DNA from: Nitrososphaera sp.
GTDB lineage: Archaea > Thermoproteota > Nitrososphaeria > Nitrososphaerales > Nitrososphaeraceae
Direction of reading: 5' to 3'
Assembly (NCBI RefSeq): GCF_013388945.1
Contig: NZ_JACAEH010000006.1
Span: forward strand, 1 to 59,511
DNA length: 59,511 nt
In this document: positions 1 through 59,511 of the stretch, piece after piece
Numbering within the stretch: the stretch's first letter is position 1
Layout of the letters: each line of letters opens with the position of its first letter
Position numbers and translations under genes: made by a program
The notes under the pieces: model-generated
Told to the model about the DNA's origin: nothing
The model's database searches: none
The model's input: only the letters and a program-made list of their open reading frames with translations

Positions 1-700
<700 letters not shown>

Positions 701-710
701 AACGCACTTG

Positions 711-738
711 AACCGGATTGCTCCATGCAACCGGTTTT
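711..738 (+). terminator. Hairpin and T-run after the 23S rRNA
   Basis: AACCGG (711-716) pairs with CCGGTT (731-736). An inner TTGC/GCAA stem and one bulged A enlarge it, the loop is TCCAT, and TTTT begins at 735. It sits about 10 bases after the likely 23S end. It may be a terminator or part of a processing structure. A second possible pairing, CACCAAC near 690 with GTTGGTG near 740, would enclose it. The remaining bases to 912 show no gene. Confidence 0.5.
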
Positions 739-912
739 AGTTGGTGGATAGCCATCGGCACCGTTGCCATGGACGCATCTATACAGCCTCGGAACACGCA
801 AAGAACGCGTGAAGCCACTGTTGCGGCGATGTTTTCTGCTATCCTGTGCACGGCGGTCGCGTTTTCCTTTTTTCTCAAACTATTAATCCCGGCTAGCGGG
901 CGCTACTCTGTT

Positions 913-1884
913 TTGGAAATAGTGTGCATGTCCCACAAGGAAGACGTCGACGGCATAGTGTCGGCGGCCCTTGTAAAAGCGGCGTTTAACGCGACTACGA
1001 TAATACTGTCAGACTACCCGTCGCTCATCCCCAGGCTTGAGAGGCTTGCAGAGAGAAAGATAGGCAAGCTGTTTGTGTGCGACCTCGGGCTTTCCAAGAG
1101 AAACGAGGAGAAATTTGCAGAGATACTCGGCAGGATAGCCAAGGACGCTGATGTTACTTACATCGACCACCACGACATATCGCCTGCCATCAAAAAAGCG
1201 CTGAAAAAGTCAGGCGTGAAACTCGTGCACACGATAAAAGAATGTACGAGCGTGCAGGTGTACAGCAAGTACAAAGCCAAGCTGCCGGCGCACGCCGCGT
1301 TTTTGGCGGCCATGGGCGCGCTCACAGACTACATGGAGGCAAAACCAAAGGCAAAGCTGCTGGTCCCGCGCTACGACAGGCAGTTTCTCATGCTAGAGGC
1401 AACTGCAACGTCTTATATGATATCTGCAAGCCAGAAGGACGACGAGTTTTTGTTCAGGATTGTCGACACCCTTTCCAGGATGAAATACCCGCACGACGTC
1501 AAGGAAGGATTTGAGCGCGCAGAAAAGTATGCCAGAAAGGTGGCAAACGCTGTCGACACCATCCAGGGAAGCATTGTTACTTTGCAGAACCTTGCGCACG
1601 CACCAAGCACCGTCGACCTGTCGTCTAGCATGGTGGTGAATTTCGTGCTTGGATCATCCGGCAAGCCGGCTGCGATGGTCTACAAGCTGAAGGAGGACAT
1701 TGGCTCGTACGTGGTCTCTATACGCGGGTCGAAAAAGTGCAAGGTGCACCTTGGCAGGCTCGTCAACGAGATAACGACGGAGCTTGGGGGAAGTGGCGGC
1801 GGCCACGACAAGGCTTCCGGCGCAGTGGTGCCAAAGGCCAGGCTGGACGAGTTCATCAAGATTCTCGACTCCAAGATAGCCTAG
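913..1884 (+). CDS. DHH family phosphoesterase (DHH + DHHA1)
   Basis: About 323 residues. The N-terminal SHKEDVDG (near residue 7) and the YIDHHD motif (near residue 82) are the metal-binding signatures of the DHH superfamily. The C-terminal GGSGGGHDKASG is the glycine-rich DHHA1 substrate-binding motif. Relatives are RecJ-like nucleases and nanoRNA or cyclic-dinucleotide phosphodiesterases; the exact substrate cannot be read here. I chose the TTG at 913. It restores the first beta strand, and a TATA-like AAACTATTAA at 878-887 lies about 28 bp upstream, which fits a leaderless message. An ATG at 928 would cut into the first motif strand. The stop shares CTAG with the convergent RidA gene. Confidence 0.85.
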   Translation: MEIVCMSHKEDVDGIVSAALVKAAFNATTIILSDYPSLIPRLERLAERKIGKLFVCDLGLSKRNEEKFAEILGRIAKDADVTYIDHHDISPAIKKALKKSGVKLVHTIKECTSVQVYSKYKAKLPAHAAFLAAMGALTDYMEAKPKAKLLVPRYDRQFLMLEATATSYMISASQKDDEFLFRIVDTLSRMKYPHDVKEGFERAEKYARKVANAVDTIQGSIVTLQNLAHAPSTVDLSSSMVVNFVLGSSGKPAAMVYKLKEDIGSYVVSIRGSKKCKVHLGRLVNEITTELGGSGGGHDKASGAVVPKARLDEFIKILDSKIA

Positions 1885-2333
1885 ATTTCCACGATAAACT
1901 CTACTTCGACTGCGCTCTGGAGCGGCAGGCTGCCGACGCCGACTGCGGCCCTGGCGTGCTTGCCTTTCTCGCCAAACACCTGCACCAGAAGGTCCGACGC
2001 GCCGTTTATGACCTTGGGCTGGTCCGCAAACGACGGCTCGCAGTTGACAAACCCTGTCACTTTAACGACGCGCTTTATCCTGTCAAGGCTTCCAAGCGCC
2101 GCTTTGAGCTGCGCAAGCGCGTTTATTGTGCACAGCTTGGCGGCTTCCTGGCCCGTCTCTACGGGCAGGTCCTTGCCCACCTTGCCCCTGAACTTTACCT
2201 GGCCTGCTTCAAGCGGTATCTGGCCGGCCACAAACGCCAGGTTGCCTGAGATGACGACAGGCACGTACGAGCCTGCAGGAGCTGGAGGCGACGGCAGGGC
2301 GATGCCAAGCGAGGACAGCTTTTCTTCTATCAT
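1881..2333 (-). CDS. RidA/YjgF family enamine/imine deaminase
   Basis: 150 residues, typical of the RidA (YjgF/YER057c/UK114) family. These trimeric enzymes hydrolyse reactive enamine/imine intermediates released by PLP enzymes to ketoacids and ammonia. Family features visible are the GQIPL stretch near residue 37, INALAQLKAALGSLD near 90, and a VGVGSLPLQSAVEVEF-type C-terminus where the active-site region lies. The usual catalytic arginine (VRVAVG-type motif) appears shifted (HARAAVGVGS), so activity is not certain. A TATA-like element about 25 bp upstream of the ATG suggests a leaderless transcript. A PLP aminotransferase is encoded nearby (2892-4220), a plausible source of substrates. Confidence 0.85.
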   Translation of the reverse strand: MIEEKLSSLGIALPSPPAPAGSYVPVVISGNLAFVAGQIPLEAGQVKFRGKVGKDLPVETGQEAAKLCTINALAQLKAALGSLDRIKRVVKVTGFVNCEPSFADQPKVINGASDLLVQVFGEKGKHARAAVGVGSLPLQSAVEVEFIVEI

Positions 2334-2415
2334 TGCGCCTTATCCCCAACCGCAGTTATTTTACTGTTAAAAAGCGAATGCTTTTAAAATGCCTCATTTC
2401 CATTTAGGGGTGGCA

Positions 2416-2670
2416 ATGTGCGCTCATCACGACAAGCCATCTAGCGGATACCAGATGACCGGCGTTGCGTGGTCTGTACTTGTGATGGGCGTTTCGCTTG
2501 CAATCATTTTCCTGCTCTGGATGTGGTTTGGCTACATCGGCCCCAAGTTCTCTGACGAGGTGCTCATCGAGCAGCAGGCAGCCCTGAGAGAGCAGTACGG
2601 CTTTGAGCCGCTTCCTGCAATAACTCCAGAAGAAGCGCAGATACCGCCTTCGCTTCGGAACCTAAAGTAG
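2416..2670 (+). CDS. Small single-span membrane protein
   Basis: 84 residues. A cytoplasmic-looking N-terminus with a CAHH motif precedes one strong transmembrane segment (about residues 15-38, VAWSVLVMGVSLAIIFLLWMW). A soluble acidic tail with PAITPEEAQIPPSLRNLK follows. The start at 2416 is preferred over 2389 because AGGGGTGG lies just before it and a TTTTAAAA box sits at 2382-2389. I do not recognise a characterised family. The size and topology recall small accessory subunits of membrane complexes, but that is only a resemblance. The 3' end overlaps by nine bases with a convergent tiny zinc-binding gene. Confidence 0.65.
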   Translation: MCAHHDKPSSGYQMTGVAWSVLVMGVSLAIIFLLWMWFGYIGPKFSDEVLIEQQAALREQYGFEPLPAITPEEAQIPPSLRNLK

Positions 2671-2820
2671 GTCCTCGTCTATAGTTTCAATCTTGTCCAC
2701 GTACTGATTGCAGTCGCAGCCAGGCACGGAGCACCTTCCCACCCTGAGCAGAGAATCAGAAGCTGTCGAGTCGGTGTGCGCCTGGTGGGTGTGGTGGCAC
2801 CTTATGCAGTTCATCGCCAT
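2662..2820 (-). CDS. 52-residue cysteine/histidine-rich protein
   Basis: A small gene beginning MAMNCIRCHHTH and containing RCSVPGCDC, so CxxC plus CxxxC-x-C with several histidines. This is a plausible zinc or metal-binding module. The remaining residues are polar and acidic (KIETIDEDLL at the end). It fills the gap between the small membrane protein, with which it converges (nine-base overlap), and the divergent aminotransferase. The uninterrupted frame with a metal-binding pattern in an otherwise unexplained gap argues that it is real. I do not recognise a named family. Confidence 0.6.
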   Translation of the reverse strand: MAMNCIRCHHTHQAHTDSTASDSLLRVGRCSVPGCDCNQYVDKIETIDEDLL

Positions 2821-2891
2821 ATCAGAAAGTGTCTGGGCAAATAAACGCAGCGAAACAAAGGCTTATACGTAATTTCCATACGCAACTTGCC

Positions 2892-4220
2892 GTGGAATAT
2901 GGCGATTACCTGAGGCGCTACGTGAGCAGGACTTCCAAGTCGAGGCGCCTCTTTTTGCGCGCGCAAAAGCTGTTTCCAGGAGGCATCAGCCACAACATCA
3001 GGTATTTCGAGCCGTACCCGTTCTTTGCAACAGGCGCAAGGGGCAAGCAGCTGCGCGACGCCGACGGCAACACCTATACGGACTACTGGATGGGCCACTG
3101 GGCTCTCATCCTCGGGCACTCGCCTGCTCCGGTTGCAGGCGCTCTTTCAAGGCAGGTGAAAAACGGCACGCTTTACGGCGTCACAAACGACGCATCAGTC
3201 GAGCTTGGAGAGGCAATACAAAAGATAATGCCTGCCGCAGAGAGCATGCGCTTTTGCAGCACGGGCTCGGAGGCCACGATGTACGCAGTCAGGCTTGCAA
3301 GGGCGAAGACAGGAAGGCGCGTGATTGCAAAGGCCATCGGCGGATGGCACGGTTTCAATACGACATTAATGCAGACGGTAAACTATCCGTTTGAGGCAGA
3401 GGAAGGGCCCGGCCTCGTGCAGGACGAGGAACAATATGTGGAGTCGATACCGTTCAACGACCTTGAAGGCTCGCTCAAGGTGCTTGAAAACATCAAGGAC
3501 GACCTTGCGTGCATCATAATAGAGCCTTTCCTTGGAGGGGCAGGCGGCATACCCCCTGTAGATGGGTACCTGAAAGGCCTGCAAGAGTTTGCCAAAAAGA
3601 ACGGCGCGCTCTTTATCCTAGACGAGATAGTGACTGGATTCAGGCTGTCGCTCAAGGGCGCAGCGCACAAGTACGGGCTAGAGCCCGACCTTTTCACTCT
3701 GGGCAAGATATGCGGCGGCGGCATGCCAATTGGCGTCGTCTGCGGAGACAGGGAAATAATGGCCCTTGCAGACCCGGTGGCAAGGCGCGACAAAGAAACA
3801 AGATGTGCGATTGGCGGAGGCACGTTTTCTGCAAACCCTGTCACGATGGTAGCCGGCAGGGCCACGCTTGACTTTCTTGCAAAGAACAGGCAGGTCTACG
3901 CCAAGATAGACAGGCTGGGTGAGATGGCGCGAAAAGGCCTGACAAAGATATTTGCGGACGCCAGGATACAGTGCCAGGTCACAGGCTCAAACTCGCTCTT
4001 TCTCACCCACTTTACAAAGAACAACGTGAAAGACGCGACAGACGTCGCAACATCTGACAGAGTGCTTTTGACAAAATACCACCTGGCGCTGATGGCAGAG
4101 CACGGCATATTCTTTTTGCCCACCAAGATGGGCGCCATTTCGTTTGCGCACGGAGAACCCGACGTCAAGAAACTGCTTGCAGCCACAGAGTCGCTCGTGC
4201 AGGCCGGGCTTTTTACGTAG
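2892..4220 (+). CDS. Class III aminotransferase, HemL-like
   Basis: About 442 residues, related to glutamate-1-semialdehyde 2,1-aminomutase. Visible family motifs are LFPGGISHNIR, GSEATMYAVRLARA (PLP phosphate site), a DEIVTGFR motif carrying the PLP-ring aspartate, TLGKICGGGMPIG with the Schiff-base lysine, and GTFSANP. The usual HemL HGHYHG-type loop is replaced by GWHGFN. The enzyme could therefore be a true aminomutase or a related beta-amino acid or other omega aminotransferase. I chose the GTG at 2892: CTTATACG at 2862-2869 is centred 26 bp upstream, giving a leaderless start. An in-frame ATG at 2829 would add 21 unconserved residues upstream of the box. Confidence 0.8.
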   Translation: MEYGDYLRRYVSRTSKSRRLFLRAQKLFPGGISHNIRYFEPYPFFATGARGKQLRDADGNTYTDYWMGHWALILGHSPAPVAGALSRQVKNGTLYGVTNDASVELGEAIQKIMPAAESMRFCSTGSEATMYAVRLARAKTGRRVIAKAIGGWHGFNTTLMQTVNYPFEAEEGPGLVQDEEQYVESIPFNDLEGSLKVLENIKDDLACIIIEPFLGGAGGIPPVDGYLKGLQEFAKKNGALFILDEIVTGFRLSLKGAAHKYGLEPDLFTLGKICGGGMPIGVVCGDREIMALADPVARRDKETRCAIGGGTFSANPVTMVAGRATLDFLAKNRQVYAKIDRLGEMARKGLTKIFADARIQCQVTGSNSLFLTHFTKNNVKDATDVATSDRVLLTKYHLALMAEHGIFFLPTKMGAISFAHGEPDVKKLLAATESLVQAGLFT

Positions 4221-4236
4221 CACTGCATTGCAGTGC
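4220..4236. promoter_or_regulatory. TGCA-W-TGCA palindrome, copy 1
   Basis: GCACTGCATTGCAGTGC is a perfect 8-1-8 palindrome. It starts on the last base of the aminotransferase stop codon and ends 18 bp before the ATG at 4255. Unlike other copies it seems to lie between a TATA-like CTTTTTACG (4209-4217) and the likely transcript start. Binding here could repress. It shares the TGCAWTGCA core with six other intergenic sites in the window. Confidence 0.6.
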
Positions 4237-4254
4237 AATCGCAAACCTTCTTAG

Positions 4255-4695
4255 ATGCCGGTGCGAAATACCGCCGTGAAAGACGGCCACGACGACCTTG
4301 TCAGGGACTATGGCACGGTGCTCAGGGAGTGCGCCATACTCATAGTCATATCGGGCATATTGTTTGGCTTTCTGCTCAACATAACTGTCAGCCCGCCAGA
4401 AAACCTCAGCACGGTCAACATGGTCGCCCTGCTGGTCGCCATGTTTTCCATAACCGTGGCAACGTCGTTCTTTGCCATGCCGGTCATCTACCACCACCTG
4501 CAGTACCCGTACACCGACATCGAAAAGTTCAAGATGAGGAGCCACAGGTTCATAATATTCGGGCTCGTGCCGACAGGAGTAACTCTGTACCTGGGCCTTG
4601 CAATAGCCCTGTCCTCGCTTCTTGGCGAGTTTGCCTTCGTGCCGGCCACGTTTCCCTTCATAATCGTGTATGCGCTGTTCCGCATGAGGAAATAG
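4255..4695 (+). CDS. DUF6328-type four-helix membrane protein
   Basis: 146 residues with four hydrophobic segments (about 27-47, 57-77, 98-122 and 124-142). A conserved-looking [23 protein letters not shown] loop lies between helices two and three. The pattern matches the DUF6328 family of integral membrane proteins, whose function is unknown. The ATG at 4255 is preceded by a near-perfect palindrome (4220-4236), suggesting dedicated control. It is transcribed in the same direction as the aminotransferase upstream and the ribosomal genes downstream; the latter have their own TATA-like box at 4702-4709. Confidence 0.7.
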
Positions 4696-4738
4696 CCCAA
4701 CACTTAAAAGGCGGATAAAAATCATCCATGAAACGTAC

Positions 4739-4897
4739 ATGGCCGCGCGCAAGAACACGTCGCGCAAGAAGCGACTGATGAAAAAGACCAGGCAGAACCA
4801 GCCGGTTCCGGCGTGGATTATCATCAGGACAAAGAGGAAGGTCAGGACCAACCCCAAGCGCAGGATATGGCGCAGGTCTGACGTGAACGTCGGCTAG
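4739..4897 (+). CDS. rpl39e: 50S ribosomal protein L39e
   Basis: 52 residues, extremely basic, matching the archaeal/eukaryotic L39e family over its whole length (start [11 protein letters not shown], a [20 protein letters not shown] core and [12 protein letters not shown] end). L39e lines the peptide exit tunnel of the large subunit. A CTTAAAAG box at 4703-4710 lies about 30 bp upstream of the ATG. Eight bases separate its stop from the L31e start, so the two form the L39e-L31e operon common in archaea. Confidence 0.95.
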
Positions 4898-4905
4898 GTG
4901 ATAGT

Positions 4906-5289
4906 ATGTCAGTAGAAGAGAACCTTACACGCGTTTACACCATCAACCTCGGAAGGGCATGGATAACTCCAGAGCACAAGAGGACCGACAGGGTGATAAA
5001 CATCATCCGCGAATTCGCTGAAAAGCACATGAAGTCAAGCGACATCAAGCTTGACCAGGACCTGAACAGGCAGGTCTGGAGCAGGGGCAAGACAAACCCG
5101 CCGAGGAAGGTCAGGGTAAAGATGGTAAAAGACGAGGACGACGTGGTGACAGTCTCGCTTTACGAGGAGCCCGTCGAGTCTGCGCCGGCAGCAGAAGAAA
5201 AGCCGGCTGAAGCAAAGGCAGAGGCCCCGTCTGAAAAACCTGCAGAGGTCGAGGCAAAAGCCGAGACCAAAGAACCAAAGGCAGACTAG
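4906..5289 (+). CDS. rpl31e: 50S ribosomal protein L31e with acidic C-terminal tail
   Basis: 127 residues. Residues 1-88 are a standard L31e (TRVYTINLGRAW, RTDRVINIIREFAEKHMK, VWSRGKTNPPRKVRVK), a large-subunit protein near the tunnel exit. A 35-40 residue extension rich in Ala, Glu, Lys and Pro follows. It is absent from the shorter L31e of many archaea and is likely disordered. GGTGAT upstream of the ATG can serve as a ribosome binding site, as expected for the second gene of an operon. The stop overlaps that of the convergent LGFP protein in one CTAG. Confidence 0.93.
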   Translation: MSVEENLTRVYTINLGRAWITPEHKRTDRVINIIREFAEKHMKSSDIKLDQDLNRQVWSRGKTNPPRKVRVKMVKDEDDVVTVSLYEEPVESAPAAEEKPAEAKAEAPSEKPAEVEAKAETKEPKAD

Positions 5290-7094
5290 TGGACCGTCCA
5301 GTCCACCCAGTACTCGTATTCTCCGCCGTGGCCCCACGTGTCCCAGTAAAAGTCAGGGCTGTCATAAGTTCCGCCTTCAAACAGCGCGCCGGGACCCGGC
5401 ACCTGGACCGTGAGCGTCGAGGGCGTGAACAGGTCGTCGTTCCACCAGTCCCTCATCTCGTTGAATATCTTGTCGACGATGTACGCGCCTATCTCGCCGG
5501 CGATGTACCCTATGATGAGCCCGCCGACTCCCGGCGAGACCCCCTGCCCGCCGACCATCGCCGCTTCTTTGACCTTCTGCTTGACGTACGGCTCTAGCTT
5601 GTCAGCCATCTTGTTCAGAAATTCCGTGTAGCCGCCGCTGTCGACTTCGACCAGGACGAGCGTCGCGATGAAGGTCTTGGGCCATATCCCGTCTGTCTGG
5701 TTCAGGTCAAGCTCGTAGATCACCTTGCCCTCCCAGTCAGACCAGTTTCCGTCGTCGTAGTAGCCGCCGAGATCTTTTTTGTTTATCTTCTTGACGTTGC
5801 CGTATGTGTCTACCAGAGTGCCGCCTATCGCCATCTCGTCCTCGCCGTACTCGTTGCCCCCGACGCCGTTTGTCTCGTCGATGCAGTGCAGCTTTATCAT
5901 CCGGAGCGAGAGCTTGCTGACAGGGTCGGGGCTTCCAAGGTACGCGCCGACGTCCGGGTGCCACCTTACTGTTCCGCCCTGAAACTTGCTGTACTTGCCC
6001 TTGCCGTCCGGCGCGTCCATCTCGTCTGTCACAGGATAGCCCAGGAAACTCTGCTCCCAGCCGGCGTTTTTCCAGAACTCCCTTATTGCGCCGTGTACTT
6101 CGTGGGCTCCTGTCTTCCAGCTGAAATAGATGGAGCCGTTCTGGAAGTGGTTGTACCGGCCAATCCCGTCAGGCGTCGTCAGCTCGTCGGTGACGGGATA
6201 TCCCAGGAAACTTTTTTCCCAGCCAAGGCTCTTCCATTTCTGCCTTATCCCGCCGTGCACTTCAAACGCGCCAAGGTTGGGGTGCCAGTATATCGAGCCT
6301 TCTGCAAATATCCCCTTCTTGAAGTGGTTGTACCGGCCCTTGCCGTCCGGCGTCTTCATCTCGTCGGTTGTTGGGTAGCCAAGCACTCCCTGCTCCCAGC
6401 CCGTCGCCTTCCACTTTTCCTTTATTGCCCCGTGCACCTCGTGCGCCCCGTACTTGGGGTGCCAGTAGATAGAGCCGTTCTTGTAATGTCGATAGCGTCC
6501 CTGCCCGTCAGGCGCCCAGTGCTCCTCGGAAACGGGCGGGCCGAGAAACCCCTTTTCGCCTCCAAGCTCTTTGTACTTTTTTGTTATCGCCTGGAGCTTT
6601 TCGTATTCCTTGACTGCTGCCGCCACGTCGGCCACGCCGGACTCTTCAAGCGTCATGGCAGACATTGCCGCGCTGACAACGCCTGCGCGGCTAGAGCCCC
6701 CGTTTGCAGAGCGCAGCCTGACCGCGCTAAGCGAGCGGTAATAGCCCGCAAGGCCGTCCATCGACACGCCCCTGCGCGCCTTTGGCAGTTTTGCTACCTG
6801 GGTTTGCACAGGCACGCTCGAAGCTAGGTTCACGGCTGCAAGCCTGCCGTAGTAGGCCCTTCGCCATGATTGTGTCGACTTGATCCTGTGCATCACCTTT
6901 GTCCGGGCGGCCTGTTGCTTGTACGCATGAAGCTCTTTGAACCTTGCAAGAAAGAGCCGCTCAAACGAGTCGCCTCGCGCAAGAGGGTAGGCCTTTGGCT
7001 CAAAGTGGTGCGCCACTGCCTTGTCCATTGCAAGCTGCAAAGTCTTGAAGACCTCGTCGGCTATAGCCTTGACCTGCGGGTTTCGGATAACCAC
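5286..7094 (-). CDS. LGFP-repeat protein
   Basis: About 602 residues from a GTG at 7094. The middle third (about residues 190-405) has four LGFP-type repeats of roughly 50 residues, each with FLGxPxTDE, PDGxGRYxHFxxGSIYWHP and GAxEVHGxIxxKW. The C-terminal 200 residues contain a glycine-rich hydrophobic stretch (GVGGLIIGYIAGEIGAYIVDKI) and a Trp/Tyr-rich end. LGFP repeats are best known from bacterial cell-envelope proteins. No signal peptide is visible with this start. The start is uncertain: a longer frame reaches 7253, but the TATA-like box at about 7108-7117 favours 7094. The specific role is unknown. Confidence 0.75.
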   Translation of the reverse strand: MVIRNPQVKAIADEVFKTLQLAMDKAVAHHFEPKAYPLARGDSFERLFLARFKELHAYKQQAARTKVMHRIKSTQSWRRAYYGRLAAVNLASSVPVQTQVAKLPKARRGVSMDGLAGYYRSLSAVRLRSANGGSSRAGVVSAAMSAMTLEESGVADVAAAVKEYEKLQAITKKYKELGGEKGFLGPPVSEEHWAPDGQGRYRHYKNGSIYWHPKYGAHEVHGAIKEKWKATGWEQGVLGYPTTDEMKTPDGKGRYNHFKKGIFAEGSIYWHPNLGAFEVHGGIRQKWKSLGWEKSFLGYPVTDELTTPDGIGRYNHFQNGSIYFSWKTGAHEVHGAIREFWKNAGWEQSFLGYPVTDEMDAPDGKGKYSKFQGGTVRWHPDVGAYLGSPDPVSKLSLRMIKLHCIDETNGVGGNEYGEDEMAIGGTLVDTYGNVKKINKKDLGGYYDDGNWSDWEGKVIYELDLNQTDGIWPKTFIATLVLVEVDSGGYTEFLNKMADKLEPYVKQKVKEAAMVGGQGVSPGVGGLIIGYIAGEIGAYIVDKIFNEMRDWWNDDLFTPSTLTVQVPGPGALFEGGTYDSPDFYWDTWGHGGEYEYWVDWTVH

Positions 7095-7245
7095 CCCTTG
7101 CGAGATGCTTATAGTATTCACGGCTCGTAAACAAGTTGCAGAATATTTATCCAGAACAGATTTTGCTTCTATGAAAAATCTGCTGCCTAATGTTGCAGAA
7201 CAATTGTCAGAAAATTTAAAACAGGTGCGCGCGATTGCTTTTCGC

Positions 7246-7389
7246 ATGCCCATGGACGTCTGCCCTATCTGCTACAAGTTTTTGCAGAGCATCTACGACA
7301 GGAAAAAGATGAGAGAGGTAAGGCTTGACGAAAACAAACCGTGCATGAGCAGCTACCACAAAAAGCTGACAGATTCTTTCAAGTCTTGA
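7246..7389 (+). CDS. Small CPxC protein, 47 residues
   Basis: Starts MPMDVCPICYKF, and a third cysteine (KPCMSSYHKK) lies later. It is otherwise basic and polar, so one CxxC knuckle plus Cys/His could bind zinc. The AT-rich AAATTTAAAA at 7213-7222 lies about 28 bp upstream of the ATG, supporting a leaderless start. An in-frame extension upstream to 7021 runs through the LGFP gene's 5' end and is not credible. It converges with the next zinc-ribbon ORF (11-base overlap). No known family recognised. Confidence 0.5.
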   Translation: MPMDVCPICYKFLQSIYDRKKMREVRLDENKPCMSSYHKKLTDSFKS

Positions 7390-7561
7390 AGTGGCATATC
7401 TCGCACTTTTCAAACACGGTGCCGTCAAGGTGGTCAAAGTGCGCGCCGCAGTCCCGGCAGGTGTGGTGAATGTCGGTGTAGCCGTCAGGCGCGGTGAAGC
7501 TGTTGCCGGTCAGCTTTTGGCTCTTGCAAACTATGCACCGGCAGCCGCAGGCGATCTCCAA
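7379..7561 (-). CDS. Small zinc-ribbon protein, 60 residues
   Basis: Contains CGCRCIVCKSQ, HHTCRDCGAHFDHLDG and KCEICHFKT, that is several CxxC knuckles with histidines, typical of a compact zinc ribbon. The start is TTG at 7561. A TTATTATAAC box (7582-7592) is centred 26 bp upstream and overlaps the end of the FtsZ-like gene, so the gene has its own leaderless promoter. The role may be nucleic-acid binding or protein contact, which cannot be told from the sequence. Confidence 0.65.
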   Translation of the reverse strand: MEIACGCRCIVCKSQKLTGNSFTAPDGYTDIHHTCRDCGAHFDHLDGTVFEKCEICHFKT

Positions 7562-7593
7562 CGCCGGTTGCTTGCAGGTTTTGTTATAATAAC

Positions 7594-8553
7594 CTATTCG
7601 ATTACCGGGATTGCCAGCTGGATTTCCGGCGCCGAGTCGGGCTCTTCCCAGTCAAGGTGGCTTTCCATCGGGATGATGTCGCCAAGCGGGTCGTAGGCGT
7701 CAAAGCGCGTCTTTTGCGGTGCAGACGCCACGAGGCTGACCCTGACTCCGTCGCCAGCCGGAAGCGACGACATTGCCACTTCAGTCGTGCCCTCTTCCTT
7801 GAATATGCCTCTTGCACAAGACACGAGCTGGTTGAGAGCCGATATCGGGAGCTTGTCGCCGCCCATGACATAAAGAACCGTGCGCTTTATCGCGTCGGTC
7901 CCTGCCACGTCCTGGTAGAGCATCGAGACAGAGTCCCTCAGAGAAGTTTCAGAGTCGCCGGGCTTGCTCGTGCACAGTATGTTCATGTCCGGCCTTGCAC
8001 CCTGCGACGAGAGCGACGAGACGACGCCTATGATGGCGCTGTTTGTGAGGGAGTAGCATTCCTCCTTTGAGAGATCGGAATTGTTGTCCAAGAACGCGTC
8101 GTTGTCCATGACGATGGTTGAATGAGACGATTCCCGGACGCGCCTTAAAGCCACGCCGGCGTTGAACAGTCGGTCTTTCTCAAAGCCAAAGGGCATCACT
8201 GCAAATGTAATGACGGTGTCTGCAGACTTTGCCAAGTTGCACACGATGGGCGCCATCGCCGCGCCGGCCCTGCCTGCCAGGTTTGCCATCACGATGACCG
8301 TGCTATAGCCTTCCATCTTGGCCCTCAGCTGGTCGGCCTTGCCCTGCGCAAAAGAGCGGAGCTTGAGAGTGGAAGGGTTGACGTACTTGCCCGAATTGAC
8401 AAACACCGAGTTCTCGTCTGCAAGGTCGCGCTTGTCGTTGCTCACGATGAGGCAGTCGCACTCGATTGCCTTTTTCGCTTCACGCGCAAGTTTTGCTCCG
8501 GCGCCGCCAATGCCCACGACTAGAATCGGACCTGAAATTTGAAGATCAGACAT
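7594..8553 (-). CDS. Divergent FtsZ-like (tubulin superfamily) protein
   Basis: 319 residues. The layout follows FtsZ: a T1-like GIGGAGAKLAREA near residue 14, IVSNDKRDL (T2), and NLAGRAGAAMAP at about 90. The last lies where FtsZ has its GGGTGTGxAP signature and is clearly degenerate. AVMPFGFEKDRLFNAGVALRRVRE and MDNDAFLD correspond to the region after it. The usual C-terminal interaction tail is replaced by an acidic end. Archaea of this group divide with the Cdv/ESCRT system and are known to carry an unusual FtsZ homologue, so a role other than a classical Z-ring is likely. GTPase activity is doubtful because of the altered signature. Confidence 0.75.
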   Translation of the reverse strand: MSDLQISGPILVVGIGGAGAKLAREAKKAIECDCLIVSNDKRDLADENSVFVNSGKYVNPSTLKLRSFAQGKADQLRAKMEGYSTVIVMANLAGRAGAAMAPIVCNLAKSADTVITFAVMPFGFEKDRLFNAGVALRRVRESSHSTIVMDNDAFLDNNSDLSKEECYSLTNSAIIGVVSSLSSQGARPDMNILCTSKPGDSETSLRDSVSMLYQDVAGTDAIKRTVLYVMGGDKLPISALNQLVSCARGIFKEEGTTEVAMSSLPAGDGVRVSLVASAPQKTRFDAYDPLGDIIPMESHLDWEEPDSAPEIQLAIPVIE

Positions 8554-8647
8554 GCTACCCGTACTCCCCCGTCGTCAGTAGCTGGCGAAAGTTAAAAAGC
8601 TTTGGAGGTAGGCTACAGGCCGCCAGTGGTTTAACAATTTTGAGCTC

Positions 8648-9985
8648 TTACAGGATCGCGCGGGCCTTGAGCGAAAAGCTGGAAAAATCATGAACGCGCA
8701 CGCGGATTTTTGCACCAAGCTCCGCAGGTCCGTCCAGCACCACCGGCTTGTATGCGTAGTTTCTGCCCTGGGCGACCTTGCCCACTTCGTCGACTATTAT
8801 CTCGCCCTCCCATCCAATCCAGGCAGAGTTGCGCTTCTTGGCAATCTTGCGCGCAAGCGCAGTGGCTTTCCTTGACCTTTCCTTTGCCACCTCGGTTTTC
8901 ACCCTGCCCTTTGAGCGTGCAGCCTCCGTCCCGGGTCTTGCGCTGTAGCGGGAGATGTTGACCACGTCAGGCTCCGTCTCCCTCAGCAGGTCGAGTGTGC
9001 GCTCAAAATCCTCCTCGGTCTCGCCGGGAAAGCCCACGATGATGTCAGTCGACACCGTAAAGTCGGGCATCCTCTCACGGAACGCCCTCACCGAGTCTGC
9101 AAACACCCTTGCCGTGTGGCCCCGCTTCATCTTCCTCAATACAGGCTCGCTCCCGCTCTGGACGGGCATGTGCACGAACCTGAACAGCTTGTCGCTTTTC
9201 GCAAAGGCGTCCACCATGCGCCCAAGCATGCCGGGCATGTACTGCGGGTTGAGCATGCCTATTCTCATCTTAAAGTCTCCCTCAACCTCAGAGCACGCTT
9301 GCAAGAGCTCTGCAAGGTCCGAATCAAGGTCCCGGCCGTAGCAGCCGCTGTCAGTAGACGTGAGCCAGACCTCCCTGCACCCGTCTGCCACGTCCTGCCT
9401 CACCTGCCTGACGATGTCGCCGGGCCGGTAGCTATAAAGCTCGCCCTTTGCAAGCTTTGTCTGGCAGAAGGTGCACTCGCTCAGGCACCCGCTTGCAATC
9501 TCGACGATGCTGACTGCGGGGTTTATCCTGACCCGGGGTATGCTGACCTTGGCAACCTTGGAGTCTGAAAGCGCTACCAGTCTGCTTCCGGAAAGCGCAG
9601 AAGCGACCACGTCTGCCGATTTATCAATCGAATGCGGGCCCATCAATGACGCGCCGGCGTTGAGCGACTCTACAAGCGCCCTGTCGGCCTTTGGGAGGCA
9701 GCCGGCAACGACAAGCGGCTTGCCTGTTTTTGATAATTGTTTTATGCGGTGGACCATCTTGTGCTCCGTCGTGTCCTTGACAGAGCATGTGACTATCAGG
9801 TTCACCATGCCTTCTTTTCTGCTCTGTGCAAGTTCATAGCCTGCGCCCTTTAGCAGGCCGGCTATCATCTCCGAGTCGGCCATGCTTGCCGAGCAGCCGT
9901 ACGCCTCAAGCCAGACCTTGCCCTTTGGCCTATTCAGGACCTTTATCGATTCTATCAGCTTGGGCTTGAGCGAGCGGACGTACAT
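8648..9985 (-). CDS. tRNA t6A37 methylthiotransferase (e-MtaB/CDKAL1 type)
   Basis: 445 residues with the three-domain MiaB-family plan. The N-terminal domain has cysteines in EAYGCSASMADSE, TCSVKDTTEHK and AGCLPKADR for one [4Fe-4S] cluster. The radical SAM core has CLSECTFC at about 167-174. A C-terminal TRAM-like segment (GEIIVDEVGK...VHDFSSFSLKARAIL) binds tRNA. The family converts t6A at position 37 of ANN-decoding tRNAs into ms2t6A. It is archaeal/eukaryotic in type, with no MiaB-specific features. A TTTTTAAACC box sits about 26 bp upstream of the ATG. Confidence 0.88.
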   Translation of the reverse strand: MYVRSLKPKLIESIKVLNRPKGKVWLEAYGCSASMADSEMIAGLLKGAGYELAQSRKEGMVNLIVTCSVKDTTEHKMVHRIKQLSKTGKPLVVAGCLPKADRALVESLNAGASLMGPHSIDKSADVVASALSGSRLVALSDSKVAKVSIPRVRINPAVSIVEIASGCLSECTFCQTKLAKGELYSYRPGDIVRQVRQDVADGCREVWLTSTDSGCYGRDLDSDLAELLQACSEVEGDFKMRIGMLNPQYMPGMLGRMVDAFAKSDKLFRFVHMPVQSGSEPVLRKMKRGHTARVFADSVRAFRERMPDFTVSTDIIVGFPGETEEDFERTLDLLRETEPDVVNISRYSARPGTEAARSKGRVKTEVAKERSRKATALARKIAKKRNSAWIGWEGEIIVDEVGKVAQGRNYAYKPVVLDGPAELGAKIRVRVHDFSSFSLKARAIL

Positions 9986-10019
9986 TTCTGCTCGCGGTTA
10001 GCTTTTCTTGGTTTAAAAA

Positions 10020-10379
10020 TCATGTCTTTTGCGGCTTGTTCTGCGACCAGATCTCCGACAGGACTGCAACATAAGTCGTGACAAGCGTGCCGGACTCCAT
10101 GTTTTCGCGGTGGTTTTCCATGTCGTTTCCAAACGCCATGGTGAGCGCCTTTGGCATCTTCAGGTACTCGTTCATGTATATGAGGAGCGAATAGTACATC
10201 AGCTTCATCACGTCGCTTTTGTCGGCGGCGGTCAGCTTCATGCTCTCCTTGACGTTTGCGGCGACCAGCTCAAACTTGGGCGACAGCGACGCCTTTTCTC
10301 CTTCGAGCCTTATCGCTTCCATGTAGAGTAGGTCTTCAATCGCAGACGCGGTCTCTTCGATACGCTGCTCGTCAGACAC
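10020..10379 (-). CDS. Conserved-looking protein of unknown function
   Basis: About 119 residues beginning with a GTG (SDEQRIEETASAIEDLL) that overlaps the stop of the upstream gene by eight bases, so the two are translationally coupled. Predicted to be mostly helical, soluble, slightly acidic and methionine-rich (KLMYYSLLIYMNEYLKMPKAL). No recognisable motif. A longer frame to 10409 adds only ten residues inside the upstream gene. Confidence 0.6.
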   Translation of the reverse strand: MSDEQRIEETASAIEDLLYMEAIRLEGEKASLSPKFELVAANVKESMKLTAADKSDVMKLMYYSLLIYMNEYLKMPKALTMAFGNDMENHRENMESGTLVTTYVAVLSEIWSQNKPQKT

Positions 10380-10740
10380 GGCCTGCCACCGCCTTGTAGC
10401 TTGCAACAAAGTCGGGGTCGACTATTCCCTGCACCACGTAAGGCCTGCCGTCTGAGAGCGTGATGTCCATCGCGACTGCGCTGTAGGGTATGTCAAACTG
10501 CTCCACCTTGCCAGGGTCTTCGGTTTCAAACACTTTTTCGCACGAGTCGTCGCAGGAAAAGCCGTAGACCTTGCTTATCTTCCTGTGGCCGGAGCCTGCA
10601 GCCCTTCCCCCTGCAGAGCCCCTCGACTCTTCCACCATGAGTATGAAAATCTCGTTTCGGGACTTTTTGTCAAGCGCGACATCAGCCTGCGCGACCACCA
10701 GCTTGCGCTGCGGCAGCTGGAGTATCTCGTCTATCGACAC
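10372..10740 (-). CDS. Conserved-looking protein of unknown function, first gene of a pair
   Basis: 122 residues starting with GTG at 10740. A CGTATTATAGCG box is centred 26 bp upstream, so leaderless. Beta-rich pattern: RKLVVAQADVALDKKSRNEIFILMVEESRG, a glycine-rich loop, then KVYGFSCDDSCEKVF with a CxxxC, and SDGRPYVVQGIVDPDF. The gene overlaps the next one by eight bases. Neither protein matches a family I recognise. The tight coupling suggests they form a complex. Confidence 0.6.
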   Translation of the reverse strand: MSIDEILQLPQRKLVVAQADVALDKKSRNEIFILMVEESRGSAGGRAAGSGHRKISKVYGFSCDDSCEKVFETEDPGKVEQFDIPYSAVAMDITLSDGRPYVVQGIVDPDFVASYKAVAGRV

Positions 10741-10771
10741 GGGGTACGTGGCGCGCCTGCGCTATAATACG

Positions 10772-10963
10772 TTAGCGCAGGTCCTCGAGCTTTTGCTTTT
10801 CTTCTCTGAGTTTCTTTATCGACCACGGCAGGCCGAACCAGAGCGGTATGAAGAAAAAGAAAAAGTAGAACCCGCTGAGCAAGAGAATGGCTGAAACTGC
10901 AATCGACGCTAAAGAAACTGTCAGAAGGATCAGCGGCAGGGCGCTGCTCTTTTTTGCAGCCAT
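10772..10963 (-). CDS. Small two-helix membrane protein
   Basis: 63 residues. MAAKKSSALPL leads into two hydrophobic segments (about 10-28 and 30-45, the second with five consecutive phenylalanines) and ends in a charged helix KKLREEKQKLEDLR. The ATG at 10963 is preferred because GGTTAATAG lies about 26 bp upstream; the longer frame to 11056 crosses that promoter. Function unknown. Confidence 0.6.
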   Translation of the reverse strand: MAAKKSSALPLILLTVSLASIAVSAILLLSGFYFFFFFIPLWFGLPWSIKKLREEKQKLEDLR

Positions 10964-11043
10964 TGCAAGTACTTGGCGGTTTGTTCTATTAACCCTAATC
11001 CCGCGTCGCAATAAATATAACATCTCGCAGGCTTTCAGAGGGC

Positions 11044-11595
11044 ATGGCAAGAACACTTTCTTCCCCTCAGGTCTTAAAAACAGGGATGCAGGCGCCCGGC
11101 TTTACGCTCAAGGGCGTCGACGGCAAGATGCACTCGCTTTCCGAGTACAAGGGCAAGTCGACGCTTGTAATTTTCATGTGCAACCACTGCCCGTTTGTCA
11201 AGGCAAGGATAAACGAAATAGTCGAGCTTCAGTCCAAGTTCAAGCCGTCAGAACTTCAAATAATCGGCATCAACAGCAACGACCCGAACTACCAGGACGA
11301 GGGCTTTGACAACATGGTCAAGTTCGCCAAAGAATACAGGGTCAATTTCCCGTACCTGATAGATGACAGCCAGGACGTTGCGCGCGCCTACGGCGCGGTC
11401 TGCACGCCGGACCCGTTCCTTCTTGACGCAAGCGGAAAACTGGTGTTCCATGGCAGGATAAACGACGCGATGGAGCCGGAGGCAAAGCCCAAGGTGCCTG
11501 TCATGGAAAACAACGTCAGGGCTCTTCTTGCGGGCAAAAAGATAGAGAAGGACTTTGACCCGTCCATCGGCTGCTCGATAAAGTGGAAGAGCTAG
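11044..11595 (+). CDS. Thioredoxin-fold peroxiredoxin-like protein (AhpC/TSA type)
   Basis: 183 residues. The thioredoxin-like core carries FMCNHCPFVKARINE, the NHCPFVK signature of the peroxiredoxin-like family whose single conserved cysteine lies in CPF. INSNDPNYQDEGFDNM and YGAVCTPDPFLLD (cis-proline and a second cysteine) follow. It probably reduces or binds thiol substrates in the cytoplasm, since there is no signal peptide. AAATATAAC at 11013-11021 lies 26-28 bp upstream of the ATG. Converges with the fixCX gene, sharing CTAG as both stops. Confidence 0.8.
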   Translation: MARTLSSPQVLKTGMQAPGFTLKGVDGKMHSLSEYKGKSTLVIFMCNHCPFVKARINEIVELQSKFKPSELQIIGINSNDPNYQDEGFDNMVKFAKEYRVNFPYLIDDSQDVARAYGAVCTPDPFLLDASGKLVFHGRINDAMEPEAKPKVPVMENNVRALLAGKKIEKDFDPSIGCSIKWKS

Positions 11596-13463
11596 CCGTA
11601 CTGGTAGACGACGCCCTTCTCACCACGCGGGTGGCGCCACTCCGTTTCCCTGGCGCAGGTCCCGCACTCGATGCACGGCTCGTGCTGCAGGACCACCTTG
11701 CCGTCTTCAAGGCTGTAGCACTTTGTGGGGCACAGCGTCACAAGTTTCTTCATAAACTCCGACTCGGCATCTAGCACCCGGATGTGGGGCTGCCTATCGT
11801 CGTCGTATTTGAGACGTGCGACGCGCTCGGCCACGCTTGGTATCGTCGGCTCGTAGGTCTTTTGCACCTGCTTTCCAAGCCTCTCGGCTATCTCTATCGG
11901 CACCTGTACGTACGTCTCCTCAGATTCTACAAGGGGCAGGAGCTTGTCGTAGCCAAGCATGTTGGCAAGCCCGACTGCAAGACCCCGGAACGCGCTTGAC
12001 GACATCAGCCTGAACACCACGCCGTAGCGCTGGCCGACGATGTCCTTTGGCACGTCCTTTGTGGCGTCAAGGAACGTCTTCAGGTAATCCTTGTCTATCT
12101 CGCGCATGTCACGCGTATAGGGGCTCTTTTCGACTTCCTGCGCGTACTGCTCGCCCATGTACTCGGGCGCAAAGTTGTTCCTGTCGATAGCCTTTGCGAC
12201 TGCATCTGCCGCGCGAACAGCATCGTCAATCCCGACGTTGAGGCCCTCTATCCTCGGTCCGATAAAGACGCCCCTTCCGGCCGCGTCGCCTATGAACAGT
12301 ATGTTATTGTGGTAGGGCTTTTTCATGGCGCAGCGCTTGCCGTCCGGCACGAGTTTAGTAGAGTATTCAAGTTCCACATAGTCTGTCACAAATTTCGTGC
12401 CGTACTTTGTCTCAAGCTCTGCCTTTATCAAGTCAAGGCGCGACTTTATCTCAGCATCTGACTTGTATTTCCCGCCCTCGACAAGTTTGCTCCTTGCAGC
12501 AGGCGAATAGTAGGAATCGCGAAGCTCGTTCCAGGTCTTTATCAGCTTGCTCACGGCAAACCTTGCGCGCAGCTGCTCCTCCTTTGGAAGGTCCCGGTCT
12601 ATCTCCTGCTTGACTGCCACCTCGTCTTTTATCATGTCTGCAACAAGCGGGTCTTGCAGGAGTGCGTTTACAAGCGCCGAAGGTTCTGCAGGCTTTTCGA
12701 CAAGCGAGTCGAAATGGTAGACGGCGCCGACTGACAGCGTGTCGCGGTTTGTATACAGAAATCCGCCGCCGATGTGCCCGAGCGTCACGTCGCCGGCAAA
12801 AAGGTGCGCCGCGCCCTCGCCGGGCCCGATGCCAAAGCGCTCCTCAAGTATCTGCTCCGGCAGTTTCACGACGACCTTGACGCCCTGGTACAGCTGCTGC
12901 GGCGTGAACTTGCTCCTTGCGCCCGTCATCTCGGCGATTTCAGAATTTACGCCGTCAGCAGCAATCACCGCCTTTACATCAAAAGGTTCCAGCTCGTCTG
13001 TCTCTATCACTGCGCGCCCGTCGCTCCAGCCCACCGACCTGACGTGCACGCCTGACACTAGGCCTCCGCCCTGCTTTTCTGCGGCTTCGACTGCGCGCCT
13101 TGCAAACCAGGGGTTCAGCCTGCCAAGCAGGACTGAATACCCAAAGTTTGACTGGTACTCGTGCGCCTTTGTAAGGTCGATAGCAAAGTCTTTGTCCTTC
13201 GACGCGGCGTGCAGGATGTATCGGGTTATCTTGCGTTCGACCGGCGCTTCTTTCTCGAAATTCTCGTATAGGTCCTCGACGTTGTGCGTCTTGCCCTGCC
13301 TCGGCTTTTTCGAATACAGTATGCCGCCGGACACGTTCTTTGTGCCCACCTGCCTGCCTGCTTCTATCAGGACTGCCTGCTTGCCAAGGTCTGAGAGCCT
13401 CTTGAGCGCGGCGAGACCCGCAGAGCCCCCGCCCACGACCGCGACGTCGTAGCGCTCTGTCAT
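11592..13463 (-). CDS. fixC: FixC-FixX fusion: ETF-quinone oxidoreductase-like protein with ferredoxin domain
   Basis: 623 residues. The N-terminus is an FAD Rossmann fold (VAVVGGGSAGLAALKRL), and a second FAD motif NNILFIGDAAGRGVFIGPRIEGLNVGIDDA lies near residue 370. This is the geranylgeranyl reductase/ETF-QO group to which FixC belongs. The last 60 residues carry CPTKCYS and CIECGTC, a FixX-like [4Fe-4S] ferredoxin, so FixC and FixX are one polypeptide here. It would take electrons from the FixAB flavoprotein and pass them to a quinone or ferredoxin. The ATG at 13463 overlaps the fixB stop in ATGA. FixABCX complexes can bifurcate electrons; whether this one does is not shown. Confidence 0.85.
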   Translation of the reverse strand: MTERYDVAVVGGGSAGLAALKRLSDLGKQAVLIEAGRQVGTKNVSGGILYSKKPRQGKTHNVEDLYENFEKEAPVERKITRYILHAASKDKDFAIDLTKAHEYQSNFGYSVLLGRLNPWFARRAVEAAEKQGGGLVSGVHVRSVGWSDGRAVIETDELEPFDVKAVIAADGVNSEIAEMTGARSKFTPQQLYQGVKVVVKLPEQILEERFGIGPGEGAAHLFAGDVTLGHIGGGFLYTNRDTLSVGAVYHFDSLVEKPAEPSALVNALLQDPLVADMIKDEVAVKQEIDRDLPKEEQLRARFAVSKLIKTWNELRDSYYSPAARSKLVEGGKYKSDAEIKSRLDLIKAELETKYGTKFVTDYVELEYSTKLVPDGKRCAMKKPYHNNILFIGDAAGRGVFIGPRIEGLNVGIDDAVRAADAVAKAIDRNNFAPEYMGEQYAQEVEKSPYTRDMREIDKDYLKTFLDATKDVPKDIVGQRYGVVFRLMSSSAFRGLAVGLANMLGYDKLLPLVESEETYVQVPIEIAERLGKQVQKTYEPTIPSVAERVARLKYDDDRQPHIRVLDAESEFMKKLVTLCPTKCYSLEDGKVVLQHEPCIECGTCARETEWRHPRGEKGVVYQYG

Positions 13464-14638
13464 CTTCTGGCCTCCACTTTTGGCCTGAGCGCCCTGAGCT
13501 CTTCTAGGAGCGCCGGGATGACATCTTCCATCCTGCCCTTGATGAACATGTCGCACTCGCCTTTTATCGGAGCTTCTTCGTCCGGGTTTATTGCAATCAC
13601 AAATTCCGACTCTTTCATGCCGGCAAGGTGGTGCATCGCGCCGCTGATTCCGGCGGCAACGTACAGCAGAGGGATTACTTTGCGGCCGCTCGTGCCCACG
13701 ACCCTGTCGGGGATCATGTAGGTAGAGCTCGCGCTCTCGCTCACGGCGTAGGGCTTCTTTGATATCGGCAGCGACACTCCCACTTCCGCGTCTATCTCTT
13801 TTGCAAGCTCGGCAGCAAGCCTGATGTTCTGCTCGGGCGCGTCCTTGATTCCGCGGCCAAAGCTGACGACTGCCTTTTTGCTGTCAAAGTCGACCTTGCT
13901 CTTCACTATCTTCCTGCCTATCACCTTCACCTGCAGGTCGCGGGGATCAAACGACGGCGAGTAGTCCACAATCACCCCTTTCCTCGACTGGTCCCGCTCG
14001 ATGGGCGCAAACACGCCGGGTATTATGCTGCAGGCCTGCGGGTAGTACTCCCTTGCTATGTCGGGGTTGCGGTTGTCAAGGCACAGGATGGTGGTCCACA
14101 AAAAGCCGGAAAAGTCAGGCCTGTACATTTCAAGCGTGCGCTCGTACGTCTCTTCCTTGCCCTTTGTCTTGTGCTGGTGCATTATCTTGAGGTCGCTTAT
14201 CACCAGCTTGTTGATGTCAGAGGCAAGGCCCGAGTCAAGCTCTGCCATGACAGTCGACGAGAGCTGCCGGCCGATGTTGTCTGCTGCAAAGAACATGTAG
14301 CGGGGCTTGGCAAAGTCTGTTGATTTTGGCGAGAATTTCAGCACGAGGTTCCTGTCAGCCGCTATCCTGCTGATGACCTTGGTATCGACGATATTTCGCG
14401 TGTATTCAAGCTCGGGGCTTTCTGCATATATGACCGCGTCGGCGCCGTAGGATATCAGCTCGTCGCAGAGCTTGCGCGCGTTGCTCCCAAGGACTACTGC
14501 CACCACCTTTTCGTCGGTGTTGTATTTCTTGTTGTAGCCGTCCATTAATCGCCGGGCTTCACCTAGCATCTCCAGGCTGACTGGGACTGGTTTTCCGGCG
14601 TCGTGCTCTATCACGACGTAGAGGTGCTCGTACTTCAT
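13460..14638 (-). CDS. fixB: Electron transfer flavoprotein alpha subunit (FixB)
   Basis: 392 residues, longer than most EtfA (about 320). The N-terminal half has YVVIEHDAGKPVPVSLEML. The C-terminal FAD-binding region has KKAVVSFGRGIK, DRVVGTSGRKVIPLLYVAAGISGAMHHLAGM and VIAINPDEEAPI, which are the signature residues for FAD in EtfA/FixB. An insert of unknown role occupies about residues 130-230. Starts in ATGA overlap with the fixA stop. Partner of fixA and fixCX in one operon. Confidence 0.88.
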   Translation of the reverse strand: MKYEHLYVVIEHDAGKPVPVSLEMLGEARRLMDGYNKKYNTDEKVVAVVLGSNARKLCDELISYGADAVIYAESPELEYTRNIVDTKVISRIAADRNLVLKFSPKSTDFAKPRYMFFAADNIGRQLSSTVMAELDSGLASDINKLVISDLKIMHQHKTKGKEETYERTLEMYRPDFSGFLWTTILCLDNRNPDIAREYYPQACSIIPGVFAPIERDQSRKGVIVDYSPSFDPRDLQVKVIGRKIVKSKVDFDSKKAVVSFGRGIKDAPEQNIRLAAELAKEIDAEVGVSLPISKKPYAVSESASSTYMIPDRVVGTSGRKVIPLLYVAAGISGAMHHLAGMKESEFVIAINPDEEAPIKGECDMFIKGRMEDVIPALLEELRALRPKVEARR

Positions 14639-15513
14639 TTGATGACCATGCCTCCGAGCACTTCGTGGATTTTTGCAGCCACCCTGCGAAGCTCGTCCCT
14701 GCTAGAGCCGTCAATGACTTCGGCCTTTCTGCTTGCCTTTGCCTTTGGTATCTTTTCCACCTTGTAGACTATGGTGGGCGAGCCGGGAAGCCCGACCAGC
14801 TTGGGGTCGACTCCAAGCTCCTGCGCGTTGAACGTCTTTAGATACTGCTTGGAGTTTGCGACGCGCGTGCGCGCTTCCTGGCTGTACTTTTCAAAAGCCA
14901 AGCGCTGAGAGACGGTGTTGAAATGCGGCTTGTAGGAAGGATCTATTGCGATAAAGACTGGAAGCGGCGCCTCGACCTCTTCGATGATGTCGTAAAAGCC
15001 CTGCAGGCTGACCAGCCTCTTTGCGCGCACCACGCGCCGGTCCATGTCAACATCGTAGTCTATGACGTGCCCAAGGAATGTAAAGCCAAGCTTCCACGCA
15101 GTCTGCGGCCCCGTCTGGCCGGTCTCGCCGTCAGAAGCCCGGTGGCCCGAGAAGACGATGTCCATCTTGCCGTCCATCTTGGCGATGCCGGCGCGAAGGG
15201 TCTCTGCAGTTGCAAGTGTGTCGGCGCCTGCAAACGACCTGTCGCTGTACAGGTGGAGCATGTCTGCGTCGCATATTGCCTGCGCCTGTGCAAGGGCCGC
15301 GTCTGCTATAGGCGGGCCCATCGTTCCGACTCCGACCCACGCGCCGAACCTGACCTTGGCATAAAATGCGGCCTGACACGCTATTGCGCTGTGCGGCCCG
15401 AGTATGCTCTTTGTCTCGGCGCGGTTTAAGGTGCCGTCGGCGTTGTAGCTGACGTTTCCTTCAGAAAAGTCCGGTTCAAGCTTGATTATCACTGCGACTT
15501 TGAGGTCTGACAT
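14635..15513 (-). CDS. fixA: Electron transfer flavoprotein beta subunit (FixA)
   Basis: 292 residues of EtfB/FixA type: VAVIIKLEPDF at the start, FSGHRASDGETGQTGPQTAWKLGFTFLGHV (nucleotide loop) in the middle, and LVSLQGFYDIIEEVEAPLPVFIAIDPSYKP near 185. First gene of the fixABCX operon. ATTTAAAG about 30 bp upstream of the ATG is the only clear promoter of the unit. Ammonia oxidisers of this group lack nitrogenase, so the usual nitrogen-fixation role of Fix genes does not apply. Fatty-acid, amino-acid or quinone-linked redox is more likely. Confidence 0.88.
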   Translation of the reverse strand: MSDLKVAVIIKLEPDFSEGNVSYNADGTLNRAETKSILGPHSAIACQAAFYAKVRFGAWVGVGTMGPPIADAALAQAQAICDADMLHLYSDRSFAGADTLATAETLRAGIAKMDGKMDIVFSGHRASDGETGQTGPQTAWKLGFTFLGHVIDYDVDMDRRVVRAKRLVSLQGFYDIIEEVEAPLPVFIAIDPSYKPHFNTVSQRLAFEKYSQEARTRVANSKQYLKTFNAQELGVDPKLVGLPGSPTIVYKVEKIPKAKASRKAEVIDGSSRDELRRVAAKIHEVLGGMVIK

Positions 15514-15565
15514 CTGGTTGCGCCCTTTACTTCCATTTGGTGGCTTTAAATGGTTTTGGAATGTG

Positions 15566-16240
15566 CTATACGGTGACCACTTTCACAAGCGACTTTAGTT
15601 CTTCGTAAGAGGAGCGCATACTCTTGTAGTATTCAGGCATTTTTGGCGGGATCATGGTGTAGGCGAGGTAAAAGTCCTCTGCCTCGCGCACGTAGCGCTT
15701 CCACTTGGGGTGCCCTGCCACCTTGGAGATAAAGTCCATGTTGTTGAGCCTGTCTGCAAGCTTGATCGCCTTCACGTCATAGTCGGCCTTCCAGAGCAAG
15801 TCGCAATAGTCCCAAAAGCGCGCCCTGACTTTGTCCTCTGCAGTTGCGCCTGGAAAATTTTCAAGCGGCTTTATCTTGAGCTCGCTTGCTATTTTGTGCA
15901 CGCGGCTTCCAAAGCGGTAGCGCAAATACGCGTCAAAGCCGTACGACTTGGCATTGTACAGATTCAGGATGCGCTCGTCGTCTTCCATCACGTCGTGCAG
16001 TATCGCAGACGCCACTTCGACTCCGGTGATGCTGCGGCCGCTTGCTTTGTAATGTCTGACCATGTCCATAGCGACCGGCCACGTGTGCGTCTCTAGAAAC
16101 AGCGACTTGCCGTCTTCCCGCACGAGGCCCGAGTGGACCTCCTCTGCAAGCTCTACCGCGCCTTCAATCAGACTGTCTATCCTCAGGCCCTCTTTTTCGA
16201 GAAACGTCACGAACTGGGCCCTGCTTGCCTGCTCGACCAT
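15566..16240 (-). CDS. HD-domain metal-dependent phosphohydrolase (RelA/SpoT-type HD)
   Basis: About 224 residues. THTWPVAMDMVRHY, ILHDVMEDDERI (the HD pair), and KAIKLADRLNNMDF (late Asp) give the H...HD...D metal-binding pattern. The last matches the KxADRxxN signature of RelA/SpoT hydrolase domains. No synthetase or TGS domain is present, so it resembles a stand-alone hydrolase (Mesh1-like) acting on ppGpp-like or other nucleotide pyrophosphates. The chosen ATG at 16240 overlaps the 3' end of the surface-protein gene by 77 bases. A later GTG at 16213 is possible. Confidence 0.75.
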   Translation of the reverse strand: MVEQASRAQFVTFLEKEGLRIDSLIEGAVELAEEVHSGLVREDGKSLFLETHTWPVAMDMVRHYKASGRSITGVEVASAILHDVMEDDERILNLYNAKSYGFDAYLRYRFGSRVHKIASELKIKPLENFPGATAEDKVRARFWDYCDLLWKADYDVKAIKLADRLNNMDFISKVAGHPKWKRYVREAEDFYLAYTMIPPKMPEYYKSMRSSYEELKSLVKVVTV

Positions 16241-19200
16241 GCCCTGTATTGTCAGAGGTGAAAGAAAAGACTTGCTGACCGGGGCGCCCTGCAAAGTACC
16301 CGGGCCCAAAGAACAGAAGGGCCGCTGCAGAACCGCCGAGCACGGCAACTACTGCCAGTATCACCAGGTACAGGTTGACCTCAAGCCACGGCACCTCCAC
16401 CAGCTGCTGGCTGGTGCTGAGAAGCCGGCCTTCAGGCACTGACCTTGCCTCTATGCTGACCTGGAACGTGCCGGGCGAGTCAAACGGTATGTCAAGTGTG
16501 AACCTGCTCTTTTCAAGCGGCCCCACCTCTACAAGGCGCGACGACGAGTAGGCAAGCTTGCCCGACTGGTCGTGGTACGAGAAGAGCAGCTCAAACGACT
16601 CTGCCCGCTCGCCTCCGTTCACCACGTCTACCAGGAACGTGGCAGTCACCTGCGGCGGGACTATGCTGGTGCGCTCGACGCTCTGGACCGTGATTGTCAC
16701 GCCCACCTTTTCGCCCACCGTGAACGTCTTTACCGCCGCGGGCTGGACAAGCACGGCAAGCGAGTCTGCAATCCTTGCTGCAAATTCGCGGGCTCCAGGC
16801 TCTTCTATCACCTCTATCGGGACTGCCTTTATCGCGTCAGATACCGCAAGCGAGTCTGCAAGCTGCACCGCAAAGGCTTCTGGCTGCCCGGGCTCCTCTT
16901 CAGAGGGCGCGCCTGTGCCCCGTCCTGCGGGGATGGTGTTTGCAGTGACTGCATAGGTCGAGAAGTGGTCGAGGTGCGCCGTGTAGACGTACAGCCCGCC
17001 GGCGCTTGCAGTCGGGTGATCGACGGCAGCCGCCGGCGCCCACTGGCCCGTCACCTCGTTGAGCAGGCTCAGCGAGAGCATCGGCACTCCGTTTGCGTCC
17101 CGGGTCATGCGCTCCTGCGTGGCCCATTCCTCTGTTATCGCAAACGTGAAGGTCGGCCTGACTGCATAGAACGCCGAGTCCGAAGGCCTCTGCGCTCCTG
17201 CAAAGGTGCCAGTCCACCTGACGTCAAGGTAGAACCGGTAAGTGTCGCTTGCAGGCGGCTGCGCGCCGGCAGGCTGGCTGTCAAGCATGCTCACAAGTAG
17301 CGTAAAGTCGGTGGAGGCGACGCTTGGAGTGTAGTTCAGGCGCATCCAGTCTATGGGGTGCGTTACTCCTCCTCCGACGGTGGCGCCAATGTCCACCGGT
17401 ATTGCCACCCTGGTGTTTGCAGGCACCGACGATACTACAGGCGTCAGGAGGCCGTTTCTCGCCGGCAGGTCTGCCGACGGGTTCATAGACACCCGGAACA
17501 TCGGGATGACCATCGTCTGGCCGGTCATGTCTGCCCCTGCAAGCGACGAGTCGACGTCGTAGTCGGGCATGCCGGTGCCCTGCACGATGCCTGCGACTCC
17601 GCCGCTTGCGTCATAAGTGCCGGGCAGGGCAGGCGCAGCAGGCGGCGCGACTGACGTGCCGGTTCCTGCCAGAGTCACGCTGGGCATCTCTGTCAGGCCC
17701 CATCCTGCAGGAACGGCAGGTGGTACAAGCTCCAGCATTGTAGTCACGCTGTCAGTCACCGAAATGCTGTCTGCGGCCGCCGGGCCTGCGGTCACCACGC
17801 TGACGGCGACACTGTCTGCTATCGCTATTGCTTCCTGCATGCCGGGCGGTGGCACCCACTGGTCCTGCATCGCAAGCGACTCGCCAAGGGAGAGGTTGTG
17901 GATGCAGGAGGTCGGCAGGCACTGGCCGTCTGCAAGCGCAAGCGACTCGCCAAGGGAGAGCGTCCCGCTCCACGCCACAAACATTGTCGACGTCACTGCA
18001 AGCGAGTCGTTTATCGTGACCTGGCGGCTTGCGCGGATGCTGTCGCCTGCCTGCAGGCTGTCTGAAAGCGACCTTGCGTGCGAGAGAGATACGCTGTCTG
18101 TTATAGTGACTCTGTCAAATACCGGGGGCTGTATCCGCTCGGCGACTGCAAGCGAGTCGGCTAGTGACCTTCCAAAGCCCTGCGATGCCGCCGCAGAGTC
18201 CGAGACTGCCAGCGACTCGGCCATTGATCTGCTGTTTGCCCTTGCAGCCACGACGCTGTCTGCTACTGAAAGCGAGTCGGCGGCTGCTTGGGAAACGCTG
18301 GCCGTGCGCGCAATTCCGTCAGAGACTGCCACTCCGTCAGAGACTGCCCTTGAGGCGATGATGGTCCAGCCGGCGCTGTCCGAGACTGCAAGCGAGTCTC
18401 CTATCAGCCTTCCAAACGTCTTTAATGCCGATATCGAGTCAGATACAAGCAACGAGTCGGCAATTGTTCTTGCGACGGACCTTCCTGCAGCAACGCCGAT
18501 GTCAAGCGAGTCGGATATCGACTTTGACACGTTTGCAGACCGCGCTGCCGAGTCTGTTACTGCCACAGAATCAGACAGGCTCCTTGTTACCGAGAACGAG
18601 ATGTTGTCGCTGACTGCCAGGTCCTGCGATACAGGCCGCGACGTAGACGGGGCAGCTGCATCGCTTACCGAAAGCGAGTCAGAGACTGTGCGCATGAGCC
18701 TCATCGCAACTGCGTCTGACACGGACAGTGAGTCGGCGGTTCCCTTGCTAGCCGCGATTGCAATGTCGTCTGCAATAGATATCGAGTTGGCAACGCCCAG
18801 CGCGATTGGCTGTCCCCTGAGCGCGTCTGCAAGGTCCAGAGAGTCGGACACCGACCTGACATGCGAGGACGTGATGGCCGGCGAGTCTGTCACCGAGAGG
18901 CTGTCCGCCGAGCTCCTTGCCGCGCCATAAGTCCTTGCCGCGCTCTCTGACACGTCAAGCGAGTCGGCAATCGACTTTGTCAGGGACTTTCGGGTATCCA
19001 GGTTGGCAATTACCGAAAGCGAGTCCGAGGGCGACCTTGAAGTTGAAAAAGTCCGGGAGGCCTGATCGGCTGCTGCTATTGTGTCAGCCATTGTACGAGA
19101 CGCCGCAAGCGTCGTGTCGGGCGAGTCTGCCACGTCCAGCGAATCTGACAGCTGCTTTGTAAGCGCTTTTGTTGTCGCAATTTCATCGGCTGTTCCAAGG

Positions 19201-21812
19201 CTGTCTGAAGGCGACTTCGTGATGTGCCTCGTGTACGCGGCAAGGTCTGAAACCGCAAGCGCGTCTGAGGCTGACCTTGAAAGTTTCTTTTGTCTTGAAG
19301 GCGCATCGGTTACAGCAAGCGAACTTGAAATTGACCGGGCTAGCGAGACAGTCCTTGCAATGCTGTCTGTTATTGCCAGCGATTCAGAAGCAGAGCGTGT
19401 TGCGTGGAGCACCCTTGCTGGCGAGTCTGCAACGTTGAGAGTTTCGCTTGCAGACTTTGACGTGGAAAACATCCTTGCCAGACTGTCTGTGGCGGCAAGC
19501 GATTCTTCAGCAGACCTTGAGAGCACCGCAAGCCGCGCGGGTGCGGAGGCCACATTCAGAGACTCCGAAGCGGCGCGATTTGCGTTAAAGAGTTTTGTAA
19601 TCGCGTCGGCAGTAGCGAAACTGTCAGCCGTACTTCTTTTTGTAGGGACTTTTTGAAAGTCTATGTCAAACGGCTCCCAAGTTGTGCTGACCGAAGATGC
19701 AGTGATGTCGTCGGTCCCTGTCGATACGGGATCGTTGGAGCCGCCGTCCCACCTTATTCCACTGATGTCTGCGTTTCCGTCAACATGGAGGCCCATCGCT
19801 GCGACGGTATCGGCTGTTGTAGGGTTGGATACAAGCCTTATCCACTGTGCTACAGAGCCATCATTATCAACCGTGAAGGTCGAGTCCACTCCCGTTGTCC
19901 CGCCAAATGTTGACACCGAGGGGTCGCCCCGCACAAACCTAATGGTATTAGTGGCTGTAGACCATGCAATGACGACGTTAGAGCTCTCTCCGTCCCAAAC
20001 CATGTCAAAGTAGCGCTTGTCGTTGTTTGTAATGCCTCCGTCATGCTCTGCGTGGTCTGTCCACGTAGATCCGCCCCAGTAAGCGGAGTCTAAATCGCTC
20101 GAGCCGCCAAGCCCTCCAAGGAATATCGCATCGGAGGAGCTTCCTGGATCTGGCACCAGCCTCAGCCAGTTTATTGTTCCGACTGCCCAGCTTCCTGTCG
20201 ACGTAGAGCTGATTCCCCACGTGTCAGACGCGTTGGAAAAAGTATTGTGTCGGACAACCGTGCCTTCGCCGGCTACCACCAGTATGTCGCCTGAGTTTGT
20301 CTCGTATGCTATTGCCACCGCCTCCTCAGTCGCTATGCTAACAGTAGTGCTGAGCTCCGTCTGCGGAAGCGTGGTCCAGTTGCTGCCATTCCAGACGATG
20401 GCCGACGCGTCCGCGTTTGTGGCATCGACTGCGATTAGCGCCATCTCGTCGGAACCCGATATCTTTTGTGAGTCCATCGCTACGAATGAGTAGAGGCCGG
20501 CAGTTGCGGTGTTCCCTGTGTCATTGATTGACGACTCGGAACCGAACGCTGTCTGCGAATCGGTCATTATCCTGTAGAACAAGTCGTCCGTGGCGCTTGA
20601 TCCGCTTTCTACATAGTCGTACACGATCATAAGATCGCCGCTTGTGTGCTCGTACTCTATGTCCCATGGCCGGTAGGAAGCGGTGACTGAAGCGGCCGTG
20701 GTTATGTCTGCAAAGTTGTTTGTAAACGTCCAGTTTGCAGTGTCCGTGCATCCGCTGAAACAGACATACGAGTCGAGTCGCCCAGTATTGTCCATAGTCA
20801 CAATTACCCTTTTTGAAGAGACTGGACTGAACTCTATTTTGGCAGTGAGCAGAGTGCTGTCAGCGCTAGTCAGCGACACTGCGCCGCTCCACGAGCCTCC
20901 ACCACCGGGTGAGGGAATCCACTCGCGATACACGGGCGTCGAGCCTTCGATGTAGACTATGGCGGCCTTGTCAGTGTCTGCAAAGGCCTGGCCCGCCGAC
21001 GGGTCGGCTGCAAGCGCAACCGATCCTGCGGCAACCGCCGCCAAGACTATTATAAGAGACGTCTGCGCGCCAGACACGCCGCGGACTTTGCTGACAAGCA
21101 CCAGCACTTTGCGGCGCTCATTTGCCGCGACTGGCAAACGGGCCGCTGCCACCAGAAACGCGCCAACCAGCATAGTGCCGTACATTCCAGCTCCAAGTAT
21201 GGCCGCGTTCTGCGCACTTGCCTGCGCGGCTGCGTACCCCTCCGCCCAGGCTAGCTGCTGGCTGTAACTACTATCGTCAGAGTCTGACTCGCTTTCAAGG
21301 CTGTCCAGCTGCTCTGGAAAGTCCCGCGCAGCGGTTGTTATCACAGCAGCTTCAAGTACCTGGTACTGGGTGCCACCTGTCGTTGTGCGTACCAGGTCGC
21401 CGCGCTTGCCAAGGTTCTTGAACGACAGCCCGGCTCTTTCGTCCCCGCGCTGGTTTGTGCCGGGCGTATACTGCGCATTCTTGGGCGACCCTGCTGAAAT
21501 GCCGGTCTGCTGGGCCTGACCGGGGAAAGAGGATGTTATGCCAACGCTCTCTGACATCGTCCGTGTGTAGTGGTTTGGCGCGCTGGGGCTGCCAAAGGCC
21601 GACGTCACTGACAGCGATTCAGAAATCCCGCGGCTGAATGTCCGCGGAGAGTCGGATGCAGGGCTGTCAGGCTGCGCATAAGCGTCTTGAAAACTCAGAA
21701 CCGCGACTGCAGATAGCACGACAAGCACCGAGTAGAGCGCGATGTTTGTCCACAGGAAACCCTGGCTCTGTGACCTCTGGGGCCAGTGTACGTGCTTGGC
21801 TTGCCCTGCCAA
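16164..21812 (-). CDS. Giant membrane-anchored surface protein with SESL/ADSL repeats
   Basis: About 1,882 residues. Order: a signal or anchor helix (about 20-47, ending in DAYAQ), two hydrophobic helices (about 200-275), then a beta-rich domain with TDDL, WDGxS and WS-type repeats resembling a propeller (about 280-730). A long tract of near-identical ADSLAVSDS/SESLxVTDS units follows to about 1,290. Next come a second beta domain with CARDB-like ends, a C-terminal transmembrane helix (LYLVILAVVAVLGGSAAALLFF) and a short basic tail. This is the plan of an archaeal cell-surface adhesin or S-layer-associated protein. TTG at 21812 is chosen because GTTATATG (21835-21842) is centred 26 bp upstream. 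The longer frame to 21917 crosses that promoter. Confidence 0.8.
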   Translation of the reverse strand: MAGQAKHVHWPQRSQSQGFLWTNIALYSVLVVLSAVAVLSFQDAYAQPDSPASDSPRTFSRGISESLSVTSAFGSPSAPNHYTRTMSESVGITSSFPGQAQQTGISAGSPKNAQYTPGTNQRGDERAGLSFKNLGKRGDLVRTTTGGTQYQVLEAAVITTAARDFPEQLDSLESESDSDDSSYSQQLAWAEGYAAAQASAQNAAILGAGMYGTMLVGAFLVAAARLPVAANERRKVLVLVSKVRGVSGAQTSLIIVLAAVAAGSVALAADPSAGQAFADTDKAAIVYIEGSTPVYREWIPSPGGGGSWSGAVSLTSADSTLLTAKIEFSPVSSKRVIVTMDNTGRLDSYVCFSGCTDTANWTFTNNFADITTAASVTASYRPWDIEYEHTSGDLMIVYDYVESGSSATDDLFYRIMTDSQTAFGSESSINDTGNTATAGLYSFVAMDSQKISGSDEMALIAVDATNADASAIVWNGSNWTTLPQTELSTTVSIATEEAVAIAYETNSGDILVVAGEGTVVRHNTFSNASDTWGISSTSTGSWAVGTINWLRLVPDPGSSSDAIFLGGLGGSSDLDSAYWGGSTWTDHAEHDGGITNNDKRYFDMVWDGESSNVVIAWSTATNTIRFVRGDPSVSTFGGTTGVDSTFTVDNDGSVAQWIRLVSNPTTADTVAAMGLHVDGNADISGIRWDGGSNDPVSTGTDDITASSVSTTWEPFDIDFQKVPTKRSTADSFATADAITKLFNANRAASESLNVASAPARLAVLSRSAEESLAATDSLARMFSTSKSASETLNVADSPARVLHATRSASESLAITDSIARTVSLARSISSSLAVTDAPSRQKKLSRSASDALAVSDLAAYTRHITKSPSDSLGTADEIATTKALTKQLSDSLDVADSPDTTLAASRTMADTIAAADQASRTFSTSRSPSDSLSVIANLDTRKSLTKSIADSLDVSESAARTYGAARSSADSLSVTDSPAITSSHVRSVSDSLDLADALRGQPIALGVANSISIADDIAIAASKGTADSLSVSDAVAMRLMRTVSDSLSVSDAAAPSTSRPVSQDLAVSDNISFSVTRSLSDSVAVTDSAARSANVSKSISDSLDIGVAAGRSVARTIADSLLVSDSISALKTFGRLIGDSLAVSDSAGWTIIASRAVSDGVAVSDGIARTASVSQAAADSLSVADSVVAARANSRSMAESLAVSDSAAASQGFGRSLADSLAVAERIQPPVFDRVTITDSVSLSHARSLSDSLQAGDSIRASRQVTINDSLAVTSTMFVAWSGTLSLGESLALADGQCLPTSCIHNLSLGESLAMQDQWVPPPGMQEAIAIADSVAVSVVTAGPAAADSISVTDSVTTMLELVPPAVPAGWGLTEMPSVTLAGTGTSVAPPAAPALPGTYDASGGVAGIVQGTGMPDYDVDSSLAGADMTGQTMVIPMFRVSMNPSADLPARNGLLTPVVSSVPANTRVAIPVDIGATVGGGVTHPIDWMRLNYTPSVASTDFTLLVSMLDSQPAGAQPPASDTYRFYLDVRWTGTFAGAQRPSDSAFYAVRPTFTFAITEEWATQERMTRDANGVPMLSLSLLNEVTGQWAPAAAVDHPTASAGGLYVYTAHLDHFSTYAVTANTIPAGRGTGAPSEEEPGQPEAFAVQLADSLAVSDAIKAVPIEVIEEPGAREFAARIADSLAVLVQPAAVKTFTVGEKVGVTITVQSVERTSIVPPQVTATFLVDVVNGGERAESFELLFSYHDQSGKLAYSSSRLVEVGPLEKSRFTLDIPFDSPGTFQVSIEARSVPEGRLLSTSQQLVEVPWLEVNLYLVILAVVAVLGGSAAALLFFGPGYFAGRPGQQVFSFTSDNTGHGRAGKQGPVRDVSRKRGPEDRQSD
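17760..19640 (-). repeat. Tandem ADSL-x-VSDS / SESL-x-VTDS coding repeats
   Basis: Inside the surface-protein gene a unit of roughly 20-23 residues recurs many times. It has a fixed SDSL/SESL-x-VxDS core and more variable linkers (IARTVSLAR, PAITSSHVR and similar). At DNA level the minus strand repeats GCxGACTCGCT-type blocks. The serine/threonine/aspartate content suggests an extended stalk, a calcium-binding solenoid, or a glycosylation platform; none is proven. Such tracts are prone to copy-number change by recombination. Confidence 0.8.
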
Positions 21813-21859
21813 CGGGGGTTTTACGCCCTTTTTGGTTATATGGGGTAGGAATGTTGTGT

Positions 21860-21875
21860 AATGCACTGCACGCAA
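21860..21875. promoter_or_regulatory. TGCACTGCA site upstream of the surface-protein promoter
   Basis: AATGCACTGCACGCAA lies about 20 bp upstream of the TATA-like box of the surface-protein gene (read on the minus strand). It has the TGCA-N-TGCA form with C at the centre instead of A/T. The adjoining CGCAAAGCGCG also occurs at 46891-46901 near another copy. It is a probable but weaker member of the palindrome set. Confidence 0.4.
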
Positions 21876-22060
21876 AGCGCGGATATTGCAGCCAGTCAGA
21901 GGAAAGGCGGGGCGCAACTGCGATGCTGCAAAAAGAGGGTTTTGAAGCGTTGCAGGATCCCCAATGAAAAAGCAATGTAAGAATTACCAAGTTTTGTACG
22001 TAGCTTGGATTGACAACTATCAGGATGCCGCGTTCAGTCGCTTCCAGTCAATCAGAAAGT

Positions 22061-22090
22061 CCAAAAAAATAACACGAGCCGTCAGGCCCG
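22061..22090 (-). terminator. Hairpin plus T-run behind the 15-residue ORF
   Basis: On the minus strand CGGGCC-TGAC-GGCTCG forms a six-pair stem (one G-T) followed by TGTTATTTTTTT. It starts four bases after the tiny ORF's stop, which implies the ORF is a separate transcription unit. Confidence 0.55.
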
Positions 22091-22094
22091 GTCG

Positions 22095-22142
22095 TTACTT
22101 CTTCTTGCTTGACTTTTTCTTTGCGGCCTTCTTTTTCGCCAT
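22095..22142 (-). CDS. 15-residue lysine-rich micro-protein
   Basis: Encodes MAKKKAAKKKSSKKK and a TAA stop: ten lysines in fifteen residues. GATAAACTTA on the minus strand (about 22165-22174) lies some 27 bp upstream of the ATG. A hairpin with T-run terminator follows immediately, so a very short transcript appears to be made for this peptide alone. A nucleic-acid-binding peptide resembling the tails of archaeal chromatin proteins is one idea; a non-coding RNA whose sequence happens to read as lysines is another. Too short for ordinary gene finders. Confidence 0.45.
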   Translation of the reverse strand: MAKKKAAKKKSSKKK

Positions 22143-22309
22143 GGTAGTTATGACATGGCCTGCATGGACTTAAGTTTATCTACTTTGGAGCGCTGCTAAG
22201 AGCAGTCAATGACAGGTGAAAAGAGGTCGCGGCCCGCACAACACTTTAAAATTATTTGCGCGATGATACTGCAGAGGCCCGCGGCTTGTCGGCAGCGGCT
22301 TGGTGAAAA

Positions 22310-22660
22310 ATGTTGGTGACAAAAAAAGAAGAGCACAGGCCGTGGGGAAGGTTTGAGCAGTTCGTACACAACGAGCCCTGCTCAGTCAAGCTCCTGTACG
22401 TCAAGGCGTCAAGCAGGCTCAGCCTCCAGTACCACAACCGCAGAAAGGAATTCTGGAAGGTAATCCGCGGCCCCATAGGCGTCACGATAGGCGACGAGAC
22501 TTTTACCGGAAACGAGGGCGACGAGTTTGAGATACCGGTCGGCGCAAAGCACAGGCTCGAAGGTCTCAGCTCCCACGGGATAGTGCTAGAGATATCCTTT
22601 GGCGACTTTGACGAAAACGACATCGTCAGGCTCGAAGACGATTTTGGTCGCGCACGCTAG
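22310..22660 (+). CDS. Cupin, mannose-6-phosphate isomerase type II-like
   Basis: 116 residues forming a single cupin: RPWGRFEQFVHNEPCSVKLLYVK, LSLQYHNRRKEFWKVIRGPIGVTIGDE (metal-binding H and E), and IPVGAKHRLEGLS (second histidine motif). The start RPWG and the LSLQxH motif match the isomerase part of bifunctional ManC/AlgA enzymes, here without the nucleotidyltransferase. It may make mannose-6-phosphate for surface glycans. GGTGA five bases before the ATG and CTTTAAAATTA at 22243-22253 suggest a leadered message. Confidence 0.78.
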   Translation: MLVTKKEEHRPWGRFEQFVHNEPCSVKLLYVKASSRLSLQYHNRRKEFWKVIRGPIGVTIGDETFTGNEGDEFEIPVGAKHRLEGLSSHGIVLEISFGDFDENDIVRLEDDFGRAR

Positions 22661-22952
22661 TCAGAGCCCTTGACAGGTGCTCAAAGAATATGGCGCGCCG
22701 AAGCTTGCCAAACTTGTTGCTGGTCGCGTAGAGCTTTATCGACGTGTTGCAGTGCGTGCACACCTTTTTCTTGCGCGCAATCACAAGATCCGTGAGCGGG
22801 TGCGTGCACGAGCAGGTCGAGCACCAGTAGTACAGCAGGCCGCGTGCTTGGTGGAGCGTGAGCGACTCGAAGTCGAGTCCCTCCTTTGAGCAGACCTCCC
22901 TTGCTATCTGCACAAGTAGCGGGTCGCAATTTTCCCTGATCTGCTCTGCCAT
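22626..22952 (-). CDS. Protein of unknown function with CxC/CxxC pattern
   Basis: 108 residues: a helical N-terminus (EQIRENCDPLLVQIAREVC), then WCSTCSCTHPLTDL and KVCTHCNTS, a four- or five-cysteine cluster likely to hold zinc, then a basic helix. It overlaps the cupin gene tail-to-tail by 35 bases. Not a family I can name. The zinc cluster and basic tail would fit nucleic-acid binding. Confidence 0.6.
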   Translation of the reverse strand: MAEQIRENCDPLLVQIAREVCSKEGLDFESLTLHQARGLLYYWCSTCSCTHPLTDLVIARKKKVCTHCNTSIKLYATSNKFGKLRRAIFFEHLSRALTSVRDQNRLRA

Positions 22953-23061
22953 TATGAAATTACGGCAGAAACGCTTAGATAAATCTAATGGTTATGCTCA
23001 CTCTGCACCTTTCCGGCAGGCACTAAGGTTATATCCTGACACCGGATACCCACAGCATCCC

Positions 23062-23619
23062 ATGAAGGCGGCCTACATCGTCAGCGACCACGAGGTTGCG
23101 CGAGTCCTCATCGATCCAATGCGCAGGGCGATTCTCGGCTTTTTGCGCGAAAAGCCGATGACCCAGTCGCAGCTTGCAGACAGGCTCGGGCTCTCAGACG
23201 CGTCGCTCAACTACCACATGAAGATACTGATGAAGGCAGGCCTTGTCAACATAGCAAGGCGCGAGGTGGAGGAGCACGGCATCATGCAAAAGTTCTTTGC
23301 GCCTGCTGCATACATGTTTGTCTACGACCTTGACGCGCTGCCAAAGGATGTTTCGAGGTATTTCTACCCCCTGAGCCTGGAAAGGGCCCGGGCAGCGCTT
23401 GCGCTGATGGGCAAGAAAGAGAGCGCGATGGTGCGCGACTCAAAGTCGATGAACGAGTTTGCCGCAAGCCTGTCGCGGATGCTTGTCATAGTGGCAAGGC
23501 AGTACGCAAAAAAAGAGGTCGCCTACGACAGCGAAAACGTGGCCTTTGAAATATACAGCAAGGCCATATCGATGTGGCTTGCGCACAGCCTGAGGGCGCC
23601 TGTAGCAAAGCAGCGCTAG
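23062..23619 (+). CDS. ArsR-family winged-helix regulator
   Basis: 185 residues. The N-terminal winged helix (ARVLIDPMRRAILGFLREKPMTQSQLADRLGLSDASLNYHMKILMKAGLV) is a textbook ArsR/HTH_20 DNA-binding domain. The C-terminal 100 residues are helical with no cysteine or histidine metal site, so the effector is unknown. ATG at 23062 is chosen because GGTTATATCC (23027-23036) lies about 28 bp upstream; the frame extends to 22858 only through intergenic DNA. It converges with asnB on a shared CTAG. Confidence 0.82.
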   Translation: MKAAYIVSDHEVARVLIDPMRRAILGFLREKPMTQSQLADRLGLSDASLNYHMKILMKAGLVNIARREVEEHGIMQKFFAPAAYMFVYDLDALPKDVSRYFYPLSLERARAALALMGKKESAMVRDSKSMNEFAASLSRMLVIVARQYAKKEVAYDSENVAFEIYSKAISMWLAHSLRAPVAKQR

Positions 23620-25268
23620 GTCTTTTTGGCAAGAACCGGGGCCTTTACGAGGCTGTCGAGGTACATCTGGACGTGCGGCTCGGCTATCCACATCTTTTGC
23701 TCCTTCTCAAAGAGGTAGCCGTACCTCTGCGAGCTTCCGACCCGCTCCTGCGATTCCAGTATCTTCAGATATCCAGAAGTCACGGCGCTTTCGTCAAAGC
23801 CGCGCTTTCTTGCTATGGCGTCTATTGCAGAGTGCACGCCCGAGCCGTGCTGCGCCGCCTCTTTTACCCTGAACGCGATGTCCTTTGGTATCCCGAGCTT
23901 TTGCGCAAGCCTCCTGTGCACCCGCTTGCCGAACCTGTCGTTTCTGCGCACGTTCAGTCGCATGTCTACCTCCATCGAAGTCTCGATGACGCCAGGGTCC
24001 AAAAACGGCTCGCGCATCTCCACGCTGTGCGCCATCGTTATCTTGTCCTCCCTCTCAAGCGTCTCCTTGTACAGAAGCATCAGGTCCTCGCGCATGTGCT
24101 CGCGAAGTTTGCGGTAGCCCTGCTTTTCTGCCACGTCTGCGTACCACGAGTAGCCGCCAAAAAGCTCGTCTGCTGCCTGGCCTGTCAGCATTATCCTCAT
24201 GCCCTGCCTGCTTGCTAGCTGCACCGCGCAGTATACCGGAAGCGCGACTTCGACCTGGCCGGCGTTGTTGTCCTCTATCACGTCGATTATCTCCGGTATC
24301 AGGCGCTCGACATCGTCCTGCGTCAGCTCTTTTACGTGAAGTTCTAGCCCCAGCTCGTCTGCAATTGTCCGCGCGTATTCAGTGTCGTGCGAGCCTTCCA
24401 TGCCGGCAGTGTAGCAGACTACCTCTGGTACCATCTTTCTTGCCGCGTGCGCGACAAGCACGCTGTCGATGCCTCCGGAAAATATTATCCCAATCCTGTC
24501 GACGTCTTCAGTCCTCTTTTGCATTGAAGCCAGAAACGCCTTCTCGTACGCGGCCACAGCGGACTTCATCGTCCTGTATGCAGGCTTTTTGAGTGCAGGC
24601 GCGCCGGCCACCTGGACCTTGGACAATCGGCCTTCAGGCGTTATCAGGATTGCGTGGCCGGGCAAGACGCGCATGGTAGGCTCGCGTATTCCCACCTGCC
24701 AGAGGCCCTTCCTTTCAGAAGCGAATGCAACAAACCAGTCGTTTTCGCCGTAGTAGAGCGGCCTCACGCCGAGCCTGTCCCTTACAAGCGCTATCATGCC
24801 GGTCTTCTCGTCGCGGATTGCAAGCGCATAGATGCCGTCAAGCTCTGAAACGACGTCTTTAATCGCGTCCACGAATCCCGCGCCGGCCTTCAGGCGCTCC
24901 TCCAGCATGTGCACTATTACCTCGCTGTCAGTCAGGGTTGAAAAGTTGTGACTGCCAAGCTCGGCCTTTAGTTTCTTGTAGTTGTATATCTCGCCGTTGT
25001 GCTCAAGCGTCACCCTGCCGTCGCAGCTGCAGAAAGGCTGTGAGCCGCAGGTCCCGCCCACTATCGCAAGCCTTGCGTGCCCAAGCACCCTGCTCCCCTT
25101 CACACCGTCAAAGTCGAGGCTCTGCACCGACGGCGACCTGACCAGCGAATTTTCAGTAGCGATGCCGGCCCCGTCAGGCCCGCGCTTTGCCATCCTAGAA
25201 AGCATCATGCCTACAAGTGGCACGACGTTCTCCCCACTCTTGCTTATGATTCCTCCAATTCCACACAC
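23616..25268 (-). CDS. asnB: Asparagine synthase (glutamine-hydrolysing)
   Basis: 550 residues. With the GTG start the chain begins MCGIGG, leaving Cys2 as the glutaminase nucleophile of the class II amidotransferase domain. RGPDGAG, LGHARLAIVGG and HNGEIYNY follow. The synthetase half has GIIFSGGIDSVLVA (the PP-loop that adenylates aspartate), QAADELFGGYSWY and REPFLDPGVIE. It makes asparagine from aspartate, ATP and glutamine, or amidates a related substrate. The message appears to begin with a hairpin (25289-25323). Confidence 0.9.
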   Translation of the reverse strand: MCGIGGIISKSGENVVPLVGMMLSRMAKRGPDGAGIATENSLVRSPSVQSLDFDGVKGSRVLGHARLAIVGGTCGSQPFCSCDGRVTLEHNGEIYNYKKLKAELGSHNFSTLTDSEVIVHMLEERLKAGAGFVDAIKDVVSELDGIYALAIRDEKTGMIALVRDRLGVRPLYYGENDWFVAFASERKGLWQVGIREPTMRVLPGHAILITPEGRLSKVQVAGAPALKKPAYRTMKSAVAAYEKAFLASMQKRTEDVDRIGIIFSGGIDSVLVAHAARKMVPEVVCYTAGMEGSHDTEYARTIADELGLELHVKELTQDDVERLIPEIIDVIEDNNAGQVEVALPVYCAVQLASRQGMRIMLTGQAADELFGGYSWYADVAEKQGYRKLREHMREDLMLLYKETLEREDKITMAHSVEMREPFLDPGVIETSMEVDMRLNVRRNDRFGKRVHRRLAQKLGIPKDIAFRVKEAAQHGSGVHSAIDAIARKRGFDESAVTSGYLKILESQERVGSSQRYGYLFEKEQKMWIAEPHVQMYLDSLVKAPVLAKKT

Positions 25269-25323
25269 TTTTTTTCTGTCACCAGTCTCGTAAAGGCGAA
25301 AACCCGACTCGTCGGGCCTTACG
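25269..25323 (-). promoter_or_regulatory. Structured leader of asnB
   Basis: Between a CTTTAAAATTATT box (25341-25353) and the asnB GTG, the minus strand can fold into a two-part hairpin. An outer CGTAAGG/CCTTTACG stem surrounds an inner perfect CCCGAC-GA-GTCGGG, with a one-sided TTTTCG bulge. The predicted transcript start (about 25321) coincides with the 5' foot of the hairpin. GGTGA and a run of seven A follow before the start codon. Either a regulatory leader or a 5'-end stabiliser. Confidence 0.45.
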
Positions 25324-25483
25324 TGACTGTATACCCCGTAATAATTTTAAAGAGTTTTCATGGCCCGTGCGTGAAAATGCAATGCCCTTTGTCATCTAAA
25401 ATCAGATTTCTCGTTATTTATCATCCAGGGCAACAGATCAAATATAGAGAGTATTTTTATAATTGTTTTATACATCTCTCAAT

Positions 25484-25906
25484 ATGTCCGGTGCTAATAG
25501 GGACAATATTAAACCAGAAGTCAAGAAAGTGATGAAATTATTAAGTGGGCAGCCAAGAAAGGAGCTGCGTGAGGCGCTTTACAGGACAGGGCTTCTCTAC
25601 CCATTACAAACAGGGCCGAGCATAGCTCATGATACAAACGCCGCTTCACCGGGCTCATGGATTCTATGGACCTACTGTATCAGATTTGTAGTAGCAGATT
25701 TGAAATCAGATCGACGCTATAGGATTTGTAGCTCTAAGGGGAGCCATGTGGGGATCGATATTTACGTTGACGGTGTGAAGAATGGCGCGCCCCTGGAGCC
25801 GGGACAATGCAGGGATGTAGAAGGCAAGAAGATAGAGCTTCATTCAAGTGTAGAAGGATATATTGAAGGACCCGACGCGGAAGGAACATATCAAAATCTG
25901 GACTAA
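25484..25906 (+). CDS. Orphan protein, low GC
   Basis: 140 residues from MSGANRDNIKPE. The chain has an alpha-helical start (VKKVMKLLSGQPRKELREALYRTG), then a beta-rich part with CIRFVVADLKSDRRYRICSSKG and an acidic end. No family recognised. Its codons and the flanking 200 bp are clearly more AT-rich than neighbouring genes, hinting at recent acquisition. TTTTTATAATTG (25453-25464) is centred about 26 bp upstream of the ATG. Confidence 0.6.
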   Translation: MSGANRDNIKPEVKKVMKLLSGQPRKELREALYRTGLLYPLQTGPSIAHDTNAASPGSWILWTYCIRFVVADLKSDRRYRICSSKGSHVGIDIYVDGVKNGAPLEPGQCRDVEGKKIELHSSVEGYIEGPDAEGTYQNLD

Positions 25907-25956
25907 AAGAACTTCAGGTTAACAGAACGCACAAGAGTAACAATATATGCGCGTTT

Positions 25957-27954
25957 TTGAAATTACAAATTCCCTTGCTCTCGGCACCGAGAAGCTTCTC
26001 CATATCAGACACATTCAGGCCCGCAGGGGACCAGCCGGACGCCATAGAGAAGCTGGCAGACGGTGTCAGAAAGGGCGGCAGGCAGACGCTTCTTGGCGTG
26101 ACTGGAAGCGGCAAGACCTTTACCATCGCAAACCTGGTGGCGCGCACCGGCAAGAACACGCTTGTGATATCTCACAACAAGACTCTGGCTGCTCAGTTAT
26201 ACGCAGAGTTCAAAGAGTTCTTTCCCAAAAACAATGTCGGCTATTTTGTCAGCTTTTACGACTATTACCAGCCTGAAAGCTATCTGCCCCAGACTGACAC
26301 TTACATAGAAAAGGACACCGAGATAAACGAAAAGATAGAGAGGATGCGCCTTGAGGCAACTGCCATGCTGATGTCAGGCGAGCCCACAATCATCGTCGCA
26401 ACAGTGTCGTGCATCTACTCCCTTGGCTCGCCAAAAGAATGGGAAGAGACCGCAATACCGCTGAAAAAAGGCGACGTCATAGACAGGAAGGTGCTCATCC
26501 ACAGCCTTATCGAAGCGCGCTATGAGCGAAACGACGTTGCGCTTGTGCCGGGCACGTTCAGGGTAAAGGGCGACACCATTGACATCATCCCCGGGTATTC
26601 CGACGACGTCATCAGGGTCGCGATGTTTGGCGACGAGATAGAGCGCATAAGCATACACGACCACGTCAGCATGAAGAAACTACGCGACGCAAACGCAGTC
26701 AGGATATTTCCCGCAAAGCACTACATCACAGCCGACGAGTCACGTGTGCGAGCAATAGAGTCGATAAAGCAAGAGCTTGAAAACTGGCTCCCAAGCCTGC
26801 CGTCGGAGCTTGAGAGGCAGAGGCTTGCATCAAGGACAAAGTATGACCTTGAGATGATAGAGGAGCTCGGCTACTGCTCTGGCATCGAGAACTATTCCCG
26901 CCACCTCGATGGCAGGACGCCCGGACAGCCGCCGTTCTGTCTGCTTGACTTTTTTGGCGACGACTTTTTGCTTGTGATAGACGAGTCGCACGTCACGCTG
27001 CCGCAGCTGCACGGCATGTACAACGGCGACAGGACGCGCAAAAAGTCGCTCATAGATTTCGGGTTCCGCCTGCCGAGTGCTTATGACAACCGCCCGCTGA
27101 AATTTGCCGAGTTTGAAAAGTACCTGAAAAACGTGGTGTTTGTGTCTGCGACGCCGGGCCAGTACGAACTAGGTTCAAGCGCGCAGGTAGTAGAGCAGCT
27201 TGTAAGACCGACAGGGCTTGTCGACCCGAAAGTAGAGGTGAGGCCCACGAAAGGCCAGATGGAAGACCTCATCGCAGAGATAAAGAAGCGCGCAAGGAAG
27301 GACCAGCGCACGCTCGTCACGACCCTCACAAAGAGGATGGCAGAGGACCTTGCAGAGTTCCTTGCAAAGAACGAGGTGCGCGTGCGCTACCTTCACTCCG
27401 AGATAGAGGGGCTTGAGCGCACCGAGCTGATACGCCAGCTGCGCCTCGGCGAGTTTGACGCAATAGTCGGCATCAACCTTTTGCGCGAAGGCCTTGACAT
27501 TCCAGAAGTCTCCCTGGTGGCAATACTTGACGCCGACAAGGAAGGATTCTTGCGCAACACCACAAGCCTCATCCAGACCTTTGGAAGGGCCGCCCGTAAC
27601 ATCGACGGGCAGGTGATAATGTATTCCGACACCGTCACGCAGTCGATGAAAGAGGCAATGGAAGAGACAGAGCGCAGGCGCGCAAGGCAGCTTGCATACA
27701 ATAAACGCAACAAGATAACTCCAAGGACCATCATCAAGCCGGTCCCCGAGGGCGCGTCTGCAGAAATCGCAGAGGCAGTCGAGACAAAGTCTATGCCCCG
27801 GCGCGACCTTGTCCGGCTTGCGATAGAGACGGAGGCGACGATGAAAAAATACGCAGAGCAATTGGAGTTTGAAAAGGCGATAATGTTCAGGGAAAAGCTT
27901 GCTAAAATAAAGAAGGCCCTTGGCGACCCCAACCCCGTGACGGAGGTGTCCTGA
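25957..27954 (+). CDS. uvrB: Excinuclease ABC subunit B
   Basis: 665 residues, full-length UvrB. Walker [10 protein letters not shown] near residue 48, the beta-hairpin [21 protein letters not shown] that clamps DNA, DESH helicase box, helicase motifs V/VI ([38 protein letters not shown]) and a C-terminal UVR helix ([18 protein letters not shown]) that contacts UvrC. Starts at TTG 25957; AATATAT at 25938-25944 lies upstream. First gene of a uvrB-uvrA-uvrC operon. In archaea this bacterial-type nucleotide excision repair set is thought to be acquired by transfer. Confidence 0.95.
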
Positions 27955-30809
27955 TGCACGACAGGATAATAATCAGGGGCGCAAGGCAGCACAACCTGAA
28001 AAACATCAGCCTTGAAATACCAAAGAACAAGATGGTAGTCATAACCGGGCTTTCCGGCTCGGGAAAATCGACGCTTGCGTTTGACACGATATACGCTGAA
28101 GGCCAGCGCAGGTATGTTGAATCCTTGTCTGCTTATGCGAGGCAGTTCCTTGAACTCATGGACAAGCCGGACGTCGACTCGATAGACGGGCTCTCGCCGG
28201 CAATCTCGATACAGCAGAAAACAACGAGCAAGAACCCCCGCTCGACTGTGGGCACCGTGACTGAAATCTACGACTATTTGCGCCTGCTCTACGCAAGGAT
28301 AGGCATACCACACTGCCCAAGGTGCGGGCGCAGGATAGCAAGCCAGTCGGTTGATTCCATAACAGAGTCGGTCCTGAAGATGGCAGAGGGCAGGAACGTG
28401 ATGGTGATGGGGCCCGTCGTGCAGGCAAAGAAAGGCACGTACGAAAAACTGTTTGAAGAGCTAAAGCAGCAGGGGTTTTCAAGGATAAGGCTTGACGGCG
28501 AGATAACAAACCTCGAGGACGAGGAAAAGCCCAGATTGCCGAGGCTTGACAAGCAGAAAAAGCACACTATTGAAGTGATTGTCGACAGGCTCAGACCGTC
28601 TGCAGAGGAAAAGAGCAGGCTCTTTGACTCCATCCAGTCGGCGCTCAAGGCAGGAGGCGGCACTGTTGTAGTGTCAGTCGACGGCAAGGACGCGATGTTC
28701 TCGCAGAAAAACGCGTGCCCGCACTGCGAGTTGTCGATAGGCGAGATAGAGCCCCGCACGTTCTCCTTCAACTCGCCCTTTGGCGCGTGCCCCCAGTGCA
28801 ACGGCCTTGGAATAAAGATAGAGTTCGACCCCGACCTCATAATCCCAGACAGGCAAAAGAGCATACTTGAAGGCGCAATCAAGCCGTGGACCGGCCACTT
28901 TGCGACTTTCCGCGCATCAATGCTAAAGGACGTCGGCCGCAAGTTCGGCTTTGACCTTTCGACGCCGATTTCAAAGATGACTGAAAGGCAGCTTGCAATC
29001 ATCCTGTACGGCACAGACGAGGACATCCACTTCAAGTACGAGTCGAAATACTCTGACAGCAGGTGGGAGTACCGCGGGACTTTTGAGGGCGTGATACCGA
29101 ACCTCGAGCGCACGTACCGCGAGACCGAGTCTGAGAGCAAGCGCGAGGACCTGATGCAGTTCATGCGCGAGCGCCACTGCGAACGCTGCAACGGCAGGCG
29201 CCTGCGCGAGGAGGCCCTTGCCGTGAAAATTGGCGGTAAATCAATAATGGAGGTGTGCGACCTTTCGATAGACACGTGCTTCAGCTTTTTCCAGTCGGTG
29301 AGCCTGACAGACACCGAGCGATTCATCGCCCGCACCATCTTGAAGGAGATAGTTTCAAGGCTCGAGTTTTTGCGAAACGTCGGGCTGAACTACCTGACTT
29401 TGAACAGGATGAGCGCGACTCTTTCCGGAGGCGAGTCGCAGAGGATAAGGCTTGCCACCCAGATTGGCTCAAACCTCACCGGAGTGCTGTATGTCTTGGA
29501 CGAGCCCACGATAGGCCTGCACCAGCGAGACAACACGCGACTCATTGACACGCTGAAAAAGCTGCGCGACCTTGACAACACGCTCATCGTAGTCGAGCAC
29601 GACGAGGAAGTGATCCGAAGTTCCGATTGGGTGGTGGACATCGGGCCGGGCGCCGGCATACACGGCGGCCAGATAGTGGCAAGCGGGACTCTGCAGGACA
29701 TCATGTCAAGCCCTGCGTCTGTCACCGGCGCGTTTTTGCGCGGCGACCAGGTGGTGATACACACAAGCCAGAGGATAAAGCCGTCAAAGTGGCTGACGGT
29801 GCACGGCGCGGCCGAGAACAACCTAAAGTCGATAGACGCCAAGTTCCCGCTTGGTTGCATGACAGTAGTTACAGGCGTGTCGGGCTCGGGCAAGTCGACA
29901 CTTGTAAACGACATACTATTCAACGCGCTTGCTTCCCACTTTTACGGCGCAAAGGAGAGGCCGGGCAAGCACGGCAAGATTTCCGGGCTTGAGCACGTTG
30001 ACAAGGTGATTGGCATCGACCAGTCGCCGATAGGCAGGACGCCGAGGTCAAACGCCGCGACCTATGTGAATGCGTTTACGCCTATACGCGAATTGTTCGC
30101 CAAGACCCCGAGGGCAAAGGAGATGGGCTATTCTGCAGGCAGGTTCTCGTTCAACGTGTCGGAGGGCAGGTGCGAGGCCTGCGAAGGAGGCGGCGTGAAA
30201 AAGATAGAGATGCAGTTTCTGCCCGACGTGTACGTAACCTGCGACGAGTGCAAGGGCAAGCGCTACAATTCAGAGACGCTCTTGATAAAGTACAAGAACA
30301 AGACAATTTCTGAAGTCCTGGACATGACAATCGAGGAGGCGCTCGAGTTCTTTTCAAACATACCTGCGATAACGAAAAAGCTGCAGACGCTAAACGACGT
30401 GGGGCTTGGCTACCTGCGCCTGGGCCAGCCTGCCACGACTATGTCAGGCGGGGAGGCCCAGAGGATAAAACTTGCTGCAGAGCTGTCAAGGCGCGACACA
30501 GGAAAAACAGTCTACATACTGGATGAGCCGACGACGGGCCTGCACTTTGCCGACGTGAGCAAACTATTGCACGTGCTAAAGAGGCTGGTGGAGCTTGGCA
30601 ACACCATCATAGTTATCGAGCACAACCTTGACGTCATTGCGTCTGCAGACTGGATTGTCGACCTCGGGCCGGAAGGAGGCGAAAACGGCGGCAGGATAGT
30701 GGCAGAAGGCACGCCGGAGAGGATAAGCGAGCACCCGTCAAGCTACACTGGCCAGTACCTAAAGCCGAAACTGGCAGTCGACCAGAAGATGGTGCGGCGC
30801 AGGCAATGA
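27954..30809 (+). CDS. uvrA: Excinuclease ABC subunit A
   Basis: 951 residues with two ABC ATPase modules (GLSGSGKST near 31, GVSGSGKST near 645; two [13 protein letters not shown] signatures). Zinc sites of UvrA are present: CPRCG around 121, CPHC...CPQC around 259-286 and CEAC...CDEC around 745-770. UvrA dimers find DNA damage and load UvrB. A strong GGAGGTG lies before the ATG, and the uvrB stop shares one base with it, so translation is coupled. Confidence 0.95.
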
Positions 30810-32407
30810 CGCTTTCGACTGCGGCCCTCAGGGAAAAGAGGATCCCCCGGGAGCCCGGCGTGTACCTGATGAAAGACGGCCACGGAAAAATAATCTACAT
30901 CGGAAAGGCCAAGGACCTGAGCAAGCGCGTCGGCTCGTATTTTGTAAAGCGCGATTTGGATCTAAAGACAGCGAGGCTTGTAGAGAGCATCGCCGACGTC
31001 GAGTTTGTTGTTACCGACAACGAGACAGAGGCTTTCCTGCTCGAGTCCAACCTGATAAAGCGCTACAGGCCGGCGTTCAACATAGAGCTCAAGGACAACA
31101 GCAGGTATACTTACTTGAAGATAACAGACGAGCCATTCCCGCGGCTCCTGGTCGCGCGCAGGAACAGAGGCGGAGAGTTCCAGGGCCCAAAGGGCAGGAT
31201 ATACGGCCCGTTTGTGCGCGGCACTTCCCGGTATTTGACAGTCGGACTCTTGCGCAAGCTGTTCAAGGTAAGGATATGCAACCGCCTCCCAAAGGTGCCG
31301 TGCCTGCAGTACTTTATCAAAAACTGCGACGCGCCCTGCATCGCAAACGTGACGCGGGAAAAGTACATGGAAGGCGTGGACGCGCTGCGCGACATACTTG
31401 ACGGCAAGAGCAGCGTCGAGCGCTTTGCGCGCCAGATGGAAACAGAGATGAGGCAGGCGTCTGACCTTGGCGACTACGAGCGGGCAAAGGAGATCCGCGA
31501 CACGCTCTACAGGCTTGACAACCTGCGCATAAGGCAAAAGATGGAAAAAGCTAGCAAGAGCCCCGACGAGGAGTACGTCGGCATAGTCCGTGACGTAAAG
31601 AAGGGGATGGCGCACGTGATGGCGCTCAAGCGGAGCAGGGGCGTGATATCTGACAGGAAAAAGTTCGAGTTTGAGACGCTTGCAGACAACTCGTTTTCAA
31701 ACTTTCTTTTGCAGTACTACTCGTCGTCGCCTGCAATACCGCACGTGATATACGCAAGCGAGGAGCCAGACTCCAAGGCTGTCCTTGAAGAGTCGCTTGA
31801 AAGGCTGGCGGGGCACAGGGTGCGCATAACGCAGGCAGAGTCAGGCGAGCGCCGCAGGCTGATGGAGCTTGTGATGCGAAACATCGAGATGTACGTCGAG
31901 CGGGGCTATGCGCCTGCGGTGGTCGAGCTCCGCAAGGCGCTTTCGCTCTCGTCGATGCCAGAAGTGGTAGACTGTTTTGACATTTCAAACCTTGGCACCG
32001 ACATTGCAGTGGGCTCAAGCGTCAGGTTCTCAAACGGCAAGCCAGACAAGGACGGCTACCGCAAGTTCAGGATAAAGACCGTGAAGGGCCAGGACGACTT
32101 TGCGATGATAGGGGAAATAGTCCGGCGCCGGTACCTGTCAGGCGACATGCCTGATCTCGTCGTCATCGACGGTGGCAAGGGTCAGCTTGCTGCGGCTGCC
32201 GGCGCGCTTGCAGGCATTGGTCTTTCAAGCCTGCCGTGCATCAGCCTTGCAAAGGAAAACGAGGAGATTTACGTGCAGGGCGCAGGCGAGCCGCTTGTCC
32301 TGCCGAGGAGGAGCCCGGCGCTCAGGATGCTGCAGCACGCAAGGGACGAGGCGCACAGGTTCGGGCTCGCATACAACAGGAGCCTCAGAAAGCTCACTCG
32401 ACCTTGA
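30806..32407 (+). CDS. uvrC: Excinuclease ABC subunit C, short form
   Basis: 533 residues. GIY-YIG nuclease at the N-terminus (GVYLMKDGHGKIIYIGKAKDLSKRVGSYF), a UVR helix near 215, and the C-terminal RNase H-like nuclease (VDCFDISNLGTDIAVGS, DLVVIDGGKGQL, HARDEAHRFGLAYNR). It stops about 10 residues after that domain, so the helix-hairpin-helix pair that normally ends UvrC (about 600 residues in bacteria) is missing. UvrC makes both incisions around a lesion. The ATG overlaps the uvrA stop in ATGA. Confidence 0.93.
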   Translation: MTLSTAALREKRIPREPGVYLMKDGHGKIIYIGKAKDLSKRVGSYFVKRDLDLKTARLVESIADVEFVVTDNETEAFLLESNLIKRYRPAFNIELKDNSRYTYLKITDEPFPRLLVARRNRGGEFQGPKGRIYGPFVRGTSRYLTVGLLRKLFKVRICNRLPKVPCLQYFIKNCDAPCIANVTREKYMEGVDALRDILDGKSSVERFARQMETEMRQASDLGDYERAKEIRDTLYRLDNLRIRQKMEKASKSPDEEYVGIVRDVKKGMAHVMALKRSRGVISDRKKFEFETLADNSFSNFLLQYYSSSPAIPHVIYASEEPDSKAVLEESLERLAGHRVRITQAESGERRRLMELVMRNIEMYVERGYAPAVVELRKALSLSSMPEVVDCFDISNLGTDIAVGSSVRFSNGKPDKDGYRKFRIKTVKGQDDFAMIGEIVRRRYLSGDMPDLVVIDGGKGQLAAAAGALAGIGLSSLPCISLAKENEEIYVQGAGEPLVLPRRSPALRMLQHARDEAHRFGLAYNRSLRKLTRP

Positions 32408-32609
32408 CGCTTTCGCGCTTTTGGGCGCGCTTTATCTCCTGCTCTGTAAGCTCGATGTATTTTGTGACAGCCGTGTCTGCGGATTCAAGCGCTATCTGCA
32501 CCATCCTTGCGGCAAAGAGCGACGCGGACAGGGCCATGTCGCCGGCGACCTTGCCTGCCACCAGCGGCCAGAGCATGAAATCAGGCGCCGCGGGGTTCTT
32601 TTCGACCAT
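32394..32609 (-). CDS. Small helical protein of unknown function
   Basis: 71 residues. The central amphipathic/hydrophobic helix LVAGKVAGDMALSASLFAARMVQIALESADTAVTKYIELTEQEI is followed by a charged end KRAQKRESVKVE. No metal motif or signal. It overlaps the 3' end of uvrC by 14 bases. Its promoter shares the AT-rich GTTTAAGACT block near 32635 with the divergent gene. A TATA match is present but weak. Confidence 0.55.
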   Translation of the reverse strand: MVEKNPAAPDFMLWPLVAGKVAGDMALSASLFAARMVQIALESADTAVTKYIELTEQEIKRAQKRESVKVE

Positions 32610-32668
32610 AGGCTAGTTCACGCATCCACAGTCTTAAACTTTATATCAAAATCCGCGATATCTGGATC

Positions 32669-33136
32669 ATGAAGATTCTAAGAGGCATGCCCGACATGGG
32701 CAGGGCGATGACCGAAGACGACGTCAACAGGTTCCTTGAGAGCAAGCTGAACCTCCAGATAGCAACAATAGACGAGAAGGGCGATCCCGTTATACAGCCG
32801 GTGTGGTTTCTATATGACAAAACGGCGCAAAAGATCTACTTTGACACTGGCAGGGAAGCAAAAAAGCTTGCAAACATACGCCGAAAGCCGAGGGTCTATT
32901 TTTCCATCGACACTGAAGAGTACCCCTACAAGTGCGTCAAGGGCAAGGCCGACACAACGATTTCTGAAAACCCGGCGAAAAACGCGCCCATAGTGGAAAA
33001 GATATGCACAAAATATCTTGGGTCGACAGACCACCCTCTTGCAAAATCTCTTGTCGACATGGCGAAAAACGGCGTGTCGGTGGTGCTTGAGCTGACGCCA
33101 AAATACTACACCGCCTGGGACTTTGCAGAGGGCTGA
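32669..33136 (+). CDS. Pyridoxamine 5'-phosphate oxidase-like flavin/F420-binding protein
   Basis: 155 residues of the split-barrel PPOX class. LNLQIATIDEKGDPVIQPVWFLYD, KIYFDTGREAKKLANIRRKPRVYFSIDTEE and YKCVKGKADTTI follow the strand order of this fold, where FMN or F420 binds. Archaeal members include F420-dependent reductases, and cofG/cofH for F420 lie at 35.5-37.9 kb, but the cofactor is not decided by sequence. ACTTTATATC at 32638-32647 lies about 26 bp upstream of the ATG. Confidence 0.78.
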   Translation: MKILRGMPDMGRAMTEDDVNRFLESKLNLQIATIDEKGDPVIQPVWFLYDKTAQKIYFDTGREAKKLANIRRKPRVYFSIDTEEYPYKCVKGKADTTISENPAKNAPIVEKICTKYLGSTDHPLAKSLVDMAKNGVSVVLELTPKYYTAWDFAEG

Positions 33137-33186
33137 TAAAAGACTAAAATGCACCCATGACCATATAGAGAACAAGGGAAAGGCCG

Positions 33187-33483
33187 ATGTCAGCTTTTGA
33201 CGAGAACCCGTACTCGGTCCACTTTGCCCACTTTGCGGCAAAACTGGAGCAGCACCTGAGAAAGAATGGCGTCTCGTGCGACGACGCTGACAGGATAATC
33301 GAGGAGAGCTCGGCGCTTTATTTTGAAAAGCTCGGCCCTTCAAACAAGCTTTTCAAGTTTTTGAAAAAGAGTGATCCCGAGCGCGTGTTTGTCGACTCGG
33401 CCCGCAGGGCAATTGCCGCGCGCCTGCCAGAAGCAGTCAGCACCTTTGGCTCGCAGGTGGAACTGACAAAGGCAGTTCACTAG
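33187..33483 (+). CDS. Small soluble protein of unknown function
   Basis: 98 residues, helical, with HFAHFAAKLEQHLRKNGVSCDDADRIIEESSALYFEKL and FLKKSDPERVFVDSARRAIAARLPEAV. No recognised domain. It has a CATATAG box about 26 bp upstream. The gene lies between the PPOX protein and alanine dehydrogenase, all on the same strand, but each has its own promoter. Confidence 0.55.
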   Translation: MSAFDENPYSVHFAHFAAKLEQHLRKNGVSCDDADRIIEESSALYFEKLGPSNKLFKFLKKSDPERVFVDSARRAIAARLPEAVSTFGSQVELTKAVH

Positions 33484-33512
33484 GGGAAAATCATAATAGA
33501 CATCCAGTCGTA

Positions 33513-34718
33513 GTGCCTGCGTTGATAGTAGGGGTACCGAAGGAGCTCAAAGAGTACGAAAACAGGGTCTCGCTCACTCCCCGCTCGGTGGCCTCCATAG
33601 TCTCGCACGGAAGCAAGGTCATAGTGGAATCGGGCGCCGGCGCAAAGTGCGGGTTTTCAGATGACGATTACGTGTCTGCAGGCGCTGCCATTGCAAATGC
33701 AGACGAGCTTTACGCAAAATCCGACCTGATAGTCAAGGTCAAGGAAATCCAGGTAAGCAAGGGCGAGCACCTGCGCCTTGAGCCCAAACACACCGTGTTT
33801 TGCTTCAACCACTTTGAGTCAAGCAAAGAGATGACAGAAGCGGCCGCAAGGTCCGGCGCGACTTTCATCTCGTTTGAGAAGGTGGTCGATTCGGAAGGCA
33901 ACACGCCGATTTTGATGCCCATGAGCAGGATAGCAGGCACGCTTGCGGGGATATGGGCGGGGTGTTTCTCAAACCACGTGCTCAGGCACGGAAGCTCGCT
34001 CCGCATGAAGGCCGGCTTTGACCAGCTGAAGGCAAGGATAGCAGGCGACTTTGAGCAGATAGCGTCGACTCAGAAATTCGCCGGCGAGCTTGCGCTCAGC
34101 CTTTCTTTGCACGACAAGCTGGTCGTGATATTTGGCGGAGGCAACGTCGGCGAGTCTGCAGCCAGGATATGCAGCGCGCTAGGCGCAAAACTTTTGATTG
34201 GAGAAAAGCGCGACTTGCGCAGAAAGCACCTGCAAAGCCTGGGCCTCAACAGGTGCACCGTTTCTGCGGCAATTGACAGCGACCTGCTGAAGGGCGCAAG
34301 CGTGATTATAGGCGCCACCTACGACAGGGAAAGGGCTGACAGGGTCGTCGACGAAAATGTGCTAAAACAGGTATCTGAGACGCGCAAGAAGGTGATAATA
34401 GACGTGTCCATCGACCAGGGAGGCAACTTTCCCTTCATCGACCAGGCAGGCAGGTACTCGCCTGAAAGCATGGGCACCATAATGAACCCGGCGCAGCTCG
34501 ACTATTTCGGCAACATTTTCGTTCGCGTGCCAAACATGCCGTCGACAGTCCCGCGCTACGCGTCAGGCGCTCTTTCGGCAGCGATAACGCCGTACGTGCA
34601 GGCAATTGTTGCCGGCAGCATGGAAAACGGGCTTGCAGGCGCAGTGAGCATCAGGCAAGGCATGATACTTGACGAGGCGGTGTCAAGGGCGCACGGCATG
34701 CCCCTTGCAAAGGCCTAG
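33513..34718 (+). CDS. ald: Alanine dehydrogenase (AlaDH/PNT family)
   Basis: 401 residues from GTG at 33513. The N-terminal AlaDH/PNT signature is VGVPKELKEYENRVSLTPRSV. The NAD-binding Rossmann motif VVIFGGGNVGESAARICSALGA lies near residue 205, and the C-terminal lobe has NMPSTVPRYASGALSAAITPYV. The family interconverts alanine and pyruvate with NAD(H) and ammonium. In an ammonia oxidiser it may either assimilate ammonium or release it. A CATAATAG box lies about 25 bp upstream. Shares CTAG as stop with the convergent membrane protease. Confidence 0.87.
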   Translation: MPALIVGVPKELKEYENRVSLTPRSVASIVSHGSKVIVESGAGAKCGFSDDDYVSAGAAIANADELYAKSDLIVKVKEIQVSKGEHLRLEPKHTVFCFNHFESSKEMTEAAARSGATFISFEKVVDSEGNTPILMPMSRIAGTLAGIWAGCFSNHVLRHGSSLRMKAGFDQLKARIAGDFEQIASTQKFAGELALSLSLHDKLVVIFGGGNVGESAARICSALGAKLLIGEKRDLRRKHLQSLGLNRCTVSAAIDSDLLKGASVIIGATYDRERADRVVDENVLKQVSETRKKVIIDVSIDQGGNFPFIDQAGRYSPESMGTIMNPAQLDYFGNIFVRVPNMPSTVPRYASGALSAAITPYVQAIVAGSMENGLAGAVSIRQGMILDEAVSRAHGMPLAKA

Positions 34719-35173
34719 ATGTTTACGGGCCTTGCCGCATACGACTTTTTTGCAAAATACAGCATAAAGCCTAGCCACGAGGCGACCTGCAATGCAGTGA
34801 TGTAGAGGTCGATTGCGCCCGAGTTGTATATCGAAGAATACAGGCCTTCAAGGAGTATCTTGGCGCCCTGATCTACTGCGTAGGCAAGGCCGACTGCCAA
34901 AAGCGCGTAGTGTTTTTTTGCAAAATACGCGATTATGAGAGCTGTGCTGCCTGCAAGGCCGAACAGCCCGCCCATCGCGTTGTAGACAAAGTTGTCCTCA
35001 AGGTTCCCAAAGCAGAGCATGTGGCCGCCGGTAAAGTCGACCCAGACGCGGTAGGGGTAGCCGTTTGCAGTGCAGATGTAGACGTGGCCCGTTTCGTGCA
35101 GCAGGCTCACCGGGATGCTGAGGGCAAGATACAGCGCGACTGAGAGGAGAATCACGCGCCGGTCCAGCTGCAA
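34715..35173 (-). CDS. Membrane metalloprotease-like protein (HExxH, M50-like)
   Basis: 152 residues with about four transmembrane segments. The first helix is followed by SLLHETGHVYICTANGYPY, an HExxH zinc site placed next to the membrane as in site-2 proteases, and GGHMLCFG could supply the third ligand. It lacks the large second half of standard S2P. A regulator of membrane-bound factors or a degenerate member are both possible. The start is TTG at 35173, 26 bp from a CATAAAG box. Confidence 0.65.
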   Translation of the reverse strand: MQLDRRVILLSVALYLALSIPVSLLHETGHVYICTANGYPYRVWVDFTGGHMLCFGNLEDNFVYNAMGGLFGLAGSTALIIAYFAKKHYALLAVGLAYAVDQGAKILLEGLYSSIYNSGAIDLYITALQVASWLGFMLYFAKKSYAARPVNI

Positions 35174-35240
35174 CAGCTGTCATTGTCGTGATGGGGCTTT
35201 ATGCGCATCGTTTTTTAGTCCGCGCTCTTATGATGAGTCA

Positions 35241-35354
35241 GTGTCTTACGACTCCCACGACCTGTGCCCTCTGTGCAACCACGAGTACGGCTACCACGGC
35301 AAGAGCGGCTGCCAGAAGGAGTGTTGCAGCTGCGGGTCTGCTTGCAGTGTTTGA
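35241..35354 (+). CDS. 37-residue cysteine-rich protein
   Basis: From GTG at 35241 the frame reads SYDSHDLCPLCNHEYGYHGKS then GCQKECCSCGSACSV: seven cysteines and three histidines in 37 residues. This strongly suggests a zinc or other metal knuckle. TTTTTTAG at 35212-35219 lies about 25 bp upstream. The overlapping ATG frame (35230-35385) gives an Ala/Thr-rich chain without motifs and is rejected. No named family recognised. Confidence 0.5.
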   Translation: MSYDSHDLCPLCNHEYGYHGKSGCQKECCSCGSACSV

Positions 35355-35374
35355 AATAAAGTGGGGCCGAAGGG

Positions 35375-35404
35375 ATTTGTCCTGACGCGGCGAACGCCGC
35401 AATC
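35375..35404 (-). other. tRNA-Trp intron 2 (T-loop, noncanonical)
   Basis: Thirty bases inserted in the T-loop, containing a perfect GCGGCG-TT-CGCCGC hairpin. CAAAT occurs at both junctions, so the exact cut may shift by up to five bases (between about positions 56 and 60). Without its removal no T-arm can form, while with it the arm is standard (TTCAAAT loop). Confidence 0.8.
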
Positions 35405-35427
35405 ATTTGAACCCTTGACCCACGGGT

Positions 35428-35457
35428 TTCTTGCTCTAACTAGCCCATGCGTTAGAT
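35428..35457 (-). other. tRNA-Trp intron 1 (position 37/38)
   Basis: Thirty bases between G37 and A38. TCTAAC near its 5' end pairs with GTTAGA, forming the intron hairpin next to the exon junction as required for a bulge-helix-bulge cut by the tRNA splicing endonuclease. Confidence 0.85.
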
Positions 35458-35542
35458 CTGGAGCCCGTTGCGATGCCTGGCTTCGCTACGACCCCACAAA
35501 GTGGCACCGTGTTTTTGATAGCGCCAAGATGTCTGTATAAGT

Positions 35543-36787
35543 TTATTGTTTCTTGAAGCGGAACTTATCCAGCTTTATCAGCTGCTGGTACGAGCCAAAC
35601 TGCGACGGGTCGGCGCTGTCAAGCGCAGATTCATCGTCGTCGCCCTCGTCTTTGTATACCTTCAATAGTTTGTAAGAAGTCGAACGTTGCGCAGGTATCC
35701 TGCCGGCAGACCTAATCAATTGCCGTATCTCTTTTGGCCTCATCAGCTGGCCGTGCTGCGCGCCTGCGGCAGTTGATATCGACTCGTTTATCAGCGTGCC
35801 TCCAAAGTCGTTTGCGCCTGCCGCAAGCAAAAGCTGCGACATCCTTGCACCCTCTTTAACCCACGACACCTGGATGTTTGGTATGTGGTTGTTGAGCATT
35901 ATCCTTGCCACTGCGTGCATCTTTATCACCTCAAAGCCGTCGGCGCCTGCGCGTATGTTGTCAACTGTGCGGTGGCTGTACATCGGAGCTTCCGTATGGA
36001 CAAAGCTGAGCGGGACAAACTCGGTAAAGCCGTGCGTCTCTTTCTGAATGTCTCGCAAGAGCGCGATGTGCTCCGCCTTTTGTTGCGAGTTTTCGATGTG
36101 GCCGTACATTATAGTCGATGTCGTGGGTATGCCAAGCGCGTGCGCCTGCCTGATTATCGAGACCCACTCGTCCACCTTTATCCTTCCAGGCGAGATTATG
36201 TCGCGCAGAGGCTGGTTGAGGATTTCAGCCGCTGTGCCGGGCAGGCTGCCAACGCCTGCCTCTTTTAGCATCTTCAGGTACTCGTTTGTAGATGTCTCGG
36301 ACCTCACTGCTCCGTACAATACTTCTTCTGGCGAAAACGCGTGGATGTGAATGTCTGGAAGTTCCTTTTTCACTGCCTTGCAGATGTCCACGTAAAGGTG
36401 GCCGTCCATCTTGGGCGGCAGGCCTGCCTGTATGCACACCTCTGTCGCGCCAAGAGATGCTGCTTCCTTGGCGCGCCTTACAATCTCCTCGTTTGGAAGG
36501 AAGTAGCCTTCCTCTTCGCGAAAGTCGCGTGAAAACGCGCAAAAGCCGCACTGCTTTATGCACACGTTTGTGAAGTTGATGTTGCGGTTCACGACATAGG
36601 TGACGATGTCGCCCACTGCGCGCTTGCGGAGCTCGTCTGCAACCGCTACCGTCAGGCTCATCTCAAGGCCCGTGCTGTCAAACAGCGCGACTGCCTCGTC
36701 AACAGAGACGTCCTTCCCGTCAAGCGCCCTGCCAAGCGCCGACGCGACTACCGGGTCCGCGCTTTTCAAGAGCGCGTCAAGCGCCAT
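35543..36787 (-). CDS. cofH: F0 synthase subunit 2 (CofH)
   Basis: About 414 residues. The radical SAM motif is CIKQCGFCAFSRDF near residue 70, followed by ATEVCIQAGLPPKMDG and HAFSPEEVLYGA, then SWVKEG and GANDFGGTLINESIS: the CofH/MqnC-type arrangement. With CofG it joins tyrosine-derived hydroxybenzyl and 5-amino-6-ribitylaminouracil to make F0, the deazaflavin chromophore of coenzyme F420. The ATG at 36787 lies inside the cofG end (11-base overlap) with AAGGAGGAG upstream. Another ATG at 36793 is possible but too close to that site. Confidence 0.92.
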   Translation of the reverse strand: MALDALLKSADPVVASALGRALDGKDVSVDEAVALFDSTGLEMSLTVAVADELRKRAVGDIVTYVVNRNINFTNVCIKQCGFCAFSRDFREEEGYFLPNEEIVRRAKEAASLGATEVCIQAGLPPKMDGHLYVDICKAVKKELPDIHIHAFSPEEVLYGAVRSETSTNEYLKMLKEAGVGSLPGTAAEILNQPLRDIISPGRIKVDEWVSIIRQAHALGIPTTSTIMYGHIENSQQKAEHIALLRDIQKETHGFTEFVPLSFVHTEAPMYSHRTVDNIRAGADGFEVIKMHAVARIMLNNHIPNIQVSWVKEGARMSQLLLAAGANDFGGTLINESISTAAGAQHGQLMRPKEIRQLIRSAGRIPAQRSTSYKLLKVYKDEGDDDESALDSADPSQFGSYQQLIKLDKFRFKKQ

Positions 36788-37946
36788 TTGCATACTCCTC
36801 CTTGACAAGGCCTGAATCGTCAGAAAGCAAGTTGACGTAGTCATGCAGCCGTTCTGATATAAATCCACCTTCAAGGAATTCAGGGTAGACAGGCAGCCTT
36901 GCGCGAAGTTTCTTGCCTTTTTGCTCGGTCACCTGCCTTACTTCGTTTATGGACGGCCAGGGAAACTCGGGGTTGACGTGGTCGATTGTCACAGGCGATA
37001 TGCCGCCCCAGTCGTTTATGCCGGCGTCGATGTATCGCCCATAGATAGCCGGGTTGAGGTTTGGAGGCACCTGGATGTTCATCCCCGGCATTATGAGGCG
37101 TGCAAGCGCAACCGCGCGGATAAAGTATTCCTTCGGGGTTGAAGGAAAGCCGGCCATGCCGGTCTCCGGCTTGGGCTCAAAGTTCTGCAGTATCACTTCC
37201 TGTATGTGGCCGTGCCTTTCGTGGAGCTCTTTTATGACAAAAAGCGAGTCGACCATCTCTTCGGGAGTCTCGCCGATGCCGGCAAGCACGCCGGTGGTCA
37301 TCGGTATCTTCAGCTCGCCGGCAGACTCTAATGTCTTTATCCTGACCTTGGGGTTCTTGCTGGGCGCCCCGTCGTGCGCAAGCCCCTTTCCCATCAGGCG
37401 TGCGCTCGACGACTCGAGCATGACTCCCATGCTGACGTTTGTCTCCTTTAATCGCGCCATCTCGCCCTTTGTCAGGCTGCCCGCGTTTGTATGTGGAAGC
37501 AGGCCTGTCTTTTGCAACACCTGCTCGCCGATGTCGCAGATGTAATCGACAGTTGACTGGTAGCCCATTGACCTTAGCCAGTCCCGCGCCTCGGGGTATT
37601 TCTGCTCGGGCCGCTCGCCTGTAACAAAGAGTGCCTCGGTGCACCGGGCGTCCCTGCCTGTCTGCGCAATTGCCATCACGTGCTCTGGCGAGAGCATGGA
37701 AAGCATCGGGTCGCCCGGCTCCTTTTTGTATGTGCAGTACGAGCAGGTGTCCCGGCACAGGTTGACGAGGTTGATGAACACTTTGCGCGAATAAGTGACA
37801 ATTCCGGGCCTTGTTGAATCCCTGGCCCTTCCCGCTGCTGCAACAAGCGTCGCGGTGGGGCACGACGACATCAGCCCGGAGGCGTCCTCCCGCGTGAGCG
37901 AGCCCGGGCTGGCAAGCGCCCTGTCCAGTGCCGAGTCAGCCAACAT
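36777..37946 (-). CDS. cofG: F0 synthase subunit 1 (CofG)
   Basis: 389 residues. Radical SAM motif CRDTCSYCTYKKEP near residue 63, ALFVTGERPEQKYPEAR, LLPHTNAGSLTKGEM, and PPNLNP with GINDWGGISPVTIDHVNPEFPWP are typical of CofG. It forms the deazaflavin ring together with CofH. GTTTATTAGTG about 27 bp upstream of the ATG is the promoter of the cofG-cofH operon. Confidence 0.92.
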   Translation of the reverse strand: MLADSALDRALASPGSLTREDASGLMSSCPTATLVAAAGRARDSTRPGIVTYSRKVFINLVNLCRDTCSYCTYKKEPGDPMLSMLSPEHVMAIAQTGRDARCTEALFVTGERPEQKYPEARDWLRSMGYQSTVDYICDIGEQVLQKTGLLPHTNAGSLTKGEMARLKETNVSMGVMLESSSARLMGKGLAHDGAPSKNPKVRIKTLESAGELKIPMTTGVLAGIGETPEEMVDSLFVIKELHERHGHIQEVILQNFEPKPETGMAGFPSTPKEYFIRAVALARLIMPGMNIQVPPNLNPAIYGRYIDAGINDWGGISPVTIDHVNPEFPWPSINEVRQVTEQKGKKLRARLPVYPEFLEGGFISERLHDYVNLLSDDSGLVKEEYANGA

Positions 37947-37979
37947 CTGGATTTGTTACGGCCGGTGCACTAATAAACA

Positions 37980-39182
37980 CTAAGGCGTGTCCTGCGCGCT
38001 TGGCCTTGCCTCAAGCGTCAGATCGATGTTCATCACGGTGCCGTCCCTCAGGATTGTCAGCTCCAGCGTGTCGCCGACTGTCTTTTCGCGCTGCAAGTAG
38101 ACCAGTATGTCGTCGAGTTTCCGTATCGGGTTGCCGTCAAGCTCAAGTATGATGTCGCCACCAAGTGGCACCGTCTGGCCCTCAATCCTCGTCGGGTTGT
38201 CGCCTCCTTTCAGGCCGGCCTTTTCAGCAGGGCCGCCTGCAACTACTTCAACTACAAGCACGCCCCTTGGCTCGTCAAGCTCGAGCGCGCTTGCAAGGCC
38301 GGGCGTCATGTCCCTGCCTGAAATGCCCACCCACGGGTGGTTGAACGTGCCAGTCTCTATGAGCGACGGAACTATCTTGGCAATAGTGTTTGACGGGACC
38401 GCAAAGCCGATGCCGGCAAACTCGCCCGTGCTCGACCGGATTGCAGTGTTTATGCCGACCACCTCGCCGCGCGTGTTGAGTAGCGGGCCGCCAGAGTTAC
38501 CCGGGTTTATCGGCGCGTCGGTCTGGATGATGTCAGGTATGAAAAACTGCAAAGAACCGGTGTTCTGCGCAGGTATCGTCCTGCCGACGCCACTAATTAT
38601 GCCCGAAGTCATCGAGCTTGAAAGCCCGAACGGGTTGCCGATTGCGGCGACCTGCTCGCCCACCCTTATCTTGGTCGAGTCTGCAAGTGGGAGCGGCACC
38701 AGCTTTTCTGCCGGCACGTCCTCGACGTAAAGCACGACGAGGTCCGTGAACGGGTCGGTGCCTATCAGAGTGGCGCTGTACACGGTGCCGTCATAAAATG
38801 TCACTGCAAGGTTCCGCGTTCCTGAAACGACGTGGTTGTTTGTCACGATGTGGCCGTTGTCGTCATAGACAAAGCCCGTGCCAAGGTTGCCCTGCTCCGT
38901 CGGGTCGTTTGTAGCGGTAACCTGCACCACCGACCTCTCGGTCTTCTCAAAGAGGTCTGGAAGCGTCAGCTCCTGGTCTGCCGCCTCGACGGTGCTCACG
39001 CGGCCGACCCTGAACGCGTCGTCGTCAAGCTGGTCGCGCGTTGTACCCGTGTTCGTGTTGATGAGGCTTGAAATGTCCGGCAGCTGTGTCGTGCCAAAGT
39101 CAAAGCTGTTGAATTGCGAAAAAGCGAAAAAGATGGCCGCCGCAGCAACGACTACCGCTGCCGCGAGTATTGCCTTGTTCAA
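37980..39182 (-). CDS. HtrA/DegP-type serine protease with PDZ domain
   Basis: 400 residues from a TTG at 39182. An N-terminal membrane anchor (AILAAAVVVAAAAIFFAF) places the protease outside the cell. The trypsin-like domain has HIVTNNHVVSG (His), DPFTDLVVL (Asp) and NPGNSGGPLLN (Ser). One PDZ domain follows (PRGVLVVEVVAGGPAEKAGLKGGD, LGGDIILELDGNPI). It would degrade or chaperone misfolded surface proteins. GGATTATTAGC lies about 25 bp upstream of the start, so leaderless. Confidence 0.88.
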   Translation of the reverse strand: MNKAILAAAVVVAAAAIFFAFSQFNSFDFGTTQLPDISSLINTNTGTTRDQLDDDAFRVGRVSTVEAADQELTLPDLFEKTERSVVQVTATNDPTEQGNLGTGFVYDDNGHIVTNNHVVSGTRNLAVTFYDGTVYSATLIGTDPFTDLVVLYVEDVPAEKLVPLPLADSTKIRVGEQVAAIGNPFGLSSSMTSGIISGVGRTIPAQNTGSLQFFIPDIIQTDAPINPGNSGGPLLNTRGEVVGINTAIRSSTGEFAGIGFAVPSNTIAKIVPSLIETGTFNHPWVGISGRDMTPGLASALELDEPRGVLVVEVVAGGPAEKAGLKGGDNPTRIEGQTVPLGGDIILELDGNPIRKLDDILVYLQREKTVGDTLELTILRDGTVMNIDLTLEARPSAQDTP

Positions 39183-39228
39183 CCCGGGGAAAATCCGCCC
39201 TTTGTGCTAATAATCCTTTTCCCGGGGC

Positions 39229-39534
39229 CTAGCGGCTGATGTACTGCACTTCAAGTCCTGTCGGGACTGGCATGTCGAGAAGTTCTACAAGCCTTCCGTA
39301 GTAGTGCAGAAACGCCCTGCCCTTCTCAGTCGCCCTGTAGACCGTCCCGTCGTCGCTGGTGGCTTGCTCAAGCATGCCCCTTTCTATCAGCTCCGCAATG
39401 TACGCGTGCACCTGCTCGTAGCTAAGGTTGGCCCTGTACATGATGTGGGTCTTCTTTATACCCGCAGTAGCCAGGCCGAGCACGTCGCCCATTATCTGGA
39501 TCCTTCCTCTGTTGTTCTTGCGTTCTGTAGCCAT
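39229..39534 (-). CDS. Small winged-helix transcriptional regulator
   Basis: 101 residues. GRIQIMGDVLGLATAGIKKTHIMYRANLSYEQVHAYIAELIERGMLE forms the winged helix, TVYRATEKGRAFLHYYGRLVELL the wing and dimer helix. It matches the archaeal winged-helix group with the KTHIMYRANLSYEQ signature, many copies of which occur in these archaea. Its target is unknown. A perfect 16-bp palindrome lies 52-67 bp upstream of its start and is a candidate autoregulatory site. Confidence 0.8.
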   Translation of the reverse strand: MATERKNNRGRIQIMGDVLGLATAGIKKTHIMYRANLSYEQVHAYIAELIERGMLEQATSDDGTVYRATEKGRAFLHYYGRLVELLDMPVPTGLEVQYISR

Positions 39535-39585
39535 GCGGTAGACTACTGAACAAAGCTACATTAGGGGCATGGCGGAATTTTGAAT

Positions 39586-39601
39586 TGGAACGCGCGTTCC
39601 A
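39586..39601. promoter_or_regulatory. Perfect 16-bp palindrome
   Basis: TGGAACGCGCGTTCCA lies between the glycosyltransferase stop (39610) and the winged-helix gene start (39534). It may be the operator of the regulator. As a terminator for the glycosyltransferase it would be weak, because no T-run follows on the minus strand. Confidence 0.45.
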
Positions 39602-39609
39602 GCTCGATT

Positions 39610-40845
39610 CTAGCGCATGAAGCTCTGTTTTTCGCTGACGGTGTAGTGCCGGTCGCGCCACCTCACGGCGTCTTTCTTGCGTGCATCGACTATCGCCGAA
39701 GCAAAGCCAAGGCAGATGAGAGCGCCCCCTACAGGTGCGCCAAGGGCATAGGCGGGGCTCTGGAACACCCCGAACCTGCTCTGGACGGCTGTCGTGAGAA
39801 GGAGCGCCGAGATTGTCAGCATCTGCACCGTCATTAGCGCAACTGCCGTCGGCGCCGAGAGGCCGCCGTCGGCAAGGGCCAGGACGGGAAGCGAGTATGC
39901 AAGGAACAGAAACGGCGCAAAGAGTATGAAAAACACCGCTGCGGCTATGAGGTGCGCGCCTCGTTTGTCCTGGTGGTAGAGCGGTATAACGAGCCGGCGC
40001 AGGCCGTGCCAGAGGGTCGAAAGGTCGCGCGCCCAGACGGCGTCGACGTATTTCTCGCCCCTCACCATCTTCATCCTGTGGCCTGCCTCCTTGACCCGGG
40101 AGCCGAGCGCGCCGTCCTCGACGAGCTCCTCCTTGACTGCGACGTGCGTGCCCACTGCCTCGTACGTCTTTCTTGTTATTACAAAAAAGCTGCCGAAAAA
40201 GTAGCCGGTCTTTTTGCCCGGGTCGTTCACGCGCAGAGGCGAAAAGCGGGTGTGCAGAAATGTCGACAGGCCCGGAAGCGTTATCCGGGTCCACAGGTCC
40301 TTGCAGAGAAGCCGGGGTATCGCCGTCAGCGCGTCGAGGTTTTCTGCAAGCATGTGGCCGACTGCAAGCGATATGGCCGTGGGCTCGTGCTCTGTGTCGG
40401 CGTCTGTGAAAAACAAATAGTCGCCTGTCGCAGCGCCGTAGCCCTGCACGCACGCCCAGTTCTTGCCGGCCCAGCCCTCCGGCTTTGGCGGCGTGTCGAC
40501 ATGAACGACGCGCCTGTCTTTTTTTGCGTAGCGCTCGATTATCTCGCCGGTCCTGTCAGTCGAGCCGTCGTTTATCGCTATCACCTCAAAGTTTGGATAA
40601 TCCTGCGCAAGGAGCGTGTCGAGGCACCTTGCGATGTACTTTTCCTCGTTTCTTGCCGGGAGTATCACGCTCACCTTGGGGTGGCCGACACCTGCCCTGC
40701 GGTCAAACGACTCTAACTTTGGCGCAAGCCGGAACGACTTTGACATGTAGGCAAGGAAGTAGACCCACACGCCAAATATCCCTGCAAGGATTGCTGCAAG
40801 GGCGATATTGACTGTGGCTATGCCCAGGTCGAGCGCTGGTTCCAT
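39610..40845 (-). CDS. Family 2 glycosyltransferase, membrane-bound
   Basis: 411 residues. An N-terminal helix (about 9-32) precedes the GT-A domain: VSVILPARNEEKYIARCLDTLLAQ, EVIAINDGSTDRTGEI, and FFTDADTEHEP (DxD metal site), with EELVEDGALGSRVKEAG as the catalytic ED region. Three C-terminal helices (about 305-390) follow. It resembles bacterial glycosyltransferases that act on polyprenyl or carotenoid-like lipids. A role in surface glycan or glycolipid synthesis is likely. The ATG is six bases after the stop of the SRPBCC gene, so they are co-transcribed. Confidence 0.82.
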   Translation of the reverse strand: MEPALDLGIATVNIALAAILAGIFGVWVYFLAYMSKSFRLAPKLESFDRRAGVGHPKVSVILPARNEEKYIARCLDTLLAQDYPNFEVIAINDGSTDRTGEIIERYAKKDRRVVHVDTPPKPEGWAGKNWACVQGYGAATGDYLFFTDADTEHEPTAISLAVGHMLAENLDALTAIPRLLCKDLWTRITLPGLSTFLHTRFSPLRVNDPGKKTGYFFGSFFVITRKTYEAVGTHVAVKEELVEDGALGSRVKEAGHRMKMVRGEKYVDAVWARDLSTLWHGLRRLVIPLYHQDKRGAHLIAAAVFFILFAPFLFLAYSLPVLALADGGLSAPTAVALMTVQMLTISALLLTTAVQSRFGVFQSPAYALGAPVGGALICLGFASAIVDARKKDAVRWRDRHYTVSEKQSFMR

Positions 40846-40851
40846 GTCCCG

Positions 40852-41265
40852 CTATTCTACTGCCTTGGCTATGCGCTCAAGCGCCTGCTCGGTCCCTTCG
40901 TTGATGTGCTTTTTCACCATGCCCGAAAACATCCCTAAAAATCCCCCCAGCTTGAAATCCCATACGACATCGACCCTTGTCTTGTTCCCAGAACCGTTCA
41001 GGGTAACAAGCCTCGTGCCGGTTATCGGGCCATCTGTTATTTTGGTTTCAATCGAAGTGTTTGGGTTGAGCGTGACTGTCTGCATCGTCTTTGAATCCTT
41101 GAACGCGATTATCACCTCACGCTTTATGACGTTGCCCTCCTTGCTGATGTTTTTGACTGCCTTGGTGCCGTGCCAGTACTGGGCCTCGTTGTCCACGTCT
41201 GATATCACCGCCCAGACCTTGTCAAGGGGTGCTGCAATCTCGCGGCTGACGTTTACGGTAGCCAT
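40852..41265 (-). CDS. SRPBCC/START-like ligand-binding protein
   Basis: 137 residues: VNVSREIAAPLDKVWAVISDVDNEAQYWHGTKAVKN, TLNPNTSIETKI, LVTLNGSGNKTRVDVVWDFKLGGFLGMF and a C-terminal helix. This is the helix-grip fold of the polyketide cyclase/CoxG-like group, which binds hydrophobic ligands. The specific ligand is unknown. AAATATAG about 26 bp upstream, within the end of cbtA, gives its own promoter. It leads into the glycosyltransferase gene. Confidence 0.75.
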   Translation of the reverse strand: MATVNVSREIAAPLDKVWAVISDVDNEAQYWHGTKAVKNISKEGNVIKREVIIAFKDSKTMQTVTLNPNTSIETKITDGPITGTRLVTLNGSGNKTRVDVVWDFKLGGFLGMFSGMVKKHINEGTEQALERIAKAVE

Positions 41266-41296
41266 GCCAGTTGTTCTCCCCAGCCGCTATATTTGC

Positions 41297-42019
41297 CTAG
41301 AGCGCCTTTATCCTTGCAGCCTCGTGGGGCTTTGTCCTGTCCCACAGTGCACCGAGTACCGTGCCAAGCACGAGCCAGAACATAGTCATGGTCGCGCCCG
41401 ACGCAATCCTAAAGGCGCCGACAAGGTCTGCAGGCGCGTTCACCGCGTCCGGGTTTGCCGGCAGCGCGAAAAACGCGGCCGCGACTGTTGCAGTGTATAT
41501 CGCCGGTGCAAGGAATCTGCGCGACTTTACAGGCATCTTTTTGTATGCGATTCCAAGCGCAAGGGCCGCAAAGCCAGAGATGGCAATTATCGCAATGTAG
41601 AGGCCCTGCCTCAGGTATATCGTCTCGGGGTCGCCTACTGCCGGCGGGTTTGCGGGGTACTTGAGCGCAGGGACAAGATACAGCGCAAGCCACATAATGC
41701 CTGCAAGCGCAAGAGCCTTTTGTAGGTTGGTAGAGCCCGGGAGCGCATTGCGGCCGTAGGCAAACACGATTCCAAACAGCGCGCCAAGCGACATGCCAAG
41801 GACCGCGCCTGCGGCAATGCTGCCTGACCTCTGCCAGATCCTGTACGTGGCAAACTCTGACGGGTTGATTATCTCGCCTTCCGCAGTGGCGGCCTGGTTT
41901 TCAAGGTCGATTGCGGCGCTTAGGTACGGCTCGACGACGCCCTGATTGACAAGTCCTAAAACGGTGCCGGCAACAAGTCCGGACAAAAGGGTGATGGCAA
42001 TAAAAGTGAGGGCCTTCAT
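41297..42019 (-). CDS. cbtA: Cobalt transporter subunit CbtA
   Basis: 240 residues with about five or six transmembrane helices: LTFIAITLLSGLVAGTVLGLVNQ at the start, then GSIAAGAVLGMSLGALFGIVFAYGR, and WLALYLVPALKYPANPPAVGDPETI, the family signature region. CbtA with CbtB forms a predicted cobalt uptake system in bacteria and archaea, found next to cobalamin genes. Ammonia-oxidising archaea make cobalamin and need cobalt. Twelve bases separate it from cbtB. Confidence 0.85.
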   Translation of the reverse strand: MKALTFIAITLLSGLVAGTVLGLVNQGVVEPYLSAAIDLENQAATAEGEIINPSEFATYRIWQRSGSIAAGAVLGMSLGALFGIVFAYGRNALPGSTNLQKALALAGIMWLALYLVPALKYPANPPAVGDPETIYLRQGLYIAIIAISGFAALALGIAYKKMPVKSRRFLAPAIYTATVAAAFFALPANPDAVNAPADLVGAFRIASGATMTMFWLVLGTVLGALWDRTKPHEAARIKAL

Positions 42020-42031
42020 GCCGCAGTCAGC

Positions 42032-42247
42032 CTAGTGGCATGCAAACCCTGCGGCGTGTCTCATGTCGTGGTAGAACTCGTGCATCCACATGTCCTCGTA
42101 CGCCTGCTCGCCCTGCGCCACACTGAAAAGCTGGCCCTGGTCAAAGCCCATCACAAACACGCCGAGCACGAGTATGCCGAGGAGCACGCCAACAGCTATC
42201 TTGGGGACGCCCGCAGCAGCTCTTGTAATCTGATCGGTAAATGACAT
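42032..42247 (-). CDS. cbtB: Cobalt transporter subunit CbtB
   Basis: 71 residues. One membrane helix (AVGVLLGILVLGVFVMGFDQGQLF) is followed by a histidine-rich end MWMHEFYHDMRHAAGFACH, the metal-binding tail that defines CbtB. First gene of cbtBA. TTTATATAAC (42269-42278) is centred 27 bp upstream of the ATG. The operator-like repeats at 42288-42316 lie directly upstream of that box. Confidence 0.87.
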   Translation of the reverse strand: MSFTDQITRAAAGVPKIAVGVLLGILVLGVFVMGFDQGQLFSVAQGEQAYEDMWMHEFYHDMRHAAGFACH

Positions 42248-42287
42248 TCAGTTCGGGATAATCTCGGTGTTATATAAATAATGAGAT

Positions 42288-42316
42288 GGTTTGTCCAACT
42301 GGACGGTTTATCCAAC
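42288..42316. promoter_or_regulatory. Paired GGTTTRTCCAAC repeats between cbtB and its neighbour regulator
   Basis: GGTTTGTCCAAC (42288-42299) and GGTTTATCCAAC (42305-42316) are direct repeats with starts 17 bp apart. Between them GTCCA-AC-TGGAC makes a short dyad. They lie just upstream of both TATA boxes (cbtB at 42269-42278 and the plus-strand gene at 42328-42336), an ideal place for the neighbouring regulator to act on both promoters. Confidence 0.6.
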
Positions 42317-42357
42317 CCGGGTGCAATGAATAAATCGCACGGCGCGCAACGAAAATT

Positions 42358-42999
42358 GTGCACATGTACGTCAGGGCGCTTGAAAAGGTGGCGACGAGGT
42401 ACGCGCCAAGCAGGCTCCTGTCGTTTGGCGCAGTCCACGTCCTCGTCGCGCTGCAGCTGATGCAGCAGCAAGGGCGTGCAAGCCGCGACGCGCTGTGCAA
42501 AAGGCTCGGGCTCGGCGGAGGCGCAGCAAAGACCCTTGTCAAGCACATGAAGATGAGAGGCCTCGTGGAAACGTCAAACGGCGGGACGCGCATGACTGCA
42601 AAGGGCAGGGCTGTTTGTCAGGGCATCATGTCTGCGATGCCGGCGGAGATGGCGCTTCCAAGGTCGCCGGTAGCGCTTGGCAGGCACAACTATGCTGTTT
42701 TGCTCAAAGAATTTGGATTTGCAGTGGGAACAGGCTTGGAGCAGCGCGATGCCGCCATAAGGATGGGCGCCACGGGCGCGACGACCCTCCTGTACAAAGA
42801 AGGCAGGTTCGTGATGCCTGACAGCAGCCACGACCCACTAAGAAAAGAGCCGTCATTGCGCAAGGAGCTGGTCGAAAAATTGCGGCCGCAGGACGGCGAC
42901 GCCATAATAATCGGAAGCGCCGACAATAGCAGAGTTGCAGAGCTTGCAGCCAAGGACGCGGCGCTTGCCACGATAACGGCTCATGAAAAGCACTCCTAG
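42358..42999 (+). CDS. Winged-helix regulator with DUF4443-type C-terminal domain
   Basis: 213 residues. The helix-turn-helix is ASRDALCKRLGLGGGAAKTLVKHMKMRGLVETSNGGTRMTAKGRAVC (about 40-86). The C-terminal domain (RHNYAVLLKEFGFAVGTGLEQRDAAIRMGATGATTLLYKEGRFVMP) matches the DUF4443 archaeal family. Its position, divergent from cbtBA with repeated operators between, suggests it controls cobalt uptake; this is inference. The start is GTG 42358 or ATG 42364. GAATAAATC is centred 26 bp before the GTG. Confidence 0.75.
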   Translation: MHMYVRALEKVATRYAPSRLLSFGAVHVLVALQLMQQQGRASRDALCKRLGLGGGAAKTLVKHMKMRGLVETSNGGTRMTAKGRAVCQGIMSAMPAEMALPRSPVALGRHNYAVLLKEFGFAVGTGLEQRDAAIRMGATGATTLLYKEGRFVMPDSSHDPLRKEPSLRKELVEKLRPQDGDAIIIGSADNSRVAELAAKDAALATITAHEKHS

Positions 43000-43120
43000 A
43001 ATCACGGGCCTTGCTCTTTATGCAGGGTGCCGCAGGTAAAGCTGATAGTTATATACCACCAGAAAGACCCTAGAGAAAATCTCGCTCAATTTAATATACT
43101 TGAACGGGGCTTTCCGGGTT

Positions 43121-43294
43121 ATGGGTTTCTTGAAGAAGCTGAAGGAAGCCGCCGAGCAGGGCGTCGAAAAGGGCGCGGAGCTTGGCAAGAAGGGGATAGA
43201 AAAGGGTGCCGAAGTTGGAACCAAGGCTTATGACGGCGCCAAAGAGGCCGCGCAGAAAGGCGCTGACAAGGCAAGAGAAAAAAAGGAAGGATAG
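43121..43294 (+). CDS. 57-residue amphipathic, Lys/Glu/Ala-rich protein
   Basis: Starts MGFLKKLKEAAEQGVEKG and continues with loose 11-residue periodicity (GAELGKKGIEKGAEVGTKAYDGAKEAAQKGADKAREKK). It resembles LEA-like or apolipoprotein-like amphipathic helices that bind membranes or protect proteins under stress. TTAATATAC (43091-43099) is centred 26 bp upstream of the ATG. The longer frame from 43100 begins between box and start. Confidence 0.65.
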   Translation: MGFLKKLKEAAEQGVEKGAELGKKGIEKGAEVGTKAYDGAKEAAQKGADKAREKKEG

Positions 43295-43298
43295 GCCC

Positions 43299-43859
43299 CT
43301 AGAGGTTTGACCTCAGGACCATACCGTAGATTGGCGACTCGCCAAAGTGGTCTATGACGCTTGTGTCTATCGAGATCTCGGCGACGCTGTCGTTCAGGAT
43401 CTTGATGGTCACAGGAACGTCCTCGACCGGCCCATCTCTCTGTGTTATAGTGGCCGTTCCTTCAAACGTCACAGAAGTCTCGTCTGCGGTCCACTCGCTC
43501 AGGCTAAAGTCGTATATCTGGTGCCTGTGCTTTGCTGTGCCGTCCTTCATCACCATGGTAAAGCCGCTTGTGAAGATCATGTCCGGGCTTGCCGCCTCGT
43601 CTGCAGCTGGTATGAGCACCATCCTCCACGGACCGTAGACCAGCCACTCGTTTCCGCTCGAGTCTGTCTGCACGCTTGAAATCACGCCGACTGCCACGCC
43701 CCTCCTCCCGTCGTTGACGGTGGCGTGAATCCGGTCGCGCATGTTCATCCTGTCGCCCTGCGCGTCGGCAACGTTTGCCGCAAGCGCCGTCGAAAAAACC
43801 ACGCCTGCCACAAGCACGGTGCTCAGGGCAAGAACCACTGCCAGTTTGGCGTTTTTCAT
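43299..43859 (-). CDS. Secreted protein of unknown function
   Basis: 186 residues with a clear signal peptide (MKNAKLAVVLALSTVLVAGVVFSTALAAN, cleavage near residue 28-34). The mature part is beta-rich: VGVISSVQTDSSGNEWLVYGPWRMVL, FTMVMKDGTAKHRHQIYDF, and EDVPVTIKILNDSVAEISIDTSVIDHFGESPIYG. No Cys pairs. Similar lipocalin-like secreted proteins are common in this archaeal group, but function is unknown. Confidence 0.7.
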   Translation of the reverse strand: MKNAKLAVVLALSTVLVAGVVFSTALAANVADAQGDRMNMRDRIHATVNDGRRGVAVGVISSVQTDSSGNEWLVYGPWRMVLIPAADEAASPDMIFTSGFTMVMKDGTAKHRHQIYDFSLSEWTADETSVTFEGTATITQRDGPVEDVPVTIKILNDSVAEISIDTSVIDHFGESPIYGMVLRSNL

Positions 43860-43997
43860 TGCGCTTTACGCATTTGACATAGAGATATGTCTTGTGGAAG
43901 TTCTACACCTGCCCCCTGCAGGCAACGGCCAAATCTTTTTACCCTCGCAGGCACGCAGGTACCTCGAAGCACCAAATTGATCTCGCCGACTCTTGAC

Positions 43998-44678
43998 ATG
44001 AAGCAGATCCACGCAAGGGCTGTGCAGACCATAGAAAAGGGCGTCCAGATAGACCTGTCGACAGCTGCGTGCAAGCGCTACCTGCGCAGGCACGCAAACT
44101 CCAAGACAAGCGTAGCTGTGCTTTACGTCGACATAGACGGCTCGACTCGGCTGACGCTTTCGCTGCCGTCTGACAAGCTGGCGCTTGTGCTCCAGCTCTT
44201 CTCGCAGGAGATGAGCATGGTGGTGGCAAACTTTGGAGGGTACGTGCTGAAATACGTGGGCGACGCAGTTATAGCGATTTTCCCGGCAGAGCACGACAGC
44301 AGGCAGGCATGCCTGCATGCACTTGAATGCGGCAAGATGATGCTTGAAGTCGTGCACAGCGCGATTGCGCCGGCGCTCTTTTCGCACGGCCTTCCTGAGC
44401 TGCGCGTAAAGGTGTCTATAGACTTTGGCGACGTGCTTGTCGTGCTTTATGGAAAGAGCCTTGAAAACTCGCACATCGACATCATTGGTTCTAGCATCAG
44501 CATGGCTGCAAAGATGCTCGCAGTCGTGCCTGTTGACAGGATAATAATGGGCCAGGCAGTGCATGACAACCTGCCCCAGGAAGTCACAAAGTCGTTTGTG
44601 CAGTACGACGTCGACGAGTCGATGTGGTCCTACGTGGACCAGAACAAGAAGCGCTACAGGCTCTACCTGACGCTATAG
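43998..44678 (+). CDS. Class III adenylate/guanylate cyclase domain protein
   Basis: About 226 residues, a short N-terminal helix region and one cyclase domain. VLYVDIDGSTRL and VLKYVGDAVIAIFPAEHD supply the two metal-binding aspartates. The region IIGSSISMAAKML corresponds to the usual VNxAARL, but Ser replaces the transition-state Asn and Lys the Arg, so catalysis may be altered. No receiver, HAMP or transmembrane part is attached. ATG at 43998 is chosen; TTG at 43977 is an alternative. The upstream TATA-like ATCTTTTTACC is about 60 bp away. Confidence 0.75.
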   Translation: MKQIHARAVQTIEKGVQIDLSTAACKRYLRRHANSKTSVAVLYVDIDGSTRLTLSLPSDKLALVLQLFSQEMSMVVANFGGYVLKYVGDAVIAIFPAEHDSRQACLHALECGKMMLEVVHSAIAPALFSHGLPELRVKVSIDFGDVLVVLYGKSLENSHIDIIGSSISMAAKMLAVVPVDRIIMGQAVHDNLPQEVTKSFVQYDVDESMWSYVDQNKKRYRLYLTL

Positions 44679-44711
44679 AAACTTTATAATTTTCGGCGCC
44701 GCTGACATCTC

Positions 44712-45509
44712 GTGCCAGAAAGAAGAGTCCCAGAGAGCGACGGCGAGGGCGCCCACGTCACGCCCATAGGCTCTGCGAAAATAAAGCTCCAAAAGCCCGC
44801 GGTACTTGCAGGGTTTCCCGACAACGGCATGGTAGGCTCGATTTGCATCAACCACGTGATAGAGCAGATGGAGATGCACCAGGTGGCCTTTGTGGACTCT
44901 GAATACATCATGGCAAGCGCCCTCTTTGTGGGCAAGAAGCTGCGCCACCCGTTTCGGATATACGCAAACCAGAAAGGCACGGTGTGCGCCATCCTGTGCG
45001 AGGTGCCCATCCTTGCAAGGGGCGTGCGCCCCATAGTCAGGGCGCTCATCGACTGGCTCGCCGGCGAGGGCGCGACCGACGTCACCGTGCTTGGCGGCAT
45101 ATCCCCTTCAAACATCAGCCCCTCAAGCCTCACGCAGAGGAGCGCCTTTTTGCTGCAGAACGCCGACAGCGAGGCAGTGGAGAAAAACGGGCCGGCGCGG
45201 ATTCCTGCGACGGCGTTTGTTGTAGGAATAGGCGGCGCGTTTTTGTCCTCCTGCGTCGCAAACAACATCACGTGCAGGGGCATGTTCGTGCCGTCGCTGG
45301 GCGAGGTCCCGGACCCGGGAGGCGCTGCAATAATCCTGGAAGCCCTCGGGTCCATAGTGCCTGCTGCAAAGGTGGACACGGGCCAGCTCAAGGCAGAGGC
45401 CGAGACCATAAAGAAGCACCTCGAAGAGCTCTTGAAGATGCAGCAAAAGATGATACAGGAGTACGAGAAAGGCGAGGTCAGGCCCGAGACCGAGCGCATC
45501 TACAAGTAA
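44712..45509 (+). CDS. PAC2 family protein (proteasome assembly chaperone-like)
   Basis: 265 residues from GTG. ALVAGFPDNGMVG-type start (VLAGFPDNGMVGSICINHVI), FRIYANQKGTVCAILCEVPI, TVLGGISPSN and LPSLGEVPDPGGAAIILEALG are characteristic of PAC2/DUF75 proteins. A C-terminal coiled helix (EAETIKKHLEELLKMQQKMIQEYE) follows. Related eukaryotic proteins assemble 20S proteasomes; archaeal homologues may do likewise. ACTTTATAATT at 44681-44691 is centred 26 bp upstream, so leaderless. Confidence 0.83.
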   Translation: MPERRVPESDGEGAHVTPIGSAKIKLQKPAVLAGFPDNGMVGSICINHVIEQMEMHQVAFVDSEYIMASALFVGKKLRHPFRIYANQKGTVCAILCEVPILARGVRPIVRALIDWLAGEGATDVTVLGGISPSNISPSSLTQRSAFLLQNADSEAVEKNGPARIPATAFVVGIGGAFLSSCVANNITCRGMFVPSLGEVPDPGGAAIILEALGSIVPAAKVDTGQLKAEAETIKKHLEELLKMQQKMIQEYEKGEVRPETERIYK

Positions 45510-45560
45510 TTATTTCCATTGGAAATGGCGGTAGAACGCCCATGTACGCATTTTAAAATT

Positions 45561-45600
45561 GCACCATTTTTTCGTGCTCAAAATGGTGCACGCTGCATCA
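45561..45600. terminator. Bidirectional hairpin between convergent genes
   Basis: GCACCATTTT (45561-45570) pairs with AAAATGGTGC (45580-45589) around a nine-base loop, and a second T-run follows at 45599. It separates the convergent PAC2 and 45644-46072 genes. A smaller palindrome, ATTTCC-ATT-GGAAAT, precedes it at 45512-45526. Confidence 0.45.
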
Positions 45601-45643
45601 TTTTTGCACATCTCCACTGGAAAGCAAGGATGTCAAAAATCGA

Positions 45644-46072
45644 TTACTTGCTCTTTGCAAGCACCTCGAGCGACTGGCCTATCGACCTCTTGACCTCCGC
45701 AAGCGTCTCTATGGAGTCCTTGCCACCGCCGTTCTGGTCCAGCTCGTTGTTGTAGTACTTCATCCACGAGTACGTGTGCTGGAGGCTCTTGAATACCTCG
45801 AACGGCAGAAGTGTCTGCTTGCCGCCCAGGAGTATCGCGTCCCACATGTCTGTAAAGAACGGCTTGAAGTCGCCGTACTGCAGAGACTCGTCTATGAAGC
45901 GCAGCTTGCCGTTCAGGTCGTCTGTTACGAACTGGACTATCTGGCGTCTGGCTAAAGCTTCCTCCCTGCGGATCTTGCGCTTGTCTATGTTTATTTCGAG
46001 CCATACCGCGCCGTAGATGATCGCGGCAAGTATGGCCATCTCGACTATGAGCGAGTCCCACTCTATGGCCAT
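45644..46072 (-). CDS. Membrane-anchored protein of unknown function
   Basis: 142 residues from MAIEWDSL. One N-terminal transmembrane helix (LIVEMAILAAIIYGAVWLEI), then a charged helical domain (NIDKRKIRREEALARRQIVQFV) with aromatic patches (FKPFFTDMWDAILLGGKQTLLPF). No recognised motif. ATG at 46072 is preferred because CATAAATAG lies about 26 bp upstream; the longer frame adds five residues. Confidence 0.6.
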   Translation of the reverse strand: MAIEWDSLIVEMAILAAIIYGAVWLEINIDKRKIRREEALARRQIVQFVTDDLNGKLRFIDESLQYGDFKPFFTDMWDAILLGGKQTLLPFEVFKSLQHTYSWMKYYNNELDQNGGGKDSIETLAEVKRSIGQSLEVLAKSK

Positions 46073-46165
46073 GGGGTGACTCGGCACGATTGGCTATTTA
46101 TGGTTGCAGAGCGCAGCGCCGTGCTCTGCACACATATTAAGAACATGCGACGAACCTTCTGACGC

Positions 46166-46603
46166 ATGAGCGTAGTAAGCGAGATAATGACAAGGGGCGC
46201 AGTCACGGTAAGGCAGGAGTCCAAGCCGACGGCGCTTGACGTCGCGCAGGTGATGGCAAAGAGCAGGACGGGGTCGGTCATAATCACGGCAGAAGGCAAG
46301 CCTGCAGGAATCATAACAGAGCGCGACCTGCTCAAGAAGGTCTCCGCCAAGGACAGAAAGCCGGGCGAGATCCCTGCCTCGCAGATAATGTCCTCGCCGG
46401 TCATAGCGGTCAAGGCCTACGACTCTGTTGACACTGCAGCAAGTGTGATGGCAAAAAACAGGATAAAGAGGCTGGCAGTCATCGAAGATGACGGCTCGCT
46501 TGCAGGTGTCATCTCTGCTACAGACATTGCCAAAAAGCTCGCCAGGATACTTGCAGACGACTACAACCGCTACGGGTCGCTCAAGGCAGTGCTTGACTTA
46601 TAG
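46166..46603 (+). CDS. CBS-domain pair protein
   Basis: 145 residues made of two CBS motifs: SEIMTRGAVTV...GSVIITAEGKPAGIITERDLLKKV and SQIMSSPVIAV...IKRLAVIEDDGSLAGVISATDIAKKL. Such stand-alone pairs form a Bateman module that binds adenosine nucleotides and senses energy state. ATATTAAG (46134-46141) is centred about 28 bp upstream of the ATG. Its stop is directly followed by the stop of a convergent tiny zinc-finger gene. Confidence 0.85.
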   Translation: MSVVSEIMTRGAVTVRQESKPTALDVAQVMAKSRTGSVIITAEGKPAGIITERDLLKKVSAKDRKPGEIPASQIMSSPVIAVKAYDSVDTAASVMAKNRIKRLAVIEDDGSLAGVISATDIAKKLARILADDYNRYGSLKAVLDL

Positions 46604-46762
46604 TCAGAACCTCTCCTGCTGCCTGGGTCCTGTGTGGCACGCCTCGCAGGCGCCGCACCATTCGCAGACCTTTGGAGTCTCTGTCCCGCACTTTGAGCAG
46701 GCAGTCTCGGGGCGGTGCTCCCGGGTTTCGTGGAAGCTGTGGGGCTGGCGCATCCTGGTCAT
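46604..46762 (-). CDS. 52-residue zinc-finger protein
   Basis: Starts MTRMRQPHSFHETREHRPE, then ACSKCGTETPKVCEWCGACEACHTGP: six cysteines in CxxC...CxxCxxCxxC spacing plus a histidine. This is consistent with a zinc ribbon or treble-clef. It fills the otherwise empty gap between the CBS gene and the next promoter. No TATA box is convincing upstream, so evidence rests on the open frame and its metal-binding pattern. Confidence 0.55.
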   Translation of the reverse strand: MTRMRQPHSFHETREHRPETACSKCGTETPKVCEWCGACEACHTGPRQQERF

Positions 46763-46854
46763 GGCGCACACGCTCCCTGCAGCCTGAACGCTCTATCCAT
46801 GTCGAGTTTTGTCATGGCTTTGCTTTTGGCTGTTTTGTATTTGAAAGCCGGGTA

Positions 46855-46868
46855 TGCAGTGCATTGCA
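46855..46868. promoter_or_regulatory. TGCA-W-TGCA palindrome, copy 2
   Basis: TGCAGTGCATTGCA ends 15 bp upstream of the TATA-like CTAAATA (46884-46890), which is centred 26 bp before the ATG at 46913. It is placed as an activator site would be for the cupredoxin-like gene. Confidence 0.6.
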
Positions 46869-46912
46869 ACGCGTTCTTGCTCCCTAAATACGCAAAGCGC
46901 GAATGAACACAC

Positions 46913-47380
46913 ATGAGCAGGGCTTCGGGCTTGAAGATGAGCGACGGCAAGTTTGTGATGATAGCGATAGCAGGCACCATAGCGGCGTTTGCAATCTTGC
47001 TCGTTGTCGTGAGTGGAGGGGGCGTCAGGCACGTGCAGATATTCCTCCCTGAAAAGACCGAGAACACGCTTGCCTTCCGGGAAGTCGACGGCAAGACCGC
47101 GCTTGTCGGAATAAAGGGCATAGCGCAGGTCAACCCCACGATGATAATGCGGACCGGCGACTATGCGCTCGAGCTCACGGTGATAAACGAGGACGACAGA
47201 CCGCACATGCTGTACATAGACGGCGTCGGCGTTTCGACAAAGGTGCTCAGGCCCGGCGAAACGGACGTCATATCGTTCCAGTCGCCCGGCGAGGCGGTCT
47301 ACAACTATTACGACTACATGGACGATTCAAGGGAGCCTCTGGGACAGATTAGGGCCGTCAAGGTCACGGCGTTTGACTAG
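46913..47380 (+). CDS. Membrane-anchored cupredoxin-like protein
   Basis: 155 residues. One N-terminal helix (FVMIAIAGTIAAFAILLVVVSGG) exposes the rest outside the cell. The outer domain (YALELTVINEDDRPHMLYIDGVGVSTKVLRPGETDVISFQSPGEAVYNYYDY) has the strand order of cupredoxins and a histidine where the first copper ligand sits. The C-x-H-x-M loop is absent, so copper binding is doubtful. Shares CTAG stop codons with the convergent zinc-finger gene. Confidence 0.6.
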   Translation: MSRASGLKMSDGKFVMIAIAGTIAAFAILLVVVSGGGVRHVQIFLPEKTENTLAFREVDGKTALVGIKGIAQVNPTMIMRTGDYALELTVINEDDRPHMLYIDGVGVSTKVLRPGETDVISFQSPGEAVYNYYDYMDDSREPLGQIRAVKVTAFD

Positions 47381-47655
47381 CGCATAGGTAGCTTTCTTTC
47401 AAACCTCAGCGTGACGTTGCCGTTCTTTTCTTCAAAATAGCACACCTCGTCTATGTCCATCTTTATAGTCGAGGTTTTCCTGTTGCACATTGGACACCTG
47501 CCAAGCGCGCCTTTCTGGTTTATGCAGGTCGCGCACCAGTGGCACCCGTCGCATATTTCCACGATGGCTTTTGGCAGCGGCTCTCCTGTCATCTTGCGCT
47601 GCTTCTCGTCAAGGCCCTCGTAAGGCTCCACCCGGCTTTCAGGAGACTCTGTCAT
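47377..47655 (-). CDS. Small zinc-finger protein, 92 residues
   Basis: Starts MTESPESRVEPYEG. The core IVEICDGCHWCATCINQKGALGRCPMCNRKTSTI has six cysteines and a histidine arranged as CxxCxxCxxC...CxxC, a RING-like or zinc-ribbon pattern. A beta-strand tail follows. TAATTAAGT (47678-47686) is about 27 bp upstream of the ATG. The TGCA palindrome separates its promoter from the divergent stress-protein gene. Target or partner unknown. Confidence 0.65.
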   Translation of the reverse strand: MTESPESRVEPYEGLDEKQRKMTGEPLPKAIVEICDGCHWCATCINQKGALGRCPMCNRKTSTIKMDIDEVCYFEEKNGNVTLRFERKLPMR

Positions 47656-47692
47656 GCCTTCTATCAGGCAGGCCCGATAATTAAGTCCAGAG

Positions 47693-47715
47693 ATTGCACT
47701 GCATTGCAGTACAAT
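47693..47715. promoter_or_regulatory. TGCA-W-TGCA palindrome, copy 3
   Basis: ATTGCACTGCATTGCAGTAC, extended by AAT, lies between the TATA boxes of the divergent zinc-finger (minus) and universal stress protein (plus) genes, 7-9 bp from each box. It is the longest near-symmetric copy. The position allows one protein to act on both genes. Confidence 0.65.
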
Positions 47716-47752
47716 CCGTTTGCGTAAATACCCGCCTCGCGAAAATCCGGCC

Positions 47753-48211
47753 ATGACAGGCAGAATTCTAGTACCGCATGACGGGACGGAGATGTCGGAC
47801 AGGGCCCTTGCCAGGGCAACCGAGTTTGCCAAGGCGCTTGGCGCCGAGATGGTAATAGTGCACATAGTGGACAGCAGGTTCGTGCCACCAAGCGCCACGC
47901 TTGGCTTTATCAGCGACAGGACGTCGCTTGAAGCCGCAAAGGCAGAGCTTGTGAGGATACTGAAGTCAGGCGCAGAGCAGATGCTCAAAAAGAGGCTGGA
48001 GGAAGTAAGGAAAAAGGGCGTCAAGGTGGACTTTGTCCTTGGAGTAGGCTCGCCTGCAGACGAGATTGTCAAGACCGCAAGGAACGTCAAGGCAGACACG
48101 ATAGTGATAGGAAGCCGACAGCTGAAAGGAGCAGACAAGCTAAAGGCGCTTGGAAGCGTAGCAAGGAAGGTTTCTGAAACGGCTGACTGCCCAGTGATGA
48201 TAATCCGCTAG
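47753..48211 (+). CDS. Universal stress protein (UspA family)
   Basis: 152 residues of the UspA fold: RILVPHDGTEMSDRALARATEFAKALGAEMVIVHIV, an insert with RTSLEAAKAELVRIL, and DTIVIGSRQLKGADKLKALGSVARKV, the ATP-loop GSx...GSV. One glycine of the usual GxxGxG is replaced, so nucleotide binding is probable but not certain. GTAAATA (47724-47730) is centred 26 bp before the ATG. Shares CTAG stop codons with the next convergent gene. Confidence 0.87.
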   Translation: MTGRILVPHDGTEMSDRALARATEFAKALGAEMVIVHIVDSRFVPPSATLGFISDRTSLEAAKAELVRILKSGAEQMLKKRLEEVRKKGVKVDFVLGVGSPADEIVKTARNVKADTIVIGSRQLKGADKLKALGSVARKVSETADCPVMIIR

Positions 48212-48576
48212 GTCAGAAACTCTATCTTCAGCGCCCTTATCTTTTTTGTCACGGGGTCGATGTCAAAGGTGAACTGGCCCTTCAGCTTGTCCCCCTTTTC
48301 AAACGTAACGAGCGCGCGTGTCTTGCCGGTCTTGTCGCTTGACTTTACCTCCAGCTTGCGCCGCATGTCCGAGTTTGCCATGAGCGCGACCTTCAAGAAC
48401 GCGGATATCTCCGATCTCCCTTTAAGCTCGGGCATCTTGCTGAACGGCTCTTTCAGGACCGCGTCGTAATCGAACATGTCAACCAAGTCCGGGAGGTTCT
48501 TGGATTCGATGAGCTTGAAGTATCTCCTCACTATCTCCTCATTGCTCATTTCGGTAATGTTGCGTGTCAGAGGCAT
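48208..48576 (-). CDS. NTF2-like/SnoaL-like small protein
   Basis: 122 residues: NEEIVRRYFKLIESKNLPDLVDMFDYDAVLKEPFSKMPELKGRSEISAFLKVAL, then beta strands MRRKLEVKSSDKTGKTRALVTFEKGDKLKGQFTFDIDP. This is the cone-shaped NTF2-like fold, which holds small ligands or catalyses isomerisation. Its ligand is unknown. ATG at 48576 is used; a second ATG at 48549 is possible. Confidence 0.72.
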   Translation of the reverse strand: MPLTRNITEMSNEEIVRRYFKLIESKNLPDLVDMFDYDAVLKEPFSKMPELKGRSEISAFLKVALMANSDMRRKLEVKSSDKTGKTRALVTFEKGDKLKGQFTFDIDPVTKKIRALKIEFLT

Positions 48577-48645
48577 CTTCCTGAATAAGGTTGTCTTTAA
48601 GAATAGATAACCCCTAGGTCTGCACTGTCTTGCAGGGTATGTCGT

Positions 48646-49233
48646 TTATCGAAAGATGACAGTAGCCACCGTCGTGTTCGGCGTGACTGTTATCTCGGCC
48701 TTGATGCTGGCAAGCTTTTCAAATATCAGGCTCAAAAGCTCCTTTGTGAAAAGCGACCAGTTCTCCCCAAGGTCGTGCTGGACCACAAACACGTGGTTGC
48801 GCGAGCCTTCAATGCGGTGGTCGGCCTGAATGCCAGAGACTTTCATGTACTCTTCAAGCACGTCGAGCACCACCCAGAGGTTGTACTTTTTCTTCATGAA
48901 GAGCACCGTGTCCTTCATTATTTCAAAGGCCATCTGCGCCGCGTGCTTGATTATTTCGTCACGATAGGCAGCGATGTCCTTTATGCCCTCCTCCTTGGCA
49001 AGCGAAATCGACTTGTCGATGATTGTAAGGAGCATCGCCTTTGGGACCGGCATCATACCGACCTTGTTCTCGAACCTGTCCCACTCGGTGTACCTCTTGA
49101 GGACCTGGTTCACAAGCACGTTGAGCGATATCTCGCGGTTGTCAGCTTCTGCCTGCATCTCGTCTATCACTGCAGAATCCACTCTGAAGGTGACGCTGCG
49201 GGTCTTGTGCTGGCGAGTTTCTTCCTCTGACAT
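48646..49233 (-). CDS. Ribbon-helix-helix-like DNA-binding protein
   Basis: 195 residues. The N-terminal 50 (KTRSVTFRVDSAVIDEMQAEADNREISLNVLVNQVLKRYTEWD) fit a ribbon-helix-helix repressor fold. The long C-terminal domain (KEEGIKDIAAYRDEIIKHAAQMAFEIMKDTVLFMKKKYNLWVVLDVLEEYM...) is unlike standard MetJ/Arc proteins and may sense a ligand. Its regulated genes are not evident. Confidence 0.65.
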   Translation of the reverse strand: MSEEETRQHKTRSVTFRVDSAVIDEMQAEADNREISLNVLVNQVLKRYTEWDRFENKVGMMPVPKAMLLTIIDKSISLAKEEGIKDIAAYRDEIIKHAAQMAFEIMKDTVLFMKKKYNLWVVLDVLEEYMKVSGIQADHRIEGSRNHVFVVQHDLGENWSLFTKELLSLIFEKLASIKAEITVTPNTTVATVIFR

Positions 49234-49269
49234 GCAATCAGATTTTGCCCTACGGTAGGTTAAAAGCGT

Positions 49270-49719
49270 TTAGTGGACTATTAGGACGGGACAGGGAGAG
49301 TGTTCTGTGACCTTGCGGGTCACGCTCCCAAGCGCCCTGAGCTTTGAGAGGCCGGAAAGCCCCTTGCTCCCCATGACTACCAAGTCCGCGTTCTCAGCCC
49401 TTGCAGCCTCAAGTATGACCTGGGCAGGGTCGCCCACCCTGTGCACAAAGGACGCCTCGAGGCCCTTCTTTTTGCTTGCCGCTACCTGCTCTTTTAGCAT
49501 CCTTGTAGCCGAGTCCTCCGAAGCCTCGACGAGCTGCTGGGCAGCATCGTTTATTGCCGCGTTTGCCGCGTCTTGGAACGTGTAGACAAGCGACGGGAGC
49601 ACGGTCGCGTTGACAAACACTATCTTTGCGCCTGACATCTTTGCAAGCTCCATCGCTTTTTCGGCGGCCCTTGCAGAATACTTTGAGCCGTCGTGAGGGA
49701 CCAGGATCTTCCTGTACAT
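49270..49719 (-). CDS. Universal stress protein (UspA family)
   Basis: 149 residues. RKILVPHDGSKYSARAAEKAMELAKMSGAKIVFVNATV at the start and LVVMGSKGLSGLSKLRALGSVTRKVTEHSPCPVLIVH at the end give the complete GxxG...GS(V/T) nucleotide loop. The start is one base after the stop of the CBS-zinc gene upstream, so both are in one operon, tying a nucleotide-sensing CBS protein to a stress protein. Confidence 0.88.
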   Translation of the reverse strand: MYRKILVPHDGSKYSARAAEKAMELAKMSGAKIVFVNATVLPSLVYTFQDAANAAINDAAQQLVEASEDSATRMLKEQVAASKKKGLEASFVHRVGDPAQVILEAARAENADLVVMGSKGLSGLSKLRALGSVTRKVTEHSPCPVLIVH

Positions 49720-49720
49720 G

Positions 49721-50269
49721 TCACCACTGCCTCAGGTCGCCTTCAAGCAGGCCGCTCCCAAGGTGGATCCTGTCGATGTGCTTTGAGAGGTCTTCATTGT
49801 CGTCGAACTTGGAGCCGCAATAAGGGCAGGCAGTCTTGGCCTTCTTGTCCTCGATGTGCGCGAGTTCTATGCTCTTGCTCGGTATGTTGCCTACCACGGT
49901 CTTGAGCGTGATGACGCCGGCCATCTCGCCTGCGCGAATAACTGGAAGTCTCCTTATGCCCTTGCTCCGCATGAGCGTCACCGCGTCCCGTACAGTCGCG
50001 CTGTCGCTCACAGTCACAAGGGGCGAGCTCATGACATCTTTTAGTGTTATCTTGAACGGCCCCATGTTTGCCGCAACCACCCTGTAAAGCACGTCGCGCT
50101 CTGTCACGATGCCGACGGGTATCTTTTCGCCCTTGCGGCTGACAAACACGCTTGAAACGTCTTTTTCCCTCATCACTTTGACCGCTTCTGCCACCGTGAC
50201 TGACTCGTCCAAAACGACGGCCTCCTCGGCCGCGTCTGCCGCCCTGCTTTCAAGATAGTCTGACTGCAT
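49721..50269 (-). CDS. CBS-pair protein with C-terminal C2H2-like zinc finger
   Basis: 182 residues from ATG 50269. Two CBS units (VAEAVKVMREKDVSSVFVSRK...GIVTERDVLYRVV; MSSPLVTVSDSATVRDAVTLMRSKGIRRLPVIR...GVITLKTVVG), then TACPYCGSKFDDNEDLSKHIDRIH, a C-x2-C-x12-H-x4-H finger. The combination suggests an adenosine-nucleotide sensor that binds nucleic acid. GTTATATC (50291-50298) is centred about 26 bp upstream. The frame to 50557 runs through the promoter and is rejected. Confidence 0.82.
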   Translation of the reverse strand: MQSDYLESRAADAAEEAVVLDESVTVAEAVKVMREKDVSSVFVSRKGEKIPVGIVTERDVLYRVVAANMGPFKITLKDVMSSPLVTVSDSATVRDAVTLMRSKGIRRLPVIRAGEMAGVITLKTVVGNIPSKSIELAHIEDKKAKTACPYCGSKFDDNEDLSKHIDRIHLGSGLLEGDLRQW

Positions 50270-50306
50270 GACTGTTATTTGGTGCGGGCCGTTATATCGT
50301 GCGCGT

Positions 50307-50323
50307 GTGCACTGCAATGCACT
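50307..50323. promoter_or_regulatory. TGCA-W-TGCA palindrome, copy 4
   Basis: GTGCACTGCAATGCACT is located between the TATA boxes of the divergent CBS-zinc gene (50291-50298) and universal stress gene (50336-50343), about 8-12 bp from each. Same geometry as copies 3 and 5. Confidence 0.65.
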
Positions 50324-50366
50324 ATATGCAAAGGCGTAAAATAAGACATGATGGTAATGCACGTAG

Positions 50367-50789
50367 ATGTTTTCCAGGATACTCGTAGGCGTGGACGGGT
50401 CAGAGTGTGCAAGGCGCGCGTTTGACGCCGCGGCAGAATTGGCAAGGGCAAGCAACGCAAGCCTGGTGGTGCTGTGCGTCGTCCAGCCGCCCATGCTTGT
50501 AGGCCAGCGGAAGGAGACTGCTGCCAGGTTTGTGAGGATACTTGAGAGGGAAGCCAAGATGATACTTGCCGACTATGCCCATGAGGCCGACAGGAAGGAC
50601 GTCAAGGCAGAGACCAGGCTTGCAAAGGGCCACCCCGCAAAGGTGATACTTGAAACCGCGCATGCGGAGGAGGCAGACCTTGTGGTGGTAGGCAGCAGGG
50701 GCCGCGGGGGCGTGAAAGGGATGCTCCTTGGGAGCGTGTCAAGCGCCGTCGTGCAGAACTCTAAAGTTCCGGTCTTGGTTGTGAAATGA
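50367..50789 (+). CDS. Universal stress protein (UspA family)
   Basis: 140 residues: RILVGVDGSECARRAFDAAAELARASNASLVVLCVV, then DLVVVGSRGRGGVKGMLLGSVSSAVVQNSKVPVLVVK, a perfect G-x2-G-x9-GS nucleotide-binding loop. GTAAAATA is centred about 27 bp before the ATG. The stop overlaps the permease start in ATGA, so the two are translated together; a Usp coupled to a transporter suggests it modulates transport activity. Confidence 0.9.
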   Translation: MFSRILVGVDGSECARRAFDAAAELARASNASLVVLCVVQPPMLVGQRKETAARFVRILEREAKMILADYAHEADRKDVKAETRLAKGHPAKVILETAHAEEADLVVVGSRGRGGVKGMLLGSVSSAVVQNSKVPVLVVK

Positions 50790-52108
50790 CTAGAAATGCC
50801 GCGGCGGCAGGGGCCCAGCTGCGAAAGAGCATCGGGCTTTTTCAAGCCGTCATGTACGGTACGGGCCTCATACTTGGCGCAGGCATTTACGTCCTGATCG
50901 GGGACGTCGCAGGTATAGCAGGCAACGCCACGTGGATCTCGTTTGCACTTGCAGCCGCGATAGCGGCTTTCACCGGCCTTTCCTATGCAGAGCTTTCGTC
51001 CATGTTCCCAAAGAGCGCTGCAGAATACGTCTTTGTCAAGAACGCGTTTGGAAGCAACCTGTTTGCGTTTGTTGCAGGCTGGCTCATCATATTTGTTGCA
51101 ATAGTGTCTGCAGCCGCCGTTGCCATCGGCTTTGCTGGCTACTTTGCAAGCTTTGTTCCCCAGGCAGACCGCCTGCTTGCAGCCGTTGCGCTTGTCGCGG
51201 TCCTGTCAGCGGTAAACTTTATCGGAATCCGCGAGTCGACATGGACTAACGCAGTCTTTGCTATAATCGAGGTCGCAGGCCTTGCCACCATAATAGGCGC
51301 CGGCCTGTTTCTGGGCTCTCCGGGAAGCACCGACTATTACGAGATGCCGCCGTCCGTGACATCGCTCCCGGTCGCGTTTGGAGCGATAGTGGGCGCTGCC
51401 GGCCTCATCTTTTTTGCATACTTTGGGTTTGAAAACCTTGCAAACATTGCAGAGGAGACCAAGAATGCCAGAAGGACCATACCTGTCGCCCTTGTAGTAT
51501 CCATCGCAGTCACGACCGTCATCTACATCCTGGTAGCAGTCTCCGCAGTCGCGCTGGTGGGCTGGGAGGCTCTCTCGCAGTCTGATGCACCGCTTGCCTT
51601 TGCCGCCGAAAAGGCGTTTGGCAGGGTCGGCGTCATCATGCTTGCATCGATAGGCCTGTTTGCAACCACCAACACGGTGCTGATGCTGCTTGTGGCCGGC
51701 TCGCGCATAATATTTGGCATGGCCGCCGACCGCGCCCTCCCTTTCTCGCTCTCCACCATCCACCCGAAGACAAGAACCCCTGCAAGGGCGGTCATCGCAG
51801 CCATGGTCCTGACGGCGGCAGTCGTCGCGGTTTCGTCAGGCAGGATAGATGCAGTGGCAAGGGTGGCCGTCTTTGGCATATTCATGGTCTACACCCTTGT
51901 CAACCTGTCCCTCATATGGCTGAGGTACAAAAAGCCGGATCTGGAGAGGCCCTTTCGGACCCCCGGCACAATAGGCAGGTTCCCCATCCTGGCAGGCCTC
52001 GGCCTTGCCACCTCCCTCTGGATGCTCACCCAGTTTGACTGGATGACAGCCGCCGCAGGTGTCGCGGCTGCAGGCTCGGCAGTCTTATTCTACAGGCCGA
52101 AGAGGTAG
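50786..52108 (+). CDS. APC-family amino acid permease
   Basis: 440 residues with about 12 transmembrane helices. The first helix pair has MYGTGLILGAGIYVLIGDVAGIAGNATW, the glycine-rich unwound TM1 of the APC superfamily. FFAYFGFENLANIAEETKNARRTIPVALV (TM6 and the E-E-x-K-N-P-like motif) follows. The substrate is probably an amino acid or amine. The downstream C-terminal domain found in some USP-containing permeases is not fused here; instead the Usp is a separate overlapping gene upstream. Confidence 0.87.
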   Translation: MTRNAAAAGAQLRKSIGLFQAVMYGTGLILGAGIYVLIGDVAGIAGNATWISFALAAAIAAFTGLSYAELSSMFPKSAAEYVFVKNAFGSNLFAFVAGWLIIFVAIVSAAAVAIGFAGYFASFVPQADRLLAAVALVAVLSAVNFIGIRESTWTNAVFAIIEVAGLATIIGAGLFLGSPGSTDYYEMPPSVTSLPVAFGAIVGAAGLIFFAYFGFENLANIAEETKNARRTIPVALVVSIAVTTVIYILVAVSAVALVGWEALSQSDAPLAFAAEKAFGRVGVIMLASIGLFATTNTVLMLLVAGSRIIFGMAADRALPFSLSTIHPKTRTPARAVIAAMVLTAAVVAVSSGRIDAVARVAVFGIFMVYTLVNLSLIWLRYKKPDLERPFRTPGTIGRFPILAGLGLATSLWMLTQFDWMTAAAGVAAAGSAVLFYRPKR

Positions 52109-52147
52109 TGTTTATCTTGCCTTTACGCCAAACTACAGGAGCGCAGC

Positions 52148-52831
52148 ATGAAGTGGTCCCTTGAAGACTTTGTGTACGGGGCAACCGACGGTGCGGTCAC
52201 GACCTTTGCAGTGGTCGCCGGCGTCGTCGGCGCGTCGCTTTCGCCGGCAATAGTGCTCATCCTGGGCTTTGCAAACCTCTTTGCCGACGGCTTTTCGATG
52301 GCAATCGGGAACTATCTGGCGACAAAGTCGCAGAAAGAGTACATCGAGCGGGCGCGCCAGCGCGAAGAGTGGGAGATAGACAACTTGGCAGACCAGGAGC
52401 GGCAGGAGATCCGCGACATCTATGCCAGCAAGGGGTTCAAGGACGAGATACTCGAAGAAATAGTGCGCATAATAACGTCCCGACGCAAGGTGTGGGTCGA
52501 CACGATGATGAAGGAGGAGCTTGGACTGATAGACGACGCAAGGAGGCCCAGGGACACTGCCGTTACGACATTTGCAGCGTTCAACGCGATTGGCGTCATC
52601 CCGCTTGTGCCCTTCATGGCGATGTACGCGCTCGGCGCGATTGCCACCGCGGTGGATGCTTTCGTGTACTCGTCGGTGTTCACAGGGGTCGCGTTTTTCA
52701 CCATTGGCGCGGTCAAGGGCAGGATACTGCAAAAGTCGCTTGTACGGTCGGGCGCCGGCACGCTTGCGGTGGGCGGGATTGCCGCAGTCGTGGCGTTTGT
52801 GGCAGGCTACCTTCTGAACCAGCTGATATAG
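52148..52831 (+). CDS. VIT1/CCC1 family iron/manganese transporter
   Basis: 227 residues. DFVYGATDGAVTTFAVVAGVVGASLSP, NLFADGFSMAIGNYLATKSQKEYIERARQREEWEID and FNAIGVIPLVPFMAMYALG give the five-helix VIT family plan with the long cytoplasmic metal-binding helix after TM2. The family exports Fe2+ or Mn2+ from the cytoplasm. AGGAG seven bases before the ATG and GTTTATCTTG at 52109-52118 suggest a short leader. Confidence 0.85.
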   Translation: MKWSLEDFVYGATDGAVTTFAVVAGVVGASLSPAIVLILGFANLFADGFSMAIGNYLATKSQKEYIERARQREEWEIDNLADQERQEIRDIYASKGFKDEILEEIVRIITSRRKVWVDTMMKEELGLIDDARRPRDTAVTTFAAFNAIGVIPLVPFMAMYALGAIATAVDAFVYSSVFTGVAFFTIGAVKGRILQKSLVRSGAGTLAVGGIAAVVAFVAGYLLNQLI

Positions 52832-52873
52832 CGTCCGCACTTGTTATAAGGTCGGGACGCCAATATCAGCCGT

Positions 52874-53386
52874 ATGTCTTCGGAGGCGCCTGCAAGTTCA
52901 AACCAGGAGATACTGCTTGCCAGCTGGAGCGACAGGTTCTTTGCGTGGCTCATCGACTTTATCATAGTCCAGGTCGCGCTCGGCGCCGTCTTTGCGGCAG
53001 CGGCGTTCCCGTTCTGGTTCACAGCCGACTTTGACAGGATTGACCGCTGGTTTGGCCCCGGGCCGTTCAATGGACCTGTGAGCTATGCCATAACAAGCAC
53101 CGTGTTTTTCGCGTACTGGACGTTCTTCGAGTCCACGCGGGGGCAGTCGATAGGCAAGATGGTGCTCAAGATAAAGACAGTCGACCTGGCGGGCAGGCCT
53201 GCAAGCACCAGAAACGTCGCCATCCAGAGCTTTGGCAAGGCTTTTCTTTTGCCGATTGACGTGATCCTCGGCTGGATATTCACAAACGAGAGGCGCCAGC
53301 GCATCTTCAACCGCGCAAGCGACACACTTGTAGTGAAAATAAAGGAAGGCTACGGCGAGCCTGGTACGACCTACAAAAAAGATTAG
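52874..53386 (+). CDS. RDD-family membrane protein
   Basis: 170 residues with three or four helices. SWSDRFFAWLIDFIIVQVALGAVF holds the R..D..D signature, and STRGQSIGKMVLKIKTVDLAGRPAS is the conserved cytoplasmic loop. RDD proteins are of unclear function, some linked to ion exchange. GTTATAAGG lies about 26 bp upstream of the ATG. The last codon shares TTAG with the convergent cupredoxin gene. Confidence 0.8.
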   Translation: MSSEAPASSNQEILLASWSDRFFAWLIDFIIVQVALGAVFAAAAFPFWFTADFDRIDRWFGPGPFNGPVSYAITSTVFFAYWTFFESTRGQSIGKMVLKIKTVDLAGRPASTRNVAIQSFGKAFLLPIDVILGWIFTNERRQRIFNRASDTLVVKIKEGYGEPGTTYKKD

Positions 53387-53844
53387 GGTGAGAGAACCAC
53401 GAGGTTCCCGCTCATCGTCGGCTGGTGGTAGATGCATTGGTACTGGAAGACCCCGCTCTGGTCTGCCACGAACTCTATTGTCTTGTTGTCGCTAGCGTCC
53501 ACGTCGTTGTGCGTCTGGTAGTGGTCTGCCATGGTGAAGCTGTGCTTTTCCTCCGTCTCTTCTGGCTCTAGGTTGTAAAAGTGGATGACAACCCTGTCGC
53601 CCCTGTTCACAGTAATCTCTTCAAGGGAGAACTTGTCAGGAGGTATCCCCAGCTCGTCCTCGTTTATGCTCTCGTCCACTTCTGAAAAGAGGTAGAACTC
53701 GCGCGTCTGCGGTTCTGCCGCCGCAGGCACAAGCCCCGAGATCTGGTCCTGCACCTGCATTATGCTTGCCGATGCGGCCAGCGCCACGGCGATTGCCGCC
53801 GCAGCTATTCCGATTGCCGCATAAGCGATTGCGTTTCCTGCCAT
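53383..53844 (-). CDS. Membrane-anchored cupredoxin (blue copper-type) protein
   Basis: 153 residues. One N-terminal helix (IAYAAIGIAAAAIAVALAASASI), a linker, then a cupredoxin domain: ITVNRGDRVVIHFYNLEPEETEEKHSFTMADH with a first histidine, and QSGVFQYQCIYHQPTMSGNLVVL, giving the C-x2-H-x3-M loop of type 1 copper. Such proteins are abundant in ammonia-oxidising archaea and carry electrons outside the membrane. A TATA-like TAATATAG is about 25 bp upstream, next to the TGCA palindrome. Confidence 0.85.
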   Translation of the reverse strand: MAGNAIAYAAIGIAAAAIAVALAASASIMQVQDQISGLVPAAAEPQTREFYLFSEVDESINEDELGIPPDKFSLEEITVNRGDRVVIHFYNLEPEETEEKHSFTMADHYQTHNDVDASDNKTIEFVADQSGVFQYQCIYHQPTMSGNLVVLSP

Positions 53845-53883
53845 GTGGAGAAAAGCTCTATTTTTCTATATTAGGAGCGTGAA

Positions 53884-53900
53884 TGCAGTGCAATGCACAA
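53884..53900. promoter_or_regulatory. TGCA-W-TGCA palindrome, copy 5
   Basis: TGCAGTGCAATGCACAA lies between the divergent cupredoxin (minus) and CBS (plus) promoters. The plus-strand box GTTTATC begins 11 bp downstream. The first 25 bases from 53884 match copy 6 at all but two positions, which extends similarity beyond the core. Confidence 0.65.
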
Positions 53901-53942
53901 TGTTCATAGGGTTTATCATCCCACCCTATCCCCGTGGTAGAA

Positions 53943-54716
53943 ATGCAGGACATTTCCATAAAGGCCGCCGCGCCCCAGATATTCCGCCGGCCGCTCCTCT
54001 ATGTCAGTCCCGCTGACTCGCTTTTTCACGCCGCGACGTTCCTTGCGGTGGGACCCCAGATCTATGCCGATGGGCTGGTCGTGCTTGACGCAGGCAGGCT
54101 GGTTGGCAGGATAGGAGGCAAGCATCTTGCAAAACACATACTTGGGAAAAAAGAAAGGTGGCTTGACGCCAGCGCAGGCGAGATAGGCGAGCCGCTTGAA
54201 AAACCCCTTGACGCCGACTCGCCGCTCAAAGACGCGCTGTCCATGTTTTCAGAGACAAGGTTTGCGTTCATGCCCGTTGCCACAGGCGGCAAGATCGTGG
54301 CGTCGCTTTCAATCCGCGACCTGCTTGGAATAGCGGACAAGACCCGCAAGGCGGTTCAGCTGGCTTCCCCGATCACTGCAGTCCAGGAGAATATGGGCGT
54401 GGTGGAAGCCCTGAGGTTCATGGTCGACAAGGCCGTGCGCAACCTCGTGACGATGCGCCCGGACGGCCCTTATTTCATTAACGACAGGAGGGTGCTCGAG
54501 TTCCTGCTGAGCCACGAGGCCAGGCAGCTTGTGCAAGAGCGCGGCTTTTCCGCGCTCGACGACGTTCCTCTGTCGCACATAGAGTTCTACAAGGGCAGGG
54601 TGATGAACCCAGATGAGAGCACAAGCACTGCGGCAAGTCTGCTGTCGGATGTCTGCACGCCGTGCATTTTCATCGGGTACAAGATACTGACGCCGTGGGA
54701 CCTTGTGATGAAGTGA
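53943..54716 (+). CDS. CBS-domain protein (two or more CBS units)
   Basis: 257 residues from ATG 53943 (GTG 53934 is an alternative). First unit: QIFRRPLLYVSPADSLFHAATFLAVGPQIYADGLVVLDAGRLVGRIGGKHLAKHI. Second: PLDADSPLKDALSMFSETRFAFMPVATGGKIVASLSIRDLLGIA. Third, less clear: SPITAVQENMGVVEALRFMVDKAVRNLVTM. These would sense adenosine nucleotides. GTTTATC is centred about 28 bp before the ATG. Its partner is unknown. Confidence 0.8.
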   Translation: MQDISIKAAAPQIFRRPLLYVSPADSLFHAATFLAVGPQIYADGLVVLDAGRLVGRIGGKHLAKHILGKKERWLDASAGEIGEPLEKPLDADSPLKDALSMFSETRFAFMPVATGGKIVASLSIRDLLGIADKTRKAVQLASPITAVQENMGVVEALRFMVDKAVRNLVTMRPDGPYFINDRRVLEFLLSHEARQLVQERGFSALDDVPLSHIEFYKGRVMNPDESTSTAASLLSDVCTPCIFIGYKILTPWDLVMK

Positions 54717-55763
54717 CTAGTTCGGAGTTATCACGGCTCTGCCGGCTATCTTGCCTGCCTTCAGCTGGTCGATTGCGCCGTTTATGTCCTCCAGCTTGAA
54801 TGGCGCAAGGGAGTGCTTCACCTTGCCCTGCCTGGCAAGCTCTATCACCTCTGCGAGTTCGTTGTAGTTGCCCCACAGCGAGCCGGTGATGGTGTTCTCG
54901 TTGATGACCGCAGGCATGAGCGGCACTTTTATCATCGAGCCAAACAAGCCCACTATGGCAAGCACGCCCCCCTTGGCAAGGATGCCGGCAGACGCAGAGA
55001 TCGTGTTTTCAGCGCCCGCGCAGTCAAGTACGAGGTCGACGCCCCTGCCGCCGGTTGCGTCCATGACCTGCGCCCGCAGCTCGTCTGATATTGGAAAGGT
55101 CCGGTCTGCGCCAAACTTTTTGGCAAGGTCGAGCTTTTTCTCGTTCCTGTCTATTGCCATCACAGTCGAGGCCGGCCCGAAAAACCGTGCGTACTGGACG
55201 CCGTACGAGCCAAGGCCCCCGATGCCCACCACCGCGACCGACGTTCCCGGGACAAGCATGTGACGGAACCTGCGTATAGCCCTGTATGGAGTCAGCCCCG
55301 CATCTGTCAGCGGCGCAAGCTCTTCTGCCGAAAGCCTGCCGTCTGCTTTTATCAGGAACCTGTACGACGGGACAGAAACGTACTGCGCGTAGCCCCCGTC
55401 CTGCGATATGCCGGGCCACTTTGCCTTGGGGCATGACTGCTCGTCGCCAAGCTTGCACACGTGGCATACGCCGCAGCCCCATCCTCCAAAGACTGCCACG
55501 AGGTCGCCCACCTTAAACAGCCCCCCTGGCACGTCCTCGCCCAGCTCTTCTACGTATCCCGCTATCTCGTGCCCCGGAGCCAGCGGAAGCCGGAGGGGTA
55601 TCGAGTCCTTCCATTCGCCGGCGATGAGGTGCAGGTCAGAGTGGCAAAGGCCGGCGGCGCCGACTTTGACTACCACGCCCGGGCCCTTTGCGCGGGGTTT
55701 TGGAACTTTTTCAACGACAAGCGGCTTTTGGTACACGTGTATCCTTGCAGAAAGCATGCTCAT
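54717..55763 (-). CDS. Zinc-dependent alcohol dehydrogenase
   Basis: 348 residues of the medium-chain dehydrogenase family. GLCHSDLHLIAGEW (catalytic zinc), GHEIAGYVEELG, CGVCHVCKLGDEQSC (structural zinc, four cysteines) and VAVVGIGGLGSYGVQYARFF with AIDRNEKK (NAD-binding with the acidic residue that favours NAD) are all visible. It oxidises an alcohol or reduces an aldehyde. GAAATATC about 25 bp upstream gives its promoter next to the palindrome at 55804-55817. Confidence 0.87.
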   Translation of the reverse strand: MSMLSARIHVYQKPLVVEKVPKPRAKGPGVVVKVGAAGLCHSDLHLIAGEWKDSIPLRLPLAPGHEIAGYVEELGEDVPGGLFKVGDLVAVFGGWGCGVCHVCKLGDEQSCPKAKWPGISQDGGYAQYVSVPSYRFLIKADGRLSAEELAPLTDAGLTPYRAIRRFRHMLVPGTSVAVVGIGGLGSYGVQYARFFGPASTVMAIDRNEKKLDLAKKFGADRTFPISDELRAQVMDATGGRGVDLVLDCAGAENTISASAGILAKGGVLAIVGLFGSMIKVPLMPAVINENTITGSLWGNYNELAEVIELARQGKVKHSLAPFKLEDINGAIDQLKAGKIAGRAVITPN

Positions 55764-55803
55764 ATCCTGCCAGAACTCCTGTATGATATTTCAGGAATTC
55801 GAT

Positions 55804-55820
55804 TGCAGTGCAATGCACAA
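55804..55820. promoter_or_regulatory. TGCA-W-TGCA palindrome, copy 6
   Basis: TGCAGTGCAATGCACAA sits between the alcohol dehydrogenase and small zinc-finger gene promoters (boxes near 55787 on minus and 55831-55840 on plus). It is nearly identical to copy 5 over 25 bases. Confidence 0.65.
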
Positions 55821-55861
55821 TATTCACACCGGTTAAGAACCCCGGACCCGACGACTGGACG

Positions 55862-56038
55862 ATGGCCTGCAGGGGAATATGCACACAGTACAAGACGACT
55901 GCGCGCTATGTGGAAAACCACAAGCGCTGCAGGATTTGCGATATCTTCATACACTGGGAGGGGGCGCGCTGCCCCTGCTGCAGTTTTGCCCTCAGGACGC
56001 GGGCCAGGAACGCAAAAAAGCTTGCTCGCATAGGCTGA
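55862..56038 (+). CDS. 58-residue zinc-finger protein
   Basis: MACRGICTQYKTTARYVENHKRCRICDIFIHWEG, then ARCPCCSFALRTRARNAKKLARIG. Cysteine pairs CxxC and CPCC plus histidines, followed by a highly basic tail, are consistent with a nucleic-acid-binding zinc ribbon. GGTTAAGAAC (55831-55840) is centred about 26 bp before the ATG; the frame to 55808 begins in the palindrome. Similar short cysteine-rich basic proteins are seen elsewhere in this window. Confidence 0.68.
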   Translation: MACRGICTQYKTTARYVENHKRCRICDIFIHWEGARCPCCSFALRTRARNAKKLARIG

Positions 56039-56040
56039 GC

Positions 56041-57045
56041 CTAGTAGCAGACCGTCTGGCTCTTTTCGGCAATCCTGAACGCCTCTGCGCGTGCATCAAG
56101 CCCGATGCCGGTGTAGACGTCAAGGTGTTTGCCTATTATGGCAGGTCCTGTGTCAGCGGCAGTGAACGTTTTCTGGTTCCACGGGTCCTTCAAGTATGGC
56201 ATGGTTATCTCTGTAAAGTACGGTATCACAGAGGTGTCGGTTGCGACGTACCCCACTTGCATCACCATGCCACTTGAGCCCCGCGGCTCCTCTGAAATGT
56301 GGAAACCTCCTCCCCAGTAGCCCAGATAGCTGCCGTCATTTGCAAGCCCCGAGCCCTGCATCATTATCTCTTCCACGAATCCCGCGTAGTAGGCCCTCTC
56401 GCCTTCATCGGTCATTATTGTAATCGATCCTGTGCCGGCATAGTCTGACTCTATGGGTGTAAAGTACGCGGTGACGTTCCATCCGTCGTAGCAGACCTTG
56501 CCTTCAAGAAGAGCGGGATCAATCTTCCTGCCCTGCACGTCTATCTCCATTATAGCCGCCCAGTTGTTGTCCGTGTTGCCGTACACCTTTATCTTGACGT
56601 AGCGCGCGCCTATTGGCTCAAACGAATAGTTCTCCGGCGCCGCCGTATTGCCGCTGCTCCGGCCGTGGATGTAGAATTCTTTAAACGACGTGCCGTCAAC
56701 CGAGGTAAGGATTGCAAAGTGGTACACCCGCACGTCGCCCTTGTACCAGGCAATGTCAGCGCTGCAAACCATCCTCATTCTGCCGAGGTCGACCTGTATC
56801 CACGAGCCGATTCCGTTGTTGGCCCATCCAGTCTTCGGGTCGTTGTCTATGGCCCTGTGAGGATAGCTCCCGGTCTGGTGGCCGCTTGCAATAGCCCTGT
56901 CTATCGGGAGGTTGACGCATGACTCTGCGCTTGCTTGCTGCGGTGTCAGAAAAGCTACCGCAAGCACGACGGCGATGAGCGGTACCGCATAGTGTAATCC
57001 AGAGGCAGGACGGTTTCCTGCTTTTTTTGTCCTGAACGTTTGCAT
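56041..57045 (-). CDS. Secreted discoidin (F5/8C) plus 3D-domain protein, paralogue A
   Basis: 334 residues. A signal peptide (LHYAVPLIAVVLAVAFLTPQQASA) is followed by a discoidin-like domain: AIASGHQTGSYPHRAIDNDPKTGWANNGIGSWIQVDLG, and EPIGARYVKIKVYGNTDNNWAAIMEIDVQG. The C-terminus has TAADTGPAIIGKHLDVYTGIGLDARAEAF, the 3D (Asp-Asp-Asp) domain also found in bacterial lytic transglycosylases and YabE-like proteins. Carbohydrate binding at the surface is likely; a peptidoglycan target is not expected in archaea. A GATAAATC box lies about 27 bp upstream. Confidence 0.8.
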   Translation of the reverse strand: MQTFRTKKAGNRPASGLHYAVPLIAVVLAVAFLTPQQASAESCVNLPIDRAIASGHQTGSYPHRAIDNDPKTGWANNGIGSWIQVDLGRMRMVCSADIAWYKGDVRVYHFAILTSVDGTSFKEFYIHGRSSGNTAAPENYSFEPIGARYVKIKVYGNTDNNWAAIMEIDVQGRKIDPALLEGKVCYDGWNVTAYFTPIESDYAGTGSITIMTDEGERAYYAGFVEEIMMQGSGLANDGSYLGYWGGGFHISEEPRGSSGMVMQVGYVATDTSVIPYFTEITMPYLKDPWNQKTFTAADTGPAIIGKHLDVYTGIGLDARAEAFRIAEKSQTVCY

Positions 57046-57412
57046 GGTGCAATCGTAGGATGGTCGGGATTTATCAATCGGGAGTACACTGCAAAGTGCT
57101 GTACAAGAGCGACCCAAAAATGCCGAGAGGTAATACTTTGCAGTACATCGCGTATTGGCGAACGTGGCGCCGGGGGAATGAATTTTACCTAGACATGTAC
57201 TGGAAGTAAATACAGTCTTTATTGTGTTTATAGAAAGGGAACCTGTAATATTCCTCTTTTTTGCCAAAATCTGGATGCTGGAATCAGTGCATTGATTTAA
57301 AGTATGAGGATTTGGCCTCTGTAAAAATGAAGCAGAATAATCATCCTTGAAGCTTGGTGATCATCCTCCTGCCTCCAGCTAGCAACGCCGGGAGGTCTGA
57401 GGCGCGGTACGC
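57046..57412. other. AT-rich intergenic region with two palindromic motifs
   Basis: No gene seen. It holds the promoter of paralogue A (GATAAATC near 57070-57077) and two related palindromic elements. The first, 57084-57104, has GTACA/TGTAC arms around CTGCAAAGTGC; the second, TACTTTGCAGTACA, starts near 57134. Both look like diverged copies of the TGCA palindrome. The rest is T-rich and lies downstream of paralogue B. Confidence 0.5.
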
Positions 57413-58369
57413 CTAGTAGCAGACTGTCTGGCCCTTTGCTGCTATCCTGAACGCCTCTTCCCTCGAGTCGAGGCCCGAGCCCGTGTAGACGTCGATGTGC
57501 TTGCCGATTATTGCAGGGCCCGTGTCTGCCGCAGTAAAGGTCATCGAGTTCCAAGGCTCTTTCAGAAACGGTATCGCTATCTTGGTAAAGTAGGGTATCA
57601 CCGACGTGTCCGTGGCGACGCGGCCAATGTCCACCAAAAGCCCGCTTGACGTGCGCGGCTCTTCAGATATGTGGTAGCCACCGCCCCAGTAGCCAAGGTA
57701 GTTCCCGTCGTTTGTCCTGCCCGACCCCTGCACCAGTATCTCGTCCACGAATCCCTTGTAGTAGGCCCTCTCACCCTCGTCAGTCATTACAGTAGTCGAG
57801 CCGGTACCAGCATAGTCTGATTCTATTGGTGTAAAGTAGGCGGTGATGTTCCAGTCGTCGGAGCAGACCTTGCCCGCAAGGAGCGTGGTGCTTGGCGCCT
57901 CGCCCTGAACGTCTATCTCCATTATAGCCGCCCAGTTGTTCTCGGTGTTGCCATATACTTTGATCTTGACATAGCGCGCACCGATGGGCTCAAAGGAGTA
58001 GTGCTCAGGAGAAAGCGTCGAGCCGCTACTCCTGCCGTTCAGGTAGACTTCCTTGTAAGACTCGCCGTCAAGCGAAGCTAGGATGGCAAAATGCGCCACG
58101 CGCAGATCCCCGCGGTACCAGGCGATGTCGACGCTGCAGACCATCTTTGGAGATCCCAGGTCGACTTTTATCCACGAGCCCAGGCCGTAGCTTGCCCAGC
58201 CCGTTCCCAGGTTGTCGTCGATTGCTCTGCTCGAGTAGCTCCCCAATTGGTGGCCGCTTGCAGTGACTTTGTCTATTGAAACGCTCTGGCACGTCGCGGC
58301 CTGGGCCTGATGAGGAATCGCAATGGACGCGGCAAGGACAACTGTTAGAACGAGGATAATTGCACGCAA
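57413..58369 (-). CDS. Secreted discoidin (F5/8C) plus 3D-domain protein, paralogue B
   Basis: 318 residues from TTG at 58369. A signal peptide (AIILVLTVVLAASIAIPHQAQA) is followed by the same domains as paralogue A: ASGHQLGSYSSRAIDDNLGTGWASYGLGSWIKVDLGS and TAADTGPAIIGKHIDVYTGSGLDSREEAFRI. The two proteins are about 70-80% alike over the mature parts by eye, so this is a tandem duplication. AAAATAAATGC (58392-58402) is centred about 27 bp upstream. Confidence 0.82.
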   Translation of the reverse strand: MRAIILVLTVVLAASIAIPHQAQAATCQSVSIDKVTASGHQLGSYSSRAIDDNLGTGWASYGLGSWIKVDLGSPKMVCSVDIAWYRGDLRVAHFAILASLDGESYKEVYLNGRSSGSTLSPEHYSFEPIGARYVKIKVYGNTENNWAAIMEIDVQGEAPSTTLLAGKVCSDDWNITAYFTPIESDYAGTGSTTVMTDEGERAYYKGFVDEILVQGSGRTNDGNYLGYWGGGYHISEEPRTSSGLLVDIGRVATDTSVIPYFTKIAIPFLKEPWNSMTFTAADTGPAIIGKHIDVYTGSGLDSREEAFRIAAKGQTVCY

Positions 58370-58439
58370 CTTTTATGCAATCTGAGAGGAGCATTTATTT
58401 TGCTTGTGGAGTCTGTGCCTGTGACAACGTAGCAGAAGA

Positions 58440-58820
58440 TTATGCCTGAAGTTTTGCAATCAGGTTGTCTGCCTCTATCTCGCCCTTTTTCGTGAGCGAG
58501 TACAGGTCGTCGCCTGTGTCTGTCTGGCCGTCTTTCTTGACAAGCCCCTTTTTCACAAGCCTGCCGGAAAAGTTGCCGCCCTCAAACCAGTTGCCGTACG
58601 CCTTGCCCCAGTCAGAAAGGACGGCCTTTATCTGGTCCTTTGTCTGCTTTGCATTCAGCCTGAGCGCGACCACTATCAGGTCCTGCGTTCCTACCTTGTC
58701 AACCTTTTCTGCAATGCGCTGCTCAAGCCCGCGTGCAGTAGCTTGCGGGGCCTTGTATACGGCCTGCTCTAGCGACGCGACCCTCTTTTGCAGGTCGCGG
58801 ATTGCGCTTTCAAGATCCAT
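58440..58820 (-). CDS. Coiled-coil and winged-helix-like protein
   Basis: 126 residues from ATG 58820: an N-terminal coiled coil (ESAIRDLQKRVASLEQAVYKAPQATARGLEQRIAEKV), then DLIVVALRLNAKQTKDQIKAVLSDWGKAYGNWFEGGNFSGRLVKKGLVKKDGQTDTGDDLYSLTKKGEIEADNLIAKL. The second part is predicted to be a winged helix. It could be DNA-binding but shows no specific family signature. CATATATTGG is centred about 27 bp upstream, inside the end of the next gene. Confidence 0.65.
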   Translation of the reverse strand: MDLESAIRDLQKRVASLEQAVYKAPQATARGLEQRIAEKVDKVGTQDLIVVALRLNAKQTKDQIKAVLSDWGKAYGNWFEGGNFSGRLVKKGLVKKDGQTDTGDDLYSLTKKGEIEADNLIAKLQA

Positions 58821-58857
58821 TTCCCAGCATGCATCCGGCTGTTGCCAATATATGCTT

Positions 58858-58986
58858 TCAAGAAGAGTACTGGTCTTCGCCGCCAAGCGACTCCATGTAT
58901 GTTGCATGACAATCCTTGCACTGGTTCCCAACAAAGCTTGCCTCATCGATTTCCTGCTTGCAGTTCACGCATTTTCTTGTCGCCAT
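58858..58986 (-). CDS. 42-residue zinc-ribbon protein
   Basis: Starts MATRKCVNCKQEIDEASFVGNQCKDCHATYMESLGG. Two CxxC knuckles make a compact zinc ribbon. The frame to 59151 crosses the promoter and is not used; CACTTATCG about 26 bp upstream of 58986 fits a leaderless message. No known function. Confidence 0.65.
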   Translation of the reverse strand: MATRKCVNCKQEIDEASFVGNQCKDCHATYMESLGGEDQYSS

Positions 58987-59075
58987 GAGGCACTGTTGAA
59001 AGTGTGCCTGGCGATAAGTGTTTCCGGCATTTTGCAACAGTTCGACTGCCCCGCGCCAGATACGCTTTAAATATT

Positions 59076-59168
59076 GGGAAGCCGTCCTCTTCCCTTGCCA
59101 AAGTTGTTGGGTCCTGAGTGTCTTAGCCAAACCAAAACAGTCAGGGCCCAACGGCCTGGCTTAGAGGC
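59076..59168. ncRNA. Candidate small structured RNA next to amoA
   Basis: GTTGGGTCCTGA (59105-59116) pairs with TCAGGGCCCAAC (59140-59151) with one G-T pair on the plus strand, around a loop rich in A. A second hairpin, GGGAAG/CTTCCC, lies at 59076-59094. No tRNA, 5S, SRP or RNase P features are visible. The G-T asymmetry favours a plus-strand RNA starting near 59094. The TATA box with palindrome on the other side would favour a minus-strand RNA. Strand unresolved. Confidence 0.35.
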
Positions 59169-59207
59169 TGTGGTAGAAAGTTCTAGGAATTTAATATTCA
59201 GTTCGTG

Positions 59208-59222
59208 TACACTGCATTGCAA
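59208..59222. promoter_or_regulatory. TGCA-W-TGCA palindrome, copy 7
   Basis: GTACACTGCATTGCA lies 8-30 bp upstream of GAATATTAAATT on the minus strand, the same geometry as at other copies. It is also 3' of amoA, so it cannot be an amoA promoter element. Confidence 0.5.
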
Positions 59223-59310
59223 GATCGATTGATCCGGGCTCACGAAAAATCATCAGACCATTTTCAGCATACGCTGGGTCTGTAAAATAAAAAGGAAAGA
59301 AAAGGGGAGT

Positions 59311-59511
59311 TTAATCCCACTTGCTCCACGCGGCCATCCATCTGTATGTCCACGTGTTGAGCTTTGCTCCAAGCGCCGCCATCGGCACGCACAGCACTGC
59401 ACCAGCTCCAGATCCCAGAGCGACAGGCGAGTTGTAGAACTTACCTACCTGGGGCTCTATAGGCGTCATGTACGCTGGCAGCGTCGGTCTCGGATACTTG
59501 AAGGCTACCTC
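59311..59511 (-). CDS. amoA: Ammonia monooxygenase subunit A, C-terminal part
   Basis: The last 66 codons of archaeal AmoA: VAFKYPRPTLPAYMTPIEP, then VGKFYNSPVALGSGAGAVL and the end TWTYRWMAAWSKWD. The twenty bases at 59330-59349 are an exact match to the standard archaeal amoA reverse-primer site. AmoA is the membrane subunit of the copper enzyme that oxidises ammonia to hydroxylamine. The gene continues beyond the right edge, so start and promoter are not seen. Confidence 0.95.
   Translation of the reverse strand, partial: EVAFKYPRPTLPAYMTPIEPQVGKFYNSPVALGSGAGAVLCVPMAALGAKLNTWTYRWMAAWSKWD

Follow-up and report, generated by a model that had tools for sequence, protein, structure and literature searches.

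The minus strand of the window (the whole 59,511-nt stretch of DNA that was analysed) carries at 35362–35495 a tRNA-Trp gene in which both the anticodon loop and the T-loop are interrupted. We put at roughly 92% the probability that this is a functional, single-copy tRNA-Trp(CCA) gene with two introns, one at 37/38 and the other in the T-loop, most probably at 58/59, both of which are removed by the tRNA splicing endonuclease.

Structure and conservation of the tRNA-Trp gene

The gene occupies exactly the span of the Rfam tRNA model match (RF00005; 39.6 bits, E 1.4e-6 over 1.2 kb), which holds two large insertions, in the anticodon loop and in the T-loop; a model of the family tRNA-Trp, whose exons include this gene's own, gives 78.4 bits. 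Read on the minus strand, each of the two loops is 37 nt long, i.e. 7 nt plus 30 nt, and removal of the two 30-nt segments, as the first-pass annotation had proposed from the cloverleaf, leaves a complete 74-nt tRNA-Trp with the anticodon CCA, GGGGUCGUAGCGAAGCCAGGCAUCGCAACGGGCUCCAGACCCGUGGGUCAAGGGUUCAAAUCCCUUCGGCCCCA. The mature 5′ end lies at 35495 and the discriminator base A at 35362. Exon 1 (35458–35495, nt 1–37) includes the anticodon and is followed by intron 1 at 37/38 (35428–35457, 30 nt, ATCTAACGCATGGGCTAGTTAGAGCAAGAA), exon 2 (35407–35427, nt 38–58), intron 2 in the T-loop (35377–35406, 30 nt, best-supported position 58/59) and exon 3 (35362–35376, nt 59–73), all on the minus strand and read from the sequence and its homologues. 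A TATA-box-like element, ACTTATA (35536–35542, minus strand), lies 41–47 nt upstream of the gene, and CTTATA is found approximately 40–50 nt upstream of tRNA-Trp in 15 of the 16 family members compared, a recurrence from which we infer a promoter element. T-rich stretches often lie 3′ of the gene in the family. The contig itself starts inside a 23S rRNA gene, of which the 3′ part only is present (window 1–714, plus strand).

A pattern for the 5′ half of tRNA-Trp was run on 70 Nitrososphaeraceae genomes and matched in 58 of them (36 of the 37 with a completeness of 90% or more). We read 61 tRNA-Trp loci, 59 of them full-length and two cut at a contig end or at the end of the stretch read. Both introns are present in all 59 full-length homologues, which come from 12 genera, and because they share the same two insert positions the coincidence lies far beyond chance. 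The comparison with other genomes of the family thus bears out the initial proposal of a tRNA-Trp with a canonical and a T-loop intron, the coordinates of which proved exact. Removal of both inserts yields a tRNA-Trp of 73–74 nt in the 59 homologues, and the exons are nearly invariant, exon 1 included, with just 20 types. The introns diverge (26–48 nt at 37/38 and 23–33 nt in the T-loop) with stem pairing retained. The sequence GGGC occurs in 55 of the 59 otherwise variable 37/38 introns (window 35428–35457, minus strand).

The assembly (1.99 Mb in 31 contigs) is 99.29% complete and its tRNAs were read from individual loci; no other tRNA with a CCA anticodon is among those listed for it, and the family tRNA-Trp pattern has a single match in this genome. 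A second, intact tRNA-Trp gene, which the first-pass annotation had named as evidence against its own reading, was not found in this assembly. The Rfam score of merely 39.6 bits, and the failure of ARAGORN, which reports no tRNA in the window, to detect the gene, could be taken as signs of a degenerate tRNA-Trp or an assembly artefact, with inserts that broke the gene and another tRNA decoding tryptophan. We regard this as extremely improbable, as no other CCA tRNA was found in the genome and 59 independently assembled genes have the same architecture, invariant exons and a conserved upstream element; a pseudogene or an assembly error was rejected in view of these homologues. ARAGORN also scores poorly or misses five other tRNAs of this genome, which look interrupted outside 37/38.

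The predicted T-loop splice motif and its probable cut position

Every one of the 50 distinct T-loop inserts reads, from C56 to the 3′ strand of the stem, AAN, a stem-loop, G(A/G)A(C/U), ANN and U60. The intron element GRAY pairs with G53-U-U-C56 over 4 bp in 50 of 50 (27 GAAC, 13 GAAU, 7 GGAC and 3 GGAU); the exon half of this central helix (GUUC) is invariant and sequence changes occur on the intron side alone. Here the intron half is GGAC (35379–35382, minus strand). On both sides of the central helix all 50 inserts have 3-nt bulges, AA↓N and AN↓N (the arrow marks the cut), represented in this gene by AA↓A at 35406–35408 on the 5′ side and AA↓A at 35376–35378 on the 3′ side (both minus strand), the latter cut after the second A. 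The T-loop insert is thus predicted to be close to a strict bulge-helix-bulge (BHB) motif, with a 4-bp central helix and 3-nt bulges, and the 37/38 intron has a weaker central helix of about 2 bp in the MFE fold (relaxed BHB). It had been suggested that the T-loop intron would need a splicing enzyme of relaxed specificity; since the T-loop site is near-strict and the 37/38 helix weaker, such relaxation may be no less important for the 37/38 intron.

The hairpin within intron 2 (35383–35405, minus strand, TGATTGCGGCGTTCGCCGCGTCA) is supported by the pairing statistics at the base of its stem. Over the first five pairs of this inner stem, 221 of 250 cells are paired. When the 3′ arms were shuffled among the sequences 10,000 times, a control that ignores relatedness, the mean was 172 and the maximum 194, and when the partner was slid 77–99 of 250 cells paired. 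Pair 2 is G-C in some inserts and A-U in others, and both partners change in pairs 3 and 4. The hairpin, first described as perfect and GC-rich, is present but has one bulged U, and is GC-rich in this genus and AT-rich in Nitrosocosmicus-type genomes. The CAAAT seen at both junctions in the first-pass annotation is likewise present in this genome, but the repeat occurs in 10 of the 50 distinct inserts and is best regarded as incidental rather than as a signal. A mobile-element duplication was rejected, as the repeat is found in just these 10 inserts, and a self-splicing intron was rejected because 30 nt is too short.

A stable hairpin of conserved outline might also stay in the mature tRNA, whose T-arm would then be longer than usual. 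This would destroy the T-loop/D-loop contact in the sole tRNA-Trp, and the inserts are free in length (23–33 nt) and sequence, with only the BHB features kept; we therefore consider retention very improbable and prefer excision by the endonuclease. Under that preferred reading, exon G53-U-U-C56 and intron GGAC of the transcribed precursor would form the 4-bp central helix of the BHB, the intron hairpin would be its inner helix, the heteromeric endonuclease would cut after the second nucleotide of each 3-nt bulge (AA↓A), and a tRNA ligase would join the ends to give the T-loop UUCAAAU.

At archaeal BHB sites cleavage falls after the second bulge residue and before the third (PMC4307357). This rule, together with the conserved 3-nt bulges, places the T-loop intron at 58/59 in all 50 distinct inserts, with cuts here at window positions 35407/35406 and 35377/35376 and a predicted mature T-loop of UUCAAAU. 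The cut might instead lie one position away, at 59/60, or in a register set by the AAAT repeat. The junctions share CAAAT here, so that several registers lead to one product, cleavage one base either side (59/60 included) gives an identical product in this genome, and nt 59 is variable among relatives under both readings; yet the canonical rule and the conserved bulges point to 58/59 in 50 of 50 inserts. We judge a shifted cut to be unlikely, though far from negligible, and retain 58/59.

In the MFE fold of the whole precursor the central helix forms with all 4 bp, and the AAA bulge and the inner hairpin are present as well. When the T-arm is folded in isolation, the state with five T-stem pairs kept and the central helix open is preferred by 0.9–4.7 kcal/mol in 50 of 50 inserts, since forming the central helix costs G53 its partner C61. 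Within the whole precursor the mean probability of the central helix is approximately 0.4 here, and at least 0.5 in just 3 of 50. The BHB motif may need the enzyme for stabilisation, and the case for this predicted motif is one of conservation, not of energy.

The splicing endonuclease and a second T-arm insert

Two genes of the genome match tRNA_int_endo, as is also the case in most family genomes. The first encodes a 180-aa protein that aligns end to end with the catalytic subunit of Aeropyrum pernix (3p1z_B, E 7e-49) and has the catalytic His, a position occupied by Ala in 3ajv_B, a chain otherwise near-identical to 3p1z_B. Lys36 (K36) of this protein is aligned with K44 of the crenarchaeal loop, and the crenarchaea-specific loop lysine is required for the broad specificity of the endonuclease (PMC6379350). 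The second gene encodes a 202-aa paralogue without the catalytic His, which we take as the structural subunit. From these two genes the genome is predicted to encode a heteromeric (alpha-beta)2-type EndA, the heteromeric type having been reported for Thaumarchaeota (PMC4090602). The search for a heteromeric tRNA splicing endonuclease that had been recommended for this locus thus ended in two candidate genes, one with both the catalytic His and the loop Lys.

The tRNA-Gly(UCC) of this genome (contig C1, 2913–3018) has an insert between the T-stem and the T-loop, at approximately 53/54. This insert is present in 8 of the 11 relatives read, and in three members of the same genus tRNA-Gly(UCC) reads CCCGGGTTCAAATCCCGG, cleanly without it. 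Because the insert is present or cleanly absent among congeners, T-arm inserts behave as introns in this lineage, and the genes with and without it provide before-and-after sequences for studying the gain and loss of such introns.

Origin of the introns and relation to known systems

The T-loop intron is absent from every outgroup tRNA-Trp examined, from six families. In one Nitrosopumilaceae-like family (two loci) the gene is intronless. The other five families have a longer 37/38 intron with C/D-type motifs (nine loci) and no T-loop intron; these motifs are GATGATG-like and mostly accompanied by CTGA, the introns also include a segment complementary in sequence to the anticodon loop, and a C-box-like GATGA stands at the equivalent place in eight outgroup introns. 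An extra insert on the D-arm side was seen in tRNA-Trp of two of these families (three loci). Ten more families of the order were also scanned for tRNA-Trp: sequence patterns gave chance matches, and the exon model located the gene in one of the ten, which is counted in the five above. In Haloferax the intron of the archaeal pre-tRNA-Trp is a box C/D guide. It lies in the same tRNA and at the same 37/38 site, and the five outgroup families keep C/D-type motifs there; in contrast, the motif pair is found in the 37/38 intron of 0 of 59 Nitrososphaeraceae homologues. The absence of the motif pair from all 59 led us to reject a box C/D guide in the 37/38 intron and in the T-loop intron alike.

As far as sampled, these distributions suggest that the Nitrososphaeraceae lineage gained the T-loop intron and lost the guide function of the 37/38 intron. 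A link between the two events is speculation. The Nitrososphaeraceae ancestor could have lost the C/D-guide role and gained a T-loop intron kept ever since for serving tRNA-Trp maturation, for example if modification of the T-loop (pseudouridine 54/55) had to wait for splicing, but we think this improbable and give it little weight.

Archaeal T-loop BHB introns have been documented in Thermoproteales and Caldiarchaeum (Marck and Grosjean 2003, as cited in PMC6379350), and the T-loop intron described here is thus a new, clade-fixed case of a known type. It resembles the noncanonical archaeal BHB introns in being short, in lying outside 37/38 and in its 3-nt bulges and 4-bp helix, and genes for a predicted heteromeric endonuclease with the loop lysine were read in the same genome. 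It differs from the other archaeal T-loop introns in being fixed across a mesophilic family, in tRNA-Trp and always together with a 37/38 intron. The thaumarchaeal noncanonical tRNA introns modelled by tRNAscan-SE 2.0, of which 107 were counted (PMC8450103), come from the same broad lineage; the main text of that paper gives neither positions nor isotypes, and the introns annotated for Nitrososphaera genomes probably include the T-loop intron. Our literature search on Nitrososphaera tRNA introns found nothing specific. The tRNA-Ile(UAU) of Cyanidioschyzon merolae, with introns in the D-, anticodon and T-loops (PMC9602550), likewise combines several BHB introns in one tRNA, one of them in the T-loop, but is eukaryotic, has three introns and is of unrelated origin.

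A tRNA-Trp gene of this architecture is missed by common tRNA finders. The finding dates the replacement of a C/D-guide intron by a short one. The T-loop intron seems to be fixed throughout a family of ammonia-oxidising soil archaea, and the tRNA that it interrupts is essential and encoded by a single gene.
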